A DNA stretch of 64,000 nucleotides from positions 1 to 64,000 of the forward strand of contig JADZDM010000014.1 of the NCBI GenBank assembly GCA_020851035.1. Reading direction: 5' to 3'. The notes under the pieces are model-generated. The model was not told where the DNA came from. It saw nothing but the letters and a program-made list of their open reading frames with translations, and made no database searches. Numbering within the stretch: the first letter of the stretch is position 1; every line of letters starts with the position of its first letter. This document shows, one piece after another, positions 1-64,000 of this stretch. The stretch comes from Gemmatimonadaceae bacterium. Lineage in GTDB: Bacteria > Gemmatimonadota > Gemmatimonadetes > Gemmatimonadales > Gemmatimonadaceae. Both the position numbers and the translations under genes were made by a program.

Positions 1-906
1 ATGGAGCCGCTCGTTGACCTGAGCGGAAACGAGCCTGACCCCGGCGCTGACAGTCGCGCAACTGCGGCTTCAATGGAGCCGCTCGTTGACCTGAGCGGAA
101 ACGAGCCTGACCCCGGCGCTGACAGTCGCGCAACTGCGGCTTCAATGGAGCCGCTCGTTGACCTGAGCGGAAACCTGAGCATCGAGTTCGGCATCAGCCA
201 GCGCCTCCGCCAGCTTCAATGGAGCCGCTCGTTGACCTGAGCGGAAACCGGGCGCGCTCGCCAATGCGGCGAATGGGCCGATCACGCTTCAATGGAGCCG
301 CTCGTTGACCTGAGCGGAAACGGGCGCCAAACGCGATCCTCACCGCCGAGGCGATGGTGCTTCAATGGAGCCGCTCGTTGACCTGAGCGGAAACGCGCGC
401 GGCAGGAGGGGCGTCTCCTCACGGTGCAGCAGCTTCAATGGAGCCGCTCGTTGACCTGAGCGGAAACTGGCCCGACTGCCGCGCAGATCCTCGCGATCTA
501 CACGCTTCAATGGAGCCGCTCGTTGACCTGAGCGGAAACCGGCACCGGCATGGAAAACACCTACTTCTCGCTCACGCTTCAATGGAGCCGCTCGTTGACC
601 TGAGCGGAAACGAATCGCAGTGGGATGAGCTGGGCACGCTGTGCGACGTGCTTCAATGGAGCCGCTCGTTGACCTGAGCGGAAACGCCACGAGGAGCGGG
701 ATGCCCTGATTCGAGCCGAAAGCTTCAATGGAGCCGCTCGTTGACCTGAGCGGAAACATCCTGGCCGAGCTGAAGCCGCGTGGCGATCGCGTCGGGCTTC
801 AATGGAGCCGCTCGTTGACCTGAGCGGAAACGGTGCCCACGTCCGCCGGCAACCGGTGTGCGGTCGTGCTGCTTCAATGGAGCCGCTCGTTGACCTGAGC
901 GGAAAC
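1..906 (-). CRISPR. CRISPR array, 13 repeats (first one cut by the window edge)
   Basis: Twelve complete, identical 36-bp repeats start at 67, 139, 213, 286, 359, 432, 504, 576, 650, 722, 796 and 871, and a 30-base partial copy occupies 1-30. Twelve spacers of 36-39 bp separate them. Each repeat contains an inverted repeat, CCGCTC-N8-GAGCGG. The minus strand is the likely crRNA strand: on it the repeat begins GTTTCC and ends ATTGAAGC, which resembles the 8-nt 5' handle of many type I/III crRNAs; cas2 and cas4-cas1 are read in the same direction, and an AT-richer leader lies at 907-945. The leader-proximal, newest repeat would then be 871-906, and the array continues beyond base 1. The two spacers furthest from the leader are identical. 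The subtype cannot be fixed from the repeat alone. Confidence 0.98.
31..174. repeat. Tandem duplication of a spacer-repeat unit inside the array
   Basis: Bases 31-102 and 103-174 are two identical 72-bp units, each made of one 36-bp spacer followed by one 36-bp repeat. Both spacers start GAGCCTGACC and end CAACTGCG. Exact identity of neighbouring spacers is better explained by recombination or slippage between repeats than by two independent acquisitions. An assembly error is possible but would need a read-level check. Confidence 0.95.
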
Positions 907-1096
907 CCTACATATCCCAAACTACTTCCCTGCAACAGCTTACAAGCGCCCCTGCGAGCGGGTACCCAGGAAGCCACCCAACGGAACCGCGCGCCGGGCG
1001 CCACGACCACACTACCGCCGCCAACGTGCTGCCACGCAATGACTTGGCGCACGCGAGCGGCCCGGGCGAAACCTGAAGCACCCCACCGCTCGCACC
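907..1096 (-). promoter_or_regulatory. CRISPR leader region
   Basis: This 190-bp gap lies between the leader-proximal repeat (ends 906) and the stop of cas2 (1097). The 40 bases next to the first repeat (907-945, containing CATATCCCAAACTACTT) are clearly more AT-rich than the surroundings, as expected for a leader that carries the array promoter and the site of new spacer insertion. No exact -10/-35 pair can be assigned. The assignment depends on reading the array on the minus strand. Confidence 0.6.
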
Positions 1097-1393
1097 TCAG
1101 ATGATCACCGCCCCTGGCTTGTCACGCAGGCTGATCCCCTCGCGCCCCACGAAACTCACCGCATGCGGCGCGCGACCGCTCATCGGACCGAGATCCACGA
1201 ACATCACGCGATCCTCGGCCTGATGCATCACCTGTAACACCTGTTCCCGGAGCAACTGCAACTCCACGTCCGTGAGGTCGCAGATGAACACCGAATACTG
1301 CACGCCATCGCCATACCCGTCGAGCAATCGGTGCATCCGGCGCAGCCGCTTCGCCTCGCTCACGTCGTACGCGATCAGCCAGCGATGCCGCAT
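1097..1393 (-). CDS. cas2: CRISPR-associated endoribonuclease Cas2
   Basis: 98 aa, the usual length for Cas2. It begins MRHRWLIAYDVSEAKRL, with the ferredoxin-fold first strand and the conserved Asp in the YDV motif. In the adaptation complex a Cas2 dimer bridges two Cas1 dimers and sets the protospacer length; it is structural rather than catalytic there. The ATG lies 12 bp downstream of the cas4-cas1 stop, so the two are surely co-transcribed, and the array leader follows directly. All this places cas2 as the last protein gene of an adaptation module. Confidence 0.95.
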   Translation of the reverse strand: MRHRWLIAYDVSEAKRLRRMHRLLDGYGDGVQYSVFICDLTDVELQLLREQVLQVMHQAEDRVMFVDLGPMSGRAPHAVSFVGREGISLRDKPGAVII

Positions 1394-1405
1394 CGTCCCT
1401 CCGCC

Positions 1406-3091
1406 TCAGCGTGTCGTGAACGGCCGGTACGCCGCCGTCTCGGCCAGCAACACCGCCCGCAACATGCGCGCCTGCAGGTCGAACAGCCGGCGGTAACTCA
1501 CCTGATAGCCGAAGACGGGATGCATGATGAACTGCTCCAGCCGGCGCTCGAATCCCGCCAGCACGACCCGGCGACCCTTCGGCGTCAGCATCACCCCGCG
1601 CGCGCGGGCGTGGAAGGCCGACGGCTCGAGTTCACCCTGATTGAACAGAGTGATGCACACGGAATCGGCCACCAGCGGCCGGAACTCTTCCATCAGGTCG
1701 AGCGCCAGCGATGCACGGCCGTGGTGCGGCTCGTGCAGGATGCCCACGTACGGGTCGAATCCGGCCTGCAGCGCGGCCGAGGTGCACTCCCGCACCAGGT
1801 GCGAGTACAAGAAACTCAACACCGCGTTCACCGGGTCAAGCGGTGGACGCCGGTTGCGCCCGTTGGCCCGGAACTGCGCACCCGCCCACGCACCCCGTTC
1901 GCGGAACAGCGCCGGAAAGGCCGCGAAGTAAGTCCGTGCGGCGTAGCCTTCCATGCCCAGCAGCGTGTCGCGATCCGCCACCGTCCGTGACTGACGCGCG
2001 AGTTGAGCCAGTCGTCCCGTCACCGCATGGTCGGCCACCGGAAGATTGCGCCGCAGCAGGGTGCGCTGGTTCTGCACCTTGCCCGCCACCAGCGCCGCCG
2101 CGATCCGACCCTGCAGTGGTGTGCCGAGCGCACGGTGCTGCGCCATCCGGACCGATACGTTCCGGTGCCCGATCCCCGCGCCCGCCTGTCCCACGAACCA
2201 GCCGCCGAAGGAGTGGAACATCACCGGCGTTTCATCCTCCATCAGCGCGCGGATCGCCTGGGTGGTGACCTGGATGTTGCCATGCAGGACCACGGCGGAG
2301 ATGTCCTTCGACAACACCTTGACCGGGTCCGCATCCGGGGCTGTCACCACGAGGGTGTCACCGACCTTCTTCACCACGCTGCCCTGTTCCTGCACGTACA
2401 ATGGTCGTGCCACCGGCCGCGGCGCCACCAGACGGCGCACGGTGGTGGCGTCACCCCGACCCGCGAGCAGATTGGTCTCATCCAGCAGGCAGATTCCGTT
2501 CAACGAGCACCGGGTGCACTTCGGGCTGTCCACCAGCGGCGCCGGGCAGCGGCCGGACGACGCCATCGCCTGGACGCCCCGGATCGCGTCAGTGGCCAAG
2601 CTCACGAGCGCATCGTCGATCGGCACGTCGACCCGCTCCTTCACCTCGGCGAAGTACAGCACACCACGCTCCACGTGGTAGCCGTTGGCACGCAGGATCA
2701 TCGCCTGCACTGCCAGCTGCACGCGCTCCGGATCGTACGCGCGGGCCGCGTTGTCGGGCGGCGCACCCTTCTTGTACTCCACCGGAGTGGCGAGGCGTCC
2801 GGACATCTCCAGCAGGTCGACCCGCGCGATCAGACCGTCGACCTCGGACGAGAGCAGGACCGAACGGGCCGTGAGCTCGTGCGCGGGCTCAGGTGTGTCG
2901 GAGCCATCCGGCACCTGGCGCGGCGTCGGCACATCGACACGCCGGTGCACCCAGCGCCCCTCGATCGTGTCGAGGTTGTCCGACCACTCGCCCTGCACCC
3001 ATTCCAGGTACGCCAGACGCGGGCAGTAGACATACTCGTTCACCATCCTCGCCGGCACGAGGAGCTGATCTGATTCGGCGGTTTCCGACAT
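1406..3091 (-). CDS. cas4-cas1: Cas4-Cas1 fusion protein (CRISPR spacer acquisition)
   Basis: 561 aa from the ATG at 3091 (MSETAESDQL); upstream in-frame sequence lacks family similarity. Residues about 1-205 are a Cas4 RecB-like nuclease: Cys23 in VYCPRL, Asp92, the EYKKG motif at 105-109, Gln125, and the Fe-S cysteines 192, 195 and 201 (CTRCSLNGIC). Residues about 225-561 are Cas1, with the metal ligands visible as Glu381 (LLGMEGYAAR), His453 (LHEPHHGR) and Asp465 (LALDLMEEFRP). Cas4 trims prespacers and selects for PAM while Cas1 integrates them. Cas4-Cas1 fusions are known mainly from subtypes I-G (formerly I-U) and V-B, and from some other loci. No cas3, cas8, csb, cas12 or cas10 gene is seen between here and 64 kb, so any effector must lie left of the array, elsewhere, or be missing. 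Confidence 0.95.
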   Translation of the reverse strand: MSETAESDQLLVPARMVNEYVYCPRLAYLEWVQGEWSDNLDTIEGRWVHRRVDVPTPRQVPDGSDTPEPAHELTARSVLLSSEVDGLIARVDLLEMSGRLATPVEYKKGAPPDNAARAYDPERVQLAVQAMILRANGYHVERGVLYFAEVKERVDVPIDDALVSLATDAIRGVQAMASSGRCPAPLVDSPKCTRCSLNGICLLDETNLLAGRGDATTVRRLVAPRPVARPLYVQEQGSVVKKVGDTLVVTAPDADPVKVLSKDISAVVLHGNIQVTTQAIRALMEDETPVMFHSFGGWFVGQAGAGIGHRNVSVRMAQHRALGTPLQGRIAAALVAGKVQNQRTLLRRNLPVADHAVTGRLAQLARQSRTVADRDTLLGMEGYAARTYFAAFPALFRERGAWAGAQFRANGRNRRPPLDPVNAVLSFLYSHLVRECTSAALQAGFDPYVGILHEPHHGRASLALDLMEEFRPLVADSVCITLFNQGELEPSAFHARARGVMLTPKGRRVVLAGFERRLEQFIMHPVFGYQVSYRRLFDLQARMLRAVLLAETAAYRPFTTR

Positions 3092-3264
3092 GCTCGATGC
3101 GGTGCGTGAGGTCGACGGTTCCAGACCCAGACCGCGCGACGCCCGGAGCCCCCCGGGCCGCGATACGCGGCACACCGTTCATGACGTCACCATCCGCCTT
3201 CGTCTCTCACTGTCCCGAATGCCCGTCGTCCACGTTGCCGGCAGGGCACCGTGCCGGCATCCAC
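3092..3264. promoter_or_regulatory. Gap upstream of cas4-cas1, with a weak hairpin
   Basis: This 173-bp gap separates the cas module from the upstream DUF6263-like gene, both on the minus strand. Two copies of the palindrome TGCCGGCA at 3236-3243 and 3252-3259 can form a hairpin just after the upstream stop (3265). It lacks a T tract, so it is only a weak terminator candidate. No convincing promoter boxes were found, and read-through from the nurA-herA operon into cas4-cas1 remains possible. Confidence 0.3.
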
Positions 3265-4116
3265 CTACCGCTCCCCCCCCACCTCCCCCACCCGCTGCTC
3301 CACCCGCATCACGAACCGCATCGGCGGCATCCCCCCCTGACCGACCATCACCGCCCGCATCGTCATCAGCATCCGCGACCGCGTGATCCACCCCCGCCGA
3401 CGGTCCAGCAGCACCCACCCGGTCACGCTCGCCCCCGCATCCACCGCCACGTCCTTCATCAGCCCGCGCACCGACACCCACGCGAAGTCGCCGAAGTGCG
3501 TCAGCGAGTCGAGCGTGAATTGCACATCGATGCCGTCGCCCGGCGCGCCGGCCAGCGCCATGTGCCGCGTCCAGCGCTCCCGCGCCCGCACCGGCGTCAC
3601 GGGCAGCGCCGCCGGCACCCGGTCCACCAGCGCCGCCAGCGTCGCGATCGTGGCCGCGGTCTGCACCGACGCATCGTCCAGCACGATCAACTCACCATCC
3701 GGCGCCACCTTCATCCGCAGCGTGCGCCCCTGCAGCGCCATCCCGCTCGCGATCCGCGCCCGCCGGCTCTCCTCCTTGCCGCCGGTGGCCCGCACGGTCA
3801 CGCTCTCCACCAGCGACGTGACCACCGCCCCCAGCGAGTCCACCGCGTCCACCCGCGACCGCAGCACCACCATCGTGCGCGTGCTCACACGCACCGTGGA
3901 ATCACCACCCGCCAGCGCGATGGTGCCCTGCTCGTCCACGTCGTGCTCCACACGCTGGCGGATCATCTCGCCGGGATAGGGCCGCAGCACCAGCATCACC
4001 CGCAGGTCGGCGGGCGCCCGCGGGGCCGCCGCGCGCGCCCGCTGCGCCTGCAGCGATCCACACGCCAGCAGCACCAGCGCGGCACCGCGCCACACGTCAG
4101 AAACCGTACGGATCAT
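3265..4116 (-). CDS. Secreted DUF6263-like protein
   Basis: 283 aa from the ATG at 4116. The first 25 residues (MIRTVSDVWRGAALVLLACG, then SLQAQ) form a Sec signal peptide, possibly lipoprotein-like through LLACG. The rest is a β-rich domain with phrases such as RMKVAPDGELIVLDD and GWVLLDRRRGWI, typical of DUF6263-type periplasmic proteins with no known function. Its start overlaps the 3' end of herA (stop at 4097) by 20 bp, so translation is probably coupled. It is the last gene of the five-gene operon that begins at 8616. The family assignment is by sequence feel and is moderate. Confidence 0.6.
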   Translation of the reverse strand: MIRTVSDVWRGAALVLLACGSLQAQRARAAAPRAPADLRVMLVLRPYPGEMIRQRVEHDVDEQGTIALAGGDSTVRVSTRTMVVLRSRVDAVDSLGAVVTSLVESVTVRATGGKEESRRARIASGMALQGRTLRMKVAPDGELIVLDDASVQTAATIATLAALVDRVPAALPVTPVRARERWTRHMALAGAPGDGIDVQFTLDSLTHFGDFAWVSVRGLMKDVAVDAGASVTGWVLLDRRRGWITRSRMLMTMRAVMVGQGGMPPMRFVMRVEQRVGEVGGER

Positions 4117-6082
4117 CACCACCGGGCAGGGCGAGGGGCTGGACGAGCGGCTGCGGCACACCCAGCGGACGGGGGGCCACCTGCCGCCGGAACTGCGCCG
4201 TGAAATACGTTCGGACATCCCGCGGCTGTTCCCGCTCGGTGGCACGCACCGCACGCAGCACGTCCGCCTCGTCCACCAGCGCAGTGGCACTGCGCAGCCA
4301 GTCCAGCGTCAGCCCACCCTCCAGGCGCCGCAGCCGGCGCAGCATCGCGGCGTCGAACTCCTCCACCGGCGCCGCCGGGAACCGCTCCACCCCGGCGCGA
4401 CCGGTGAGCACGCTGGGTCGCGGGAACCGCACGAAGACGGGCTGCGAGAAATGGGGGTGCCGGACCATCAACTGCCCCTTGTCGAGGGTGGACAACTTCG
4501 TCCGGACGGCCGGACTCAGCACCGCATACCCCGGTGTGGCCAGTTCGTCGCCATCCATCCGCCCGTAGAGCGCCGTGCCGGCATTCCCCACCACCCGCTT
4601 GTGCACCTGGCTGCGGAACTGCTGGGCCGAGAAGAGCACCATCCCCAGGTAGCGGCCCCGCTCGGCGATGTCGAGCAGCATCCGGCGCACGTAGGTCTCG
4701 GGCCCGTCACCGGGCGCGTACTTGTTCAACTCGTCCACGAACACCACCACGTGGTTCACCCCCAGGTCGCGGCGCTCGAGGTGCTCGCGCAGCTTGCTGA
4801 CGACGCGCGCGAAGATCAGCCCCTGCGCATCCTCCTCCAGGTTCGCGACGTCGATCACGTGCACCGAACGATCCGCGAAGGTGCCGAACGGCAGGTCGCT
4901 CACGTCGGCACCGTCCGTCACCAGGCCGGCACAGCGCGTGGCCAGGTTCACGAGGCGGTTGCGCACCTTGCGCACGGTGGCCACGTGGTGCGTGCGCCAC
5001 GTCTGCGCGTCCTTGCGTTCCAGCCCGTCCAGCAGCGTGCGGAACCACGCATCCAGGTCGGCGAAGGTCTGCACCACCATCTCGCCGCCGATCAGCGGGT
5101 CGCTGAACTTCTGGCCCACCACGCGGTCGGTGATGAAGTCGATCAGCGCATCGGCCTTGGCGTCGATGTCCTCGCGGTCCAGCAGCACGCCGGCATACTG
5201 CAGCACCTCGCGCAATCCCCACGTGAGCGGCTGCACGTTGTGCAGCAGCGCCTCGTTGCTCCGGATGGTCGCCAGTCCGCGCAAGGCCGCGTCGTAGGGG
5301 GCGTAGTATTGCACGTTCGCGAACGGTGCGGCCGGCACGCCGAGTTTCTCGTACATCGCCAGGTCGTCCGGCGCGAGCGTGGCCGGCTGGTCGAGGTAGA
5401 GCAGGTCGGGGCCCTTCACGTTGAAGCAGACCGCCGCCACCGAGCCCTTCTCCGCCGGGAAGTGCTGGAAGATCGACTGCAGCAGCCACTCCACGGCACT
5501 CGTCTTCGTCGCCAGCCCGCTCACGCCGGTGATGTTCAGGTGCGCGGCCTCGGGGCCGAGCAGGAAGTCGGCGTCGAGGTACACCGGGCTCTCGGTGCCA
5601 CCGCTGCGGTACAGCCCCACCGGGATCGCGGTGCGGTGGTCGGAGGCGAGGTAGCTGTCCATCCGCAGTGCCAGCGCGACATCCGCGTCGTCCGCCAGCC
5701 AGACGGTGCCCATCGGCACCGGCTGCAGCGGCTCGTCGGGCATGTGGCGCAGCACGCTGGCGGTGTAAAGCCGGATCTCGGTGCGCTGCGTCGCCACCAG
5801 GCCGCCGTCGGGTTGCCCGTCGCGGCCGAGCACGTCGTCCAGCGGCGAGAGCATGTCGGTCCAGCCCTGCCCCTCCATCACCACGCCGAACACCTGCGGC
5901 ACGTGGCCGTTCACCGCCAGGCTGCCGTCCACGCGCACGATGGTGCCGATGCCGACATTCGCGTCCAGCGCCGTCCAGAAGTGGAACTCGTGCGGCGTGC
6001 TCGGGCGGCGCTCGGTGGCCACCACACGGCCCAGCGGGCGGCGGGTGTCGTCTGCAGGCAGGTCAATCATGTCGGACATCAT
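4097..6082 (-). CDS. herA: HerA-like hexameric DNA-translocating ATPase
   Basis: About 661 aa from the ATG at 6082; a second ATG follows immediately at 6079. The N-terminal ~100 residues look like the HAS β-barrel. The P-loop is GVSGLATKT at residues 186-194, Walker B is VVVFVDELN with Asp450 and Glu451, and an arginine-rich sensor segment AERGRYLGMVLFSAQQFRS follows, as in the DUF87/HerA-FtsK ATPases. HerA forms a hexameric ring that feeds DNA to the NurA nuclease for end resection. nurA ends 37 bp upstream on the same strand, which is the classical pairing. In bacteria HerA partners act either in repair or in phage defence; the cas genes lie about 1 kb downstream. Confidence 0.85.
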   Translation of the reverse strand: MMSDMIDLPADDTRRPLGRVVATERRPSTPHEFHFWTALDANVGIGTIVRVDGSLAVNGHVPQVFGVVMEGQGWTDMLSPLDDVLGRDGQPDGGLVATQRTEIRLYTASVLRHMPDEPLQPVPMGTVWLADDADVALALRMDSYLASDHRTAIPVGLYRSGGTESPVYLDADFLLGPEAAHLNITGVSGLATKTSAVEWLLQSIFQHFPAEKGSVAAVCFNVKGPDLLYLDQPATLAPDDLAMYEKLGVPAAPFANVQYYAPYDAALRGLATIRSNEALLHNVQPLTWGLREVLQYAGVLLDREDIDAKADALIDFITDRVVGQKFSDPLIGGEMVVQTFADLDAWFRTLLDGLERKDAQTWRTHHVATVRKVRNRLVNLATRCAGLVTDGADVSDLPFGTFADRSVHVIDVANLEEDAQGLIFARVVSKLREHLERRDLGVNHVVVFVDELNKYAPGDGPETYVRRMLLDIAERGRYLGMVLFSAQQFRSQVHKRVVGNAGTALYGRMDGDELATPGYAVLSPAVRTKLSTLDKGQLMVRHPHFSQPVFVRFPRPSVLTGRAGVERFPAAPVEEFDAAMLRRLRRLEGGLTLDWLRSATALVDEADVLRAVRATEREQPRDVRTYFTAQFRRQVAPRPLGVPQPLVQPLALPGGDDPYGF

Positions 6083-6119
6083 CTCGCACGATACGGCTCG
6101 GTGAAACGGGGATCGAACG

Positions 6120-7127
6120 TCAGGCCACCGCACGGAGGTACACTTCGCAGTCACGGATGGCGTACGGCATCACGTCCCAGCGCGAATCCGGGCGCGCCAG
6201 TGGTGCGCGCTCCGCCAGCAGCCAGCGACTCACGCGATCGGCGTGCCCCTCGGCGGCGGCGGCATCCATCTCGCGTGCCCCGGTCTCGACCCGGACCAGC
6301 CCGAAGAAGGGATCGTGCCCGCTGGCGCTGCGCAGGCGCAGGTACCACGTGAGGAAGTGCGGGTTCCCGTCGCCGCCGAATGCGGTGATGCAGGAGGTGC
6401 GCTGGCCGGACGCGAGGGACGTCACCAGCGGCAGGGCATCATCGGGGAGGTAGAGCGTGGCATGGCTCTTCACCACGCCCACCACGCCGGTGCTGCGCAA
6501 CATCGCGCGGCTCGACCGCAGCGAGCCGTCCACGTACAGCGCGCGGGACGGGTGCGCACTGCACCAGGCCTCGCCCATGTCACGTTCCAGGTCGTTGCGC
6601 ACGCGCGAGAGGCCGTCGAGCGCCTGCCGCAGCAGTGCGGACGGATGGCGGGACGGCACCGGGAGGTCGTCGTCGGTGTCGCGCAGCAGGTGGCCGCGCG
6701 TGTCGAGGATGTCACAGAGCGCCGCCCACGTGGCGTCGCCGATGAGTGCCCGCGACCCGTACACCGCGTGATCCACGGCCGGCCGGAGCCAGGTGGCCAT
6801 GCGCCCCTCGAAGTCGCGCTCGCGGATGGCCGCCGCCGCGGTGCCGTGCAGCAGGGGCACGCCGTCGAGGTAGGCCACCGTGGCGCTGCGCTGGATGCCG
6901 TCCAGGAACCCCTCGAACGCCGCCACGACCGGTGCCTCCACGTCCAGCACGCGGAGCACGCCGCCCACGGGTTCCACGTTGGCCTGCTGCACGAGCGGCG
7001 TGTTGTCCTGCGCCAGGGCCTCGAGGCGATCCGGGCCGGCGAGGCGGACCCGATCGCCGAGTGATGCGCGCAGCACGCTGCGCGCCACCTCCACGGCACG
7101 GCCGGCAGGCGGTGCCGACGTGCTCAC
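6120..7127 (-). CDS. nurA: NurA-domain nuclease
   Basis: 335 aa from a GTG at 7127. The start shares GTGA with the stop of the preceding Lrp/AsnC-domain gene, which decides the start. The NurA fold is suggested by RALYVDGSLRSS (metal-binding DGS motif), followed about 15 residues later by GVVGVVKSH, and by the C-terminal WDVMPYAIRDCEVYLRA. NurA is a 5'-3' exonuclease and ssDNA endonuclease that sits on the HerA ring and resects double-strand ends. The gene precedes herA by 37 bp. Sequence divergence from archaeal NurA is high, so the assignment rests partly on the herA neighbour. Confidence 0.78.
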   Translation of the reverse strand: MSTSAPPAGRAVEVARSVLRASLGDRVRLAGPDRLEALAQDNTPLVQQANVEPVGGVLRVLDVEAPVVAAFEGFLDGIQRSATVAYLDGVPLLHGTAAAAIRERDFEGRMATWLRPAVDHAVYGSRALIGDATWAALCDILDTRGHLLRDTDDDLPVPSRHPSALLRQALDGLSRVRNDLERDMGEAWCSAHPSRALYVDGSLRSSRAMLRSTGVVGVVKSHATLYLPDDALPLVTSLASGQRTSCITAFGGDGNPHFLTWYLRLRSASGHDPFFGLVRVETGAREMDAAAAEGHADRVSRWLLAERAPLARPDSRWDVMPYAIRDCEVYLRAVA

Positions 7128-7402
7128 TCCACGCCGAGGTCCCACGCCTGCTCGAGATCCCGCTTCGAGTAGGCGCGGAAGGCGGTGAGCGTCTGCGTGC
7201 GCACGATGCCCGGCACCGTGATGAACTCCTCGGTCACCACCCGCGCGATGTCGTCCAGCTCCGGCACGCGCACGATCGCCACCAGGTCCCACGCCCCGCT
7301 CACCGAGTACACCTCGGCCACACCGCGGATCTCGGCCAGTTTCGTGGCCGTGGCCGGGATGCTGGCGGGTTCCGCCTGGATCAGCACGATGGTCGTGATC
7401 AT
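7124..7402 (-). CDS. Stand-alone Lrp/AsnC effector (RAM) domain protein
   Basis: 92 aa, only the ligand-sensing α/β domain of the Lrp/AsnC family: ITTIVLIQAEPASIPATATK, GVAEVYSVSGAWDLVAIVRV, VPGIVRTQTLTAF. The N-terminal helix-turn-helix that binds DNA is absent, so this is not a repressor by itself. It may modulate another Lrp protein or sense amino acids. Its ATG shares ATGA with the end of the aminotransferase gene and its stop overlaps the nurA start, so it is locked inside the operon. Confidence 0.85.
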   Translation of the reverse strand: MITTIVLIQAEPASIPATATKLAEIRGVAEVYSVSGAWDLVAIVRVPELDDIARVVTEEFITVPGIVRTQTLTAFRAYSKRDLEQAWDLGVE

Positions 7403-8616
7403 GCGGACACCCGCGTGAGGGACCGGTACGTTTCACAGATGCGCCGCACTGCCTCCAGCACGTCGGCTTCGGCCGCCGCGTAGCTGAGGCGCACCCAGCC
7501 CGGTGTGCCGAACGCGGTGCCGGGCACGATCGCCACGCCGTGTTCCTCGAGCATCTTCGCCGCGAACACGGTGCCGGCGTCATCACCGCCGCCGCTGATC
7601 GCACTCACGTCGAGGTAGAAGTAGAAGGCGCCGGAGGGGTGGATGTAGGGTGGCGCCCCCGCCTCGTCCAGGATCACCATCGCCGCATCGCGCCGCGCGC
7701 GGAAGGCGCGCACCATCGCGGTGATGCTCTCCTCGGCGGCGTCACGCTCCGTGAGCGCCGTGAGGGCGGCGTACTGGCTGGGCGTGGCGGCGTTCGACGT
7801 GGTGTGGCTCTGCAGGTCTGTCATCGCCTTCGCGACGGCCCGCGGCGCCACCGCCCAGCCGATGCGCCACCCCGTCATCGCGTACGACTTCGCGACCCCG
7901 TCCACGATCACCAGGTTCGAACGGTCCGTCACGAGCTCCAGCGCACTCACCGCCGGCACCTCGTAGGAGATGCGCCGGTAGATCTCGTCGCTCAGCACCC
8001 ACCAGCCGCGCGCGCGCGCCAGCGCCAGGATGTCGCGCAGGACGGCGGCATCCCAGGTGGCGCCGGTGGGGTTGCTCGGCGAGTTCAGCATCAGGCCGCG
8101 GGTGCGCGGCGTGGCCGCCGCCTCGAGATCGGCGACCGTCACCTGGAAGCCGTTGGCCGGATTCCCCATCACGGCCACCGGCGTCGCCCTGGCGAGGGCC
8201 ACGATCTCCACGTAGCTCGTCCAGGCCGGCGTGGGGATCAGCACCTCGTCACCGGCGCCGAAGAGCGTGAAGCAGGCGTTGAAGAGCGTCTGCTTGCTGC
8301 CGTTGCTGACCACCACGTCGGCGGCGGTGGGCGCATCGGCCACCGCGCCGGCCCAGCGGTCGGCGGCGTGGCTGGCGATGGCCTCGCGCAGCGGCAGGAT
8401 GCCCTCGGTGGCGGTGTACTTGGTGTGTCCGGCGGCCACGGCGCGGGCGGCGCCGGCCTTCACGAAGTCCGGGGTGTCGAAGTCCGGCTCCCCCACCCCC
8501 AGGTCGATGATCTGGCGGCCCTGCGCCTTCAGCGCCTTGGCCCGCGTCGAGACGGCGATCGTCGCCGAGGGGCGAAGCTGGGCGATGTTCGGGGACGGGA
8601 CGAACTCGGCAGGCAT
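7399..8616 (-). CDS. aspC: Class I/II PLP-dependent aminotransferase (aspartate aminotransferase type)
   Basis: 405 aa, normal for AAT subgroup Iγ. Visible motifs are DLGVGEPDFDTPDFV near the N terminus, NSPSNPTGATW (substrate-binding Asn), LSDEIYRRI (Asp that contacts the PLP pyridine) and the Schiff-base lysine in GVAKSYAMTGWRIGW; the C-terminal Arg is in GWVRLSYA. It transfers the amino group between aspartate or a related amino acid and 2-oxoglutarate. It is the first gene of the operon with the AsnC-domain protein, nurA, herA and the DUF6263-like gene. The gene symbol is by subgroup only; the substrate is not certain. Confidence 0.88.
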   Translation of the reverse strand: MPAEFVPSPNIAQLRPSATIAVSTRAKALKAQGRQIIDLGVGEPDFDTPDFVKAGAARAVAAGHTKYTATEGILPLREAIASHAADRWAGAVADAPTAADVVVSNGSKQTLFNACFTLFGAGDEVLIPTPAWTSYVEIVALARATPVAVMGNPANGFQVTVADLEAAATPRTRGLMLNSPSNPTGATWDAAVLRDILALARARGWWVLSDEIYRRISYEVPAVSALELVTDRSNLVIVDGVAKSYAMTGWRIGWAVAPRAVAKAMTDLQSHTTSNAATPSQYAALTALTERDAAEESITAMVRAFRARRDAAMVILDEAGAPPYIHPSGAFYFYLDVSAISGGGDDAGTVFAAKMLEEHGVAIVPGTAFGTPGWVRLSYAAAEADVLEAVRRICETYRSLTRVSA

Positions 8617-8847
8617 GCGGCGTTTGGGCGGCGGGCGGTTTCTGGGTACCTTGATTGGCTTCCGTATGCTAATCCGCCGTGGTCAGGCGGCAACGGAGCA
8701 CCCGCGGCCGGGATGTGCGACGCAGTGCGTGCGCGCGCCACGCGGGTCAGCGCAGTTCGATGTTTGACATCCCAGCGTCCGATCCCGCGCGCCCGTGAGT
8801 GGCCCGCCGGCTTCCTCACGTCTTCCCGCAACAACTCCGAGGCCCTT
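8617..8847. promoter_or_regulatory. Divergent intergenic region
   Basis: This 231-bp region lies between the divergent aspC operon (minus) and the degenerate helicase gene (plus), so it should hold promoters for both. An AT-richer patch at 8650-8675 (TTGATTGGC, then TATGCTAATCC) is the best promoter candidate, but spacing between the boxes does not fit a σ70 promoter cleanly. Nothing else is recognisable. Confidence 0.35.
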
Positions 8848-11010
8848 GTGCCCAAGGCCGATAACGCCGCCCCGTCCGCCCCGAAGGTCACCCGCAACCA
8901 GCAGGTGGTCCTCACCGCCCCGCCCACCGTGGCGGCGATGGTCTCGCTCGTCCAGCCCGCCCTCGAGCGGCTGCCCGCCGGATCGGCTGGGGTGCATCTC
9001 GTCATCCTCGTGCCCGACGCCGATACCGCGCTCGCCGTGGCGCAGGCCGTCCTGCCCGCCGGCGATGCCGCGCCGGTGCTGGTGCCCATGACCTCCGCCA
9101 CTCGCGGCGCCCGCCTGCTGGCCGGCAAGCCCGCGGCGATCGTCGGGGCGCCCGCCGACCTGGCGGCGCTGCTGCCGAGCGGCCTGCTCAAGCTCGAGGG
9201 GGTCACGCAGCTCCTCGTGCTGCAGGCCGACCTCACCCTCGCCCTCGCCGACGAGCCGTCGATCACGACGCTCATGACCGAGCTGCCGAAGGACATCGCG
9301 CGCACGCTCACCATGGCCGGCGAGACCGATGCCGTGACGGCGTTCGCGAAGGCCTACATGAAGCGCCCCCGCCGCGTGGGTGACGACGTGATGGCCGAGG
9401 GCAGCGCCCCGGTCAGTGTGCACTACGTGCTGACCAGTGCCGCCACGCGGCCGGCCACGCTCCGGCGTGTGCTGGATGCCGTCAATGCACCGTCGGCGGT
9501 GGTCGTCGCGGCCGAGCCGGCGCAGCTCGCCGAGGCGGGTTCCGCTCTCCGCGCGCTGGGATACGACGCCGCGCAGGGTGACGTGCAGGCCACCGCCGGC
9601 CCGGTCACCGCGCACAGCGTGCTGCGCGTGCTCTACGACGTGCCGGCCTCCCGCGCCGCACTCGACGCCGCCATCGGTGGTGCCCCGGTGCAGGTGATCG
9701 TGCTCGTCACGCCGCGCCAGGTGCCGCACCTGCGCGCCCTGCTCGCCGGCGGGTCGCTCACCTTCTTCATCCTCCCCGACACCATGGCCCATGCCGTGGG
9801 CCGCGACGGCGCCCGCATGGGTGAGCTGCGGAAGATCCTCGCCGAGGGCGTGAGCGCCCGCGAGCTCGCCGCGCTCGAGCCGCTGCTGGACGAACACGAC
9901 GCCATGGAAGTGGCCGCGGCGGCGCTGCGCCTGCTGGAGCGCGAGCGTGAGACGGCGAAGGCCCTGCGCATCGGTGTCACCACCGCGCAGCCGAAGGACG
10001 TGAAGCGTGCCCTGGCAGCGACGGCCGCGCAGGACGCCGGCGCCGCCCCGATGACGGCACCGGCACCGATGGCAGCCCCGGCGCCGACGGCACCCGCCGC
10101 ACCGTCGCCGATCGCCGCGGACGGCACCCCGCACGAGTTCGTGGTGCTGTGGCTCAACATCGGCAACGATGACGGCGCGACCGCCTCGTCGTTCGTCGGC
10201 GCGATCACCGGTGAGACCGGCCTCGATCGCAGCGTCGTCGGCAGCATCGACCTCCGTGACAGCCACACGCTGGTCGAGGTCTCGGGTGCACACGCCGAGC
10301 AGATCGTGGCCGCGATGAACGGCACCACCATGCGCAACCGGCAGGTGATCGCCCGCATCGATCGTGTCGGCCCGATGCGCACCACGCGCAGCGCGCCGGC
10401 CGGCCGCGGCGGTGATCGCCCTGGGGCAGGCCGCAGCAGCGGCGGCTTCTCGCGCGATCGTGGCGATCGTCCGGCGCGTCCGTCCTTCCGCCGCGACGAG
10501 GGTGATGCGCCCCGCGAGCGCAGCGGCTATCCGCGCCGCGACGCCGGTGACCGGCCGGCCCGGCCGTCGTTCTCGCGCGATGATCGTCCCGCGCGTCCGC
10601 CGCGTGAGGGAGGCTTCTCGCGCGACGAGCGTCCGGCGCGCCCGTTCAGCCGCGACGACCGTCCTGCACGGCCGCCGCGTGAGGGCGGCTTCTCGCGTGA
10701 CGACCGCCCGGCCCGTCCGTTCAGCCGCGACGACCGTCCCTCCCGTCCGCCGCGCGAGGGTGGGTTCTCGCGTGACGACCGGCCGGCCCGCCCGCCCCGC
10801 AGCGGAGGCTTCAGCCGTGACGAGCGTCCGGCGCGGCCTGCCGGTGGTGGCTTCAGCCGTGCCCCGCGTGACGCGGGCGCCCCGACCAGCCGCGGCTTCA
10901 CCCGCGACCGCGGCGACGCCCCGTCCGGCCCGCGCACCGAAGGCAACGACTTCGCGGAGCGTGCCGAGCGCCTGCGCAATGCGCGCAAGCCGTCACGCAC
11001 GGAGGACTGA
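8848..11010 (+). CDS. Degenerate DEAD-box-like protein with DbpA RNA-binding domain and Arg-rich repeat tail
   Basis: About 720 aa from the GTG at 8848 ([13 protein letters not shown]); no better in-frame start exists because upstream sequence is antisense to aspC. Residues ~15-420 follow the layout of two RecA-like helicase domains, but key motifs are missing. There is no Walker [13 protein letters not shown] stands where TPGR would be, LLVLQADLT replaces VLDEAD, and the HRxGRxGR motif is not present. Residues ~430-505 ([20 protein letters not shown] to IARIDRVG) match the DbpA C-terminal RNA-binding domain. The last ~200 residues are a low-complexity, Arg/Asp/Pro-rich tail. The likely role is ATP-independent RNA binding, perhaps as a ribosome-assembly or RNA-chaperone factor; this is inference. 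tdk follows by 5 bp. Confidence 0.72.
10435..10925 (+). repeat. Coding repeats, [10 protein letters not shown] units
   Basis: Within the C-terminal tail of the degenerate helicase, units of the form (G/P)FSRD(D/E)RPARP recur about eight times, with shorter FSRAPRD and FTRDRGD variants near the end. Spacer sequences alternate between PPREGG and nothing, giving a two-unit higher-order period. The DNA is repetitive as well (GGCTTCTCGCG and CGTCCGGC recur), so length polymorphism between strains is expected. Confidence 0.9.
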
Positions 11011-11015
11011 CTGCG

Positions 11016-11630
11016 GTGAGCGACGGCTTCGTGACGTCCTCCGGCGGGTGGATCGAGGTGATCGCCGGCGTGATGTTCAGCGGCAAGAGTGAGGAGTTGA
11101 TGCGACGCGTGCGGCGGGCGACCATCGCCCGCAAGCGTGTCCAGGTGTTCAAGAGCCATCTCGACGATCGCTACACGGGGTTGTACAACGTCTCCAGTCA
11201 CGACGGCCGTGACCTGGAGGCGATTCCCGTGGACTCGGCGAGCCAGCTCGCACACCAGCTCGACCCCATGGCGCAGGTGGTGGCCGTGGACGAGGTGCAG
11301 TTCCTCGATGCCGGCATCATCGCGCTCGCCACGGCCCTGGCCGTGCGCGGGCGGCGCGTGATCCTCGCCGGCATCGACACCGACTTCCGCGGTGAGCCGT
11401 TCGGCGCCATGCCGCAGCTCATGGCGGTGGCCGAGCAGGTGACCAAGCTGCACGCGATCTGCGTGCTGTGCGGCAATCCCGCCAGCCGCAACCAGCGGCT
11501 GATCGACGGCAAGCCCGCCCGCTGGGACTCGCCGACGATCATGGTCGGTGCGGCGCAGTCGTACGAGGCGCGCTGCCGCGCCTGTCACCGCGTGCTGCTG
11601 GACGACGACGTGCAGGTGCCGCTGCTGTAG
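11016..11630 (+). CDS. tdk: Thymidine kinase (type II)
   Basis: 204 aa from a GTG at 11016, with a GGAGG ribosome-binding site at 11001-11005. The P-loop is [15 protein letters not shown] (residues ~17-31) and the catalytic segment is [11 protein letters not shown]. The C-terminal zinc lasso has CVLCGN and CRACH, and HVLL-type residues follow. The enzyme phosphorylates thymidine with ATP in the dTTP salvage pathway and is feedback-inhibited by dTTP in characterised members. It lies 5 bp after the degenerate helicase and is followed by a strong hairpin. Confidence 0.96.
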
Positions 11631-11649
11631 TCGCGCCGCCGCGGCGCCC

Positions 11650-11697
11650 GGACACACGAACGCCCCGCCGGAGTCCCGGCGGGGCGTTCGTGTGTCC
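11650..11697. terminator. Bidirectional transcription terminator
   Basis: A perfect 22-bp inverted repeat (11650-11671 and 11676-11697) with a 4-base AGTC loop lies between the convergent ends of tdk and the minor-pilin operon. The upper stem is CCCCGCCGG/CCGGCGGGG. There is no T tract on either side. Its position between two stops makes a two-way terminator the best reading. Confidence 0.85.
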
Positions 11698-11711
11698 GTG
11701 GCGGCCGGCGA

Positions 11712-13742
11712 TCAGTCGTCGGGCGTGAGCCGGTCGAAGAGCGTCGCGATGCTGAAGCCGACGGGGTCGATCTCCATGTACCGGTTGTCGAGGTACCGCC
11801 CGGTGGTGGGGAAGTACGGCGGTGGCCGCAGGTTCGCACAGCGGTCGTAAGTGTACTGCTTGATGAACCCGGTGCCGTTGGTGGCGGTGAAGGTGCCCAC
11901 CGCGCCGCGGGCTTCCTGGATCAGGCCGCCCAGCAGCGCGAGGCAGCCCCGCCCGCGTTCCGTGCCGTTGCACGGGTTGCCGGTCACCTGGCCCTCGTCG
12001 TGGTTCTGCACGCGGAACGACATGTCCATCGCCATCACCACGCTGTGGAGCGTGAGGTCCTTGCTGTCGTCGAGCAGGCGGAAGCTGGTGGCGGCCGTCA
12101 CGTCGGCGTCGGTCTGGTTGTTCAGCATGTTGTCCGCCACCACCACGTCCTTGTCGGACAGGATGCCCAGCACGTCCACGCAGCGCCCGGTGGTCGCCGG
12201 GTTGGTGCCGTAGCGCAGGTCGTCGAGCACCACGGCCGTGCCGGTGGTGTGCAGCGTCACGCGACCCACCAGCAGCCCGCTCAGGCCGACGGTGCCGGAG
12301 ACGTTGATCACGCCGCGGGCGCCCGGGTTCACCGAGCGGTGCAGCGGGAAGAGGTAGGCGGCCTGGTTCGGGGCGCGCAGCAGCAGGCGCGGGTCGACCG
12401 CGCCACCGTACAGGCGCCAGGTGCCGTAGGCATCGGCGGGATCGAAGGTGGAGTTCGGCCCCACGTTCGTGCTGGTGCCACCGTACGAGGCCGGTGCCAG
12501 CTCCGCGAAGTTGAGCTCCGGCGCACCGCCCAGGAAACACTGCGACCGGTTGCCGGCCAGCAGCGCACCGCTGCGCGACAGGATGGAGCGCGTCTCGGCG
12601 GAGTTCAGCGGCGTCGTCTTGAAGTTCAGGCTGTTCACCATGTTGGTGCCGGCCACTGCGCCCAGCGCCGCCTGGAACCGCCCCAGCAGCCAGGTGCGCA
12701 CGGCGGTCTGCTCGTGTGCATTGGCGGTGAAGAAGCGGTCACCGAAGCCGGGCACGTTGATCCACTCGCCGCAGAGGCCCTTGCGGGTCACCAGGTCGGT
12801 GGAGAACAGCTCCTGGTCGCCGCGGATCCACGCAATGGACTGCGACGAGCCGCTGTTGGTCGTGTAGACGCGGATGAAGCCGTCCTGCGGATCGGTGGAG
12901 CTGCCATCGTTGTCGAGGTCGATGTTCACGAACTCGATGCGCATCCGGACCGTGGTCTCGTCGCCGTTGGACGGGGCCACGAAATTCAGCCGGCCGCTGG
13001 CGGCGTACGTCGCCATGTTGCTCAGCGCCGCCGGCGTGGGCATCGGGATCGGGATCGAGTGCTCCGTGTAGCCCTTCCAGAAGTCGGCCTGGTCGGGCTG
13101 GATGATCATCTTCGCGGTGCCCACCACGTCGCGGAACTGGGCCGCCCACGGCAGCGCCGCCTTGCTGGTGATGCGGATCGTGTCGTTGGACCAGGTCGGG
13201 CCGAACAGCACGTCACCGCTGCCGAACCAGATCGGGCCACTGCCGCGGTTCTCGCGGTTCGACCAGTAGGCGAAGCGGGCGAAGTTCTCCTGCGCCAGCT
13301 CGAGCCGGCGCACGACCTTCGCGCCGGTCTGGTCGGTGGCCTGCGCGATCACGGAACCGAACGCGCCGAACTGGCCGGTGGTGGCACCGGTCGGCCCGGC
13401 CCACACCCTGACCTGCACGCCCGGGATCACGTTGCCCGAGGCGTCCTTCAGCACGCCACCATTGAACGTGATCTCGCGGTAGCCGGACTCCGGCATCGCG
13501 TCGGGGTCGGCGTTGATGTAGCTCTTGCCCATCTGCAGCGCCGCATCGGCCGCGTACTGCAGGTCGGCGGCGCGGTTCGAGAGCCCGGTCGCCAGCTTGG
13601 TGCCGCTGGCGAGGTACACCGCCGACAGCGCCAGCGCACCGAGCGCCACCGTCAGGATGAGAGTGATGATGATCGCCATCCCTCGGCGATCCGCCGGTCG
13701 CGTCGTCGCGCCGGACACCGGAAGTCGGGTGGAGAGTCGCAT
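11712..13742 (-). CDS. PilX/GspK-like type IV pilus-associated protein
   Basis: 676 aa. The N terminus has a positively charged leader and the hydrophobic segment RRGMAIIITLILTVALGALAL (about residues 19-40), a class III prepilin-like signal without the Glu at +5, as in PilX and GspK proteins. The large secreted part contains VLKDASGNVIPGVQVRV, EINV-type β segments and several cysteines. It probably belongs to the pilus tip or priming complex made of minor pilins. Its ATG overlaps the PilW-like stop (TGATG) and it is the last gene of the operon that starts at 15890 or 16556. Confidence 0.7.
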   Translation of the reverse strand: MRLSTRLPVSGATTRPADRRGMAIIITLILTVALGALALSAVYLASGTKLATGLSNRAADLQYAADAALQMGKSYINADPDAMPESGYREITFNGGVLKDASGNVIPGVQVRVWAGPTGATTGQFGAFGSVIAQATDQTGAKVVRRLELAQENFARFAYWSNRENRGSGPIWFGSGDVLFGPTWSNDTIRITSKAALPWAAQFRDVVGTAKMIIQPDQADFWKGYTEHSIPIPMPTPAALSNMATYAASGRLNFVAPSNGDETTVRMRIEFVNIDLDNDGSSTDPQDGFIRVYTTNSGSSQSIAWIRGDQELFSTDLVTRKGLCGEWINVPGFGDRFFTANAHEQTAVRTWLLGRFQAALGAVAGTNMVNSLNFKTTPLNSAETRSILSRSGALLAGNRSQCFLGGAPELNFAELAPASYGGTSTNVGPNSTFDPADAYGTWRLYGGAVDPRLLLRAPNQAAYLFPLHRSVNPGARGVINVSGTVGLSGLLVGRVTLHTTGTAVVLDDLRYGTNPATTGRCVDVLGILSDKDVVVADNMLNNQTDADVTAATSFRLLDDSKDLTLHSVVMAMDMSFRVQNHDEGQVTGNPCNGTERGRGCLALLGGLIQEARGAVGTFTATNGTGFIKQYTYDRCANLRPPPYFPTTGRYLDNRYMEIDPVGFSIATLFDRLTPDD

Positions 13743-14914
13743 CAGGGCACCGTGATTTGGATGGCGGAAGTGAGCGCCGAGGGCGCTGGGGTGCAGTCGA
13801 GGGCGGAGATCGCGTACTCGTAGATCGTCCCGGACGCGACGGTGTTGTCGATGTACTGCAGCGACGACATGCCCGCCCCGGGCACGTTGGTCAGCGGCTC
13901 ACCCCAGTCCACCGCGCCGGCCAGGCGCCGGTAGACGGCGTACATCTCCACGTCGCGCTCGCCCGCCAGCTCGTCGGTGCTGGCATTCCACACCAGCTTC
14001 ACGGCCGGCAGGCCGGACAGCGTCACGATCGTCAGCGCCGGCGCGCCCGCGGCCAGCGGGCTCTCGCCGCACTGCGCGCGCTGCAGCAGCCCCTGGTTCG
14101 CGATCCGGATGTCGCGCGTCACGGTGTCGATGATGGTGCCGCCCTTCGAGTCGGTGTAGGTGGCGATCAGTGCGATCTTCACCACCGCGATCGAGTCGAT
14201 CAGCGCCGCGCTGCCGGTGTCGGCGGCCGCGCCGTGCTTCGACACGCTGTGGAACATCGGCAGCGAGCCCGCCGCCACCTGTGTCAGCACGCCAGACAGG
14301 TTGCGCTTGTAGTAGCGGAACACCGGCAGCCCGGTGGTCTGCACCAGGTTGCGTGCGATCACCTCGGGCGACTGCCGGTTCACCTTGCGGTACAGCACCA
14401 CCTTCTGCCCGCCGGGAATCGGCGAGGCGCCGGTGTCACTGACCACGTAGTAGTTGATCGTCTCGGCGTTGCTCACGTACGATGCCGTCGGGTAGGTGCT
14501 GGCCGAGTTCGGCAGCGTGATCGCCGTGCCGGTGTTGAGCGAGCCGAGCGCGGTGCTGTCAGCGTCCGGGTCGTAGAACACCGCCACCAGGTCGTTGGAG
14601 CGGGCCGTGACCATGTTGGCGTTGAAGGACACGGCGTTCACCGCCCCGCGGACCATCAGCGGCTGGCCGTCGAACACGCCGACCCCCGTGTTGCGCATGT
14701 CCTGCTCGATCGCATCGATGGCGAAGGTCGCCGACCGGGTGGCGTCCGTGCGCCCGGAGGTGCGGTTGACCGCCGCCGTCTGGGCCTGGTACAACGGTGC
14801 CGCCAGTGCGATCAGCACCAGCGTCACCGAGATCGCGATGAGCAGCTCGAGGGTGGTGAAGCCGGCTCGCAGCGTTCGCGCGCGCGGCATCGCGTGGACG
14901 AATGGCTGTGGCAT
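13742..14914 (-). CDS. PilW-like minor prepilin with a fibronectin type III-like C-terminal domain
   Basis: 390 aa. The leader MPQPFVHAMPRARTLRAG is followed by FTTLELLIAISVTLVLIALA, a class III prepilin signal with Gly-1 and Glu+5 that PilD-type peptidase would cleave and N-methylate. After the α1 helix comes a β-rich globular part with PilW-like INYYVVSDTG and YRKVNRQSPEVIARNL. The last ~100 residues (KLVWNASTDELAGERDVEMY, then YAISALD) look like a fibronectin type III fold, an unusual addition. Start and stop both overlap neighbours as TGATG, so translation is coupled. Confidence 0.82.
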   Translation of the reverse strand: MPQPFVHAMPRARTLRAGFTTLELLIAISVTLVLIALAAPLYQAQTAAVNRTSGRTDATRSATFAIDAIEQDMRNTGVGVFDGQPLMVRGAVNAVSFNANMVTARSNDLVAVFYDPDADSTALGSLNTGTAITLPNSASTYPTASYVSNAETINYYVVSDTGASPIPGGQKVVLYRKVNRQSPEVIARNLVQTTGLPVFRYYKRNLSGVLTQVAAGSLPMFHSVSKHGAAADTGSAALIDSIAVVKIALIATYTDSKGGTIIDTVTRDIRIANQGLLQRAQCGESPLAAGAPALTIVTLSGLPAVKLVWNASTDELAGERDVEMYAVYRRLAGAVDWGEPLTNVPGAGMSSLQYIDNTVASGTIYEYAISALDCTPAPSALTSAIQITVP

Positions 14915-15333
14915 CAGAACGCTCCGACGAAGGATGTCTTGGAGATGGTCGCACGGGCACCGGGGAGCTGGACCCGGACCGTCACGATCTTGTAGTCCAC
15001 GGTGTCCGTCGGCGTCCCACCCACCCGCGTGACCTGGGTGGTGCGCGAGAAGCCCGGGGAACCGGGCAGGGCGGACTCGCTCGAGACCATCGTGTCGAGC
15101 GACGCGTACGGGGTGGCCGTGCGCACCGCCTCCAGGCGCTGGTTCGCCAGCTCCTGGGCACGCGCCGTCATGCGCGCGTACGAGTCGGTCTGCTGGTACT
15201 TGACCGTGAAGCCGGCCATCGCCAGCAGCGCGGCGGTCAGGATCACCGCCGCCACCACCACTTCCACCAGCGTGAAGCCCTTCCGGTTCGACAGGCGCGG
15301 CGCGATGACCGCGACAGGTGAGGTCGTCGTCAT
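14914..15333 (-). CDS. PilV-like minor prepilin
   Basis: 139 aa. The leader ends with NRKG and is followed by FTLVEVVVAAVILTAALLAMAG, a textbook class III prepilin motif with Glu+5. The helix continues with ARAQELANQRLEAVRTATPY, typical of PilV/GspI proteins. The C-terminal domain is short (about 80 residues). It would be processed by the prepilin peptidase and join the minor-pilin complex that primes pilus assembly. It is coupled by TGATG overlaps on both sides. Confidence 0.88.
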   Translation of the reverse strand: MTTTSPVAVIAPRLSNRKGFTLVEVVVAAVILTAALLAMAGFTVKYQQTDSYARMTARAQELANQRLEAVRTATPYASLDTMVSSESALPGSPGFSRTTQVTRVGGTPTDTVDYKIVTVRVQLPGARATISKTSFVGAF

Positions 15334-15890
15334 CAGATGCCCGCCCGGATCCAGCCGGTTGAGGAGTACTTGTAGCCGTCGGCTCGGCCGGTACTCTGCG
15401 TCACGTAGACCGCCCGCGATGCGCCCGCATCGCTCGGACGGGCCGAGATGAAGAACGCGGCGTCGGAGCTCGCGGCGCCATTGCGACGGAAGATCAGCGA
15501 CGGATACCCGTCGAGCACCTTCGGCTTGGCGAAGGCCGTGGTCCCCGACAGGCCATCGAGTGCCGCCGGCGAGGTGGTGAACTTCACCCCCTGGTCGAGC
15601 GCCACCCAGTACGACCGGTCGCCGGTGTCGAAGACGTTCGAGTTGTTCTTGTCCTCCACCACGCGCAGCCGGCCGGTCGACACGTCCACGCTCACGATCA
15701 CGTTGTACTGCTTCGTCAGCGCGGTGCGCTGCGCCTGCACGAACACCGTCATCATCTGGCGCAGTCCGGCATCACTGCGCATCCGACTGAGGTCGATCTT
15801 CGGCACCGCCATCAGGGCGACCACACCCATGATGATCAGCGTCGTGACCAGCTCGATCATTGAGAAGCCGCTTCGTCGCGACATCCGCAT
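15333..15890 (-). CDS. GspH/FimT-family minor prepilin
   Basis: 185 aa from the ATG at 15890, with AGG five bases upstream; an ATG two codons later is also possible. The signal is RRSG followed by FSMIELVTTLIIMGVVALMA with Glu+5. The family block VPKIDLSRMRSDAGLRQMM, and later AQRTALTKQYNVIVSVDVST and VVEDKNNSN, is typical of GspH/FimT. It is the first gene of the four TGATG-coupled pilin genes (15890 to 11712). A paralogue lies just upstream. Confidence 0.88.
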   Translation of the reverse strand: MRMSRRSGFSMIELVTTLIIMGVVALMAVPKIDLSRMRSDAGLRQMMTVFVQAQRTALTKQYNVIVSVDVSTGRLRVVEDKNNSNVFDTGDRSYWVALDQGVKFTTSPAALDGLSGTTAFAKPKVLDGYPSLIFRRNGAASSDAAFFISARPSDAGASRAVYVTQSTGRADGYKYSSTGWIRAGI

Positions 15891-15995
15891 CTGGACCTGC
15901 CCGGGGCTACGAGGTGAGGAGTTCCACAGCCAGAGACGAGGCTGCGGAGCCGGCGTAACAGTCCAGGTCGGTACCCCCCGGTCCCGGGGGTCAGG

Positions 15996-16556
15996 TCAGG
16001 TGCGGCCCCGGGTCCACCGCGCCCCGTCGAAGCGCCAGAGCTGTACCCCCCCGGTCCGGCGGCTCACCTGCACCGCCCGCCAGGCGCTCGGTTGCGCGGG
16101 ATCACTCGTCAGGTACAGGACCAGGTCGGCGCTGGCCCCGCCCGCGGGATGAAACGCCACCCGGCCCGCGGCCGACTCCGTCTCGGCACCGGCACCGCGG
16201 GCCGCCGGCAGCGGCAGCCGAACCGGCGGATCGCGCAGCTCGGCCGTCGGATCGAGGTCGGTCCAGACCTCCCGCTCCCCGCCATCCGGCCCGCCGTTGC
16301 CGTTCCGATCCTCGAGCGTGCCCAGCCGGCGGCGCGCCGAGTCCACGCGCACCACGACGTCCGTGCGGCGCTGGCGGGCGGTGCGGGCGGCCGACGCGAA
16401 CACGCTCACGGCCTGCCGGGCAATCGCATCCGACCGGAAACGCGACAGGTCCACGCGCGGCGCGGCGAAGGCCGTCAGCAGCGTGAGGACCAGCAACACC
16501 AGCAGCAGTCCCACGAAGGACTGGCCGCGGCGTGGCTCGGCGCGTGGTACGGGCAA
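15996..16556 (-). CDS. GspH/FimT-like pseudopilin lacking Glu+5
   Basis: 186 aa from a TTG at 16556, chosen because GGAG lies eight bases upstream; a TTG at 16580 would add eight residues. The hydrophobic segment is PRRGQSFVGLLLVLLVLTLL, so the residue at +5 after the presumed Gly cleavage site is Gly instead of Glu. The mature part mirrors the neighbouring GspH protein (APRVDLSRFRSDAIARQAV, VRVDSARRRLGTLEDRNGNG). It is a clear paralogue by tandem duplication. It sits 105 bp upstream of the GspH gene and is probably in the same transcription unit. Confidence 0.75.
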   Translation of the reverse strand: MPVPRAEPRRGQSFVGLLLVLLVLTLLTAFAAPRVDLSRFRSDAIARQAVSVFASAARTARQRRTDVVVRVDSARRRLGTLEDRNGNGGPDGGEREVWTDLDPTAELRDPPVRLPLPAARGAGAETESAAGRVAFHPAGGASADLVLYLTSDPAQPSAWRAVQVSRRTGGVQLWRFDGARWTRGRT

Positions 16557-16738
16557 GGGCGTGGCTCCGGGTGGAAGCAAACGGGTCGTTCAGGCTGCAG
16601 ACGAACACATGAGGACGGGGCAACCTTGTTCCGGTCGTCGCACCGGAGCGCCGCCGGACGCGCCGGCCCGGCTGCGGCGCCGGCATCCGTCCGGTACGTT
16701 CGGGCAGGCACACCGCCGCTTCCCGCACCCACCGTGTC

Positions 16739-17041
16739 GTGCACCTCTCCCCATCCGGCTCTCACTGGGTGTCCTGCCGCCAGTTCGGCAACGAGCTCGA
16801 GGCCAGCATCGCCGTCGCCATCCTCGATGCTTCGGGGATCCCGGCCATCGTGCGCAGCAACGACTCCGTCGGCCTGTTCGGCGCCGGCTTCCAGGGCTTC
16901 ACGGCGATGGGCGTCTCCCTGATGGTGCCCTCGGCCGCCCTCGAGGCGGCACGGACGGCGCTCGCCCTTGCCGCGGCGCAGGAGTCGGCGTCCGGCGAGG
17001 CGGTGCCGGCCGACGACGGCGAGGACGGATCGGCGCCGTGA
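16739..17041 (+). CDS. DUF2007-family small protein
   Basis: 100 aa from a GTG at 16739; a GTG at 16769 is an alternative. The core CRQFGNELEASIAVAILDASG, then IPAIVRSNDSVGLFGAG, matches the DUF2007 (putative signal-transducing) fold: a short α/β domain seen alone or fused to zinc ribbons. No catalytic residues are evident and the function is unknown. Its TGA overlaps the GTG of coaE (GTGA), so the two are translationally coupled. Confidence 0.75.
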   Translation: MHLSPSGSHWVSCRQFGNELEASIAVAILDASGIPAIVRSNDSVGLFGAGFQGFTAMGVSLMVPSAALEAARTALALAAAQESASGEAVPADDGEDGSAP

Positions 17042-17667
17042 CGCTGCTCGTCGGGCTCACCGGCAACATCGCCTCGGGCAAGAGCAGCGCGGCCGCCTTC
17101 CTCGCCGCGCGTGGCGCGGTGCTCGTGGACAGCGACGTCGCCGCGCGCGAGGCGGTGTTGCCCGGCACGGCGGCGCTCGCGGCGGTCGTGGCGCGCTTCG
17201 GCGCGGGGATGCTGCACGAGGATGGCTCGCTCGATCGCGGCCGGCTCGGCGCGCTGGTGTTCGGCGACCCGGCTGCCCGTGCGGCGCTCGAGGCGATCGT
17301 GCACCCGGCGGTGGAGGCGTCGCGCCAGCGGGCGGTGGTGGCCGCGCGCGCCGCCGGCGCCGGCATCGTGGTCTGCGACATCCCGCTGCTCTTCGAGGCC
17401 CGGCTGGCCTGGCAGTTTCCACGCATCCTGCTGGTCGACGCGCCGGCGCCCGTGCGCATCGCCCGGCTCGTCACCGATCGCGGCCTCTCCCCCGCCCATG
17501 CCGCAGCCCGCGTGGCCGCGCAGCTCCCGGCCACGCTCAAGCGCGGGCGGGCCGACCTGGTGGTGGACAACGACGGTGATCGCGCTGCGCTGCATGCACG
17601 GCTGCACGCGGCCTGGCAGCGGCTGCAGGCGTGGGCCGCGGTTGCCACCACCCAGTGCGCGGCCTAG
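17038..17667 (+). CDS. coaE: Dephospho-CoA kinase
   Basis: 209 aa from a GTG at 17038, coupled to the DUF2007 stop. The P-loop is GLTGNIASGKSSAAAFL and the adjacent DSDVAAREAVLPG matches the CoaE block (usually DAD). VHPAVEASRQ and VCDIPLLFEARL are further CoaE signatures, the latter corresponding to the usual PLLFE. It phosphorylates the 3'-hydroxyl of dephospho-CoA, the last step of CoA synthesis. CoA feeds the pyruvate dehydrogenase and acetyl-CoA carboxylase encoded further along the window. Confidence 0.94.
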   Translation: MTLLVGLTGNIASGKSSAAAFLAARGAVLVDSDVAAREAVLPGTAALAAVVARFGAGMLHEDGSLDRGRLGALVFGDPAARAALEAIVHPAVEASRQRAVVAARAAGAGIVVCDIPLLFEARLAWQFPRILLVDAPAPVRIARLVTDRGLSPAHAAARVAAQLPATLKRGRADLVVDNDGDRAALHARLHAAWQRLQAWAAVATTQCAA

Positions 17668-17707
17668 ACTAGCCGGCGTCACTTCTCACCGCCTTTCGGA
17701 GCTTTCA

Positions 17708-18094
17708 GTGTCGCAGATTCCCGCCGGTCTCCAGTACACCAAGGATCACGAGTATGTCGCCGGCGACGCCGATGCCGACATCGTGACCATCGGCATCACC
17801 GACTTCGCCCAGGGGGAACTCGGCGACATCGTCTACCTCGACCTCCCGAAGGTCGGTGCCACGTTCGCCGAGCACGCCGTGTTCGGCACCATCGAGGCGG
17901 TGAAGGCCGTCAGCGAGCTGTACTCGCCGCTGGCCGGCGAGGTGGTCGAGGTGAACGCACGCCTGGACAGCGAGCCGGCGCTGGTGAACACCGACCCGTT
18001 CGGCGACGGCTGGATGATCAAGCTCCGCATGGCCGACAAGGCCGCGCGGGCAGGCCTGCTCTCGGCCGACGCCTACAAGGCGATCGTGGGCTGA
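17708..18094 (+). CDS. gcvH: Glycine cleavage system H protein
   Basis: 128 aa from a GTG at 17708. The family blocks are YTKDHEYVA at the N terminus, VTIGITDFAQGELGDIVYLD, and the lipoyl site GTIEAVKAVSEL with the target Lys at residue 66. It carries the aminomethyl group from GcvP to GcvT on its lipoyl arm. gcvP lies just beyond the terminator on the opposite strand, and a lipoyl-transfer enzyme follows gcvP. No gcvT is in the window, although the cleavage reaction needs it. Confidence 0.97.
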   Translation: MSQIPAGLQYTKDHEYVAGDADADIVTIGITDFAQGELGDIVYLDLPKVGATFAEHAVFGTIEAVKAVSELYSPLAGEVVEVNARLDSEPALVNTDPFGDGWMIKLRMADKAARAGLLSADAYKAIVG

Positions 18095-18128
18095 TCCCGG
18101 GCCGGCCGGTGCCGGCGCCATGACGTCA

Positions 18129-18164
18129 CGAAGCCCGCCGGCGCACCAGCGCCGGCGGGCTTCG
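18129..18164. terminator. Bidirectional terminator between gcvH and gcvP
   Basis: A perfect 15-bp inverted repeat (18129-18143 and 18150-18164; CGAAGCCCGCCGGCG on the left) with a 6-base loop lies between the convergent ends of gcvH (18094) and gcvP (18187). The downstream side has TTCGTCGTCC but no true T run. Confidence 0.85.
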
Positions 18165-18186
18165 TCGTCCCGTGCCGCACGGGCGC

Positions 18187-21096
<2,910 letters not shown>

Positions 21097-21209
21097 GCGG
21101 CAGGACTCCACAGGGCGCCCGCACCGCGCGCCCGATCGTCAGATTGGATGTATCGGAAGGCGTCGGCTCGCACGGGAGACCCGGCGGGCGACGCCGAAAG
21201 CTAATCTCC

Positions 21210-22049
21210 ATGAGCGGCCGCGACGGTGGTCGCGGTTCCCGTACCGGCATCCGCGTGACCCCTGAACCACTCTGGGCCGGCCCGGTGCACCTCCTCCGGG
21301 CAGACGGGCCCCGGACCGCCGTGGACAACATGGCGCTCGACGAGGCCCTCCTGCGGACCGCCGCCGAGCAGGGGGGCGCATGGGTCCGCATCTACGCCTG
21401 GGATCGCCCGTCGGTGTCATTCGGCAGGAACCAGCGGACACTCGGTTTCTATCACCAGGACCGCTGCGACGCGCTGGGCGTCCCGACCGTGCGCCGGCTC
21501 ACCGGCGGCCGCGCCCTCCTGCATGGGCGGGAGGTGACCTACAGCGTGGCGGCGCCCACCAGCCGGGCCCCCACCCTGCGCGGCGGATACGAGGCCATCA
21601 ACTCCCTCCTGCTCGACGCCCTCCGCGGCCTCGGGGTCCCGGCCACGCGCTCGGCGCCGGCCACGCGGACGCCGAGTCCCGGCCTCGCGCCCTGCTTCGA
21701 GACACCGTCCGCCGGCGAGTTGGTGGTGAACGGGCGGAAGCTCGTCGGCTCCGCGCAGCACCGCGAGGCCGGCGCCTTCATCCAGCACGGGTCCATTCTC
21801 CTCGACGACGACCAGGGAGTGCTCAGCCGCCTCGCCCTCGTGCCCCTGCCGCCGGTCCCGCCTCCCGCCACGCTGCGTGCCTCTCTTGCCGCTGTCACGT
21901 TTCCTGCAGTGGCTGCGGCGATCGAGGCGGCGCTGCGCCGCGTCGCGGCGGAACCCGTGATCGTGCTTCCCGACGATGCGATCGCCGGCCATCATGTGGA
22001 CGCCGCGCGCAGTCGCTATCGTGACCCCCACTGGACGTGGCGGCGCTGA
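21210..22049 (+). CDS. LipM-like octanoyl/lipoyl transferase
   Basis: 279 aa from the ATG at 21210. The fold is the biotin/lipoate ligase catalytic domain: NMALDEALLR, VRRLTGGRALLHGREVTYSV and ELVVNGRKLVGSAQ with the acyl-binding Lys177, then FIQHGSILLD. Cys162 in LAPCFETPS corresponds in position to the catalytic Cys of Bacillus LipM, which is absent from ATP-dependent LplA. The protein may therefore transfer octanoyl from ACP (or move it between proteins) and may not be an ATP-using ligase. Its place next to gcvP and gcvH suggests GcvH as substrate. A separate lipB exists at 46.1 kb. An LplA-type activity cannot be excluded. Confidence 0.82.
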   Translation: MSGRDGGRGSRTGIRVTPEPLWAGPVHLLRADGPRTAVDNMALDEALLRTAAEQGGAWVRIYAWDRPSVSFGRNQRTLGFYHQDRCDALGVPTVRRLTGGRALLHGREVTYSVAAPTSRAPTLRGGYEAINSLLLDALRGLGVPATRSAPATRTPSPGLAPCFETPSAGELVVNGRKLVGSAQHREAGAFIQHGSILLDDDQGVLSRLALVPLPPVPPPATLRASLAAVTFPAVAAAIEAALRRVAAEPVIVLPDDAIAGHHVDAARSRYRDPHWTWRR

Positions 22050-22109
22050 GCCACACCACGACCACCCCACCCGATGCACCACCAGCCGCTCCACCTGAAA
22101 CACATCCCG

Positions 22110-23786
22110 ATGCCGAGACTGCGCGCGCTCGCCCTGCTCTCCTCGCTCGCACTCGTCGCCTGCCGGGGCGGACGGGACGCCGCGACGCCCGCCGCCACCG
22201 CGGCTCCCGGTGGCACGGTCGTGATCGCGACGCCGGCCGAGCCGGACAACCTCCTGCCCCCGATCACCGCCTCCGCGTCAGGGCGGCAGGTCGAGGACCT
22301 CGTCTTCGAGCACCTGGCCGACATCGGCACCTCGCTCAACACCGTCGGCGACGCCGGCTTCACCCCCGCCCTCGCCCGCGAGTGGAGCTGGAGCGCCGAC
22401 TCGCTGCAGGTGACGTTCGAACTCGACCCGTCAGCACGCTTCCACGACGGGCACCCGGTGCGTGCCACCGACGTAGTGTTCAGCGTGGGCCTCTACCAGG
22501 ACCCGAAGACCGCGTCACCCACGGCATCGTACCTCACCAACATCGACTCGGTGACGGCGACGGACTCACTCACCGCCACGGTCTGGTTCCGGCGCCGCAC
22601 GCCGCACCAGTTCTTCGACGTGGCGTACCAGACGTTCGTGCTGCCCCGGCACCTGCTCGAGTCAGCCGACCGCGCCACCCTCGCCTCGTCGGCATTCGCG
22701 TCGGCGCCGGTGGGCAGCGGCCCGTTCCGCTTCGTGCGGTGGGAGCGGGGCCAGTCGCTCGAGCTGGCCGCCGACACCACGGCCGGACGCCGGCGCGCCC
22801 AGCTCGATCGCGTGCTGTTCACCATGGCGCCCGACCCCGTCACGGCCTTCACGCGCGTGGCCACCGGCGAGGCCGACCTCTTCGAGGCGGTGCGCCCCGA
22901 CAAGGTCGCCGACGTGCTGAAGAATCCGGAGCTCCGCCTCGTGATGATGCCGTCGCTGCAGTACCTCTTCCTGGGATTCAACCAGCTCGACCCGGTCACC
23001 GGCAAGCCGCACCCGATCTTCAGTGACCGCGCCGTGCGGCGCGCGCTCACGATGGCCACCGACCGGCGCGCCATCGTGGCCAACATCTACGACACGCTCG
23101 CCACGCAGTCGCGCGGCCCGTTCACCATCGCGCAGCCGAACGCCGACGCCACCACGCCCCTCATCCCCTACTCGCTCGACAGCGCCAACGCGCTGCTCGA
23201 CGCCGCCGGCTGGGTGCGCGGTGCCGACTCGATCCGCACCCGCGCCGGTCGCCGGCTCGCCTTCGGCATCGCGGTCACCTCCACCAGCGTGCCGCGCATG
23301 CGGGCCGCCGTGCTGCTGCAGGAGCAGTTCCGCCGCGTGGGGGCCGACGTGAAGGTCGAGAGCTCGGACATGGCGGGCTTCATGGGCCGCGCCACCGCGC
23401 ACAAGTTCGACACCTGGCTCGGCATCTGGGCAGCGGACCCCGGACCGGGCAGTGTGCGCGACAGCTGGACGACGGCCGGCGCCGGTCCCGGGGGCAACAA
23501 CTATCAGGGCTACCGGAGTGCCGCGTTCGACGCGCAGGTGGACAGTGGCGAGGCCGCCTTCGCGCCCGCCGTCATGCAGCGCCACTTCGCTGCCGCGTGG
23601 CGCATCATCGCCGACGACGCCCCCGCGATCTGGATCGCGGAGCCGAAGGCGGTGATGGCGATCCACAAGCGCATCGAGACCACCGGCATGCGCCCCGACG
23701 CCTGGTGGGCCGGCCTCGCCCACTGGACGATTCCCGCCGCCGCGCGCATCGCCCGCGACGTGCCGGCACCGGCGCCCGCCCGCTGA
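22110..23786 (+). CDS. ABC transporter substrate-binding lipoprotein, peptide/nickel family (SBP_bac_5)
   Basis: 558 aa from the ATG at 22110; an ATG at 22074 would add 12 residues. The signal MPRLRALALLSSLALVAC ends in a lipobox with Cys18. Family blocks include VEDLVFEHLADIGTSLN, PALAREWSWSADSLQVTFEL, DGHPVRATDVVFSV and FNQLDPVTGKPHPIFSDRAV. It would capture peptides or similar solutes in the periplasm for the permeases and ATPases that follow. It starts the five-gene dpp-like operon 60 bp after the LipM-like gene. Confidence 0.93.
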   Translation: MPRLRALALLSSLALVACRGGRDAATPAATAAPGGTVVIATPAEPDNLLPPITASASGRQVEDLVFEHLADIGTSLNTVGDAGFTPALAREWSWSADSLQVTFELDPSARFHDGHPVRATDVVFSVGLYQDPKTASPTASYLTNIDSVTATDSLTATVWFRRRTPHQFFDVAYQTFVLPRHLLESADRATLASSAFASAPVGSGPFRFVRWERGQSLELAADTTAGRRRAQLDRVLFTMAPDPVTAFTRVATGEADLFEAVRPDKVADVLKNPELRLVMMPSLQYLFLGFNQLDPVTGKPHPIFSDRAVRRALTMATDRRAIVANIYDTLATQSRGPFTIAQPNADATTPLIPYSLDSANALLDAAGWVRGADSIRTRAGRRLAFGIAVTSTSVPRMRAAVLLQEQFRRVGADVKVESSDMAGFMGRATAHKFDTWLGIWAADPGPGSVRDSWTTAGAGPGGNNYQGYRSAAFDAQVDSGEAAFAPAVMQRHFAAAWRIIADDAPAIWIAEPKAVMAIHKRIETTGMRPDAWWAGLAHWTIPAAARIARDVPAPAPAR

Positions 23787-23817
23787 CCGGCACCATGCCC
23801 CGTCACCGCGACGGGTC

Positions 23818-24807
23818 ATGCCCGGGCTGATCCAGCGCATCTGGCAGGGCCTCGTGGTCGTGGTGATCGTCGCCACGGCCACCTTCGTGCTGGTGCGACT
23901 CGCCCCCGGCGATCCGTTCGCGATGGCGCTCGAGAACGCACGGCTCACCCCCGAGCTGCGCGCGCAGTGGCGCGCTGCCTACGGCCTCGACGGCACCATC
24001 GGCACGCAGTACGTGCGCTGGCTCGGCGCCCTGCTCCACGGAGACCTCGGCTTCTCCATCAGCACCGCCCAACCGGTCACGCGCGCCATCGCCTTGGCAC
24101 TGCCGCACACCCTGGCGCTGATGGGCATCGCCCTCGTTGTGGCCTTCGCGCTCGGCATGTCGCTCGGCGCGCTGCAGGCGGCGCGACACGACCGCGCCCT
24201 CGACCGCGGCATCGGCGTCACTACGCTGGTCGGCGCCGCGCTCCCCGATTTCTGGCTCGCGCTCGTGCTGATGCTCGGTGGGGCATACTGGTTCCGGATC
24301 TTCCCCGTCGGCGCGGCCAGCGATCCGCTGCTCCCGCTCTCGGCATCTCTGGGGACGATCCTGCTCGACCGCCTGCACCACCTCGTGCTGCCGGTGCTGA
24401 CCCTGGTGATCCTCATCGCCGCGCCCGTCGCGCGACAGCAGCGCAACGCACTGCTCGACCGGCTCGGCGCCGAGTGGGTGCGCACGGCGACCGCCAAGGG
24501 CGTCGCGCCGCGGCGCGTGTTCCGCCGCCATGCCTGGCGCACGGCGCTCGGTCCCATCGTCACCCTCGGCGGGCTCGCCCTGCCGGCGCTGGTGGGTGGC
24601 GCGGTGTTCGTCGAGCATGTCTTCGCCTGGCCCGGCATGGGGCAGCTCGCCGCCACCGCCATCGCGTCACGCGACTACCACCTCGTCACCGGCTGCGTGA
24701 TGGTGGGCTCGGTGCTGGTGGTGACAGGGTCGATCCTTGCCGACCTCGTCGCCGGGTGGCTCGACCCGCGCGTGCGTGCCGAGAGTGCACGGGAGCAGGC
24801 CGCGTGA
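23818..24807 (+). CDS. Peptide ABC transporter permease, DppB/OppB type
   Basis: 329 aa inner-membrane protein. The first segment LVVVVIVATATFVLVRLAPGDPF is the OppB-type N terminus, and the ATPase-coupling EAA loop reads EWVRTATAKGVAPRRVFRRH, near residues 220-240. About six membrane segments are visible. The stop overlaps the next permease start as GTGA. The family cannot tell dipeptide, oligopeptide or nickel substrates apart; the operon context favours peptides. Confidence 0.92.
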   Translation: MPGLIQRIWQGLVVVVIVATATFVLVRLAPGDPFAMALENARLTPELRAQWRAAYGLDGTIGTQYVRWLGALLHGDLGFSISTAQPVTRAIALALPHTLALMGIALVVAFALGMSLGALQAARHDRALDRGIGVTTLVGAALPDFWLALVLMLGGAYWFRIFPVGAASDPLLPLSASLGTILLDRLHHLVLPVLTLVILIAAPVARQQRNALLDRLGAEWVRTATAKGVAPRRVFRRHAWRTALGPIVTLGGLALPALVGGAVFVEHVFAWPGMGQLAATAIASRDYHLVTGCVMVGSVLVVTGSILADLVAGWLDPRVRAESAREQAA

Positions 24808-25679
24808 GCGGCGCGCGCGGCGCCAGGGGCAACTGGCGCGCCGTCCTGCACCGCCTGCGGGCCGACCGGCGCAGCCTGCTCGCCGCATCGACACTCACGC
24901 TCGTCCTGCTGCTCGTCCTCGTCGGCCCGCTGCTCGTGCCCTATGCGCCGTACGAGCAGCTCGACATCACGAACCTCGTGCACCAGCGTCCCGGCGCCGA
25001 CCACCTGCTCGGCACCGACGCCTTCTCACGCGACGTGCTCGCGCGCGTGCTGAGCGGCGGGCGCGTGTCGCTCGCCGTCGCGTGTGGCGCGGTGCTGGTG
25101 GAGATGCTGGCCGGCCTGCTGTGGGGACTTGCTGCCGGACTCGCCGGTGGCCGGACCGACGCCCTCATGATGCGCATCGTCGATGCCGGCATGAGTGTGC
25201 CGCGCGTGCTCGGCCTGCTCGCCGTGCTCGCCAGCGTGCCGCGCGTGCCGGTGCCGCTGCTCGTGCTGCTGCTGGGCCTCACCGGCTGGTTCGGCATCGC
25301 GCGCCTCGTGCGCGGTGAGGTGCGCAGCGTGCGTGGGGCCGATTTCGTGACGGCGGCACGCGCCCTCGGCGCCAGCCCGGCACGCATCGCAGCCCGCCAC
25401 CTGCTGCCGCACGTGCTCGGTCCGCTGCTGGTGGCGGGCACCCTCGCCATCGGCAACGTCATCGTCCTCGAGGCGGGGCTGAGCTGGCTCGGCATCGGCG
25501 TGCAGCCCCCGCAGGCCAGCTGGGGCAACATCATCGCCGACGGCGCCGACTTCCTCGCCACCGCCCCGTGGGTCTCCATCGCCCCCGGCCTCTGCCTCGT
25601 GATCGTCGTCGTGGCGGTGAGCGCGCTTGGCGACGGGTTGCGCGACGCGCTCGCTCCCCGGCAGCTTCCCAATCCATGA
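24804..25679 (+). CDS. Peptide ABC transporter permease, DppC/OppC type
   Basis: 291 aa from a GTG at 24804 coupled to the dppB-like stop. The N-terminal membrane helix is followed by the OppC signature HLLGTDAFSRDVLARVLSGG, and the EAA loop is DFVTAARALGASPARIAARH. It pairs with the preceding DppB-like subunit to form the membrane pore. The stop overlaps the first ATPase gene as ATGA. Confidence 0.93.
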   Translation: MSGARGARGNWRAVLHRLRADRRSLLAASTLTLVLLLVLVGPLLVPYAPYEQLDITNLVHQRPGADHLLGTDAFSRDVLARVLSGGRVSLAVACGAVLVEMLAGLLWGLAAGLAGGRTDALMMRIVDAGMSVPRVLGLLAVLASVPRVPVPLLVLLLGLTGWFGIARLVRGEVRSVRGADFVTAARALGASPARIAARHLLPHVLGPLLVAGTLAIGNVIVLEAGLSWLGIGVQPPQASWGNIIADGADFLATAPWVSIAPGLCLVIVVVAVSALGDGLRDALAPRQLPNP

Positions 25680-26710
25680 CCGACCATCGCATGTCCCCGT
25701 CCGACCCCCTGCTCGCGCTGCGTGACGTGCGTGTCACCTTCCGCACCGCCGACGGCGTCATCACACCCGTGGACGGGGTGTCGCTCGACATCGCGCGCGG
25801 CGAGACAGTGGCGCTGGTCGGGGAAAGCGGCTGCGGCAAGTCGCTCACCGCCCTCACCATCCTGCGCCTGATCGATCCCCCGGGCCGCATCGAGCCGGGG
25901 AGCCGCATCCTGTTCGAGGGGCGTGACGTGATGACCCTCGGCGACCGCGACCTGCGCGCCATCCGCGGCCGTGCGGCAGCGATGATCTTCCAGGAGCCGA
26001 TGACCGCGCTCAACCCGGTCTACTCCGCGGGCGAGCAGATCGCCGAGGTGGTGCGCACGCATACGAATGCCAGCCGCAGTGAGGCCTGGGCGAAGGCCGT
26101 CGCGATGCTCGGTGCCGTGGGTATCCCGTCGCCGGAGATCCGCGCGAAGCAGTATCCGCACCAGCTGTCCGGCGGCATGCGGCAGCGCGTCATGATCGCG
26201 ATGGCGCTGGTCATGGATCCCGCGCTGCTCATCGCCGACGAGCCGACCACGGCACTCGACGTCACGATCCAGGCGCAGCTGCTCGACTTGCTGCGTGACG
26301 CCCAGCGCGCCCGCGGCGCCTCGATGCTGCTCATCACGCACGACCTGGGGGTGGTGGCCGAGTCGGCGCAGAGGGTGGCGGTGATGTACGCGGGGCAGAT
26401 CGTGGAGGAGGCGCCGGTGGCAGCGCTCTTCGCCGCGCCGCAGCACCCGTACACGCAGGGCCTGATGGCCGCCATGCCGCGCGCCGGCACGCGGCAGCAG
26501 CGGCTCACCACGATCCCCGGCACGGTGCCGCCACCGGGCGCGTGGCCGCGGGCGTGCCGCTTCGCCGATCGCTGCGCCGTTGCATGGGACCGCTGCACCA
26601 CCGAGCCGCCACCGCTGCATTCGCTCGGGAACGGGCGCACGTCGCGCTGCCATCTCGTCACCGAGCCGGAACGCGCCACCGCGCCGCGCGCCGCCGAGGC
26701 CCGCGCATGA
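25676..26710 (+). CDS. Peptide ABC transporter ATPase, DppD/OppD type
   Basis: 344 aa. Walker A is GESGCGKS, the Q loop is [13 protein letters not shown], the ABC signature LSGGMRQR and Walker [19 protein letters not shown] supplies the switch His. The C-terminal oligopeptide extension has the GACRFADRC-type cysteines ([16 protein letters not shown]) that bind an Fe-S cluster in some homologues. It hydrolyses ATP together with the DppF-like partner encoded next. Start and stop are both ATGA-coupled. Confidence 0.94.
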
Positions 26711-27753
26711 GCGCCCCGCTCCTCTCCGTCCGCGGGCTGTCGAAGGAGTTCCCGATCCGCGGCGGGATCCTCAACCGCGTGCAGGGCAGCGTCCGCGCCG
26801 TGACGGACGTCTCGTTCGACGTGGCGGCCGGCGAGACGCTTGCCGTCGTCGGAGAGTCGGGCTGCGGCAAGACCACCACGGGACGCTGCATCCTGCGCCT
26901 CATCGAGCCCACCGCCGGCACCATTCACTTCGACGGCAGCGACCTGCGCACCCTGCAGGGGGCCGCGCTGCGGAAGATGCGCCGCCACATCCAGCTCGTC
27001 TTCCAGGATCCGTACGCGTCGCTGAACCCGCGCATGACGATCGGCGACACGGTGAAGGAGGGGCTGGTCATCCATGGCCTCGCCGAGGGCGCCGCCGCCG
27101 ACACGCGCGTCCGCTCACTGCTCGAGGAGGTCGGCCTGCGCCACGAGTGGGCGCGCCGCTTCCCGCACGAGTTCTCCGGCGGCCAGCGGCAGCGCGTGGG
27201 CATCGCCCGCGCGCTCGCCGTGGAACCGAAGTTCATCGTGCTCGACGAACCCGTCTCCGCGCTCGACGTCTCGGTGCAGGCGCAGGTGATCAACCTGCTG
27301 CAGGACCTGCAGCGCGACCGCGGCCTCACCTACCTCTTCATCGCCCACGACCTCGGCGTGGTGGAGCACCTCGCCACTCGCGTCGCGGTGATGTACCTCG
27401 GCCGCATCGTGGAAATGGCCAGCGCCGAGGTCCTCTTCCAGTCGCCGGTCATGCCGTACACGCAGGCGCTGCTCTCGGCGATCCCGCTGCCGGATCCGCT
27501 CGCCCCGCGCGATCGCATCGTGCTCGAGGGCGACCCGCCGTCGCCGGCCAGTCCCCCGGCGGGCTGCGTCTTCCACCCGCGCTGCTTCCATCCCGACCGG
27601 GACGTCGCTTGCACGCAGGTGGTGCCCGCACTCGAGGAGAAGGCCCCCGGTCACTGGGCCGCCTGCATCAAGCAGCCCGCCAACACCACCGATTTCTTCC
27701 TGCCGGCCGCCGCACTCCGCAGCCGCCGGTCCGCAGCACTTCCCGCGACCTGA
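26707..27753 (+). CDS. Peptide ABC transporter ATPase, DppF/OppF type
   Basis: 348 aa. Walker A is [12 protein letters not shown], the Q loop [13 protein letters not shown], the signature FSGGQRQR and Walker [13 protein letters not shown]. The C-terminal oligopeptide domain has [17 protein letters not shown]. It forms the heterodimeric ATPase with the DppD-like protein. It is the last gene of the ABC operon; a POT transporter starts five bases later, so peptide import through both systems is probably co-expressed. Confidence 0.94.
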
Positions 27754-27758
27754 CCCCA

Positions 27759-29306
27759 GTGTCAACCGCCTCCGCTCCACCCGCCCGCGCGGTCACCGCG
27801 TCGGACGACCGCGCCTTCTTCGGCCATCCACGCGGCCTGGGCCTGCTCGCCGCCGCCGAGATGTGGGAGCGGTTCTCGTACTACGGCATGCGCGCCATCC
27901 TCGTGCTCTACCTGACGAGGGCGCTCCACTGGTCCGCCCAGGATGCGTCGCGACTCTACGGGGCCTACACCGGCGCGGTCTACCTCACCCCCATGATCGG
28001 CGGCTACCTCGCCGACCGCTATCTCGGCACCCGCCGGTCGCTGGTGCTCGGGGGCGTGATCATCGCGCTCGGCCACTTCATGCTGGCCATCGACAGCATG
28101 ACGTTCTTCTACGCCGGCCTCGTGATGGTCGTCATCGGCACCGGCTTCTTCAAGCCGAATGTCTCCACCATGGTCGGCCAGCTCTACGCGGAGGGCGACC
28201 CGCGACGCGACGCCGGCTTCACGATCTTCTACAGCTGCTTCAACTTCGGCGCCTTCCTCGCCCCGCTGGTCTGCGGGTTCCTCGCCGAGGACGAGCGGTT
28301 CGGCTGGCATCTCGGCTTCGGCGCCGCCGGCGTCGGGATGGTCCTCGGCCTGATCGTCTACCTGCTCGGCCGCGACAAGTACCTCCCCGGCATCGGCCTC
28401 GTCCCCGATCATCGGCACGATGCGGAAGAGCGCGCCGAGATCGCCGAGCTGGGCATCCCGTCGTACGGCCGCAACGCCGCGCTCGGCGCCACCGGCGGTG
28501 TGGTGCTCGCGACGCTCGCCTCCGTCGGCACCTGGTCGCAGGTCGGCATCCCGACCTGGCTCTTCTCGCTGTCCGGGCTCATGTCGCTGCTTTACGGCGT
28601 GATCATCGGCGCCGCCTTCACCGTCGCGGTGCTCGGCACGCAGGGTGAGGAGCGGAAGCGGGTGTGGGCACTGGTGATGGTCTCGACGTTCGTCGTGTTC
28701 TTCTGGCTCGTCTTCGAGCAGGCGGGCAGCTCGCTCACGCTCTTCGCCGATCGCGACACCGACCGCTCCTTCGGGATGTTCGGCATCGACACCATCCCGG
28801 CAAGCTGGTTCCAGAGCATCCAGCCGCTCTGCATCATCCTCCTCGGCCCCTTCGCCGGCTGGTTCTGGCTCTACCTCAGCAAGCGCGGGCGCGAGCCGGC
28901 CACCACGATGAAGATGGTGTACGGCCTCTTCCTTGCCGGACTGGGATTCTTCCTGCTCTACTTCGCCGGCCGCGCGGTGGATGCCGGTGACAAGGTGTCG
29001 CCGCTCTGGCTCATCGGGGCCTATCTCTGCCACAGCTTCGGTGAGATCGCCCTCTATCCCGTCGGCCTGAGCTACGTCACGAAGGTCGCACCGGTGCAGT
29101 TCGTGTCGCTGCTGATGGGCACCTGGTTCCTCGCCATCTCGGCCGCGAACTTCCTCGGTGGCTTCCTCGCCGGCCTGATCGACGAGATCCCGAGCCGCGC
29201 GACCTTCTTCACCATCCCCACCGCCACCGCCTGGGGCGCCGGCGTGCTCATGCTGCTCTCCGTCCCGCTGCTCCGCCGGCTCACGCGTTCCGTCCCGGCG
29301 GCATAG
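27759..29306 (+). CDS. POT/PTR2-family proton-coupled peptide transporter
   Basis: 515 aa from a GTG at 27759. The proton-coupling E-x-x-E-R motif is present (AEMWERFSYYGMR), then GGYLADRYLGTRRSL and the PTR2 signatures GTGFFKPNVSTMVGQLY and FYSCFNFGAFLAPL. About 12-14 membrane helices are expected. It imports di- and tripeptides with protons. The length is typical for bacterial POTs. The gene is five bases behind the ABC ATPase, a rare pairing of an ATP-driven and a proton-driven peptide importer in one unit. Confidence 0.93.
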   Translation: MSTASAPPARAVTASDDRAFFGHPRGLGLLAAAEMWERFSYYGMRAILVLYLTRALHWSAQDASRLYGAYTGAVYLTPMIGGYLADRYLGTRRSLVLGGVIIALGHFMLAIDSMTFFYAGLVMVVIGTGFFKPNVSTMVGQLYAEGDPRRDAGFTIFYSCFNFGAFLAPLVCGFLAEDERFGWHLGFGAAGVGMVLGLIVYLLGRDKYLPGIGLVPDHRHDAEERAEIAELGIPSYGRNAALGATGGVVLATLASVGTWSQVGIPTWLFSLSGLMSLLYGVIIGAAFTVAVLGTQGEERKRVWALVMVSTFVVFFWLVFEQAGSSLTLFADRDTDRSFGMFGIDTIPASWFQSIQPLCIILLGPFAGWFWLYLSKRGREPATTMKMVYGLFLAGLGFFLLYFAGRAVDAGDKVSPLWLIGAYLCHSFGEIALYPVGLSYVTKVAPVQFVSLLMGTWFLAISAANFLGGFLAGLIDEIPSRATFFTIPTATAWGAGVLMLLSVPLLRRLTRSVPAA

Positions 29307-29329
29307 TCACCAGGTTCGTTTCGCGGGCT

Positions 29330-29800
29330 GGCATCGTGGACAGTGTTCATGCGGAAGGCATGGATCACGGAACGGTCGGGCGCCTCGTGTCGGTCCGTGT
29401 CGTTTGGGAGATCGTCAACAGGGTTCACGCGGAAAACGCGGAAAGCGCGGAAACGTTCTACCGGATCGCGAGCGTCCATGCAGCCCGGCCTGCTGGAAAT
29501 GCTGTAGGAACTGCGGGCGCGGTTTCGCAGTTCCTACAGCATCTCGTCACTTGCACAGCCACCGACGCCCGCGACCCCGGCTGACCTTTTCCGCGTTTTC
29601 CGCGTTTTCCGCGTGAACCCTGTTGAAGATCTCCCGAAGGGCACCGACCACCGCCGCGCGAAAGAACTCTCCGTGATTCACGCGTTTTCCGCGTGAACCT
29701 TGTCGACGATCTCGCGAAGGGCACCGATCACCGCCACGCGAAAGAACTTTCCGTGATTCCGCGTTCTCCGCGTGAACACTGTCGACGATGCCACCATCAC
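29330..29800. repeat. Palindromic intergenic repeat cluster
   Basis: Between the POT gene and the BamA-like gene there is no coding sequence. On the right side, an ~80-bp unit is repeated (29605-29684, 29685-29763 and a partial copy from 29764), each starting TTTTCCGCGTGAAC and containing GATCTC and CGAAGGGCACCGA. On the left side, 29340-29453 is an inverted, degenerate version of the same unit. The two arms 29410-29453 and 29587-29631 pair almost perfectly (GTTCACGCGGAAAACGCGG on the left). A separate hairpin sits in the centre. The arrangement looks like a non-autonomous mobile element or a REP/MITE-type family. Confidence 0.8.
29499..29542. terminator. Central hairpin of the palindromic cluster
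   Basis: A perfect 17-bp inverted repeat (29499-29515 and 29526-29542; ATGCTGTAGGAACTGCG on the left) with a 10-base loop lies between the two long arms. It could act as a terminator for the POT gene, ending 190 bp upstream, or form the core of the repeat element. There is no T tract. Confidence 0.55.
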
Positions 29801-29828
29801 GACGACCCGCGACCCACGAACCGCGCGA

Positions 29829-31580
29829 CTAGAACGAGAACAGGTTCGTGATCAGCGACCGCTCGCGCGCCCGGCGCGTCTCGTCGGGATCCTGCCAGAA
29901 GATGCGCGTGAAGTTGCCGGAGGTCAGGCGCACCTCCCAGTTCCCGGAGCGCTGGTCCGGGTTCAGCGCATACACCAGGTCGAAGCGGTAGACCACGCGC
30001 GAGCGGGGCGGCACCGAGAAGAGCACGCTGGTGCCGAGTGACGACCGGAACGGCGTCTCGACGCCGTATGGCGCGCGGCCGGCCCACAGCTTGCCCGTCT
30101 CGAAGAACGCCGCGCCGCCCACGTCGCCGAAGCCCCACGGCCGGCCGAAGACGTGCCGCTGCTCGCCACGCAGGATCACGCGGCTCTGTCCTCCCTCGTA
30201 CGACTCGCGCAGGCCGCGCACGCCCACCCGCGACGCGCCCAGCGGCACCTGGAACGGCACCCGCACGTCGTTGCCGCCCGTGTACTCCACCGAGCCGATC
30301 GTCGTGGACTTGAGCGACGGCTTCACGTAGGCCGCCGTCCGGCCCGTCACCAGCCGGCCGTCCCAGCCGCTGCTGTGTGACTTGCGCCCCGAGAAGATCC
30401 ACTCCGAGCCCACGAACACCTTGTCGGTGCCCCACCCCGCGTACGCATCCCCGGACACGAAGAAGTCCGAGGTCGTGATGCCGCGCAGCTTCACCGGACG
30501 GCCGAACTGCCCGCCGAACTGCACGCCGATGCGGAGGTCCTGCACACCCGTCAGCGCGTCGAACCCCTGCACCGGAAGGAACCGCAGCGCGCGGCCGCCG
30601 AAGAGCAGGTTCATGCGCGTGATCTTCTGCGGCGGTGCCGGCAGCACCGGCAGCGCCTCGGCGAACGACACCGCGCCACTGTCGGTCACCAGCACCGCCC
30701 CACCCACGTCCTCCCCGTCATAGCTCACCGAGGCGCCCGCCAGCAGCAGGGCACCCGGCCGGCCGATCCGGGCCACGCCGCCGACCGAGGCGAAGCTCCG
30801 CTTCACGCGCTGGTACGGCAGGCCGCCGCTGTCGCGCAGGAAGCGCACGTAGTCGTCGTCGCGCCCCACCAGCGCGCGGAAGCCGAAGCGCTGCAGGTCG
30901 GTGTAGAACGGGTAGCGCACCTCGGCATCGGCGCGGCTGCCAAGGCCGTAGCGGTTCCAGGCCACGCTGCTCTGGATCGGCCGGCCGAACGTCACGGCCG
31001 TCCGCATCCGCATCGTCCGGCCGTCGCGCAGCGCGCCGTTGCTGCGCCACCCCACCTCGAACAGCACGCCGCGCCCCATCAGGTTCGAGTTGCCGATGGT
31101 CAGCCCACGCAGGTTGGTGCCGCTCACGTTCGCCCCGAGGATCATCGCTACTTCGTCCACGGTCGCCACGATCAGCTGCACGCCATCGCCGTCCGGGTAC
31201 ACCAGCACCCGCGCATCCTGCAGGAACCACTGCGCGCGCAGCACGCGCTCGGTCTCGCGGCGCTTGATCTCCGTGCACAGGTCACCCTCGCGGAACTGCA
31301 CGAACTCGCGGATCACGCTGGCCCGCGAGTCCGCGTGGAACTTCCGCACCAGCCCCGTGATCAGCCGCGACGACGCCGAGCGGCCGCCGAACTCCGGGCC
31401 CATCGGCTCGATCGAGATCTTCGTGATCCGCTGCCCGAGGCAGCGCTTGAGGGTCGTGTCGGCGCTGGTGATCACCGTCGTCGTCGGGGGTGGCGGCGAC
31501 GGTGTGGCCGGCGGCGTGACCTGGGCGGTGCCGCGCGTGGCAAGCAGGGCACCGGTCACCAGCAGGAGCCAGCGCCTCAT
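29829..31580 (-). CDS. BamA/TamA-superfamily outer-membrane protein
   Basis: 583 aa from the ATG at 31580. A Sec signal (MRRWLLLVTGALLATRGTAQ) is followed by a Pro/Thr linker. A POTRA-like module comes next, around residues 50-140 (ITKISIEPMG, FREGDLCTEIKRRETERVLR, DARVLVYPDG), and then a β-barrel region. The last residues NLFSF end in Phe, the usual outer-membrane insertion signal. Only about one POTRA is visible against five in BamA and three in TamA, so this is a divergent member, perhaps for assembling or exporting one substrate. It is coupled to the preceding coiled-coil gene by an ATGA overlap. Confidence 0.7.
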   Translation of the reverse strand: MRRWLLLVTGALLATRGTAQVTPPATPSPPPPTTTVITSADTTLKRCLGQRITKISIEPMGPEFGGRSASSRLITGLVRKFHADSRASVIREFVQFREGDLCTEIKRRETERVLRAQWFLQDARVLVYPDGDGVQLIVATVDEVAMILGANVSGTNLRGLTIGNSNLMGRGVLFEVGWRSNGALRDGRTMRMRTAVTFGRPIQSSVAWNRYGLGSRADAEVRYPFYTDLQRFGFRALVGRDDDYVRFLRDSGGLPYQRVKRSFASVGGVARIGRPGALLLAGASVSYDGEDVGGAVLVTDSGAVSFAEALPVLPAPPQKITRMNLLFGGRALRFLPVQGFDALTGVQDLRIGVQFGGQFGRPVKLRGITTSDFFVSGDAYAGWGTDKVFVGSEWIFSGRKSHSSGWDGRLVTGRTAAYVKPSLKSTTIGSVEYTGGNDVRVPFQVPLGASRVGVRGLRESYEGGQSRVILRGEQRHVFGRPWGFGDVGGAAFFETGKLWAGRAPYGVETPFRSSLGTSVLFSVPPRSRVVYRFDLVYALNPDQRSGNWEVRLTSGNFTRIFWQDPDETRRARERSLITNLFSF

Positions 31581-32122
31581 CAGCGCCCCATCTTCCGTTT
31601 CAGCTCCGCCAGCCGCTCGTCGGCGGCCTGTGCGCGTGCCGCATCGTCCAGCCCGCGATACTCCGACGCGTCGGCCCGGTCGGGCGCCGGCGCCCCCGGC
31701 GCCTCGCTCCCCGGTGCCGAGGGCGCCGGCCCGATCCCCGTCACGCCACGCAGCTCGGCCTCCATCGCCGACACCGTCTGCTCGGCCAGCGACAGCTCCT
31801 CCTCCTGCACCCCGAGCTTCCGCTCCAGCAGCGAGACCGTGCTGCGCTGCGTCTCCGCGAAGCGCTCCGCCACCGCCACCGTCTCCGTGTCGTCGATCTG
31901 CCGCGCCAGGTCGCTGCGGCGCAGGATGGTCGCCAGCTCGGTGCGAGCCGCCGCCAGCCGTTCCCGCGATGTCGCGCAGGCCTTCCGCACGTCGTCGCGC
32001 GCGAGGCGCGCCACGGCCAGCGTCTGCTTCATTTCCGCCAGCTGGCGGCGCGAAGATGGATTGCCGAACGACGACGACACCGGGGCGCTGGGAAACGGGG
32101 ACTGGGATGCGACGATGCTCAC
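31580..32122 (-). CDS. Coiled-coil protein of unknown function
   Basis: 180 aa from a GTG at 32122; a TTG at 32155 is possible and no strong ribosome site decides. Residues ~30-135 are strongly helical and heptad-like (RQLAEMKQTLAVARLARDDV, EELSLAEQTVSAMEAEL), followed by a Pro/Ala-rich linker and a short helix ADERLAELKRKMGR. No signal peptide or catalytic motif is seen. The stop overlaps the start of the BamA-like gene, so the two probably act together. The family is not recognised. Confidence 0.6.
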   Translation of the reverse strand: MSIVASQSPFPSAPVSSSFGNPSSRRQLAEMKQTLAVARLARDDVRKACATSRERLAAARTELATILRRSDLARQIDDTETVAVAERFAETQRSTVSLLERKLGVQEEELSLAEQTVSAMEAELRGVTGIGPAPSAPGSEAPGAPAPDRADASEYRGLDDAARAQAADERLAELKRKMGR

Positions 32123-32178
32123 GCCAGAGTACCCACGCGTGCAGCATCGCCGCAACCGCTATGCGCGCACCAGGACCG

Positions 32179-32910
32179 TCATGACGCCAGTCGCCAGCGC
32201 GCCTCGTCCTGCACCTGCCGCATCAGGCGTTCGGGTGTGTGCTGGCCGGGAAACAGCAGGCGGTCACTGACCCGGTTCAACGCCTGCCGGATCAGCGGAA
32301 ACTCCCCTGCGGCACGGGCGAACACCGGACGCAGCCCCGTGCTGTCCGCCAGCCGGTGCTCGGCCGCCAGCAGGAAGCCCTGCCGGCCCATCTCGTCGTA
32401 GTAGGTCAGGTCGGGGCCTCCCTTGCGCCACTTGCGGAGCATCACGTGGTCCGGGAACAACCCCGAGAGCCACAGCGCATGGTTCGCGAGGTGCTGCCGA
32501 ACCAGGAAGCTCCGGTCCGGGTCGGACGACGCCGCATCCGAGAGCAGCCCGGCCAGCGTGTCGTAGGTGGCGTCATCGTGCACCGCCACACGCCAGGCGC
32601 GATCGTGCCCGGCGAAGTGCACCACGACGCTCGCCACGTAGTCGGCCACCACGCGTTCGCCCTCGCCCAGCTCGCGCAGGGAGTGCCGCACCACCACGTA
32701 CACGAACAGCGGCAGCGACGCCCGCACCGCCCGCGCGTCCCCGGTCAGCGCCACCAGCAGCCGCGGGTCGTCCAGCAGCGCGTCGATGCCCTCGTGCCGC
32801 AGCGCATCCTCGGCCGCCTCGCGGTCGCGCGGGGACTCCCGCGCCACGAGGTGCAGGGCCAGCTGTGCGTCGTCACGAGTCAACGTGTGGCGAAGGTCGG
32901 CCTGGATCAT
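32179..32910 (-). CDS. Protein of unknown function
   Basis: 243 aa from the ATG at 32910 (MIQADLRHTLTRDDAQ). It is soluble-looking and largely helical, with conserved-looking stretches LPLFVYVVVRHSLREL, DYVASVVVHFAGHDRAW and PDLTYYDEMGRQGF. No signal peptide, membrane segment or known catalytic motif is visible, and the family is not recognised. It precedes the coiled-coil and BamA-like genes on the same strand by 57 bp and probably heads their operon. The region 32911-33164 upstream is a divergent promoter region without clear boxes, apart from an AT-rich GTTAGATT at 33117-33124. Confidence 0.6.
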   Translation of the reverse strand: MIQADLRHTLTRDDAQLALHLVARESPRDREAAEDALRHEGIDALLDDPRLLVALTGDARAVRASLPLFVYVVVRHSLRELGEGERVVADYVASVVVHFAGHDRAWRVAVHDDATYDTLAGLLSDAASSDPDRSFLVRQHLANHALWLSGLFPDHVMLRKWRKGGPDLTYYDEMGRQGFLLAAEHRLADSTGLRPVFARAAGEFPLIRQALNRVSDRLLFPGQHTPERLMRQVQDEARWRLAS

Positions 32911-33164
32911 GCGTCCGTTCTCCGTGCTGGCGGTGGGCGGGCAGGGCTGAGCGAGGACCGTTCCGACACGATACCCCCCAGCGACGCCGCGGGACGGCGC
33001 GGGGCAACACCCGGACCACCGGCACGGCCGGCAGCGTTCGCGCGCATCGATCCCGTGTGCATTAGGTCGCGTGGCCCGCATCATGCCGCTCGTGGTATCG
33101 GCCCCCGTCGCCGCAGGGTTAGATTCGTCCGGTTCCTCCTGCCGTTCCCACCCACCCGTCCGAC

Positions 33165-34751
33165 GTGCTCCGCATCTGCATCCCGGTCCACAACGAAGCC
33201 ACCACCATCGGCGTGCTGCTGTGGCGCCTCCGGTCGGTCTTTCAGGGCTTCTCCCGGGAGTACGATGTCGTCGTGTACGACGACGCGAGCACCGACGGCA
33301 CCGCGGAGGTCCTGGAGCCGTACCGCTCGGTCATGCCGCTCACGGTGCTGCGCAACGGCACGCACGTGGGTTACGCCGGCAGCATCGATGCCCTCGTGCG
33401 GCACGTGGCAGCCGATGACGAGTACGCGCGCCGCGATACGATGGTACTGATGCAGGGCGACTTCACCGAGTCACCCGAACACCTGCCGGAGCTCGTGAAG
33501 CGCTTCGAGGGCGGCGCCGACCTGGTGGCGGTCCATCGTACCGTCTCCGACGCCACGCCGCAGGACGAACGCCGCCTGCGCCGCTGGGGCCGCTGGGCGG
33601 TGAAGCCGTTCCTCCGCCTGCCGCCGCTGGCAGATCCCTTCACGGGCTTCCGCCTGATCCGCATTTCGGTGCTCCGCGACCTGCTGAAGGCCATGGGCAG
33701 CCGCCCCGTCTGCGCCGGCGAGGGCTGGGCGGCGAACGTCGACTTCGCGCTGAACGTCACGCCCTTCGCGCGGCGGATCGAGAACGTCGAGTTCGCCCCG
33801 CGCTACGACGTGCGGCAGCGGGCCTCGCGGCGGCGCGGCTGGCCCGATGTCGTCGCGCTCTTTCACTGGGCGCGCGCGGCCCGGCGCACCGCGCGACCGG
33901 CGCCGGGTGGCAAGCCGCTCCCGGATTCCCCGCGGGCCGAACGCACCACGGAACCCACGCAGGTGGCGGCACCGCTCGAGCGCGGCCAGCGCGCCGCCCC
34001 GTCGGAGCGGGAGCGCGACCGGTCCGAGCGTCGCCCCCGCGGCGGCGACCGTCCCGACCGGTCATCGCCGCGCGAGCAGGCGGGCGCAGCCGCGCCTCCC
34101 CCCGCCCGCGAGGAGCGCCAGCCGCGCGAGGCCCGTGGTGCCCGCGAGGAGCGCGCGCTCCGTGGCGAGGACCGCCCCGCCCCGCGCTCCGACGACCGAG
34201 GCAGGAAGGCCGACAGGCCGCCACGTGAGCCGCGCCTGCCCCGGGGTGAGCGGGAGCCGGTCCGCACCACGGAGCCGGTGGCCGCAACGGCCCCACAGGC
34301 CGCGCCCGTCGCCGGTCCCGACGACGAGCTCCCGCCGCGTCCGCCGCTCGAGGCCTCCGTCGGGGAACGCATGGACGCCGACGCCCCCGCCGCAGAGGGC
34401 GCCGAAGCGGAGGCGTCGGGCGAAGCCGGTGCGGAGCGCAAGGCGCGACGCCGGCGTCGCCGCTCCCGGCGTGCCCGCGGCGAGTCGCGCGGCGGCGAGC
34501 CGGGTGACGAGGCCCCGGAATCCGGGGACGACGGGGGAACCCCTGACGACGCGGCGGGTCAGGATGACGGGGGAAGCGATGACGGCGACGGCGACGGCGG
34601 CGACGGCGACGTGGGTGGAGCCGAGGCCGGCGCCGAGGGCGCGCGGCGCAAGCGTCGCCCGCGCCGGCGCCGCCGGGGTCGACGCCCGGGCAGCACCGAC
34701 GGCGCCGACGATGCTTCCACTCCACCTGCTGCCGATCCGCCGGCGGCGTGA
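33165..34751 (+). CDS. GT2-family glycosyltransferase with a long disordered charged tail
   Basis: 528 aa from a GTG at 33165. Residues ~1-245 are a GT-A glycosyltransferase: LRICIPVHNEATTIGVLLWR, VVVYDDASTDGTAEVLEPY and MQGDFTESPEHL, as in dolichol-phosphate-mannose-type enzymes. No membrane helices follow, so it should be cytosolic or peripheral. Residues ~250-528 are low-complexity: first Arg/Glu/Pro-rich, then acidic and Gly-rich (DDGDGDGGDGD), ending in KRRPRRRRRGRRPGST. Such a tail is unusual on a glycosyltransferase and resembles the tails of RNA-binding proteins. The reading frame is unbroken and the tail keeps the same codon style as the catalytic part. Confidence 0.75.
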   Translation: MLRICIPVHNEATTIGVLLWRLRSVFQGFSREYDVVVYDDASTDGTAEVLEPYRSVMPLTVLRNGTHVGYAGSIDALVRHVAADDEYARRDTMVLMQGDFTESPEHLPELVKRFEGGADLVAVHRTVSDATPQDERRLRRWGRWAVKPFLRLPPLADPFTGFRLIRISVLRDLLKAMGSRPVCAGEGWAANVDFALNVTPFARRIENVEFAPRYDVRQRASRRRGWPDVVALFHWARAARRTARPAPGGKPLPDSPRAERTTEPTQVAAPLERGQRAAPSERERDRSERRPRGGDRPDRSSPREQAGAAAPPPAREERQPREARGAREERALRGEDRPAPRSDDRGRKADRPPREPRLPRGEREPVRTTEPVAATAPQAAPVAGPDDELPPRPPLEASVGERMDADAPAAEGAEAEASGEAGAERKARRRRRRSRRARGESRGGEPGDEAPESGDDGGTPDDAAGQDDGGSDDGDGDGGDGDVGGAEAGAEGARRKRRPRRRRRGRRPGSTDGADDASTPPAADPPAA

Positions 34752-34779
34752 CGCCGTCGTCCCGTACCGGGGGGTGCCA

Positions 34780-35586
34780 GTGCCGTACGTCCGAACCGCC
34801 TCACTGCTCGGCCTCGTGGCCGGCCTCTCCGCTTCGTCCGCGCCGGAAGCGGTACCGTCCCGCGCTGCCCAGCCGGCCCCGGCCGCCAGCCAGCCGGTCG
34901 TCACCCCGCGCATTCCCCCCGTCGGCGAGCGGCTCACCTACGACGTGAAATTCAGCGCGGTGCGCGTCGGCTCCGGCTTCATGGAAACCGTCGGGTACGA
35001 ATCCGTCCGCGGGCTCAACGCGCTCCATGTGCGATTCGTCGTTCGAGGCGGCACCTTCTTCTACAAGGTGAACGACGTCCTCGAGAGCTGGATCGACACC
35101 ACCCGCTTCCTCTCCCTCCGGCACAAGCAGGACCTGTCGGAAGGGTCGCGCGACCGGGAGCGCACCTTCGAGTTCTTCCCCGAACGGCGCACCTTCTCCC
35201 AGGACGGCCAGCCCGAGGTCCCGGGCGTCGCTGACCCGCTCGATGAGGGAAGCTTCCTCTACTTCGTCCGGCGCGTGCCCCTCGAGGTCGGCCGCACCTA
35301 CGAGTTCCCGCGCTACTTCAAGCCCGACCGCAACCCGGTGCGCATCATCGTGCTGCGGCGTGAGCGCATCCGCGTGCCGGCGGGCGAGTTCAACACCATC
35401 GTGATCCAGCCGATCATCAAGGCGAAGGGACTCTTCAGCGAAGGCGGAAAGGCGCAGGTCTGGCTCACCGACGATTCCACCCGCGCCATGGTGCAGATGA
35501 AGTCGTCGCTCCCCATCGGCTCGCTCAACCTCTACCTTCGCGAGTACCGCCCGGCAACGGGCGCCGCACCGGTCCGCGGCAACTGA
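34780..35586 (+). CDS. DUF3108 periplasmic protein
   Basis: 268 aa from a GTG at 34780 (GTG at 34774 also in frame), preceded by a G-rich ribosome-site-like run. A weak signal peptide (VPYVRTASLLGLVAGLSASS) is followed by the DUF3108 domain: PPVGERLTYDVKFSAVRVGS, RFVVRGGTFFYKVNDVLESW, ERRTFSQDGQPEVPG and PIIKAKGLFSEGGKAQVWLTD. DUF3108 proteins are periplasmic β-sandwich proteins of unknown function, often near envelope genes. It follows the GT2 gene by 28 bp and precedes a GT4 glycosyltransferase. Confidence 0.82.
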   Translation: MPYVRTASLLGLVAGLSASSAPEAVPSRAAQPAPAASQPVVTPRIPPVGERLTYDVKFSAVRVGSGFMETVGYESVRGLNALHVRFVVRGGTFFYKVNDVLESWIDTTRFLSLRHKQDLSEGSRDRERTFEFFPERRTFSQDGQPEVPGVADPLDEGSFLYFVRRVPLEVGRTYEFPRYFKPDRNPVRIIVLRRERIRVPAGEFNTIVIQPIIKAKGLFSEGGKAQVWLTDDSTRAMVQMKSSLPIGSLNLYLREYRPATGAAPVRGN

Positions 35587-35618
35587 TCCGCGGCAAGATC
35601 CGCGGCAGCTGATCCGCG
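35573..35618. repeat. Short tandem repeat at the DUF3108 3' end
   Basis: Units TCCGCGGCAACTGA (35573), TCCGCGGCAAGA (35587), TCCGCGGCAGCTGA (35599) and a partial TCCGCG (35613) follow each other. The first unit holds the natural stop codon of the DUF3108 gene, so the later units look like duplicated stop-codon copies. Slippage is the likely origin. Confidence 0.8.
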
Positions 35619-35667
35619 CCCCCCCGAGCCGCGCCGCCCGCACTCCCCGCCACTCGCCGCGTCCCGC

Positions 35668-36768
35668 ATGCACATCGTCGTCGAGGCCATCGCGATCACG
35701 CGCAACCTGCGCGGCATGGGACGCTACGCCCGGAGCCTGCTGTCGGCCATGCCCGCCGTGCGCCCCGACCTGCGCTACTCGATCTTCGCCCGCAACGCGG
35801 CCGACGTGGGTCCGCTGCGCGAGCAGCTCGCGGCACTCCCGCACGTGCTCGAGCGCGCGACGATCGGCCCGGCATCGGCGATGCCCGCCGTGGACTGCGA
35901 CGTGGCGTGGTACCCCTGCAACTTCACCACGCACCTGCCACGCAGCGGGGCGATCGTGCCGACCGTGCACGACCTCTTCCCGATGCTGCAGCTCGACGGC
36001 CGGTGGTGGAAGTTCTACAAGCGCACCCGCGCCAGGCGTCGCTACACGCGCACCATCGGGCGCGCCGACCAGGTCATCACCGGCGCCACGCGCGCCGCCG
36101 AGGAACTCGTCGCGACATTCGGCATCGCACGCGAGCGGGTCAGCGTCGTGCCGCACGCCGCTGACGACTTCCGCGCTGCGGATCCCACACTCGTCGACGC
36201 GCTGCTCACGCGCCTCGGCGTGACGGGCCCGTTCCTGCTCGCCGTCGGCTCGCAGGAGCCGCGCAAGAACCTCGGCGTGCTCTACGAGGCCATGCGTCAC
36301 CTGGAGCGGCAGGGGTGCGACATCCCCCTCGTCCTCTGCGGCCCGCGCGGCATCCACGGCTTCCGCGAGGGCGACGCCACGCCACGCTGGCTGCGCCACG
36401 CCGGCTTCGTGCGCGACGATGAACTCGCCGCACTCTACGCCCGCGCCAGCGCGCTCGTCTTCCCGTCGCGCTACGAAGGCTTCGGGCTCCCCGTCCTCGA
36501 GGCGATGACGGTGGGCGGCGCCGTCATCTGCTCCGATGCGAGCACGATGCCCGAGGTCGGCGGCGACGCGGTGCTGTACTTCCCGCCCGACGATGCCGAC
36601 GCCCTCGCCGCACAGGTCCTGCGGCTGCTGCAGGAACCGGCACTCCGCGCCGCCCTGCTCCGTGCCGGCACCACGCAGGCAGCGAAGTACGCATGGGCGC
36701 GCAGCGCGGCAGGCACGCTCGCCGCGTTCGACGCCGCGATCGGGCGCTCGCGCACCACCGCCTCCTGA
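35668..36768 (+). CDS. GT4-family glycosyltransferase
   Basis: 366 aa from an ATG. The N terminus MHIVVEAIAITRNLRGMGRY matches group 1 glycosyltransferases with a glycine-rich acceptor loop, and the donor domain has PFLLAVGSQEPRKNLGVLYE and the EX7E motif in SRYEGFGLPVLEAM (about residues 271-284). It transfers a nucleotide-sugar-derived residue in surface polysaccharide or glycolipid synthesis; the sugar cannot be told. A terminator follows immediately. Confidence 0.9.
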   Translation: MHIVVEAIAITRNLRGMGRYARSLLSAMPAVRPDLRYSIFARNAADVGPLREQLAALPHVLERATIGPASAMPAVDCDVAWYPCNFTTHLPRSGAIVPTVHDLFPMLQLDGRWWKFYKRTRARRRYTRTIGRADQVITGATRAAEELVATFGIARERVSVVPHAADDFRAADPTLVDALLTRLGVTGPFLLAVGSQEPRKNLGVLYEAMRHLERQGCDIPLVLCGPRGIHGFREGDATPRWLRHAGFVRDDELAALYARASALVFPSRYEGFGLPVLEAMTVGGAVICSDASTMPEVGGDAVLYFPPDDADALAAQVLRLLQEPALRAALLRAGTTQAAKYAWARSAAGTLAAFDAAIGRSRTTAS

Positions 36769-36773
36769 AACGC

Positions 36774-36805
36774 CGAACGGCGGACCGTCGCGGGTCCGCC
36801 GTTCG
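36774..36805. terminator. Bidirectional terminator
   Basis: A perfect 13-bp inverted repeat (36774-36786 and 36793-36805; CGAACGGCGGACC on the left) with a 6-base loop lies directly after the GT4 stop (36768) and before the convergent small membrane gene. No T tract. Confidence 0.85.
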
Positions 36806-36828
36806 CCTGCACGCCACCCGTGCCGGTG

Positions 36829-37035
36829 TCAGTACGTGCGCGGGGAGTTCACCTTGTCCCGGAGGCGTCGCGCCGCACCCGGCGCCACCACCAGCATCAC
36901 GCCGTACACCACCGCGCCTATCAGCAGGATCTTCACCGCCAGCCCGATCAGCGGGAAGAACAGCACGCCGATCAGCTTCAGCGCAAAGAGGCCGAGCAGG
37001 GCCAGCACACCGATCGTGAAAATCGTCTTCAGCAT
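36829..37035 (-). CDS. Small two-helix membrane protein
   Basis: 68 aa. Two hydrophobic segments (TIFTIGVLALLGLFALKLIG, then LIGLAVKILLIGAVVYGVML) join through a tight turn, followed by a basic tail APGAARRLRDKVNSPRTY. No family is recognised. The gene is single, convergent with the GT4 gene and divergent from the oxidoreductase gene. GAGGAAGAT precedes the ATG, giving a good ribosome site. Confidence 0.7.
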   Translation of the reverse strand: MLKTIFTIGVLALLGLFALKLIGVLFFPLIGLAVKILLIGAVVYGVMLVVAPGAARRLRDKVNSPRTY

Positions 37036-37136
37036 TTCATCTTCCTCCGGGAAGTCCTGCCCCGACTACGGTCCCGGTGACCCGGGAGTTTCAGTGCCGG
37101 CGATATTGCCCTCATGCCCTCCAGGATGAATACACC

Positions 37137-38228
37137 GTGACCCGCACCAGCGCTGACGTCGTCATCATCGGAGCCGGGGTGTCGGGGCTCTGCAGTGCCC
37201 TCGCCCTCGCCGACGATGGCCTCGATGTCGTCCTCGTGTCCGACGTCCGGCCGGGCGAGGCGTCCGCTGCCGCCGGCGGGATCCTCGACACCGCCCACGG
37301 CTGCGCCGCGACCGATCCCGGGCTGCAGGCCGTCTTCCGCCAGGCGCGCGACCTCTGGCCGGCCTTCACCGCATCGCTCTGCGACCGCACCGGCGTCCCG
37401 GTGCCGATGAACCGCGATGGCATACTCGAGCTCGCCACATCGATCCACGCGGCGGACGCCCTCCGCGACCGCGCCGGCGTCGAGGCGGAGTGGTTGGACG
37501 CCGCCGCGCTCACCGCCCTCGAGCCGCAGCTCGGCCACGCCAAGGGCGCCCTGCGCCACCGGCACGACGGCGCCGTGAATCCGCTGGTCCTGCTCCGCGC
37601 GCTGAAGGCCGCCGTCGGGCGCCATGTCCACGTCAGGATCGTGACCGGCACCGTCGCCGGCATCTCCCCGGGGGCTGCCGGCGCCGCCACCGGCATCGCG
37701 CTCGCCGACGGAACCGCGATCAGCACCATGCGCGTCGTCCTCGCCGCCGGCGTCTGGTCGGGCGACATCACCGGGCTGCCCAGCCCGCTTCCGCTGGCGC
37801 CGCTCAAGGGCCAGATGATCTCGGTCGCCAGCCGCGCCCTCCGCCACGTGGTCATGCTCGGCGACGGCTACGCCATTCCCCGCGGGGACGGACGGACGAT
37901 CCTCGGCACCACGGCAGAGCACGCCGGATTCGATGCCCGCCACACCGAGGAGGGCGTGCAGGCCATCCGCGCCCTCGCCACCGCCATCCTCCCTGCACTC
38001 GGCTCGGCCGGGCTGCTCAACGCCTGGGCGGGCTTCCGACCCATGACGCCGGACGGGCTGCCCATCATCGGCCCCGATCCCATCGCGCCGTCGCTGATCT
38101 ACGCCTGCGGTCACGGCAGGAACGGCATCCTGCTGGCCCCGCTGACAGGCCAGCTCGTGCACGCGGCGGTCACGCTCCGACCGGCGCGAACCGATGGAAA
38201 CGCCTTCAGCCCGTTACGACTTCGGTGA
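37137..38228 (+). CDS. FAD-dependent amino acid oxidase (DAO family, glycine oxidase-like)
   Basis: 363 aa from a GTG at 37137, with AGGA 10 bases upstream. The Rossmann motif is VVIIGAGVSGLCSALALAD, then the DAO block ASAAAGGILD, RVVLAAGVWSGDI and LPIIGPDPIAPSLIYACGHG, NGILLAPLTGQLV near the C terminus. It resembles ThiO-type glycine oxidases, which make iminoglycine for thiazole synthesis, but no thi genes are nearby, so a general D-amino-acid or glycine oxidation role is equally possible. Confidence 0.82.
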   Translation: MTRTSADVVIIGAGVSGLCSALALADDGLDVVLVSDVRPGEASAAAGGILDTAHGCAATDPGLQAVFRQARDLWPAFTASLCDRTGVPVPMNRDGILELATSIHAADALRDRAGVEAEWLDAAALTALEPQLGHAKGALRHRHDGAVNPLVLLRALKAAVGRHVHVRIVTGTVAGISPGAAGAATGIALADGTAISTMRVVLAAGVWSGDITGLPSPLPLAPLKGQMISVASRALRHVVMLGDGYAIPRGDGRTILGTTAEHAGFDARHTEEGVQAIRALATAILPALGSAGLLNAWAGFRPMTPDGLPIIGPDPIAPSLIYACGHGRNGILLAPLTGQLVHAAVTLRPARTDGNAFSPLRLR

Positions 38229-38421
38229 CAGGAACGGCCGCCAGACACATCACGGCTGCAGTAACCAGCTAAACGAATTCTCTAGGTTACAGTCCTTCCG
38301 ATGCCCATTCCGCGCCGATACTTTCCCGGCACACCGGACAGCGCGGCGGCGCGACGGCGGTAGAGCGGCGTATCGTCGGCGCTCCCGTCCCGCTCGAGGC
38401 GACGTCCCTGGCTGTCGGATC
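38229..38421. promoter_or_regulatory. Upstream region of lipA
   Basis: A 193-bp gap. An AT-rich island at 38258-38293 (CAGCTAAACGAATTCTCTAG followed by GTTACAG) stands out in this G+C-rich DNA and is the most likely promoter region for the lipA/pdh genes. No exact -35/-10 pair or riboswitch fold could be assigned. Confidence 0.4.
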
Positions 38422-39333
38422 ATGGAAGAACGCCTGTACCAGATCCTCGGACGCCACCGCGCCGAGCCCCTTCCCGAGCGCAAGCCCAGCTGGCTCAAGG
38501 TCAAGGCGCCCGGGGGCGGGAACTACATGCACATCAAGGGGATGATGCGCGACCTCGGCCTGCACACGGTCTGCGAGGAGGCGCACTGCCCGAACATCGG
38601 TGAGTGCTGGGAGCACGGCACCGCCACGTTCATGATCCTCGGCGACGTCTGCACCCGGAACTGCGCCTACTGCGCCGTGTCGCACGGCCGTCCGCCCAGC
38701 TTCGACCTGGCCGAGCCGGAGAAGGTCGCCAGCGCCGTGGCGGCCATGAACCTGCGCCACGCCGTCATCACCTCGGTGGACCGGGACGACCTCCCCGATT
38801 TCGGCTCGCATCACTTCCACGAGACGATCCGCCTGATCCACGAGATGGTGCCGGCCTGCTCGGTCGAGGTGCTCGTCCCCGACTTCCAGGGCCGGCAGGA
38901 CGCCGTGGAGCACGTGCTCGATGCGCGGCCGGAGATCTACAACCACAACACCGAGACGGTGCCGCGGCTGTACAAGAAGGCGCGGCCGGGCGGACGCTAC
39001 GAGCGGGTGCTGAACATCTTCCGCATCGCCAAGGCGCACGCGCCGGACATCCTCACCAAGACGGGCATCATCCTCGGCATGAGCGAGACCATCGAGGAGG
39101 TCGTGGAGGTCATGAAGGACCTCCGCTCGGTGGACGTCGACATCCTCACGCTGGGCCAGTACCTGAAGCCGTCCGAGAGTCACATCGCCCTCGACCGATA
39201 CTACACCCCGGCGGAGTTCCGTCACCTGCGCGACGCGGGCATGGCGATGGGCTTCCGCCATGTCGAGAGCGGCCCGCTGGTGCGGTCGTCGTACCATGCC
39301 TGGGAGCAGGTGCAGGCCGCCACGGTGGCCTGA
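38422..39333 (+). CDS. lipA: Lipoyl synthase
   Basis: 303 aa. Two Fe-S sites are visible: the auxiliary cluster CEEAHCPNIGECWE and the radical-SAM CxxxCxxC in CTRNCAYCAVSHG. GRPPSFDLAEPEKVA and the C-terminal GPLVRSSYHA (auxiliary-cluster Ser) complete the family pattern. It inserts two sulfur atoms into protein-bound octanoyl groups to make lipoate on PdhC and GcvH. It starts the region that holds its pdh targets and lipB. Confidence 0.98.
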   Translation: MEERLYQILGRHRAEPLPERKPSWLKVKAPGGGNYMHIKGMMRDLGLHTVCEEAHCPNIGECWEHGTATFMILGDVCTRNCAYCAVSHGRPPSFDLAEPEKVASAVAAMNLRHAVITSVDRDDLPDFGSHHFHETIRLIHEMVPACSVEVLVPDFQGRQDAVEHVLDARPEIYNHNTETVPRLYKKARPGGRYERVLNIFRIAKAHAPDILTKTGIILGMSETIEEVVEVMKDLRSVDVDILTLGQYLKPSESHIALDRYYTPAEFRHLRDAGMAMGFRHVESGPLVRSSYHAWEQVQAATVA

Positions 39334-39506
39334 GGGGTCTGCTGGTCCCGGTGGCCGCGCGGAGTAGTCGCGGGGTCGCTGCGCAGTTCGTGCCTCGCGT
39401 CGCTCACAGTAGGGAGCGTCCTGACCATCGTGTGCCTGCCCCCACCGGGCAGGCGCATGACTCGTGGACAGCATGTCCGCCAGTTCAACCCACTGTCGCC
39501 CAACCC

Positions 39507-40577
39507 ATGGCCAAGCGCACCTCCCCGGCGAAAGCCTCGCCGAAGTCCGCTGCGTCCGCGCCGCCCGCCGCGCCGGATGCGGAGCGCACGCTCCATCTCT
39601 CGCTGCTCCGCTCCATGCTGCTGCAGCGGCGCTTCGAGGAACGCTGCGCCGAGGCGTACGCCATCGGCCGCATCGGCGGCTTCTGCCACCTCTACATCGG
39701 GCAGGAGGCTGTGAGCACCGGCACCCTCAGCCTGCTGCGGCCCGACGACTACATGATCACCACCTACCGTGACCACGGCCAGGCGCTCGCCCGCGGCATC
39801 ACGCCGCGTGCCGTGATGGCCGAGCTCTTCGGCCGCATCGACGGCTGCGCCGGCGGCAAGGGTGGATCGATGCACATGTTCGACAAGGCCACCGGCTTCC
39901 TGGGCGGCCACGGCATCGTCGGCGGGCACCTGCCGATCGCCACCGGCGTCGGCTTCGCGATCAAGTACCGCGGCGGCGACCAGGTGATCTGCTGCTTCTT
40001 CGGCGAGGCGGCCGTGAACAACGGCGCGTTCCACGAGGCACTCAACATGGCCTCGCTCTGGAAGCTGCCCGTGCTCTTCATCATCGAGAACAACCGGTAC
40101 GGCATGGGCACCGCCGTCGAGCGCGCCTCCGCCATCAACGACATCTACCAGCGGGCCGGCAGCTACGACATGCACCGCGCGGTGGTGGACGGGCAGGACG
40201 TGCTCGCCGTGCGCGCCGCCGTGGAGGAGGCCGTGGCCCGCGCACGCAGCGAGCAGAGCCCCACGCTGCTCGAGATGCGCACCTACCGCTTCATGGGCCA
40301 CTCGATGTCCGACGCGGTCAGTGGCACCTACCGCACCAAGGCCGAACTCGACGAGCACCTCGAGCGCGACCCGATCTCGCTGCTGCGCGCGCACATGGAG
40401 TCGCGCGGCACGCTGTCCGAGGCGGTGATGCACGAGATGGACACCGAGATCAAGGCGATCGTGCAGGATTCCTGGGACTTCGCCGAGGCCAGCCCGGAAC
40501 CCCCGCTCGCGGCCCTGATGGAGAACATCTACGTGGACACCACCTCTGATTCCGGCGCCGCCGGGGCGTGGGGCTGA
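39507..40577 (+). CDS. pdhA: Pyruvate dehydrogenase E1 component, alpha subunit
   Basis: 356 aa. After a short Lys/Ala-rich N-terminal extension come the E1α blocks HLSLLRSMLLQRRFEERCAE, RIGGFCHLYIGQEAV, DDYMITTYRDHGQALARG and GGKGGSMHMFD. The thiamine diphosphate region is FFGEAAVNNGAFHEALNMAS, followed by IIENNRYGMGT. It decarboxylates pyruvate together with PdhB. The heterotetrameric form (separate α and β) is used here. pdhB starts four bases after the stop. The region 39334-39506 upstream holds nothing recognisable. Confidence 0.96.
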   Translation: MAKRTSPAKASPKSAASAPPAAPDAERTLHLSLLRSMLLQRRFEERCAEAYAIGRIGGFCHLYIGQEAVSTGTLSLLRPDDYMITTYRDHGQALARGITPRAVMAELFGRIDGCAGGKGGSMHMFDKATGFLGGHGIVGGHLPIATGVGFAIKYRGGDQVICCFFGEAAVNNGAFHEALNMASLWKLPVLFIIENNRYGMGTAVERASAINDIYQRAGSYDMHRAVVDGQDVLAVRAAVEEAVARARSEQSPTLLEMRTYRFMGHSMSDAVSGTYRTKAELDEHLERDPISLLRAHMESRGTLSEAVMHEMDTEIKAIVQDSWDFAEASPEPPLAALMENIYVDTTSDSGAAGAWG

Positions 40578-40581
40578 ACCG

Positions 40582-41562
40582 ATGGCAATCATCACGTACC
40601 GTGACGCGCTGAACCAGGCCCTCCGCGAGGAGATGCAGCGCGACGCGCGCGTCTTCCTGATGGGCGAGGAAGTCGGTGTCTACCAGGGCGCCTACAAGGT
40701 GTCGAAGGGGCTGCTGCAGGAGTTCGGCGAGATGCGCGTGGTGGACACGCCGATCACCGAGCTCGGGTTCGCCGGCGTCGGCGTCGGCGCCGCGATGGTG
40801 GGGCTGCGCCCGATCATCGAGTTCATGACCTGGAACTTCGCGCTGCTGGCGCTGGACCAGGTGGTGAACGCGGCCGCCAAGATGCTCTACATGTCCGGCG
40901 GGCAGTTCAACATCCCGATGGTCTTCCGCGGACCGAACGGTGCCGCGCTGCAGCTGGGGGCACAGCACAGCCAGGCCTGGGAAAGCTGGCTCGCGCACAT
41001 CCCGGGGCTCAAGGTCGTCGCCCCCGGCACGCCATACGACGCGAAGGGGCTGCTCAAGGCCGCCATCCGCGACGACAACCCGGTGTGCGTGCTCGAGGGC
41101 GAGATGCTCTACAACAACAAGGGCGAGGTGCCCGACGGCGAGTACATCGTGCCGCTCGGTGTCGCGGACCTGAAGCGCACCGGCGAGCACGCCACGATCG
41201 TCACCTGGGGCAAGCAGGTGCTGGTGGCGATGGCGGCCGCCGACCAGCTCGCGAAGGACGGCATCCGGCTCGACGTCGTGGACCTGCGCAGCATCCGTCC
41301 CCTGGACGAACGCGCGATCATCGACAGCGTGCGCAAGACCAACCGCTGCGTGGTGCTCGAGGAAGGCTGGTACTTCGCCGGCGTCGGTGCGCAGGTGGCC
41401 GACCTGGTGCAGCGCGAGTGCTTCGACGACCTCGACCACCCGGTGCTGCGCGTGACACAGGCCGACGCACCGATGCCGTACGCGAAGCAGCTGGAGAAGG
41501 CGGCCAAGGCCGACCTGCCGAAGACCATCGCCGCGGTCCGCCGCGTCCTCTACCTCGACTGA
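40582..41562 (+). CDS. pdhB: Pyruvate dehydrogenase E1 component, beta subunit
   Basis: 326 aa. Family blocks are TYRDALNQALREEMQRD, FLMGEEVGVYQGAYKVSKGL, RVVDTPITELGFAGVGVGAA and GGQFNIPMVFRGPNGAALQL. The transketolase-like pyrimidine and C-terminal domains are both present. It completes the E1 active site with PdhA and reductively acetylates the lipoyl arm of PdhC. Spacing to pdhA is four bases and to pdhC 24 bases, so these form one operon. Confidence 0.97.
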   Translation: MAIITYRDALNQALREEMQRDARVFLMGEEVGVYQGAYKVSKGLLQEFGEMRVVDTPITELGFAGVGVGAAMVGLRPIIEFMTWNFALLALDQVVNAAAKMLYMSGGQFNIPMVFRGPNGAALQLGAQHSQAWESWLAHIPGLKVVAPGTPYDAKGLLKAAIRDDNPVCVLEGEMLYNNKGEVPDGEYIVPLGVADLKRTGEHATIVTWGKQVLVAMAAADQLAKDGIRLDVVDLRSIRPLDERAIIDSVRKTNRCVVLEEGWYFAGVGAQVADLVQRECFDDLDHPVLRVTQADAPMPYAKQLEKAAKADLPKTIAAVRRVLYLD

Positions 41563-41586
41563 TCCCACTCCGCCGGTATCCTGACG

Positions 41587-42909
41587 ATGGCCACCAAGGT
41601 GATGATGGAAGCGCTCTCTCCGACCATGGAAGAGGGGCGCCTCGTGAAGTGGAACAAGAACGAGGGCGATGTCGTGAAGGCGGGCGACGTGCTCGCCGAG
41701 GTCGAGACCGACAAGGCGATCATGGAGCTGGTCGCCCGCGGCGACGGCGTCCTCCGGGCACGCCTGATCCCCGAAGGCACCACCACGCCGGTCGGCCAGC
41801 TCATCGGCGTGATCGCTGCGCCCGACGAGGACATCGCGTCGCTGACGGCTGCGGCTGGCCCGGCCGCCCCGGCCCCCGCAGCCGCCGCTCCGGAGGCTCC
41901 AGCGGCTCCAGCGGCTCCACCTGCTCCAGCAGCGGCCGCCCCGCCGGTCCCGGCCGCGCCGGCCGCCGCGGTCGCCCCGCGTACCACCATGCCCCACGTG
42001 ATCGACCACGCGTCGGAGCAGCCGTTGCACGCAAGCGACACCGGGGGTAGACAGCTTGCATCACCCCTGGCCCGCCGGATGGCCAGCGAACGCGGCCTGG
42101 ACATCAACCAGGTGCGGGGATCCGGCCCTGGCGGACGGATCATCAAGCGCGACATCGAGGAGGCGATGGCAGGCGGCACGGCACTCCTGGCCGGCGCCCG
42201 TCCCACCGCCGCCGGTGCGAGCGCCGCCGACTACACCGACCAGCCGCTGACCCAGATCCGCAAGACGATCGCCCGGCGCCTGGCGGAGTCCATCGGCCCG
42301 ATCCCCACCTTCTACCTGACGGCCGAGTTCGACCTCGGCCGCGTCACCGACATGCGCGCCGCCATGGCCGCGATCGGCCCGGAGTACAAGGTCAGCGTCA
42401 ACGACATCATCCTGAAGGCCGTTGCCGTCGCCCTGACCCGGCATCCGGAGGTCAATTCCCACTGGATGGGCGACAAGATCCGCCAGCACAGCCGTGTGCA
42501 TGTCGGCATGGCAGTCGCGATGCCCGAGGGGCTGATCACCCCGGTCATCTTCGACGCCAACCAGAAGGGGCTGTCGCAGATCAGCCAGGAAGCCCGCGAG
42601 CTGGCCAAGCGCGCCCGCGAGCGGAAGCTCCAGCCGCACGAGTACACGGGGGCGACGATGTCGGTGTCGAACCTGGGCATGCTCGGCATCGACGAATTCA
42701 CCGCCATCATCAACCCGCCCGAAGCCGCCATCCTGGCCGTCGGCGCGGTGGAAGACAAGCCGGTGGTGATCAACGGCGCCATCGAAGTCCGCAAGCGGAT
42801 GCGCGTGACACTCTCCTGTGACCACCGGGTGATCGATGGAGCACTGGGCGCACAATTCTTGCAGAGTTTGAGGCGTCTAATCGAAAATCCGCTCATGCTG
42901 GTGTATTGA
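41587..42909 (+). CDS. pdhC: Dihydrolipoamide acetyltransferase, E2 component of pyruvate dehydrogenase
   Basis: 440 aa with three domains. A single lipoyl domain at residues 1-80 has the target Lys43 in VETDKAIMEL. An Ala/Pro-rich linker (about 88-133) leads to the E1/E3-binding domain around 158-195 (ASPLARRMASERGLDINQVR). The catalytic acyltransferase domain has the active-site His near residue 413 in SCDHRVIDGALG. It passes acetyl groups from E1 to CoA and forms the complex core. Only one lipoyl domain is present, against up to three in some E2 proteins. Confidence 0.97.
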   Translation: MATKVMMEALSPTMEEGRLVKWNKNEGDVVKAGDVLAEVETDKAIMELVARGDGVLRARLIPEGTTTPVGQLIGVIAAPDEDIASLTAAAGPAAPAPAAAAPEAPAAPAAPPAPAAAAPPVPAAPAAAVAPRTTMPHVIDHASEQPLHASDTGGRQLASPLARRMASERGLDINQVRGSGPGGRIIKRDIEEAMAGGTALLAGARPTAAGASAADYTDQPLTQIRKTIARRLAESIGPIPTFYLTAEFDLGRVTDMRAAMAAIGPEYKVSVNDIILKAVAVALTRHPEVNSHWMGDKIRQHSRVHVGMAVAMPEGLITPVIFDANQKGLSQISQEARELAKRARERKLQPHEYTGATMSVSNLGMLGIDEFTAIINPPEAAILAVGAVEDKPVVINGAIEVRKRMRVTLSCDHRVIDGALGAQFLQSLRRLIENPLMLVY

Positions 42910-42931
42910 AATATCACTGATTCCGGGCCTC

Positions 42932-44506
42932 ATGGCGCACGACGAAAACCCGACCACTGAGGCTCGCGACGAGGCGCCCTCCCCTGCGGAATCCGGCCAG
43001 CCGGACCCAGCCAGCGGCGTACCGGACGAAGGGTCCGGCGCGGCGGAGCCCGAGGCTGCCGCACCGCGCCGGTTCACCCTGGCGTCACTGCTCGACCTCG
43101 ACGACGCCGATCTCGCCGAGCCGCTGTCACGGACGGCGCCACCGGAACACCGGTGGGAGCAGCTGTCGCTCCGGGTCACGCCCGAGACGGGTGAGGCCAT
43201 TCCCTCCTCCATCCGCTCCGGCCAGGCGTCCTCGCCGCCGGGCGGGGAGATGGAGCTGATCCCGGGACTCGACGATCCCGGTGCCGTCGAGGTGCCGGTG
43301 TACCTGGCCGGCCGGACGCTTTTCGAGTTCCTGCACCCCACAGGTGAGGCCGACCCGCCACAGGCGGCGCCGGTCGAGCAGCCCGACCAGGCCGACTGGG
43401 CCGTGTCCGGCGCGATCGAGCCTCCGAAGCTCCTCGCGTCCGCCGTCGAGGAGCCGGCCTCGGTGCACAAGCCGACGCCTGCGCATGTGAAGCCGCTCGC
43501 GCTGGCCACGAAGTCGGTGCGCCGACCGCGCCGCCGCATGGACGCCCCGGTCGCGAACTTCGAGAAGTCGGAGTCGGCGTCGGTGCTCTGGCCCAGCCGG
43601 CGCTCCCCCACCACGCCGGGCATCATCGTCCGTGAATGCGCACGCTGCCGCGCCCCCTTCACGGCGGAGCGCTGCGAGTCGTGCGGCCACGGCGAATCGG
43701 TCGCACCGCGGCTCGCGCCGCTCAGCGCCCCCCAGCGCCTCGTCGGCTACCTGCTCGACCACAAGAGCCGCGCCGTGCGGACCATCAGCGCGCTGCTGCT
43801 TGCACCGGGCGAGCTCACCGCCGACTACCTCGCCGGTCACCGGCGCCGGTACTTCGGGCCCGGTGTCGTGTTCGGCATCGCCATCGTGATCCTGCTCGCC
43901 ACCTGCATGCTCGCCGGACTCCGGCCGCGGCCTGATCGCGCGCTCGCCATCGGCGACGATCGCACCGAACTCGCCGCTGCCGGCCTTGCGGACCGGCAGA
44001 TCACCGGCACGATGTACGAGCAGCCCGACGCGGTGCGTGACACGCTCCAGCTCGTCAACCGCTTCCCGGTCGTCTGGGTGGCACTCATGCTGCTCGGCGT
44101 GCTGTCGGTGGTCGCCGCGATGCGGATCACGCAGCGCCGCGACGGACCCGCCGAGATGGTCTTCACCGCCCATTTCACGGGCTGGTTCGTCGTCTGGTGG
44201 GCGCTCCTCGTGCCGGCGTCGCTGCTCCTGCTCCGCTGGGGCTTCGAGTACGCGGCCGTGCTCAACGACGTCACCGCGGTGCGCTACATCGACGACGGCC
44301 AGGTGGCCGGCATGTCGCGCATCTGGAACGCACTGCGGGCGATGGTCATCACCCCGTGGTTCCACAGCGCGCTCCTCGCCTGCGGCATCGTGCCCTGGTG
44401 CGTGCTGGCCTACCGCCGCGCCTTCGAGGATCCGTGGGCCCGCGCCATCGTCGCCGGCGTGATCACTGCCGCCGTCCCCCTCCTCCTCCTCCTCCCGTTC
44501 GCCTGA
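42932..44506 (+). CDS. DUF3667-like membrane protein with a zinc ribbon and long disordered N terminus
   Basis: 524 aa. The first ~230 residues are acidic and Pro-rich low-complexity sequence. A zinc ribbon follows at about 234-252 (CARCRAPFTAERCESCGHG), then the DUF3667 block LDHKSRAVRTISALLLAPGE, DYLAGHRRRYFGPGVVFG and four to five membrane helices. The function of DUF3667 proteins is unknown. It lies 22 bp after pdhC and before lpd, an unexpected membrane protein inside the pyruvate dehydrogenase cluster. A hairpin follows it, so it may end the pdh transcript. Confidence 0.75.
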   Translation: MAHDENPTTEARDEAPSPAESGQPDPASGVPDEGSGAAEPEAAAPRRFTLASLLDLDDADLAEPLSRTAPPEHRWEQLSLRVTPETGEAIPSSIRSGQASSPPGGEMELIPGLDDPGAVEVPVYLAGRTLFEFLHPTGEADPPQAAPVEQPDQADWAVSGAIEPPKLLASAVEEPASVHKPTPAHVKPLALATKSVRRPRRRMDAPVANFEKSESASVLWPSRRSPTTPGIIVRECARCRAPFTAERCESCGHGESVAPRLAPLSAPQRLVGYLLDHKSRAVRTISALLLAPGELTADYLAGHRRRYFGPGVVFGIAIVILLATCMLAGLRPRPDRALAIGDDRTELAAAGLADRQITGTMYEQPDAVRDTLQLVNRFPVVWVALMLLGVLSVVAAMRITQRRDGPAEMVFTAHFTGWFVVWWALLVPASLLLLRWGFEYAAVLNDVTAVRYIDDGQVAGMSRIWNALRAMVITPWFHSALLACGIVPWCVLAYRRAFEDPWARAIVAGVITAAVPLLLLLPFA

Positions 44507-44518
44507 CCCGCCGCGACA

Positions 44519-44546
44519 CCAGTGTGGCCGCCCCTCGCCACACTGG
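44519..44546 (+). terminator. Hairpin after the DUF3667 gene
   Basis: A perfect 10-bp inverted repeat CCAGTGTGGC/GCCACACTGG (44519-44528 and 44537-44546) with an 8-base loop starts 12 bases after the DUF3667 stop. There is no T tract. It may terminate or attenuate transcription before lpd. Confidence 0.6.
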
Positions 44547-44649
44547 AGCCGACCGGTGGAACCGGGCATCTTTCCCGGGCTCCCGTTCCGGCATGGACCG
44601 GTGAGCCACGGTGCGGCGTCTGCCGCCCGCTCCCCCACGCGAGATCGTC

Positions 44650-46053
44650 ATGGCTTCGTTCGACGTCATCATCCTCGGCGGCGGTCCCGCCGGGTACGTC
44701 TGCGCCATCCGCAGTGCGCAGCTTGGCCTCCAGGTCGCAGTCATCGAGCGTGAAGCGCTCGGCGGCACCTGCGTCCTCTGGGGCTGCATCCCCGCCAAGT
44801 CGCTCCTCGAGAGCGCGTCGCTGGCCAACAAGGTGCGGAAGGCGGCCGAGCATGGCATCACCACCGGCGAGGTGCAGTTCGACTTCGGGACGGCGATGAA
44901 GCGTTCGCGCGGGGTCAGCACCCAGAACTCCAAGGGCGTCGAGTTCCTCCTCAAGAAGAACAAGGTCACCTGGATCCGCGGCACCGGGCGCGTGACCAAC
45001 GCGACCACCGTCGAGGTCAAGGATGCCGACGGCAAGGTCGAGTCGCACAGCGCCAGGAAGGCCCTCGTCATCGCGACCGGCTCCCGCGTGCGCGGCCTGC
45101 CGCAGGTCGGACTCGACATCAACCGCAAGTCCGTCCTGTCGTCCGACGAGGTCCTGGTCCTCGAGGCCGCACCGAAGACCATGGCGGTCGTGGGCGCCGG
45201 TGCCGTGGGCTGCGAGTTCGCCGACGTCTTCAACGCCTTCGGCACGCAGGTCACCCTGATCGAGGTCGCGCCGCGCATCCTCCCGATCGAGGATGCCGAC
45301 TGCTCCGCCGAGCTCGCCCGTGCCTTCAAGAAGCGCGGGATCGAGTCGGTGACCGGGGCGAAGATCACCGCCGCCAAGGTCGGCGAGACCTCGGTGACGC
45401 TCTCGTTCGAGGCCGCCGGCCACGCCCGCGTCCTCACGGTGGACAAGGTCCTCGTCGCCGCCGGTCGCGCCCCGAACACCGACGGCTTCGGACTCGAGGC
45501 GCTCGGCGTGAAGAAGTCCGACCGCGGCTTCATCGCGATCAACGAGCGGTTCGAGACCTCGGTGAAGGGTGTCTACGCCATCGGCGACGTGGCCGGCAAC
45601 CAGATGCTCGCGCACAAGGGCTCGCGCGAGGGCCACGTGCTCGCCGACATGCTCGGCGGGCACGCCACGCACCCGGTGAACTACGGCAACATCCCGAGCT
45701 GCACCTACTGCCACCCCGAAGTGGCCTCCATCGGCCTCACCGAGGAGCAGGTCAGGGCCAAGGGCCTCGAGTACAAGGTCGGGAAGTTCCCGTTCTCGGC
45801 CAACGGCCGCGCCCGCACCTCGGGCGACACCGACGGCTTCGTGAAGATCATCCGCGACGAGAAGTACGGTGAGATCCTCGGCGCCCACATCGTCGGCGCC
45901 CACGCCACCGAGCTCATTCACGAGCTGGTCGTGGCCCGCGAGAACGAGTTCACCGTCGAGGAGATCGACCTCGCGCTGCACGCGCACCCCACGCTGTCTG
46001 AGGCGGTGGCCGAGGCGGTCCTCGACTCGATGGGGAAGATGGTCCACGCGTGA
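44650..46053 (+). CDS. lpdA: Dihydrolipoyl dehydrogenase, E3 component
   Basis: 467 aa from the ATG at 44650; a GTG at 44611 would add 13 residues without family similarity. FAD binding is FDVIILGGGPAGYVCAIR, the redox disulfide is GGTCVLWGCIPAKSLLE (usual form GGTCLNxGCIPSK), NAD binding is MAVVGAGAVGCEFADVF, and the catalytic His-Glu pair is in LHAHPTLSEAV. It reoxidises dihydrolipoyl groups of PdhC and GcvH with NAD+. lipB follows 25 bases later. Confidence 0.97.
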   Translation: MASFDVIILGGGPAGYVCAIRSAQLGLQVAVIEREALGGTCVLWGCIPAKSLLESASLANKVRKAAEHGITTGEVQFDFGTAMKRSRGVSTQNSKGVEFLLKKNKVTWIRGTGRVTNATTVEVKDADGKVESHSARKALVIATGSRVRGLPQVGLDINRKSVLSSDEVLVLEAAPKTMAVVGAGAVGCEFADVFNAFGTQVTLIEVAPRILPIEDADCSAELARAFKKRGIESVTGAKITAAKVGETSVTLSFEAAGHARVLTVDKVLVAAGRAPNTDGFGLEALGVKKSDRGFIAINERFETSVKGVYAIGDVAGNQMLAHKGSREGHVLADMLGGHATHPVNYGNIPSCTYCHPEVASIGLTEEQVRAKGLEYKVGKFPFSANGRARTSGDTDGFVKIIRDEKYGEILGAHIVGAHATELIHELVVARENEFTVEEIDLALHAHPTLSEAVAEAVLDSMGKMVHA

Positions 46054-46078
46054 GCCGTGCGTGGGTGACGGTGCGCCC

Positions 46079-46786
46079 GTGAGCACGCGCCGCCTGCTGG
46101 TGGTCACCCTCGGGCGCCTGGAGTTCAGCGAGGCGCTCGGGCTGCAGCGGGCCGTGTCGGTGGCGCGCAGCAGCGGCACCGTGCCGGATGACGTGCTGCT
46201 GCTGGTGGAGCACCCGCCGGTGGTCACGCTGGGACGCAGTACCAAGGGCGACAACCTGCAGATCCCCGACGCGCTTCTCGCCGCCCGCGGTGTCGCGCGC
46301 TTCGAGATCGAGCGCGGGGGCGATGCCACGTTTCACGGGCCGGGCCAGCTCGTGGGGTACCCGATCGTGGACCTGAAGCAGCACACGCAGGACCTGCACT
46401 GGTACCTGCGCCAGGTGGAGGAGGCGCTCATCGTCGCCCTCGCGCAGGTGGGGCTCCAGGCCGGTCGCGTGGCGAAGTACACGGGCGTCTGGGTCGACGA
46501 TCGCAAGATCGCCTCCATTGGCGTGCATGCCCGCGACTGGGTCACGCGCCACGGCTTCGCGCTCAACGTCGACACCGACCTGTCGTACTTCGACCTCTTC
46601 ACCCCCTGCGGCATCGCCGACGTGGTGATGACCAGCACCCGCCGCGAACTCGGCGAGGCGGCACCGACACTGGCGGCGATGCAGTCCCTCGTCGCCGGTG
46701 CCTTCGCGACGACGTTCGCGCTGAGCGCCACCCCGTGCTCCCGCACCGATCTCGAGGCACTCCTGCCTGTGCCGGCGCTGCCCTGA
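46079..46786 (+). CDS. lipB: Octanoyl-ACP:protein octanoyltransferase
   Basis: 235 aa from a GTG at 46079. Motifs are RGGDATFHGPGQLVGYPIVD (the RGGxxTxHGPGQ block), GVWVDDRKIASIGVHARDWV with the catalytic Lys, and the catalytic Cys in FTPCGIADVV. It moves octanoyl from ACP to the E2 and H proteins, which LipA then converts to lipoyl. It closes the lipoate/pdh gene group. A LipM-like enzyme with possibly the same activity is encoded at 21.2 kb. Confidence 0.96.
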   Translation: MSTRRLLVVTLGRLEFSEALGLQRAVSVARSSGTVPDDVLLLVEHPPVVTLGRSTKGDNLQIPDALLAARGVARFEIERGGDATFHGPGQLVGYPIVDLKQHTQDLHWYLRQVEEALIVALAQVGLQAGRVAKYTGVWVDDRKIASIGVHARDWVTRHGFALNVDTDLSYFDLFTPCGIADVVMTSTRRELGEAAPTLAAMQSLVAGAFATTFALSATPCSRTDLEALLPVPALP

Positions 46787-46913
46787 CGCCCCTGGTGTGG
46801 CCGGGCATCCCGGGCAGCGCGTGCCCACGCCGCGGACGGGCACGCTCGACCGGCACCGGCCGTCTGCCCGGTCCCGTGTGACGGCGGACAGACGGCCCGT
46901 GCTATCGTTCAGC
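46787..46913. promoter_or_regulatory. Gap between lipB and uvrD
   Basis: A 127-bp gap containing the 9-bp inverted repeat GGCCGTCTG/CAGACGGCC (46858-46866 and 46889-46897). The second arm ends just before GTGCTATCGTT at 46899-46909, a -10-like sequence very close to the uvrD ATG. The repeat could be a terminator for lipB or an operator for uvrD; nothing decides between these. Confidence 0.35.
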
Positions 46914-48995
46914 ATGTCGACGCCAGACGAGATGCCGCCCTCCGGCGCACGCGCCGCAGCAGGTGCGCGCGTGCCGCTGGGACACGCACTGGCGAGCCTC
47001 AACACCGAGCAGCGCGCGGCCGTGCTCCACGGCGATGGCCCGCTGCTCATCGTGGCGGGCGCCGGCACGGGAAAGACGCGGACGCTGGTACACCGGGTCG
47101 CATCACTGATCGAGCGCGGCGTGCCGGCGGAGCGCATCCTGCTGCTCACCTTCACCCGCCGCGCGGCCGAGGAGATGCTGGTGCGCGTGGAACGCCTCAC
47201 CGGGCACGCCGGCCGTCGCGTGCAGGGCGGCACCTTCCACGGCACCGCACACCAGGCACTCCGGCGCTTCGGGACGCAGGCCGGCATCGCCGAGGGATTC
47301 ACGATCCTCGACCAGGGTGACAGCGAGGACCTCATGCAGCTCGCGCGCGCGGCACTCGGCTTCGGTGCGCGTGAACGCCGGTTCCCGAAGAAGGAGACGC
47401 TGCAGGCCCTCTACTCGCGCCACATCAACACCGACCGCACCGTCGAGGACCTGCTCCGCGACGGCTTTCCGCAGTACGTGGACGACCTCGCGGACATCGG
47501 CCGCGTGTTCGCCGAGTACGTGGAACGGAAGACGGCGCGCAACCTGGTGGACTACGACGACCTGCTGCTGTTCTGGGCGGCGATGCTGGAATCGGAGCCG
47601 CTCGGCGAGGCGATCCGCTCGCGCCACGACCACATCCTGGTGGACGAGTACCAGGACACCAACGTGCTGCAGTCGCGCATCCTGCGGGGCCTCTGCCGGT
47701 CGCACCGGAACGTCACCGTGGTGGGTGACGATGCACAGAGCATCTACGCCTTCCGCGGTGCGACGGTCCGCAACATCCTCGACTTCCCCCAGCAGTTTCC
47801 CGGCACCACCATCGTCACGCTCGACCGGAACTACCGCAGCACGCAGCCGATCCTCGACACCGCGAACGCCGTGCTGGCACAGGCGACGGAGGGGTACCGG
47901 AAGCGCCTGCGGAGCGTGGATGACCGTCCGGGCGACCTGCCCTGGCTGGTGCCCACCCGGGATGAGCAGGCGCAGACGATGTTCACCTGCGACCGGCTGC
48001 TGGAGCTGGTCGAGACGGAGGGGCTGCGCCTGGACCAGGTCGCGGTGCTGGTGCGCGCGGGCTACATGAGCGCCGACCTCGAGATCGAGCTCGCGGCGCG
48101 CCGCATCCCGTTCGAGAAGTGGGGCGGGATCAAGTTCCTCGAGGCGGCGCACGTGAAGGACATGCTCGCCTTCCTGCGCGTGGCCGAGAACCCGCGCGAC
48201 GAGGTGAGCTGGTTCCGCCTGCTGCAGCTGTTGCCCGGCATCGGTGAGGTGTCGGCGCGGCGCGCGATCGCGGCGCTGGAGGGGGCGGCCTGGCGCGTGG
48301 AGGGCCTCGCAGCCTGGCAGGCGCCGCCGCGCGCCGGGGCCACGCACACGGCGCTGGTGTCGCTCATGGCCCGTCTGTCCGCGGCCAGCGGCGCCGACCC
48401 GGCGGCGGACATCGCACAGGTGCGCGGCGTCTACGACGACATCCTCCGCCATCGCTTCGACGACGCCGAGGTCCGCCTCAACGACCTCGTGCAGCTCGAG
48501 CACATCGCCAGCGGCTATCCCGATCGCGGCGCGTTCCTCAGCGCCCTCGCGCTCGAGCCGCCCTCGGCCACCTCCGACCTCGCGCAGGGCAGCGAGACCG
48601 ACGAGGCCGACGCGCTCGTGATCAGCACCATCCACTCCGCCAAGGGCAAGGAGTGGGAGGCGGTCTTCGTGCTCTGGGCCGCCGACGGCTGGATTCCGTC
48701 CACCCGCGCGATCCGCGACGTGCAGCAGGTGGAGGAGGAGCGGCGGCTGTTCTACGTCGCGATCACCCGCGCGAAGCGCCACCTGCACGTGAGCTATCCG
48801 CTGTACGCGTACGCGTCGCGGTGGAGCGCCGACTTCGCGCTCGACCAGAAGTCGCGCTTCCTCGATGACGGCGTGCTGTCCACCATGCAGCGCATCACCC
48901 TCGCGCCGCCACCCTCGCCCGAGCCGGCGCCTGACGCCGTGCCGCCGACGTCCACCCTCGACCTGCGCGCGGCGCTCCGTTCGCGGTTCAGCTGA
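46914..48995 (+). CDS. UvrD/PcrA-family superfamily 1 DNA helicase
   Basis: 693 aa from the ATG at 46914. Helicase motifs in order: LNTEQRAAVLHGDGPLLIVA (Q motif), GAGTGKTRTLVHR (Walker A), LLLTFTRRAAEEM (Ia), ILVDEYQDTNVLQ (II), VVGDDAQSIYAFRGA (III), LDRNYRSTQPIL (IV), STIHSAKGKEWEAVFV (V) and EERRLFYVAITRAKRHLHV (VI). It unwinds DNA 3'-5' in repair and replication restart. The C terminus is Pro-rich and lacks the canonical PcrA RNA-polymerase-interaction tail as far as can be judged by eye. Confidence 0.93.
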   Translation: MSTPDEMPPSGARAAAGARVPLGHALASLNTEQRAAVLHGDGPLLIVAGAGTGKTRTLVHRVASLIERGVPAERILLLTFTRRAAEEMLVRVERLTGHAGRRVQGGTFHGTAHQALRRFGTQAGIAEGFTILDQGDSEDLMQLARAALGFGARERRFPKKETLQALYSRHINTDRTVEDLLRDGFPQYVDDLADIGRVFAEYVERKTARNLVDYDDLLLFWAAMLESEPLGEAIRSRHDHILVDEYQDTNVLQSRILRGLCRSHRNVTVVGDDAQSIYAFRGATVRNILDFPQQFPGTTIVTLDRNYRSTQPILDTANAVLAQATEGYRKRLRSVDDRPGDLPWLVPTRDEQAQTMFTCDRLLELVETEGLRLDQVAVLVRAGYMSADLEIELAARRIPFEKWGGIKFLEAAHVKDMLAFLRVAENPRDEVSWFRLLQLLPGIGEVSARRAIAALEGAAWRVEGLAAWQAPPRAGATHTALVSLMARLSAASGADPAADIAQVRGVYDDILRHRFDDAEVRLNDLVQLEHIASGYPDRGAFLSALALEPPSATSDLAQGSETDEADALVISTIHSAKGKEWEAVFVLWAADGWIPSTRAIRDVQQVEEERRLFYVAITRAKRHLHVSYPLYAYASRWSADFALDQKSRFLDDGVLSTMQRITLAPPPSPEPAPDAVPPTSTLDLRAALRSRFS

Positions 48996-49017
48996 CGTCG
49001 GCGATGGCACCGGGCCG

Positions 49018-49245
49018 CTGAACTGCGTGACGCAAGGACGCAAGCGGCCCCCGGCCGCGCCAGACATTGCGGAATCCTGCGCCGTAGTGCGTCGCCCCGC
49101 GCAATGTCAGCGTCGGCGGATTGAGGGTGGTGTTTTCAGTTCCCACCAACGCCCCCGGCAGGCTTGAGCGTGGCGAAGCGCGGCGATCTGCGCTGCAGTT
49201 TTGCGCGACCGAAGGTCGCTTGCGTCCTTGCGTCACGCTGTTCAA
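49018..49245. repeat. Palindromic (MITE-like) element
   Basis: An inverted repeat of ~28 bp flanks 170 bp: left arm 49018-49046 (with GTGACGCAAGGACGCAAGCG) and right arm 49217-49245 (with CGCTTGCGTCCTTGCGTCAC). The arms differ at only a few bases. The inner part has no coding sequence. The right arm supplies the stop codon of the metallopeptidase gene (49242-49244), so the element has either inserted at the gene end or trimmed it. It is unrelated in sequence to the cluster at 29.3-29.8 kb. Confidence 0.8.
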
Positions 49246-50363
49246 CGTGTGGAACTCGAATCAGGCACCGGATCCCCGAGGTATCGACGGACCGCATCGT
49301 AGGGCTGCCGCGTGTCGGACTTCGCGAGATCGATCAGCTTCGCGATCGTCAGTCGGATGTCGGCCTGCTGCTGCGCGTAGACCCGTTCGAAGAGCTCCAG
49401 GTCGGTGAGGTAGATGCGCCGCGCGAGCACCGAGGCGGTGTTGAGGCGCACGCGGCTGAGCGCCGCCGAATCCATCGGCGGCAGCTGCGGCCCGAGGCCG
49501 GCGCGGAGCTCGGCGCGTGCCCGCACGAACAGCGTGTCGCGTGCCACGAGACGCGCCTTCGGCTCGCCCGGATACAGGCGGAAGGCCGAGTCGAGTGCGG
49601 TGTAGAGCCGCGTCCAGAAGGCACCGAACACCCGTTCCTCGTCCCAGCGCCGCGCCGTCTCGACCGCCGCGGCGGGCTGGTTGCGGGCGCGGAAGAACCG
49701 CTCCGCACCGCGCGAGCCCACGAAGTTCGCGACGCTCTCGTTGAAGATCGCCTGGCCCGGCGCGTAGTACGTCGTGTGCACCAGCTCGTGGATCACCGTG
49801 TTCGCCAGCTCGAGCGAGTCGAGCGACAGCGTGGTGGGGAGCAGCGGGTCGTTGAACCAGCCGAGCGTGCTGAACGCCGACGCCGGCCGCAGCACGGCGT
49901 CGAAGCCGGCGGCATCCACGGCTTTCGCCTCACGCTTCCCCGCCTCGAAGTCGAAGAATCCCTTGTACGGCACGCGCCCCACCACCGGGAACCACCAGCT
50001 GCGGAAGGCCAGTGAGTCGCGGTACGCGGCGCTCAGCACCAGCACCAGCGTGTCGCGGTCGAGGCGCGAATAGGTGGTGAACTCCTCGTCCGCGTGCAGC
50101 CCCAGCGAGTCGATCGCGAACCGACGCGCGTCCAGCACGAGCTGGAGCTTGGCGCGCAGTGCCGCATCCGTGCCGGGGGCGGCAATGAGCTCGGCGATCG
50201 GCTGGCGGCGCCACAGGATCTTCCCCTCCTCGTACGCGGCGCGCGCGAGGTAGCGGCCGATGGGCACCAGCGTGAGGAATCCGGCAATGAGCACCAGCAG
50301 CGCCAGCAGCGCACGCCGCAGCCACGTGAACGCCCGGCGACGCATCATGGCGTCACCGGGCAT
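49242..50363 (-). CDS. Putative zinc aminopeptidase (PF10023-like)
   Basis: 373 aa from the ATG at 50363, with a strong GGAGG seven bases upstream. A membrane anchor (ALLALLVLIAGFLTLVPIGR) near the N terminus is followed by a periplasmic catalytic domain with NTVIHELVHTTYYAPGQAIF and NESVANFVGSRGAERFF: the HExxH zinc motif and the downstream Glu ligand of the PF10023 aminopeptidase-like family. The C terminus ends in the right arm of the palindromic element, so the last ~10 residues may be foreign. Confidence 0.82.
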   Translation of the reverse strand: MPGDAMMRRRAFTWLRRALLALLVLIAGFLTLVPIGRYLARAAYEEGKILWRRQPIAELIAAPGTDAALRAKLQLVLDARRFAIDSLGLHADEEFTTYSRLDRDTLVLVLSAAYRDSLAFRSWWFPVVGRVPYKGFFDFEAGKREAKAVDAAGFDAVLRPASAFSTLGWFNDPLLPTTLSLDSLELANTVIHELVHTTYYAPGQAIFNESVANFVGSRGAERFFRARNQPAAAVETARRWDEERVFGAFWTRLYTALDSAFRLYPGEPKARLVARDTLFVRARAELRAGLGPQLPPMDSAALSRVRLNTASVLARRIYLTDLELFERVYAQQQADIRLTIAKLIDLAKSDTRQPYDAVRRYLGDPVPDSSSTR

Positions 50364-50416
50364 CGGGCATCCTCCACAGCATCATCCGGCGGCAGCGTGT
50401 GGCCGGCCGGCACGAC

Positions 50417-52174
50417 TCACGGGTTCGGCAACCGGACCACCGTCACCTGCGCATTGAGGTTCGCCTGGAACGTGCCCGTCACCGGCTTGAACGCCAGCCC
50501 GGCGTTCGGCGTGGTCGAGGTGAACTGGAACAGGTCCAGCGACCCGGGCTTCATCTGGCGCGAGAGCGACACCGAGGTCGGCACCAGCTTGCTCGACGCC
50601 GGAAGGTCGTTCACGTCCAGCGGATACGCCGTCGGGTACTGCGTCGCCGCAATCGAGTTCAGGCGCGCGTAGATCGCCCGCAGGTTGCGGCTCGTGAACT
50701 GGTAGCGCGCCGGGATCTGGCCCGCCGTCGCCCCCGGGAAGTCGTCGAGCAGCGTGGCCGCGAGGAAGTCGGCATACAGCGCCGTGAAGCTCTCGCCGGC
50801 CACCGCCTCGATGTTCGCCGTGCCGGTCGTGCGCGTCTGCACCAGCTGCGTCAGCTTCGCGCTTCCCTTCTGGTCCACCAGCCAGCGCAGGAACAGCCAC
50901 GCCACGCCGCGCTCCTCGATCGTGCCGAAGCCGGTCGGGGAAGTGAGCGAGAAGTCCTGGCGCGACGAGAAGAAGTCGTATGCGTTGCCGAAGTTCGGCG
51001 GCAGGAAGCCCTGCGCCGAGTCGGGGAAGATCTGTGCCGTGCTCGCGCGGCCCGGTGACACCGGGCAGGGCGGCAGGTTCGGGCACGGATACCGGTCCTC
51101 GTACAGCTTGCCGCCCAGCTCCTCCGCCATGTGGCTCAACCCCTCGTTCAGCCAGACCGCCTCCGTGCTCGCATTGCGGCTCAGCACGTGCTGGTTGTAC
51201 GAGATCATGTGCTGCAGCTCGTGGATGAACGTCGCGGGCGCACTCTGGCGCACCGTCGCCTGGGGCAGCGCCTGGCAGGTCGGGCCACCGGCCGGTTCAC
51301 CCGGCACCGACGAATAGAAGATCTCGGCCCGGTTCGCGTTCGCGTTGCCGGAGAGGTCGGCACCGTTGAAGAAGCCGGCGACATACGAGCCGCACGAGCC
51401 CGATGTCAGCGTGAGGCGGTTCACCACCGGCGTGAAGAGCACGTAGGTCTTCCCGTTCGCATCGATGTCCGACGTCTGCCCGAAGGCGGCGACGTCGATC
51501 GGGAACAGGTCGATGTCCATCTGCCGGCCGAAGTTCGCGTACTCTGCGTCGGTGAAGCCGCCGGTGACCGGGGCCGCGTTGTCCACGTAGAGCAGGATGT
51601 TGGTGCCGGTGTAGATCAGCCGCGCCGAGACGGTGGTGTAGGTGCTGCTGGTGAGCGACGAGAGCACCTTGAAGTCGCGGTCCCCCACGGCGAGGCCGGT
51701 GGCATCCACCCGCAGGCTCACCGGCGGGCGCGCCTTGAGCTGCTGCATGTAGGCGATGGCGCGCGGCGCCTCCTCACGCTCGATCTCGCGCAGGCGCAGG
51801 TGGAACGCCTCCGCCGCCGTGAGCTGTGCCGCCGGCGTGGATGGCACCCGGTCCACCCGGGCCGTGATGGTCCCGAGTCCACCGATCGTGAACGGGAAGT
51901 CGGCGACCGAAGCGCGATTCGTCCCCGTGGCGAAGTCGTTGGTCGCGGCGAACTGCGGGATCACGGCGTACTTGCCGGGATTCGCAAAGCTCACCCCGCC
52001 GCTCCCCCCGACAGTCTTCACCCCGAAGACGTCGAGGGTGGCCGTGGTGATGGAGGGATCGACCGATGGCGGGTCGTTGGGACCGTCGCCGTCACACCCG
52101 GCCAGCCCCACGGCGGCCAGCGGCAGGCCGAGCAGGGCACAGCGACGGAAATACCTGCCTAAGATGTTTGGCAT
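50417..52174 (-). CDS. Secreted M30-like zinc metallopeptidase lipoprotein
   Basis: 585 aa from the ATG at 52174 (a TTG lies one codon earlier). The signal MPNILGRYFRRCALLGLPLA ends in the lipobox VGLAGC. The catalytic region has FIHELQHMISYNQHVLSRN (HExxH) and VWLNEGLSHMAEELGGKLYE with the third ligand Glu, as in hyicolysin-like (M30) peptidases. The N-terminal ~200 residues and the C-terminal ~130 residues are β-rich. It is an outer-membrane or periplasmic protease; the substrate is unknown. It precedes the PF10023-like gene on the same strand by 53 bp. Confidence 0.8.
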   Translation of the reverse strand: MPNILGRYFRRCALLGLPLAAVGLAGCDGDGPNDPPSVDPSITTATLDVFGVKTVGGSGGVSFANPGKYAVIPQFAATNDFATGTNRASVADFPFTIGGLGTITARVDRVPSTPAAQLTAAEAFHLRLREIEREEAPRAIAYMQQLKARPPVSLRVDATGLAVGDRDFKVLSSLTSSTYTTVSARLIYTGTNILLYVDNAAPVTGGFTDAEYANFGRQMDIDLFPIDVAAFGQTSDIDANGKTYVLFTPVVNRLTLTSGSCGSYVAGFFNGADLSGNANANRAEIFYSSVPGEPAGGPTCQALPQATVRQSAPATFIHELQHMISYNQHVLSRNASTEAVWLNEGLSHMAEELGGKLYEDRYPCPNLPPCPVSPGRASTAQIFPDSAQGFLPPNFGNAYDFFSSRQDFSLTSPTGFGTIEERGVAWLFLRWLVDQKGSAKLTQLVQTRTTGTANIEAVAGESFTALYADFLAATLLDDFPGATAGQIPARYQFTSRNLRAIYARLNSIAATQYPTAYPLDVNDLPASSKLVPTSVSLSRQMKPGSLDLFQFTSTTPNAGLAFKPVTGTFQANLNAQVTVVRLPNP

Positions 52175-52248
52175 CAACGGTTTACACTCGATTCAGGGTC
52201 GGTCCGGCACGCCACTGCGCCACCGTGCACAGTTAGATTATCGATCTC

Positions 52249-55200
52249 ATGTCCTTCGTGCACCTGCATTGCCACTCGGAATACTCGCTCCTCGACGGCG
52301 CGAACCGGATCGATGACCTGATCCGGCGGGCCGCCGAGCTCGAGCAGCCCGCGCTCGCGATCACCGACCACGGCAACATGCACGCCGCCTGGGAGTTCCA
52401 GGAAAAGACACGCAAGGCCGGTCTCCGCCCCATCATCGGCATGGAGGCGTACGTCGCCACCGGAGACCGACGATTCAAGGCCCGCCCAGGTCCCGGACTG
52501 CGCCCGTACTACCACCTGGTCTTACTCGCCCGGGACCGTGTCGGTTACCAGAACCTGATCAAGCTCTCCTCCCTCGGCTTCACCGAGGGCTTCTACACCC
52601 GACCCCGCGTCGACCGGGAGCTGCTCCAGAAGTACTCCGAGGGGCTGGTGGTCAGTTCCGCCTGCCTCGCCGGCGAAGTGGCCCACCACCTGGAGGCCAA
52701 CCGCTGGGAGGAGGCCCGGGCCACCGCCGCCTGGTACGCCGAGGTCTTCAAGGACCGGTACTACCTCGAGGTCCAGGCCCACGACTCCGGTGGCCAGGCC
52801 CGCCTCAACGAGCAGATCTTCACGCTCGGCGCGGAGATGGGCCTCCCGGTCATCGCCACCAACGATGCCCACTTCCTCACCCACGCCGACCACGACGCCC
52901 ACGACGTCCTGCTCTGCATCGGGCTCGGGAAGGACCGGAACGACGCCAACCGCATGCACTACGACGGGGGACTGTACTTCAAGTCCGCCGACGAGATGCG
53001 GGCCCGCTTCCCCGACCGGCCCGACGTCCTCGAGAACACGCTGAAGATCGCGGACGAGACCGACGTCCAGTTCAGGAAGCAGTACTACGTCCCGGCCTTC
53101 CCGCTGCCCGAGGGGGTCACCAGTGAGAACGACCTCCTCGTGCAACTCGCCGAGGCGGGCGCGCGCGAGCGCTACGGTGACCCGTATCCGGCGGAGGTGA
53201 AGGACCGCCTCGCGTATGAGCTGGACGTCATCACACGCACGGGCTACGCCGGCTACTTCCTGATCACGGCCGACTTCATCAAGGCCGCCCGCGACCGCGG
53301 GATTCCGGTCGGCCCGGGCCGCGGGTCCGCCGCAGGCTCGCTGGTGGCGTACGCGCTGAAGATCACGAACGTCTGCCCGCTCAAGTTCGACCTCCTGTTC
53401 GAGCGCTTCCTGAATCCGGAACGCGTCTCGATGCCCGACGTGGACGTGGACTTCTGCTTCGAGCGCCGCGGCGAGGTGATCGAGTACGTGCGCCAGAAGT
53501 ACGGCAAGGAAAGCGTCGGCCAGATCGTGACGTTCGGGACCATGAAGAGCCGCGCCGCGGTGAAGGATGTGGGTCGCGTGCTCGGCTTCTCCCCGGCGGA
53601 GACCGATGCCCTCGCCAAGCTGATCCCGAACGCGCCGAACAACTCGCTCACCGTGAAGGAGGCGGTGAAGGACGTGGCTGACGTGCGCTCGCGCTACGAG
53701 AACGAGGAGCGCTACCACCAGCTCCTCGACTACGCCTCGGCGCTCGAGGGCCTGTCGCGGCACACCGGCGTGCACGCCGCCGGCGTGGTGATCGCCCCCG
53801 GCCCGCTGGACGACTACGTCCCCATCTGCACGCAGTCGTCGAAGGGCGCCGGCTCCGGCGACGACGAGACCGTCGTCGTCACGCAGTACGACATGAACAG
53901 CCTCGAGAAGGCTGGCATGCTCAAGATGGACTTCCTCGGCCTGACCACGCTCACCGTGGTCACCGATGCGGTGAAGAACATCCAGGCACGGCACGGGATC
54001 CTGATCGACCTCGACACGCTGGCCCTGGATGACGAGGCCACCTACCGCATGCTGCGTGCGGGGCGGACGGCGGGCGTGTTCCAGTTCGAGTCGCCGCTGG
54101 CCACCGACGTGCTGCGCAGCATGCGCTGCGACCGCTTCGACGACCTCGTGGCCTCGAATGCCCTGCTGCGTCCCGGCCCGCTGGATGCCGGCATGCACAA
54201 GGTCTACATCCGGCGCAAGAAGGGCGAGGAGCCCGTCTCGTACGCGCTGCCGGAGCTCGAGCAGATCCTCTCCACCACCTACGGCGTCATCACCTACCAG
54301 GAACAGGTGATGCGCATCGCGCAGGTGCTGGCCGGCATCTCGCTGGCCGAGGCCGACGTGCTGCGCAAGGCGGTGGGCAAGAAGGACTCGGAGCTGATCC
54401 TCAAGGAGCTCGGCAAGTTCGAGGCGAAGGCCGTGGCGCGCGGGCACGATGCAAAGATCATCAAGGATCTCGCAGGGCAGATCGAGACGTTCGGACGGTA
54501 CGGATTCAACAAGTGCCTTGTCGGAAATACGGAGATCTACGACGCCGCGACCGGACGCACCGTTCGCATTGCCGACGTGCATGCGGCACGCTCCGCATTG
54601 TCGTCAGTCGCGACGTGCGACGTGAACACGCTGCGTCTCGATACGGGTCGCGTTGTCGACGTGATGGACAACGGCGTGCGCCCGGTGTTCCGCTTGCGCA
54701 CGCAGTCGGGTCGCGAGATCACCGCAACGGCGAACCACCCGTTCCTCCTGCACGACGGCTGGCGGAACCTCGACGCCTTGCGTGTCGGGGAACACATCGC
54801 AGTGCCGCGGAGCCTGCCGGGCGGCATGCGCACCGCCTGGGCGGAGCATGAAGTGATTGCCCTCGGCCACCTGCTTGCCGAGGGCAATCTCGGGCATCCG
54901 AGCGGCGTGTACTACTACAACCAGGATGAAGCCGCCGTCGCGGACTTCATCAGCGCGGCAGAGTCGTTCACGAACGTCCGCTGCACGCGATGCACCCACA
55001 AGGGAACGGCGTCGATCTACACCGGGCGCCTCGATCGCAAGGCTGCAAACGGCATCTTCGAGTGGGCGCGACACCTGGGCCTGCTCGGCAAGGTCGCGAC
55101 GAACAAGGAAATCCCGCCCGACGCCTTCACGCTGCCCGATGCGCAACTGGGCCTGCTGCTTGGCCGCATGTGGGACGGTGATGGACACGTGAACCCTCGC

Positions 55201-57021
55201 GACCGCTTCGCGTACTATGCCACCGCGTCGAGGCGCCTCGCGCACCAGGTGCAACACCTCCTGCTGCGCCTTGGCATCATCGGTCGCGTCCGCGAGGTGA
55301 TGTTCCCCTACGTGCGCGGCCCGCGTGTCGGCTACCAGGTGTTCGTCACGGGCGTCGAGAACCTGCGACCGTTTGCCGCGACGGTTGGACGCCACCTCGT
55401 CGCGCCGGCAAAGCGCGCAGCGATGGCCGCGATGCCGCTCGAGGCGGTGTCGGGGCCGTCGCGTGACCTTGTCCCCGTGGCCCCGGTGCGTGCACTTGCG
55501 CGTGCAGCGAAGGTGCGCACGGGTGAAACGTGGATGGAGATCGAGGCCGCAGCCGACGTCAGCTCGCGCGACGTCACGCCAGCCGGGACGAACGCCGCCA
55601 AGCAGGGCTTCACGCGTGCCATGGTGAACCGGCTCGCCACGCACTTCCGCGACGTCGAGCTGCAACGGCTCGCGAACAACGATGTGCTGTGGGATCGGAT
55701 CGTCTCGATCGAGTCTGCCGGTGAGGAACGCACATACGACCTCGAGATCGCGGACACGCACAACTTCGTGGCGAACGACATCATCGTTCACAACAGCCAC
55801 AGCGTCGCCTACTCCGTCGTCGCCTACCACACCGCCTACCTCAAGGCCCACTACCCCGCCGAGTTCATGGCGGCGCTCCTCTCCTCGCAGATCGGCGACA
55901 CCGAGAGCGTCATCAAGTACATCGCCGAGGCCCGCGAGATGGGCATCGAGATCCTCCCGCCCGACGTCAACGAGTCGAACTTCAAGTTCACCGTCATCGC
56001 CGACCGGCGGATCCGCTTCGGGCTCGGTGCGGTGCGGAACGTCGGACGCGCAGCCATCGACTCGATCCTCGCCGCCCGCGCCCGGGAGCCGTTCACCTCG
56101 CTCTTCGAGTTTTGCGAACGCGTCGACCTCCGCCTCTGCAACCGCCGCGTCTTCGAGGCGCTGATCCAGAGCGGCGCCCTCGACGCACTCGGGGGCCACC
56201 GGGCCCAGCTGATCGCTGCGCTCGATGCCGCCATCAGTGAAGCCGGTCTCAAGCAGGAGGAGGCCAGCATCGGCCAGGGTTCCCTGTTCGGCGACCTCGG
56301 CCCGGCCGCCGACACCGTTGACGGCGCCCCGCGCCATGGCCCGACCCTGCCCAACACCCCCGTCTGGTCCGACTCGGAGCGCCTCTCCCAGGAGAAGGCC
56401 ATCCTGGGCTTTTATATCTCCGGACACCCGCTCGAGCCCTTCCGGACCGAGTGCGAGCTCTTCGCCACCCACACCGTCGCCCAGCTCCAGGGCTGGAGCG
56501 CCGACAAGATGGCCCTCGGCTGCGTGATCACCGCCGCCAAGCGCCAGGTCAGCAAGAAGTCCGGCAACGAGTTCGCCCGGCTCACCATCGAGGACTTCTC
56601 CGGGTCCGCAGAAGTCCTAGTATTCCCGGAAGCCTGGGCGGTGCTCGCCGACCGGATCCGGACCGACGTCCCCGTCCTGCTCAAGGGCGGGTACGGCCGC
56701 CGGGACCAGGACAACGAGAAACCCACCTTCATCGTCGACGACCTGGTCCCGCTCGCCGAGCGCCGGACCAACGGGGCGGTGATCGTGGCATTACAGTTGG
56801 AGGCGAGTGCCGGGATGTCACCCGCCGTGATGGACGACATCCGGGCCGTGGCCGAGGGCCACCCCGGAACGGCACCGCTGGAAGTGAGCTGGAATGACGG
56901 GCGTGGACGCTCGTCGCGCTTCCGTTCCCGAACGCTGACCATGGCGGCCGATGGGGCTGCCTTGACCGAATTGCGCGCCTTGCTGGGCCACGAGCGGGTG
57001 AAGCTCGTCCGCGGCAACTGA
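52249..57021 (+). CDS. dnaE: DNA polymerase III alpha subunit with in-frame intein
   Basis: 1590 aa, of which 427 are an intein; the spliced polymerase would be 1163 aa, a normal DnaE length. The N terminus has the PHP domain (FVHLHCHSEYSLLDGANRID, AITDHGNMHAAWEFQ). The polymerase active site shows MPDVDVDFCFERR (residues 395-407) and KMDFLGLTTL with Asp561. The conserved thumb/fingers block GRYGFNK is split from SHSVAYSVVAYHTAYLKAHY by the intein. The C-terminal OB-fold region has GCVITAAKRQVSKKSGNEFA. It is the main replicative polymerase, so splicing must occur for viability. An AT-rich GTTAGATTATCGAT just before the ATG may be the -10 element. Confidence 0.98.
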   Translation: MSFVHLHCHSEYSLLDGANRIDDLIRRAAELEQPALAITDHGNMHAAWEFQEKTRKAGLRPIIGMEAYVATGDRRFKARPGPGLRPYYHLVLLARDRVGYQNLIKLSSLGFTEGFYTRPRVDRELLQKYSEGLVVSSACLAGEVAHHLEANRWEEARATAAWYAEVFKDRYYLEVQAHDSGGQARLNEQIFTLGAEMGLPVIATNDAHFLTHADHDAHDVLLCIGLGKDRNDANRMHYDGGLYFKSADEMRARFPDRPDVLENTLKIADETDVQFRKQYYVPAFPLPEGVTSENDLLVQLAEAGARERYGDPYPAEVKDRLAYELDVITRTGYAGYFLITADFIKAARDRGIPVGPGRGSAAGSLVAYALKITNVCPLKFDLLFERFLNPERVSMPDVDVDFCFERRGEVIEYVRQKYGKESVGQIVTFGTMKSRAAVKDVGRVLGFSPAETDALAKLIPNAPNNSLTVKEAVKDVADVRSRYENEERYHQLLDYASALEGLSRHTGVHAAGVVIAPGPLDDYVPICTQSSKGAGSGDDETVVVTQYDMNSLEKAGMLKMDFLGLTTLTVVTDAVKNIQARHGILIDLDTLALDDEATYRMLRAGRTAGVFQFESPLATDVLRSMRCDRFDDLVASNALLRPGPLDAGMHKVYIRRKKGEEPVSYALPELEQILSTTYGVITYQEQVMRIAQVLAGISLAEADVLRKAVGKKDSELILKELGKFEAKAVARGHDAKIIKDLAGQIETFGRYGFNKCLVGNTEIYDAATGRTVRIADVHAARSALSSVATCDVNTLRLDTGRVVDVMDNGVRPVFRLRTQSGREITATANHPFLLHDGWRNLDALRVGEHIAVPRSLPGGMRTAWAEHEVIALGHLLAEGNLGHPSGVYYYNQDEAAVADFISAAESFTNVRCTRCTHKGTASIYTGRLDRKAANGIFEWARHLGLLGKVATNKEIPPDAFTLPDAQLGLLLGRMWDGDGHVNPRDRFAYYATASRRLAHQVQHLLLRLGIIGRVREVMFPYVRGPRVGYQVFVTGVENLRPFAATVGRHLVAPAKRAAMAAMPLEAVSGPSRDLVPVAPVRALARAAKVRTGETWMEIEAAADVSSRDVTPAGTNAAKQGFTRAMVNRLATHFRDVELQRLANNDVLWDRIVSIESAGEERTYDLEIADTHNFVANDIIVHNSHSVAYSVVAYHTAYLKAHYPAEFMAALLSSQIGDTESVIKYIAEAREMGIEILPPDVNESNFKFTVIADRRIRFGLGAVRNVGRAAIDSILAARAREPFTSLFEFCERVDLRLCNRRVFEALIQSGALDALGGHRAQLIAALDAAISEAGLKQEEASIGQGSLFGDLGPAADTVDGAPRHGPTLPNTPVWSDSERLSQEKAILGFYISGHPLEPFRTECELFATHTVAQLQGWSADKMALGCVITAAKRQVSKKSGNEFARLTIEDFSGSAEVLVFPEAWAVLADRIRTDVPVLLKGGYGRRDQDNEKPTFIVDDLVPLAERRTNGAVIVALQLEASAGMSPAVMDDIRAVAEGHPGTAPLEVSWNDGRGRSSRFRSRTLTMAADGAALTELRALLGHERVKLVRGN
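54514..55794 (+). other. Intein with LAGLIDADG homing endonuclease in dnaE
   Basis: The intein spans DnaE residues 756-1182 (427 aa). It starts with Cys (CLVGNTEIYDAATGRTVRI), has block B with the TxxH motif (EITATANHPFLLHDG) and ends with block F/G (DLEIADTHNFVANDIIVHN), followed by extein Ser1183. All residues required for splicing (Cys1, block B Thr and His, penultimate His, final Asn, Ser+1) are present. Two LAGLIDADG-type motifs, LGHLLAEGNLG and LLLGRMWDGDGHVN, keep their acidic residues, so the endonuclease may be active. Insertion is after FNK, three residues downstream of the site used by cyanobacterial split DnaE inteins. Confidence 0.96.
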
Positions 57022-57042
57022 GCGCGCAGGAGAGACAGGACC

Positions 57043-58011
57043 ATGGCAACTGCTGCAGCGCTCGAGTTCGAGAAACCCATCGCGGAACTCGAGCAGCGCA
57101 TCGATGACCTCAAGCGGCTCGCCGGCGACGCCTCCTTCGGCGTCGCGCTCGAGATCGAGCCGCTCGAGAAGCGCCTCACCGAGCTGCGCCGCGAGATCTA
57201 CAAGCAGCTCACGCCGTTCCAGCGCGTCGAGGTCGCGCGCTTCAAGATGCGTCCGTTCACGATGGACTACGTGGACCGCATCTTCACCGACTTCATCGAG
57301 CTGCACGGCGACCGCGCCTTCCGCGAGGACGCGGCCATCATCGGCGGCTGGGGACGCCTCGAGGGCGAGACGGTCATGATCATCGGCCACCAGCGCGGCC
57401 GCGACACCAAGGACAACCTGAAGCGCAACTTCGCGATGCCGCACCCGGAGGGCTACCGCAAGGCGCTCCGGCTCATGAAGCTCGCCGAGAAGTTCCAGGT
57501 GCCCATCCTCACCTTCATCGACACCCCCGGTGCCTGGCCGGGCCTCGGCGCCGAGGAACGCGGCCAGTCCGAGGCGATCGCGCGCAACATCTTCGAGATG
57601 AGCAAGCTCGCCGTCCCGGTCATCGCCACCGTCATCGGCGAGGGCGGCTCCGGCGGCGCACTGGCCCTCGGCGTGGCCGACCGGGTGCTCATGCTCGAGA
57701 ATGCGATCTATTCCGTGATTTCAGTGGAAGGCTGTGCCGCCATCCTCTGGAAGGACAACAAGTCGCAGGAGAGCAAGGAGAAGGCGGCCAAGGCCCTCCG
57801 CATCACCGCGCCCGACCTCGTCGAGCTGCGACTGATCGACGAGATCGTGCCCGAGCCCGAGGGCGGCGCGCACACCAACCACGATGCCGCCGCCGCCACG
57901 CTCAAGACCACCCTCGTCCGGCTCCTCGACGACCTCCGCGGCCTGCGACCGGAGAAGCTCGTGCGCCGCCGCCGCGAGAAGTTCCTTCGCATGGGCCAGT
58001 TCATCGGCTAG
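57043..58011 (+). CDS. accA: Acetyl-CoA carboxylase carboxyltransferase, alpha subunit
   Basis: 322 aa. Family blocks: LEFEKPIAELEQRIDDLKRL, DFIELHGDRAFREDAAIIGG, PEGYRKALRLMKLAEKF, DTPGAWPGLGAEERGQSEAI and IGEGGSGGALALGVADRV. It transfers carboxyl from biotin to acetyl-CoA together with AccD, the first step of fatty acid synthesis and thus also of octanoyl-ACP for lipoate. AGGAGAG lies upstream of the ATG. It follows dnaE by 21 bases, a dnaE-accA order that is widespread in bacteria. Confidence 0.97.
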   Translation: MATAAALEFEKPIAELEQRIDDLKRLAGDASFGVALEIEPLEKRLTELRREIYKQLTPFQRVEVARFKMRPFTMDYVDRIFTDFIELHGDRAFREDAAIIGGWGRLEGETVMIIGHQRGRDTKDNLKRNFAMPHPEGYRKALRLMKLAEKFQVPILTFIDTPGAWPGLGAEERGQSEAIARNIFEMSKLAVPVIATVIGEGGSGGALALGVADRVLMLENAIYSVISVEGCAAILWKDNKSQESKEKAAKALRITAPDLVELRLIDEIVPEPEGGAHTNHDAAAATLKTTLVRLLDDLRGLRPEKLVRRRREKFLRMGQFIG

Positions 58012-58014
58012 CCG

Positions 58015-59382
58015 ATGTCGGACCTGATCGAGGTTGCCTTCAAGGGCAACCGGAAGGAGTTCTTCCGCTGGGAAGACGTCGTCCCGCCGCCGGGCCCGCC
58101 GACGCAGGTGATCGTCGAGGGTGACCGCGGCGAGGACCTGGGACAGGTGCACGCCATCGGCGAGCTCGCCGAGCAGCGCTTCGCCGGCGTCGCACACGGT
58201 GCCGCACTCGGCGTGGCGGCACGCCGTGTCGTGCGACTCGCGAACCGCGACGACATCCGGCGCGCCACCGCCCTCGTCGAGGAGAACGAAGCCACCCGCC
58301 GCGCGGCCACCCAGCAGGTGCGCGCCCTCGGCCTGCAGATGAAGGTCACCGACGCCGAATGGCAGTGGGACCACCGCAAGCTCACGCTCTACTTCACCGC
58401 CGAGAAGCGCGTCGACTTCCGCACCCTCGTGCGGGACCTCGCCAGCACCTTCAAGGCACGCATCGAGCTGAAGCAGATCGGCGTGCGCGACGAGGCCAAG
58501 CGGCTCGATGGCATCGGCCGCTGCGGGCGCCAGTACTGCTCCGCGTCGTGGCTGCCCGACCTGCGGCCCGTGAACCTCGGCGTGGCCAAGGACCAGAAGC
58601 TGTCCCTGAATCCCACGCAGATCAGCGGCGCCTGCGGACGCCTCATGTGCTGCCTGCGCTACGAGCACGAGTTCTACGTGCAGAGCCGCAAGCGATTCCC
58701 GAAGGAGGGGAAGGTCATCGCGACGGCGAAGGGCGAGGAGAAGGTCATCCTCAACGACATCTTCCACGATCGCGTCACGCTGCGCGCTGCCGACGGCGAG
58801 ACCCGAATCCTCACGCTCCTCGAACTGCGCCGCGAGACGTCGGCGTGGACGCCGGGCGTGACCGACGAGTTCAGCGTGGCCGACGCGCGCGAGGCCGCGG
58901 AGGAGGGAGTGCTTCCCCTCGACGATGCGCCGCGCGCGACCCCGGAGCGCACGCGGTTGCCAGCCCAGGATCGCACGCTGCCCGTGCTCCCCGCCACACC
59001 GCGCGGCAGTGCGACGGTCGCACCCGTGACGCCGGCGCCGGCCGGGCCGGATGACGCTACGCCCGCACGTCCCGCCGTCACGGCGACGCCGGTGAAGGCG
59101 GAGGCCGCCGTGCCGGCTCCGGACGCCGAGGCCATCCGGACGCCGACGTCTCCCCCCGGTACTGCGGTTGCGCCGGTGATGATGGGCGCCTCCGGCACCG
59201 ACGACGCCGGTGATGACGACGAGGACGGTGACGATCCCGACGCGGACGAAACGGAGAGCCCCTCGGCAGATGGAACCCCTGCCGGCGACGCCCCGCGGCG
59301 CCGGCGCCGGCGCGGCCGCCGCGGCGGACGCCGTGGGCGTGGCAACCGTCCCGCCGGCGGTGACGAGACTCAGCCGCAGTAG
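58015..59382 (+). CDS. RicT/YaaT-type PSP1-domain protein with acidic and Arg-rich tail
   Basis: 455 aa. Residues ~1-285 hold the PSP1 domain with the Fe-S-binding cysteines of RicT (GRCGRQYC at 170-175 and ACGRLMCCLRYEHEF at 207-213). In Bacillus, RicT forms a complex that controls RNase Y maturation and sporulation/biofilm phosphorelay; a similar RNA-processing role is possible here. Residues ~290-455 are low-complexity, Ala/Pro then acidic (GDDDEDGDDPDADETES), ending in RRRRRRGRRGGRRGRGNRPA. It follows accA by three bases and precedes metG, a conserved neighbour of PSP1 genes. Confidence 0.82.
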   Translation: MSDLIEVAFKGNRKEFFRWEDVVPPPGPPTQVIVEGDRGEDLGQVHAIGELAEQRFAGVAHGAALGVAARRVVRLANRDDIRRATALVEENEATRRAATQQVRALGLQMKVTDAEWQWDHRKLTLYFTAEKRVDFRTLVRDLASTFKARIELKQIGVRDEAKRLDGIGRCGRQYCSASWLPDLRPVNLGVAKDQKLSLNPTQISGACGRLMCCLRYEHEFYVQSRKRFPKEGKVIATAKGEEKVILNDIFHDRVTLRAADGETRILTLLELRRETSAWTPGVTDEFSVADAREAAEEGVLPLDDAPRATPERTRLPAQDRTLPVLPATPRGSATVAPVTPAPAGPDDATPARPAVTATPVKAEAAVPAPDAEAIRTPTSPPGTAVAPVMMGASGTDDAGDDDEDGDDPDADETESPSADGTPAGDAPRRRRRRGRRGGRRGRGNRPAGGDETQPQ

Positions 59383-59445
59383 CTTGCCCTGACGCGCGCA
59401 GCGGTCGCGGCGCCGTGCACCAACCCGTCCACATCCGGATCCACC

Positions 59446-60987
59446 GTGTCGCGCTTCTACATCACCACCGCCATCGACTACGCGAATGGTGACCCGCACA
59501 TCGGGCACGCCTTCGAGAAGATCGGTGCCGACGCCATCGCGCGCGCGCATCGTGCGCTCGGCCACGATGTGCACTTCATGATCGGGATGGACGAGCACGG
59601 CCAGAAGGTGGCGCAGACCGCCGCCGCCGCCGGCGTCTCGGAACAGGCCTTCGTGGACGACATCGCCAGCCGGTTCGCCGGGATGTGGACCACCCTCCAG
59701 GTCTCGAACGACCAGTTCATCCGCACCACCTCGCCGGAGCACGAGGCCGGCGTTCAGGCGCTGATCTCCCGGATCTTCGAGCGGTCGCCCGATGCGTTCT
59801 ACGAGAAGAGCTATGCGGGCTGGTACTGCGTGGGGTGCGAGGCCTTCAAGACCGACACCGAGATCGTCGACGGACAGTGCGTGCTGCACCCCACCCGCAA
59901 GCTCGAGTGGGTCGAGGAGCGCAACTGGTTCTTCCGCCTCTCGGCGTACGCCGACCGGCTCCGCGCCCTGATCCAGGGCAACCCGGCGTTCGTGCAACCG
60001 TCCAGCCGGCGCAACGAGATCCTCGGGTTGCTCGACTCGGGACTCGAGGACGTGTCCGCGAGCCGCGCCCGCAGCGGGTGGGCCGTGCCGTTCCCGCGCC
60101 CCACCAGCGATGGCCAGGCACAGGGCACGTACGTGTGGTTCGATGCGCTGCCCAACTACCTCACCGGAACCGGCTTCCCGCACCAGCCGGGTTGGGAGAC
60201 GCGCTGGCCGGCGCAGGTCCACGTCATCGGCAAGGACATCACCCGGTTCCACGCGGTCATCTGGCCCGCCATGCTGATGGCGGCAGAGATCGCGCTGCCG
60301 GAGCGCGTCTGGGGCCACGGCTTCGTGCTCCTCGGCGGAGAGCGGTTCAGCAAGAGCGCCGGCGTGAAGCTCGACCTGCGCGAGGCGATCGACCGCTTCG
60401 GCGCCGACGCATTCCGGTACTTCCTGCTCCGCGAGATCCCCTTCGACGGAGACGGCAGCTTCTCGTGGGAGCGGTTCGGTGAGCGCTACAACGCCGACCT
60501 CGCGAACGCCTTCGGCAACCTCGCCAGTCGCGTCACGTCGATGATCGAGAAGTACAACGACGGCGTGATTCCACCGGCGGTGCCCGACACGCTCGACGAG
60601 CAGGACCTCGCCGACCTGGCCGACGCCGCCGCCGCGATCGACGGGTCGCGCGGCTACATGATCCATGACAGCCTGGCGGCGATCTGGCGCACCGTGGCAC
60701 GCGCCAACGAACACGTGCAGCTGCACCAGCCCTGGGCGCTGGCGAAGTCCCCCGACACGCGCGAGGCGCTCCTGCAGGTGCTCGGATCGCTCGGGCGTGC
60801 ACTGGCGCGACAGGCTGTGGCCATCGCCCCGTTCATGCCGGCCAAGGCGCAGGCGCTTTGGGAATCGCTCGGCGCTCCCGGCAGTGTGCACGGGGTTTCA
60901 TGGCCCACACGTGCCGCGGTGGACGCTGCCGGCTGGCGGGTGACGAAGGGCGCCGCGCTCTTCCCGCGCGAGGAAGCCGCGAAATAG
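59446..60987 (+). CDS. metG: Methionyl-tRNA synthetase
   Basis: 513 aa from a GTG at 59446. The HIGH signature is GDPHIGHA (residues 15-22) and the KMSKS equivalent is RFSKS (300-304). A zinc site is visible as YCVGCEAFKT and GQCVLHP, and TYVWFDALPNYLTG is typical. The length shows the form without the C-terminal EMAP-like dimerisation domain. It charges initiator and elongator tRNA-Met. Confidence 0.97.
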   Translation: MSRFYITTAIDYANGDPHIGHAFEKIGADAIARAHRALGHDVHFMIGMDEHGQKVAQTAAAAGVSEQAFVDDIASRFAGMWTTLQVSNDQFIRTTSPEHEAGVQALISRIFERSPDAFYEKSYAGWYCVGCEAFKTDTEIVDGQCVLHPTRKLEWVEERNWFFRLSAYADRLRALIQGNPAFVQPSSRRNEILGLLDSGLEDVSASRARSGWAVPFPRPTSDGQAQGTYVWFDALPNYLTGTGFPHQPGWETRWPAQVHVIGKDITRFHAVIWPAMLMAAEIALPERVWGHGFVLLGGERFSKSAGVKLDLREAIDRFGADAFRYFLLREIPFDGDGSFSWERFGERYNADLANAFGNLASRVTSMIEKYNDGVIPPAVPDTLDEQDLADLADAAAAIDGSRGYMIHDSLAAIWRTVARANEHVQLHQPWALAKSPDTREALLQVLGSLGRALARQAVAIAPFMPAKAQALWESLGAPGSVHGVSWPTRAAVDAAGWRVTKGAALFPREEAAK

Positions 60988-61308
60988 TCGCGGCATGGGC
61001 CCTGCCGCAGATCGCCCGAACTGCCGCGAAACGCTCCGCATCCCACGGGCGATCGGCAGCCACATCCCGCGATCAAGCCATTGCAGGGCAATGACTTGCA
61101 GTGACCTGCGCGGCGTGGCGCGCCCCCTGCCATGTTGTCGGGCACGGCACGGCAAGAGCCTGTGACACCAGCACTGGAGCAGCACTACCAGTCACCGCAG
61201 TGACTTCTTCGACCGACCCGTGGCATGACCACACCCAGAGTCAGACTCGGCTGTTACCAGTGTCCCACGTCCATCGTCCACTGGTCGGGCCTGCCTCTGG
61301 AGTGTGGT
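60988..61308. promoter_or_regulatory. Gap between metG and the second pilin operon, with hairpin
   Basis: A 321-bp region. An imperfect inverted repeat at 61002-61018 and 61046-61059 (GATCGCCCG/CGGGCGATC core, with an outer CTGCCG/CGGCAG and a 3-base bulge) lies just after the metG stop and is a terminator candidate. The remaining part should hold the promoter of the pilin genes; no clear σ70 or σ54 site was found. Confidence 0.45.
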
Positions 61309-63090
61309 ATGTCGCGTTTCGCTCCGAACCACTCACGGTTGGACGAACCCGCTCGATCAAAATCCCTGCGCCGCGGCTTCGCGCTCGAGTCCACGCTCCT
61401 CCTGATCGTGCTCTTCGGGGCGCTCATCGGCGTCGCCACGACTGCCATCGCGGTCTATTCGCGCACGGCCGGCGTCGAGGTGCGCGCCGCCCGCGTGCAG
61501 TACGCTGCCGAGGGCGCAGGTGACCAGCTGATGGCCCAGCTCGACGCCGCGATGGCCGACGGCGTCGTCAGCCCCGCCGACATCACCAGCCTCACCACCC
61601 CGACCCTCCCGGGGTTCACGTTCACGCAGAGCACGTCGTACGTCGGCGGAGCCGCGATGCGGATCATCACGCGTGGCGCCTTCAGCGGCCTGTATGCGCT
61701 GGAGCAGCCGATGAAGGTGTCCGTCACCGCCGACGATGCCGGCGGCAACCGCGCCGCCATCGAACTCGGTGTCCTGGTGCAGGCCGTGCCGGTGTTCCAG
61801 TTCGGCGTGTTCGCGGAGCGCGACCTCGAGATCACCAACGGCCCGCCGATGACGTTCGTGGGCTGGGTGCACTCCAACCGCAACATCTACCTCAGCTCCG
61901 CCAACGCCGACTACATGAGCCAGGTCACGGCGGCCGACAGCGTGTTCTGGATGCGCAAGGACACGGTCTCGCGCTTGCCGGGTGTGCGGATTGCCAACGC
62001 CTCCGGCACGCTGATGCCGCTCGACTTCGACAGCCGCAGCCATCCTGGTGCGGCGTTCGTCGCGCAGAGCAACACGGTGTTCGATGGGCGCCTGATGAGC
62101 GGCGAGAGTGGCGTGCGACGACTGCAGCTTCCGTTGCCCACCGGAATGGACCCGATCGAGCTGATTCGCCCTGCGCTGGTGGGAGACACCCCGGAAGTGC
62201 GCGGCGTGCGGATGGCCAACAAGGCGGATCTTCGCATCGTGGTGAACCTTGCCGCGCCGCTCACGAACGTGTGTACCGAGGCGACGTTCGTCCGCACCGG
62301 CGGCCGTGCCGCGCTCGCAGGCGCATGCCCGGGCATCCTGCAGTTCGCGCGCGATGCCTTCTACGATGGCCGCGAGATGCGGTCGCCCGACGTGCTGGAG
62401 CTCGATGTCGCGGCGCTGCGGGCGTGGGTGAACGCCAACGTCAGCAGTCGCCAGGTGAACGTGCTCTACGTCGAGTTCCAGAATCGCGACACCCTCGTCG
62501 CCGGCCGCGACTACCCGGCCCTGCGCCTGAAGAACGGCTGGGAACTCCCCGCCGCCGCGCCGGGTGAGGTCGGGGGCATGACCGTCTCGACCAACAGCGC
62601 CCTCTACGTGCAGGGTGACTACAACACGACCAACTGGAAGCCGGCCTCGCTGCTCGGCGACGTGGCGACCTTCCTGTCGAATGCATGGGCCGACGACTCG
62701 TCGGCGGTCTTCCCGCGGCCGCGCACCTTCGCAGCCACGACGGTGTACGCGGCCCTGCTCGCCGGGAACTCCGAGACGCCGTGTGATGCCATGAACTGCG
62801 GCACCCAGCCCTACGGTGGCGGCTTCGAGAACTTCCCGCGCTTCCTCGAGGACTGGGGTGGCAGCACCGGTGGTACGCAGTTCCAGTACCGCGGATCGCT
62901 GGTGGCGCTCTTCACCAGCCGCCAGTCGTCGAGACCGTGGGGCCACGGACTGAACATGGGATTCGGCTACTACAACCCTCCGTCGCGCGACTGGGCCTTC
63001 GAGACCCGCTTCAGCGACCCGCAGTTCCTGCCCCCCGGCACGCCGAGTCTCGGCGCCGTGGTGCAGGTCTCCTACCGCAGTGTGTTCTGA
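61309..63090 (+). CDS. Large pilus-associated (PilX/GspK-like) protein
   Basis: 593 aa from the ATG at 61309 with GGAG six bases upstream. After a basic leader, RRGFALESTLLLIVLFGALI is a prepilin-like segment with Glu at +4 and not +5. The α1 helix continues AGVEVRAARVQYAAEGAGDQ, followed by a long β-rich region with phrases such as LEITNGPPMTFVGWVHSNRN and VYVQGDYNTTNW. The overall layout matches the protein at 11.7-13.7 kb, so it is a likely paralogue in a second minor-pilin set. The stop overlaps the next gene (TGATG). Confidence 0.65.
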   Translation: MSRFAPNHSRLDEPARSKSLRRGFALESTLLLIVLFGALIGVATTAIAVYSRTAGVEVRAARVQYAAEGAGDQLMAQLDAAMADGVVSPADITSLTTPTLPGFTFTQSTSYVGGAAMRIITRGAFSGLYALEQPMKVSVTADDAGGNRAAIELGVLVQAVPVFQFGVFAERDLEITNGPPMTFVGWVHSNRNIYLSSANADYMSQVTAADSVFWMRKDTVSRLPGVRIANASGTLMPLDFDSRSHPGAAFVAQSNTVFDGRLMSGESGVRRLQLPLPTGMDPIELIRPALVGDTPEVRGVRMANKADLRIVVNLAAPLTNVCTEATFVRTGGRAALAGACPGILQFARDAFYDGREMRSPDVLELDVAALRAWVNANVSSRQVNVLYVEFQNRDTLVAGRDYPALRLKNGWELPAAAPGEVGGMTVSTNSALYVQGDYNTTNWKPASLLGDVATFLSNAWADDSSAVFPRPRTFAATTVYAALLAGNSETPCDAMNCGTQPYGGGFENFPRFLEDWGGSTGGTQFQYRGSLVALFTSRQSSRPWGHGLNMGFGYYNPPSRDWAFETRFSDPQFLPPGTPSLGAVVQVSYRSVF

Positions 63091-63632
63091 TGACTCGTCG
63101 TGGCACGTCGATGGTCGAGCTGCTCGTGGTCCTCGCCATCCTCGCGGTGATGACCACGATCGCCGTGCCCAAGCTCCGGATCTCCACGCGTGCCACGGTC
63201 GAGCAGAATGCCCGCGTGCTGGCACAGGACCTGGACCTCGCGCGCACCCGCGCCTACGGTGCACGCGCCCGCGTGCGCACCGTGATCAACGACACGATCT
63301 GGCAGTTCTACCTCGACCAGAACCGAGACAGCACCTTCGCGGAGTCGGCCACCGAGCAGACGGCGTTCGGCACGCACTATCGCCGCACACTCGAGAAGGG
63401 CGTGATCATGAGCCGCGGCCTCGCGACGCGGCTGCCGAACGACCCGGATGCCACCGCGCCAACCGGCGTGCGGCGCCTCACGTTCACCGCCCGGGGCATC
63501 ACGGAACCGATGGGCACGGCGATGTTCATCTACCTCACACATGCGCAGGACGCCGGATCGGTGTACGCCATCGAGATCAACCCCGCCGCCAACGTGCGCG
63601 TCTGGCGCTGGCTCAACGGTGGCTGGCAGTGA
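63090..63632 (+). CDS. GspH/FimT-family minor prepilin
   Basis: 180 aa. The leader MTRRG is followed by TSMVELLVVLAILAVMTTIA with Glu+5, then VPKLRISTRATVEQNARVLA and DLDLARTRAYGARARVRTVI, typical of GspH/FimT. It is coupled to the preceding large protein (TGATG) and to the following PilV-like gene (GTGA). It is a paralogue of the genes at 15.3-16.6 kb. Confidence 0.85.
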   Translation: MTRRGTSMVELLVVLAILAVMTTIAVPKLRISTRATVEQNARVLAQDLDLARTRAYGARARVRTVINDTIWQFYLDQNRDSTFAESATEQTAFGTHYRRTLEKGVIMSRGLATRLPNDPDATAPTGVRRLTFTARGITEPMGTAMFIYLTHAQDAGSVYAIEINPAANVRVWRWLNGGWQ

Positions 63633-64000
63633 CGTCCGACCCCGTCGAGCATATGCCGGCCCTCCCGACGCCGGACGCAGGCCAGCGCCGCGGCTTCGCG
63701 CTGCTCTCGATCATGGTCGCGGTCGTGCTGCTGGCGACGGCCGTGATGGCGATCGGCGCCGCCAACACCACCCGCCTCAGGTCGCAGACGATCTCCACCA
63801 CGCGGACCGCGGCACTCAGCCTGGCCCGCGACCACCTCGAGGCGGTGCGCGCCCGGGATCCGTGGTCCGTGGCCAGCGAGGCACCCCAGGCCGTGGATGC
63901 CACCGGCGCCCCGGTCACGGGGGGGGAGTTCACCCGGGAACTCGTGGTCACCGTCGTGCAGGACAACCTCCTGATGCTCGAGGTGATCATCACCCCGCGC
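63629..64000 (+). CDS. PilV-like prepilin, cut by the window end
   Basis: At least 124 codons from a GTG at 63629 that overlaps the GspH stop. The leader ends QRRG and is followed by FALLSIMVAVVLLATAVMAI, so Ser stands at +5 where most pilins have Glu. The helix continues AALSLARDHLEAVRARDPWS, as in PilV/GspI. The reading frame is open to base 64000, so the C terminus is missing. Confidence 0.75.
   Translation, partial: MTSDPVEHMPALPTPDAGQRRGFALLSIMVAVVLLATAVMAIGAANTTRLRSQTISTTRTAALSLARDHLEAVRARDPWSVASEAPQAVDATGAPVTGGEFTRELVVTVVQDNLLMLEVIITPR

Follow-up and report, generated by a model that had tools for sequence, protein, structure and literature searches.

A 2022 paper lists only two proposed pseudohelicases, Utp25 and Deinococcus radiodurans PriA (PMC9539457). 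Utp25/Def is a conserved helicase-derived protein that has lost the DEAD and other motifs and has a non-enzymatic role (PMC9539457). D. radiodurans PriA is reported to be a bacterial helicase in which catalysis is lost and binding is kept (PMC4504706; cited in PMC9539457). Among active enzymes, CshA and DeaD (CsdA) are composed of RecA1, RecA2, dimerization helices and an RNA-binding domain (RBD), in this order. Thermus thermophilus Hera likewise has a core, a dimerization domain and an RBD, and is an active ATPase and helicase (PMC3695512). The RNA affinity of Hera comes mainly from the RBD including its C-terminal tail, and this tail is a main determinant (PMC3695512).

Here, we describe a protein encoded in the window, i.e., the whole stretch of 64,000 nucleotides analyzed, that is very probably a pseudohelicase derived from the DEAD-box family. 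We consider it rather probable that this protein arose as a paralogue of a CshA/DeaD-type helicase, is catalytically dead and functions in RNA binding independently of ATP. The gene, its parts and its two closest neighbors are as follows:

8848..11010, + strand: pseudohelicase gene, 720 aa (open reading frame from GTG at 8848 to TGA at 11010)
8887..9381, + strand: degenerate RecA1-like domain that lacks the Q-motif stretch and has lost Walker A and DEAD (hhalign, 350 columns; boundaries approximate, from the alignment)
8920..8940, + strand: Walker A position, PPTVAAM for ATGTGKT (alignment)
9220..9231, + strand: DEAD position, LQAD; most members of the same family have AWAD or similar (alignment)
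9409..9753, + strand: RecA2-like domain, shortened, with deletion of motifs V and VI and with LYDVPAS kept (alignments; boundaries approximate)
9817..9951, + strand: C-terminal helices matching the CshA/DeaD dimerization segment (match to the C-terminus of CshA, 5ivl)
10147..10356, + strand: DbpA-type RNA-binding domain (PF03880; Pfam E 3.3e-17)
10366..11007, + strand: low-complexity Arg-rich tail with repeats, net charge about +19 (sequence composition and charge)
7399..8616, − strand: class I/II aminotransferase, divergent neighbor of the pseudohelicase gene (PF00155, 6.5e-73; synteny)
11016..11630, + strand: thymidine kinase, 5 nt 3' of the pseudohelicase stop codon (PF00265, 1.5e-48; synteny)

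The protein thus consists of a degenerate DEAD-box core, a dimerization segment, an RBD and an Arg-rich tail of 215-216 aa. This is the domain order of CshA and DeaD; however, the ATPase and coupling motifs are lost, the Q-motif region is missing, RecA2 is shortened, and the pseudohelicase alone has a long Arg-rich tail after the RBD. Hera differs in being catalytically active, and D. radiodurans PriA in being a DNA replication-restart helicase and not a DEAD-box protein. Utp25/Def functions in the eukaryotic SSU processome, and we found neither a DbpA-type RBD nor a CshA dimerization segment described for it; there is no sign of orthology with the pseudohelicase, and we assume an independent origin. 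The GTG-PKAD (VPKAD) start is conserved in two congeners, whose proteins share 81-82% with the window protein through the end of the RBD. The gene is probably co-transcribed with the thymidine kinase gene; a scan for promoters and terminators at the locus found none.

Several lines of evidence support, at the level of profile alignment, an origin shared with DEAD-box helicases for both RecA regions, as the original prediction had claimed from the domain layout. First, a profile of 29 order-level orthologues aligned by hhalign to a profile of 7 canonical DEAD-box helicases from the same phylum over 350 columns (Prob 99.85, E 8.6e-31), while five column-shuffled profiles used as null controls gave Prob 0.1-0.2. 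The aligned span starts at the Walker A region, crosses the motif VI region and extends into the CshA-type C-terminal dimerization helices; it includes a segment that is NYDVPTS in the canonical paralogue and LYDVPAS in the window protein. Second, the best solved relative by sequence is the dimeric helicase CshA (PDB 5ivl, 7.6e-12), with a second matching stretch over the CshA C-terminus. Third, residues 36-249 give partial NCBIfam matches to DbpA (3.8e-14), CshA (3.5e-10) and also DeaD, all of them far under the curated cut-offs. The score against the DbpA equivalog NF008744 is 52.1 bits vs a cut-off of 524, and the protein is not a DbpA equivalog. The DbpA RNA-binding domain is its sole Pfam match. 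AlphaFold models of the protein had a mean pLDDT of 44 (1 sequence, 512 aa) and 40 (3 sequences, 498 aa), values too low for a fold to be read from them.

In the alignment, motifs Q, I, II, III, V and VI of the window protein are absent, deleted or replaced. The predicted loss of Walker A, DEAD and motif VI was borne out: PPTVAAM and LQAD stand at the first two positions, and HRIGRTGR is gone. A later replacement reads TMAG, motif V is likewise deleted or replaced, and the shortening of RecA2 removes residues neighboring motifs V and VI as well. None of the motifs that define an active DEAD-box helicase (I, II, Q, III, V and VI) was found and, judged by these motifs, the protein is not one; the loss of catalytic motifs in a conserved helicase-derived protein is what characterizes a pseudohelicase. 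Loss of these motifs characterizes the whole family, with INTERMEDIATES. In a motif table of 42 orthologues, comprising the 29 order-level members (families f1, f2 and f3) and 13 from other families of the class, the six motifs are gone in all 29 order-level proteins, in which the DEAD position is often AWAD or AWPE. Altogether, the alignments show what we read as loss of the ATPase and coupling motifs, with the dimerization segment kept and the RBD kept in most members.

The 13 class-level orthologues are intermediates. They lack motifs V and VI and read DGAS, DQAG or similar at the DEAD position, and most still have the Q motif. The Walker A lysine (GSGKT) persists in 5 of the 13, and in others Walker A is degraded to, e.g., GSGLT, GSGVT or GSGRT. 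This suggests that the DEAD glutamate and motifs V/VI were lost first, Walker A next and the Q motif last. The state of Walker A changed at least 4 times on the tree. The members that keep the lysine could still bind nucleotide, in line with a residual switch in which the core would bind nucleotide atypically and use it for conformational change without hydrolysis. However, every sampled order-level member, including the window protein, has lost the Q motif as well as the glycines and lysine of Walker A, and we regard such a switch as very improbable.

A large part of one bacterial class has pseudohelicase orthologues, and many of these share their chromosomal position. A profile search of the phylum gave a match in 279 of 298 genomes, which is an upper bound for orthologues because the weak class- and phylum-level matches include canonical helicases; we therefore rejected counting all 279 as orthologues (canonical helicases among the weaker class-level matches are, e.g., L062, L064 and L073-L077). 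The strong matches, in f1 to f3, are orthologues. A very diverged pseudohelicase (L138) was found in a genus in which the profile search had no match. In a maximum-likelihood tree, one branch (100/100) splits the canonical helicases from all pseudohelicases; long branches and the joint absence of motif columns weaken the finer topology. An exact-peptide-seeded scan of genome contigs returned congeners as the sole matches, and no plasmid relative was found.

The loss of the catalytic motifs, together with high-GC DNA in which long spurious open reading frames lie on the opposite strand, might be taken as signs of a decaying pseudogene or a misread frame. Against this, dN/dS (NG86) in the pseudohelicase frame is 0.11-0.17 between the window and its congeners for core and RBD, open frames are intact throughout the order, and synteny is conserved. 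These data refute a decaying pseudogene, and this explanation as a whole is scarcely credible. Aminotransferase (divergent), pseudohelicase and thymidine kinase follow one another in this order at most f1 and the examined f2 loci; the f3 locus retains the thymidine kinase flank, and in f4 and f5 it is the aminotransferase flank. The pseudohelicase gene thus lies beside thymidine kinase in three families (f1-f3). Motif loss is, by all these comparisons, family-wide, old (within the class) and under purifying selection, and the protein looks like a maintained non-enzymatic RNA-binding protein, not the product of a decaying gene.

Other genes at the locus are conserved as well. Two adjacent genes at 4097-6154 (−) and 6120-7127 (−) encode conserved proteins without a Pfam match and in relatives, too, accompany the aminotransferase/pseudohelicase/thymidine kinase block. 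By eye, the 4097-6154 product, with a Walker-like VTGVSGLATKTS and FVDELNKYAP, resembles a HerA-type ATPase, and the 6120-7127 product may be a NurA-like nuclease. On the other side, 11712-14914 (−) encodes two large proteins without a Pfam match that have a pilin-assembly (PilX/PilW-like) look; downstream of thymidine kinase, this pair is conserved within the genus as well as in G015 and G024. In the f5 genomes L101 and L102, the aminotransferase lies between the pseudohelicase and a canonical RBD-less DEAD-box helicase encoded ~4 kb away.

Pseudoenzymes often modulate or target an active partner. The original prediction had suggested searching the genome for a separate DbpA-type helicase, and such a protein is present: the canonical paralogue P0002 has GTGKT, DEAD, SAT and HRIGRTGR, the dimerization segment and a DbpA RBD of its own. 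Two further canonical DEAD-box proteins are encoded in the genome. The pseudohelicase might form a heterodimer with P0002 via the shared dimerization segment and modulate or target it. This segment is the part best conserved between the two (36% identity, compared with 19% in RecA1 and 28% in RecA2), and dimerization segment and RBD are both better conserved than the RecA parts. P0002-type paralogues occur, besides the window genome, in many f1 genomes, and the corresponding domain of Hera gives a stable dimer (PMC3695512). However, no P0002-like helicases were found in f2, in f3 or in several of the f1 genomes with a pseudohelicase. In many genomes, i.e., the f2 and f3 genomes examined and several of f1, the pseudohelicase is the single carrier of a DbpA-type RBD. 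Moreover, three near-complete genomes (G022, G031 and G037; 97-99%, draft assemblies) have no P0002-like match at 1e-30. Their best PF00270 matches score 96-111 bits vs 160-176 for canonical helicases and look like other superfamily-2 helicases, and we infer, from draft assemblies, that these genomes encode no canonical DEAD-box RNA helicase with a score in the usual range. To our knowledge, free-living bacteria of such genome size without any canonical DEAD-box RNA helicase are unusual. Because these three genomes show no canonical helicase of the usual strength, an obligate partnership is disfavored, and because P0002 orthologues or canonical matches are missing from genomes that keep the pseudohelicase, partnership with a canonical helicase is not its general function. 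We rejected an obligate heterodimer with P0002 as that general function, given the absence of P0002 from f2, f3 and several f1 genomes; a regulatory role toward P0002 is unlikely, and RBD-less DEAD-box helicases may be partners elsewhere.

The original prediction also held that a DbpA-like domain is kept, which in DbpA recognizes 23S rRNA, and suggested an ATP-independent ribosome-assembly or RNA-condensing factor. Retention of the domain was confirmed by the PF03880 profile search it had proposed: the domain covers residues 434-503 with E 3.3e-17 and 62.7 bits vs a gathering cut-off of 25.6. Recognition of 23S rRNA by the window protein is not supported, and roles in ribosome assembly or RNA condensation are speculative. 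The RBD of YxiN reads the hairpin-92 loop (PMC3695512), and a ribosome-assembly factor that reads hairpin 92 of 23S rRNA through the DbpA domain would fit the presence of this domain as well as the precedent of Utp25, a DEAD-box pseudohelicase in ribosome assembly (PMC9539457). The main-chain guanine contact of YxiN, I436-G437-x-I439, maps to V-G-S-I in the window RBD, so that the VG.I segment is kept. YxiN K427 maps to Gly, which does not exclude hairpin-92 reading because E. coli DbpA also has Gly there. As far as hairpin-92 specificity is concerned, the RBD sequence is equivocal. However, among solved RBDs, DeaD (5b88, 4.1e-4) is nearer to the window RBD than YxiN (2.1e-3) or DbpA (9.3e-3), and the RBD of Hera, with the same fold, recognizes GGGPyr in single-stranded RNA rather than the loop of hairpin 92 (PMC3695512). 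In addition, the RBD is acidic in the genus and has been lost in several lineages, its state changing at least 5 times on the tree; it is missing in 8 of the 29 sampled order-level orthologues, all eight from f1 and with Arg-rich C-termini. A dedicated reader of hairpin 92 is, thus, doubtful at best.

The net charges of the window protein are −3 for the RBD, −8 for the core and +19 for the tail; because the RBD is acidic and the core net negative, RNA binding may rest on the tail. Across members, tail charge goes up as RBD charge goes down (rho −0.66, n=33, with just 3 phylogenetically independent pairs). This trade-off, merely suggestive because members share ancestry, is consistent with both parts serving RNA binding. 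It would appear that contact with RNA has moved between the RBD and the tail, and a general RNA scaffold or chaperone fits better than a strictly 23S-specific factor; we give this scaffold/chaperone function an even chance. We suggest that the degenerate core would serve as a structural spacer, that the pseudohelicase would dimerize via its CshA-type C-terminal helices, and that the RBD and the Arg-rich tail would hold RNA without ATP. The protein may, then, act as a scaffold, annealer or chaperone on structured RNA, possibly rRNA.

A search confined to the open-access literature found no bacterial DEAD-box pseudohelicase. Such a family is, therefore, apparently undescribed so far, and its novelty is provisional in view of that scope. 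Tentatively, and as a fairly unlikely extension, a class-wide pseudohelicase family may have taken over ATP-free RNA remodeling, with some lineages dispensing with canonical DEAD-box helicases and carrying a DbpA-type RBD in this protein alone, and with living intermediates that record the order of motif loss. A widespread bacterial pseudohelicase family with intermediates allows tests of what function a DEAD-box scaffold has in the absence of ATP. It also makes testable whether dimerization, an RBD and an Arg-rich tail alone can remodel RNA, notably in bacteria in which no canonical helicase was found.

Follow-up and report, generated by a model that had tools for sequence, protein, structure and literature searches.

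The window, by which we mean the whole 64,000-nt stretch of DNA analysed, holds a nested palindrome at positions 29329–29793, and the question that this locus raises is what kind of element it is and what has multiplied it. The first-pass annotation took it for a mobile repeat, possibly a non-autonomous transposon or a regulatory RNA pair, an interpretation that is partly supported by the results below. We consider it somewhat probable that the palindrome is a non-autonomous, REP/MITE-like copy of a selfish family that is spread and homogenised by a putative GxxExxY nuclease. The window's own genome (4.97 Mb) is referred to as G000, and two sister genomes of the same genus as G001 and G002.

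Build and genomic copies of the palindrome

The palindrome consists of a core hairpin within inner arms within outer arms, and it lies between convergent reading frames. The features are as follows.

27900–29306, plus strand: upstream POT-family (PTR2) transporter gene, part of the reading frame (27900–29303 matches PF00854, E 1.8e-69)
29329–29355, plus strand: outer left arm (TGGCATCGTGGACAGTGTTCATGCGGA), 25/27 complementary to 29767–29793
29411–29453, plus strand: inner left arm, with the end motif ATCGTCAACAGGGTTCACGCGG and then 9-nt units like CGCGGAAAA, 41/43 complementary to 29588–29630
29496–29515, plus strand: left half of the core hairpin (holds ATGCTGTAGGAACTGCG), 19/20 complementary to 29526–29545 with a perfect run of 17 bp
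29526–29545, minus strand: right half of the core hairpin, pairs with 29496–29515
29588–29630, minus strand: inner right arm, pairs with 29411–29453
29590–29669, minus strand: first unit of about 80 nt (arm plus spacer) on the right side, from repeat comparison and TRF
29670–29749, minus strand: second unit of about 80 nt on the right side (an extra arm), 86% alike to the first
29767–29793, minus strand: outer right arm, pairs with 29329–29355
29829–32147, minus strand: large downstream ORF, convergent with the transporter gene

The long arms and the perfect 17-bp hairpin described by the first-pass annotation are both present; the inner arms, given there as about 44 bp, are complementary at 41/44 positions at that width and at 41/43 at their best width. 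Its opposed direct repeats of about 80 bp hold in outline. They are clear on the right side, where TRF reported a period of 80 with 2.4 copies and 89% matches, whereas the left side has fewer units: arms start there at 29329 and at 29411, a spacing of about 80 nt, and two stretches of that side, 110 and 88 nt long, were 77% and 75% complementary to stretches on the right. The string TTTTCCGCGTGAAC, with up to two mismatches, occurred four times in the window against 0.30 expected, a count reached in none of 100 shuffles. The folding z-scores of the palindrome (−14.2 and −16.8 on the two strands) are what any long palindrome would give. An Rfam scan of the window gave no match at the gathering threshold, and the last 590 codons of the downstream ORF had no Pfam match at E 0.001. 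Two other repeat tracts were seen in the window, a CRISPR-like array at 1–907 (repeat with GCTTCAATGGAGCCGCTCGTTGACCTGAGCGGAAAC, period of about 72) and tandem repeats of 75 and 45 nt, rich in CGTGACGACCG, at 10576–10832.

The annotated repeat unit is not confined to this locus, the outcome by which the annotation would have been refuted: it had 22 exact occurrences in G000, and its reversed control was absent. A DNA search of the same genome yielded at least 65 matches, a lower bound obtained by scoring 40 of 75 first-look candidates, which were grouped by hand into at least 25 places, three of which have just the core hairpin. By eye, many of these copies are about 215 bp long and run from arm through spacer, core hairpin (GTAGGAACTGCG...CGCAGTTCCTAC or alike) and spacer to arm, and nesting like that of the window copy recurs at C12:161.5k and C1:201.0k. 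In two of the core-only places, a window-type core is enclosed by arms that have a different flavour (GCAAAGG). Cores related to that of the window were found in other copies in G000 and in copies in G001 and G002, where matches with at most one mismatch numbered 36 and 95, respectively, against 2 and 15 for the reversed control.

At C21:439208–439800, the hairpin is replaced by an ORF, and the arms are identical to each window arm at 39/43 positions. Hairpin copies and gene copies thus have their arms in common, and this gene-bearing copy, together with the dispersed gene-less ones, supports the annotation's view of a repeat family with a non-autonomous look. The encoded protein matched TIGR04256 (GxxExxY) with E 1.7e-37, at 128 bits against a curated cut-off of 35, and PF13366 (PDDEXK_3) with E 2.6e-37. 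Four GxxExxY genes are present in G000. By eye, three of them lie within inverted arrays, of flavours CGCGGAAAA, ACGCAAGG, and GGGGCGGA, and the fourth (L081) lies just beside, not inside, a CACGGAGG pair.

The GxxExxY protein is predicted to have a PD-(D/E)XK nuclease fold, a prediction that draws on a structural model and on the D...ExK residues of the superfamily. D67, E77, and K79 were invariant in 68 aligned sequences (of 84), and an AlphaFold model built from the 68-row alignment reached a pLDDT of 94. The best structural matches of the model were of the restriction-endonuclease-like fold, with Z-scores of 9.5 for SSO0001 (4ic1), 8.8 for 3ijm, 6.8 for Hjc (1gef; only 5.7–6.8 across the Hjc chains), and 6.5 for Cas4 (4r5q). 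An identity as a known defence system was considered and rejected, as the PADLOC matches were weak (RTasPDDEXK of DRT at 6.3e-6 for L081 and 0.028 for L079; Cas4b at 0.025 for L080). The PHROGs matches were also weak, the best being 1e-4 (L081).

Arms around GxxExxY genes in other genomes

To compare gene-bearing loci across bacteria, the best 80 of at least 575 GxxExxY matches were taken, of which two were dropped because of short flanks; the titles of the 80 include Verrucomicrobiota, Pseudomonadota, Geobacter relatives, Cyanobacteria, Planctomycetota, and Bacteroidota. One Hymenobacter-derived query had no match in E. coli genomes. Scored as a local inverted repeat between the 300-nt flanks of the gene, the median was 24 for these 78 best-matching loci. 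The 920 cross pairs had a median of 12, and the 61 far-flank controls had one of 11 and a maximum of 16, which 67 of the 78 loci exceeded. The value of 16 was also reached by 25% of the cross pairs, because arms are alike from one locus to another. In the window's own family, 18 of 30 GxxExxY loci scored above 16, as did one of 26 far controls. Most of the GxxExxY genes examined are thus enclosed by paired arms; a pair above the control level was absent from 11 of the 78 and 12 of the 30 loci. One GxxExxY gene of genome G017 (L306) has no arm pair of the 9-nt type, and a different one in that genome has arms of a flavour unlike its common one. Among the 58 of the 78 loci scored for this, the median arm length was 28 nt and the period 8, at which lag the identity was 0.55, whereas the hairpin elements of G000 and G017 have a period of 9. 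The flavours vary widely, as in CGCGGAGA, CACAGAGGA, CGCAAAGG, CAACGGCG, and GACAGGAT.

At one site, the arms could be compared while the position of the gene stayed constant. In 20 of the 80 loci (the best of at least 575), 17 of them titled Sphingomonadales, fabG starts just after the GxxExxY gene (e.g., L093, L099, and L100, and also L287). On the other side of the gene lies fabD, as annotated in L287 and as judged by eye in several more loci, and in sphingomonads the copy sits inside the fab operon. The gene looks fixed at this position. Left and right arms of the same locus agreed at 24.68 of 27 positions across 19 of the 20 loci (one lacked an anchor, and L107 was kept with a left anchor that looks misplaced). 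When the right arms were shuffled among loci, the agreement was 19.34 ± 0.75, with a maximum of 22.0 in 2000 shuffles. The left and right arms therefore covary at a fixed site and, by eye, a change in one of the three units at a locus tends to be shared by the others.

Arm flavour is also genome-specific in the three sister genomes. The left–right arm score averaged 18.5 between copies of one genome against 9.3 between genomes, the latter free of the filter of at least 12 by which pairings were listed; the same-copy mean of 20.4 is inflated by that filter, and some elements entered more than one of the 26 pairings (17 from G000, eight from G002, and one from G001). By eye, G000 and G002 have the element at two orthologous sites, with related cores and quite different arms, the second of these sites being split over two contig ends in G002. 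G001 lacks the element at both (by eye), and its site orthologous to that of the window is about 80 bp long, also with the element absent. The element-less sites belong to other species (67–85% identity), so their state may reflect deletion. In G002, the site orthologous to that of the window is occupied by other palindromic arrays; by eye, the palindrome there (L173, about 1360–1740) differs from that of the window, and its outer inverted repeat lies around AGGTCGGGGAGGCCGGAGAGTGCG. The GxxExxY gene has been long-lived at one site both before fabG and, by eye, at the position shared by G000 (C2) and G002 (C104), and in this respect it looks domesticated as much as mobile.

Across 148 genomes of the window's family, the arm pattern CRCRGAGRNCRCRGAGR had 2673 matches and its reversed control 280, with pattern counts per genome from 0 to 733. 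GxxExxY was present in 102 of these genomes. A net count of at least 8 was found in 35 of the 102, against one of the 46 genomes without the gene (Fisher p 6e-6; p 4e-4 at a threshold of 16), p values that are optimistic because the genomes share ancestry and differ in completeness. Arm-rich genomes are thus statistically linked to GxxExxY, which 35 of the 36 carry. The clear exception is G092, a draft (94% complete) with 33 arm matches, in which no GxxExxY was detected, also with profile A2 in a search run without a positive control; G007 and G087 are weaker exceptions, for which the same kind of search found none.

The strongest rival explanation, which we regard as unlikely, makes GxxExxY a guest that homes into, or is retained in, palindromes made and homogenised otherwise, by replication slippage, template switching, or host recombination. 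Gene-less arms are abundant in the same genome, G092 has arms and no detected gene, and L081 lies outside its arm pair, all of which such a guest would explain; the near-universal presence of the gene in arm-rich genomes and the covariation of arms around it at the fabG site argue against it.

The complementarity could instead be kept at the RNA level for transcript folding, as a terminator, for RNase III processing of an inserted gene, or for mRNA stability. The convergent genes on either side of the window copy and the position of the sphingomonad copy within an operon fit this, but we find it improbable. On the gene strand, the arm mismatches in the 58 of 78 scored loci comprised 30 of the wobble type and 32 of the A·C type, with no G·U preference, a result that favours a cause at the level of DNA over one at the level of RNA, and a flavour shared genome-wide is not explained by selection on pairing alone. 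Together with the absence of an Rfam match in the window, this leaves the proposed regulatory RNA pair without support.

A more doubtful possibility still is a REP/BIME-type repeat moved by a Y1 (RAYT/TIRYT) transposase that recognises a GTAG-bearing core. The window core does read GCTGTAGGAACTGCG, with the GTAG tag, and G000 has three Y1_Tnp genes, but in the stretches examined neither an arm-type match nor the core string GGAACTGCG was found near them. Two of these genes are flanked by unrelated inverted repeats (GTTCAAGGGGACGGAGATC and GGTGACAGTGCACTCATTTCCG), and the third lacks a clear one; the gene at C25:162628–163846 (L076) sits between long inverted clusters of GTTCAAGGGGACGGAGATC, like published TIRYT genes. 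G001 and G002 gave no Y1_Tnp match, yet they contain many cores. In G000, the tag is GTAG in many copies and differs in some. Among the copies shown from the sister genomes, most in G001 have GTGG (L260 has GTAG) and most in G002 have GTTG. Across the family, a net arm count of at least 8 was found in nine of 24 genomes with Y1_Tnp and 27 of 124 without (p 0.12); a threshold of 16 gave p 0.046, whereas a threshold of 4 gave no association (p 0.15).

That the palindromes are old, immobile, inert spacers or terminators is very improbable, given genome-specific flavours and counts that range so widely within one family, even though two sites are common to G000 and G002 and no target duplication was seen.

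Nesting and the proposed route of spread

Concentric nesting was quantified in 380 kb of G017, the genome with a pattern count of 733, where 58 arrays, 20 plus/minus pairs, and one minus/plus neighbour pair were found. Defined as at least one correctly oriented unit no more than 75 nt outside the element, outer units were present on both sides of 10 of the 20 elements, on the right only of two, on the left only of none, and on neither side of eight; a unit on one strand was found in 4.7% of random 67-nt windows. Together with the window copy, this nesting points to the apex of an existing element as the place where a new one arises. Target-site duplications, which the annotation had proposed to look for, were seen neither in the 19 G017 copies tested of the 20, whose ends are approximate, nor by eye in the window, and the highest value for direct repeats (0.56, at k 5) stems from a TTGAAC/GTTCAA palindrome. 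Excision or new insertion events were not seen in the genomes compared. Insertion into host hairpins was also considered and rejected, since extra complementarity outside the ends was weak (p 0.022, from 12 usable copies of 18, with at least one end misplaced).

In the selfish family that we favour, a member would be an inverted pair of arms around either a short hairpin core, as in the window, or a GxxExxY gene, each arm apparently composed of an end motif (GTTCACGC in the window) and about three units of 8–9 nt. The nuclease would recognise the arms, probably as an extruded hairpin or cruciform and partly via the repeated unit, and would cut at them. Repair would then copy arms from one locus to another and from one side of an element to the other, whereby most arms in a genome would converge on one flavour. 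It would also seed new copies, with a preference for the apices of palindromes already present, and would so give the nested "Russian doll" layout of the window.

We advance more tentatively the general proposition that GxxExxY elements are a form of selfish DNA, widespread in bacteria, that needs no transposase to move and in which a structure-specific PD-(D/E)XK nuclease would cut armed palindromes, repair would copy arms within and between loci, and new copies would land in old apices. Selfish DNA of this kind is apparently unreported. If the proposition is true, concerted evolution ties the arms to one another and perhaps to the nuclease, and intergenic arrays of the CTCTGTGTCCTCTGTG type, seen beside GxxExxY in several phyla, would be its footprint. 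GxxExxY genes, which occur in many phyla, gain a specific and testable partner in the inverted arrays and gene-less palindromes.

Comparison with known systems

In the open-access literature searched, outside which most subscription journals and preprints lie, there was no account of a link between GxxExxY and such arms or of the function of GxxExxY, and the longer arm strings did not occur. GxxExxY is named in two of the papers, once in each, and a 12-letter arm string recurs in 12 others. According to the accessible part of one report (PMC3090145), a Bacteroides fragilis primer upstream of BF2782, near the invertible promoter of a polysaccharide (capsule) locus, contains the arm-like CTCTGTGTTCTCTGTGGTG. 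The "multicopy nucleotide sequences" of Geobacter (PMC2996986, PMC2700814) are likewise intergenic families of palindromes or short direct repeats; the accessible portions of these papers report no partner gene and no link to GxxExxY, and the comparison made here is one of description.

Hjc, Cas4, and related PD-(D/E)XK proteins share the fold predicted for GxxExxY, and Z-scores below 8, as for Hjc and Cas4, may mean only a common fold and imply no function. The REP/REPIN/BIME repeats associated with RAYTs, as described in the accessible part of Di Nocera 2013 (PMC3733652), are likewise numerous short extragenic palindromes with genome-specific variants and opposed clusters. The partner here, however, is a PD-(D/E)XK protein and not a tyrosine transposase, and the arms are long and made of 8–9-nt units. 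A RAYT is flanked by the same repeat, unlike the three Y1 genes of G000 in the stretches examined, with no Y1_Tnp match in G001 and G002; its repeat has a conserved GTAG tag, whereas the tag is not retained in the sister genomes, where most of the copies shown have GTGG or GTTG. TIRtrons, with their TIRYT gene between long terminal inverted repeats and, in some species, scattered repeats of the same family (PMC3733652), resemble the gene-bearing copies. Some of their terminal repeats share GGGGWSAS (PMC3733652), from which the repeat GGGGACGG at a G000 Y1 gene differs at one position; this repeat is TIRtron-like and unrelated to the palindrome arms.

MITEs share with the present elements the non-autonomous look, the inverted-repeat ends, and the possession of ends in common with a gene-bearing copy: the elements occupy at least 25 places in G000, the window arms are 43 nt long, and the arms recur around a GxxExxY/PDDEXK_3 gene. 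In contrast to MITEs, that gene belongs to no transposase family, no target duplication was seen in the copies examined, and the arms are replaced in concert. Should the nuclease be what drives the arms, repeats would have a route of spreading distinct from those of transposases and reverse transcriptases, with a covariation that is readable across large numbers of genomes.
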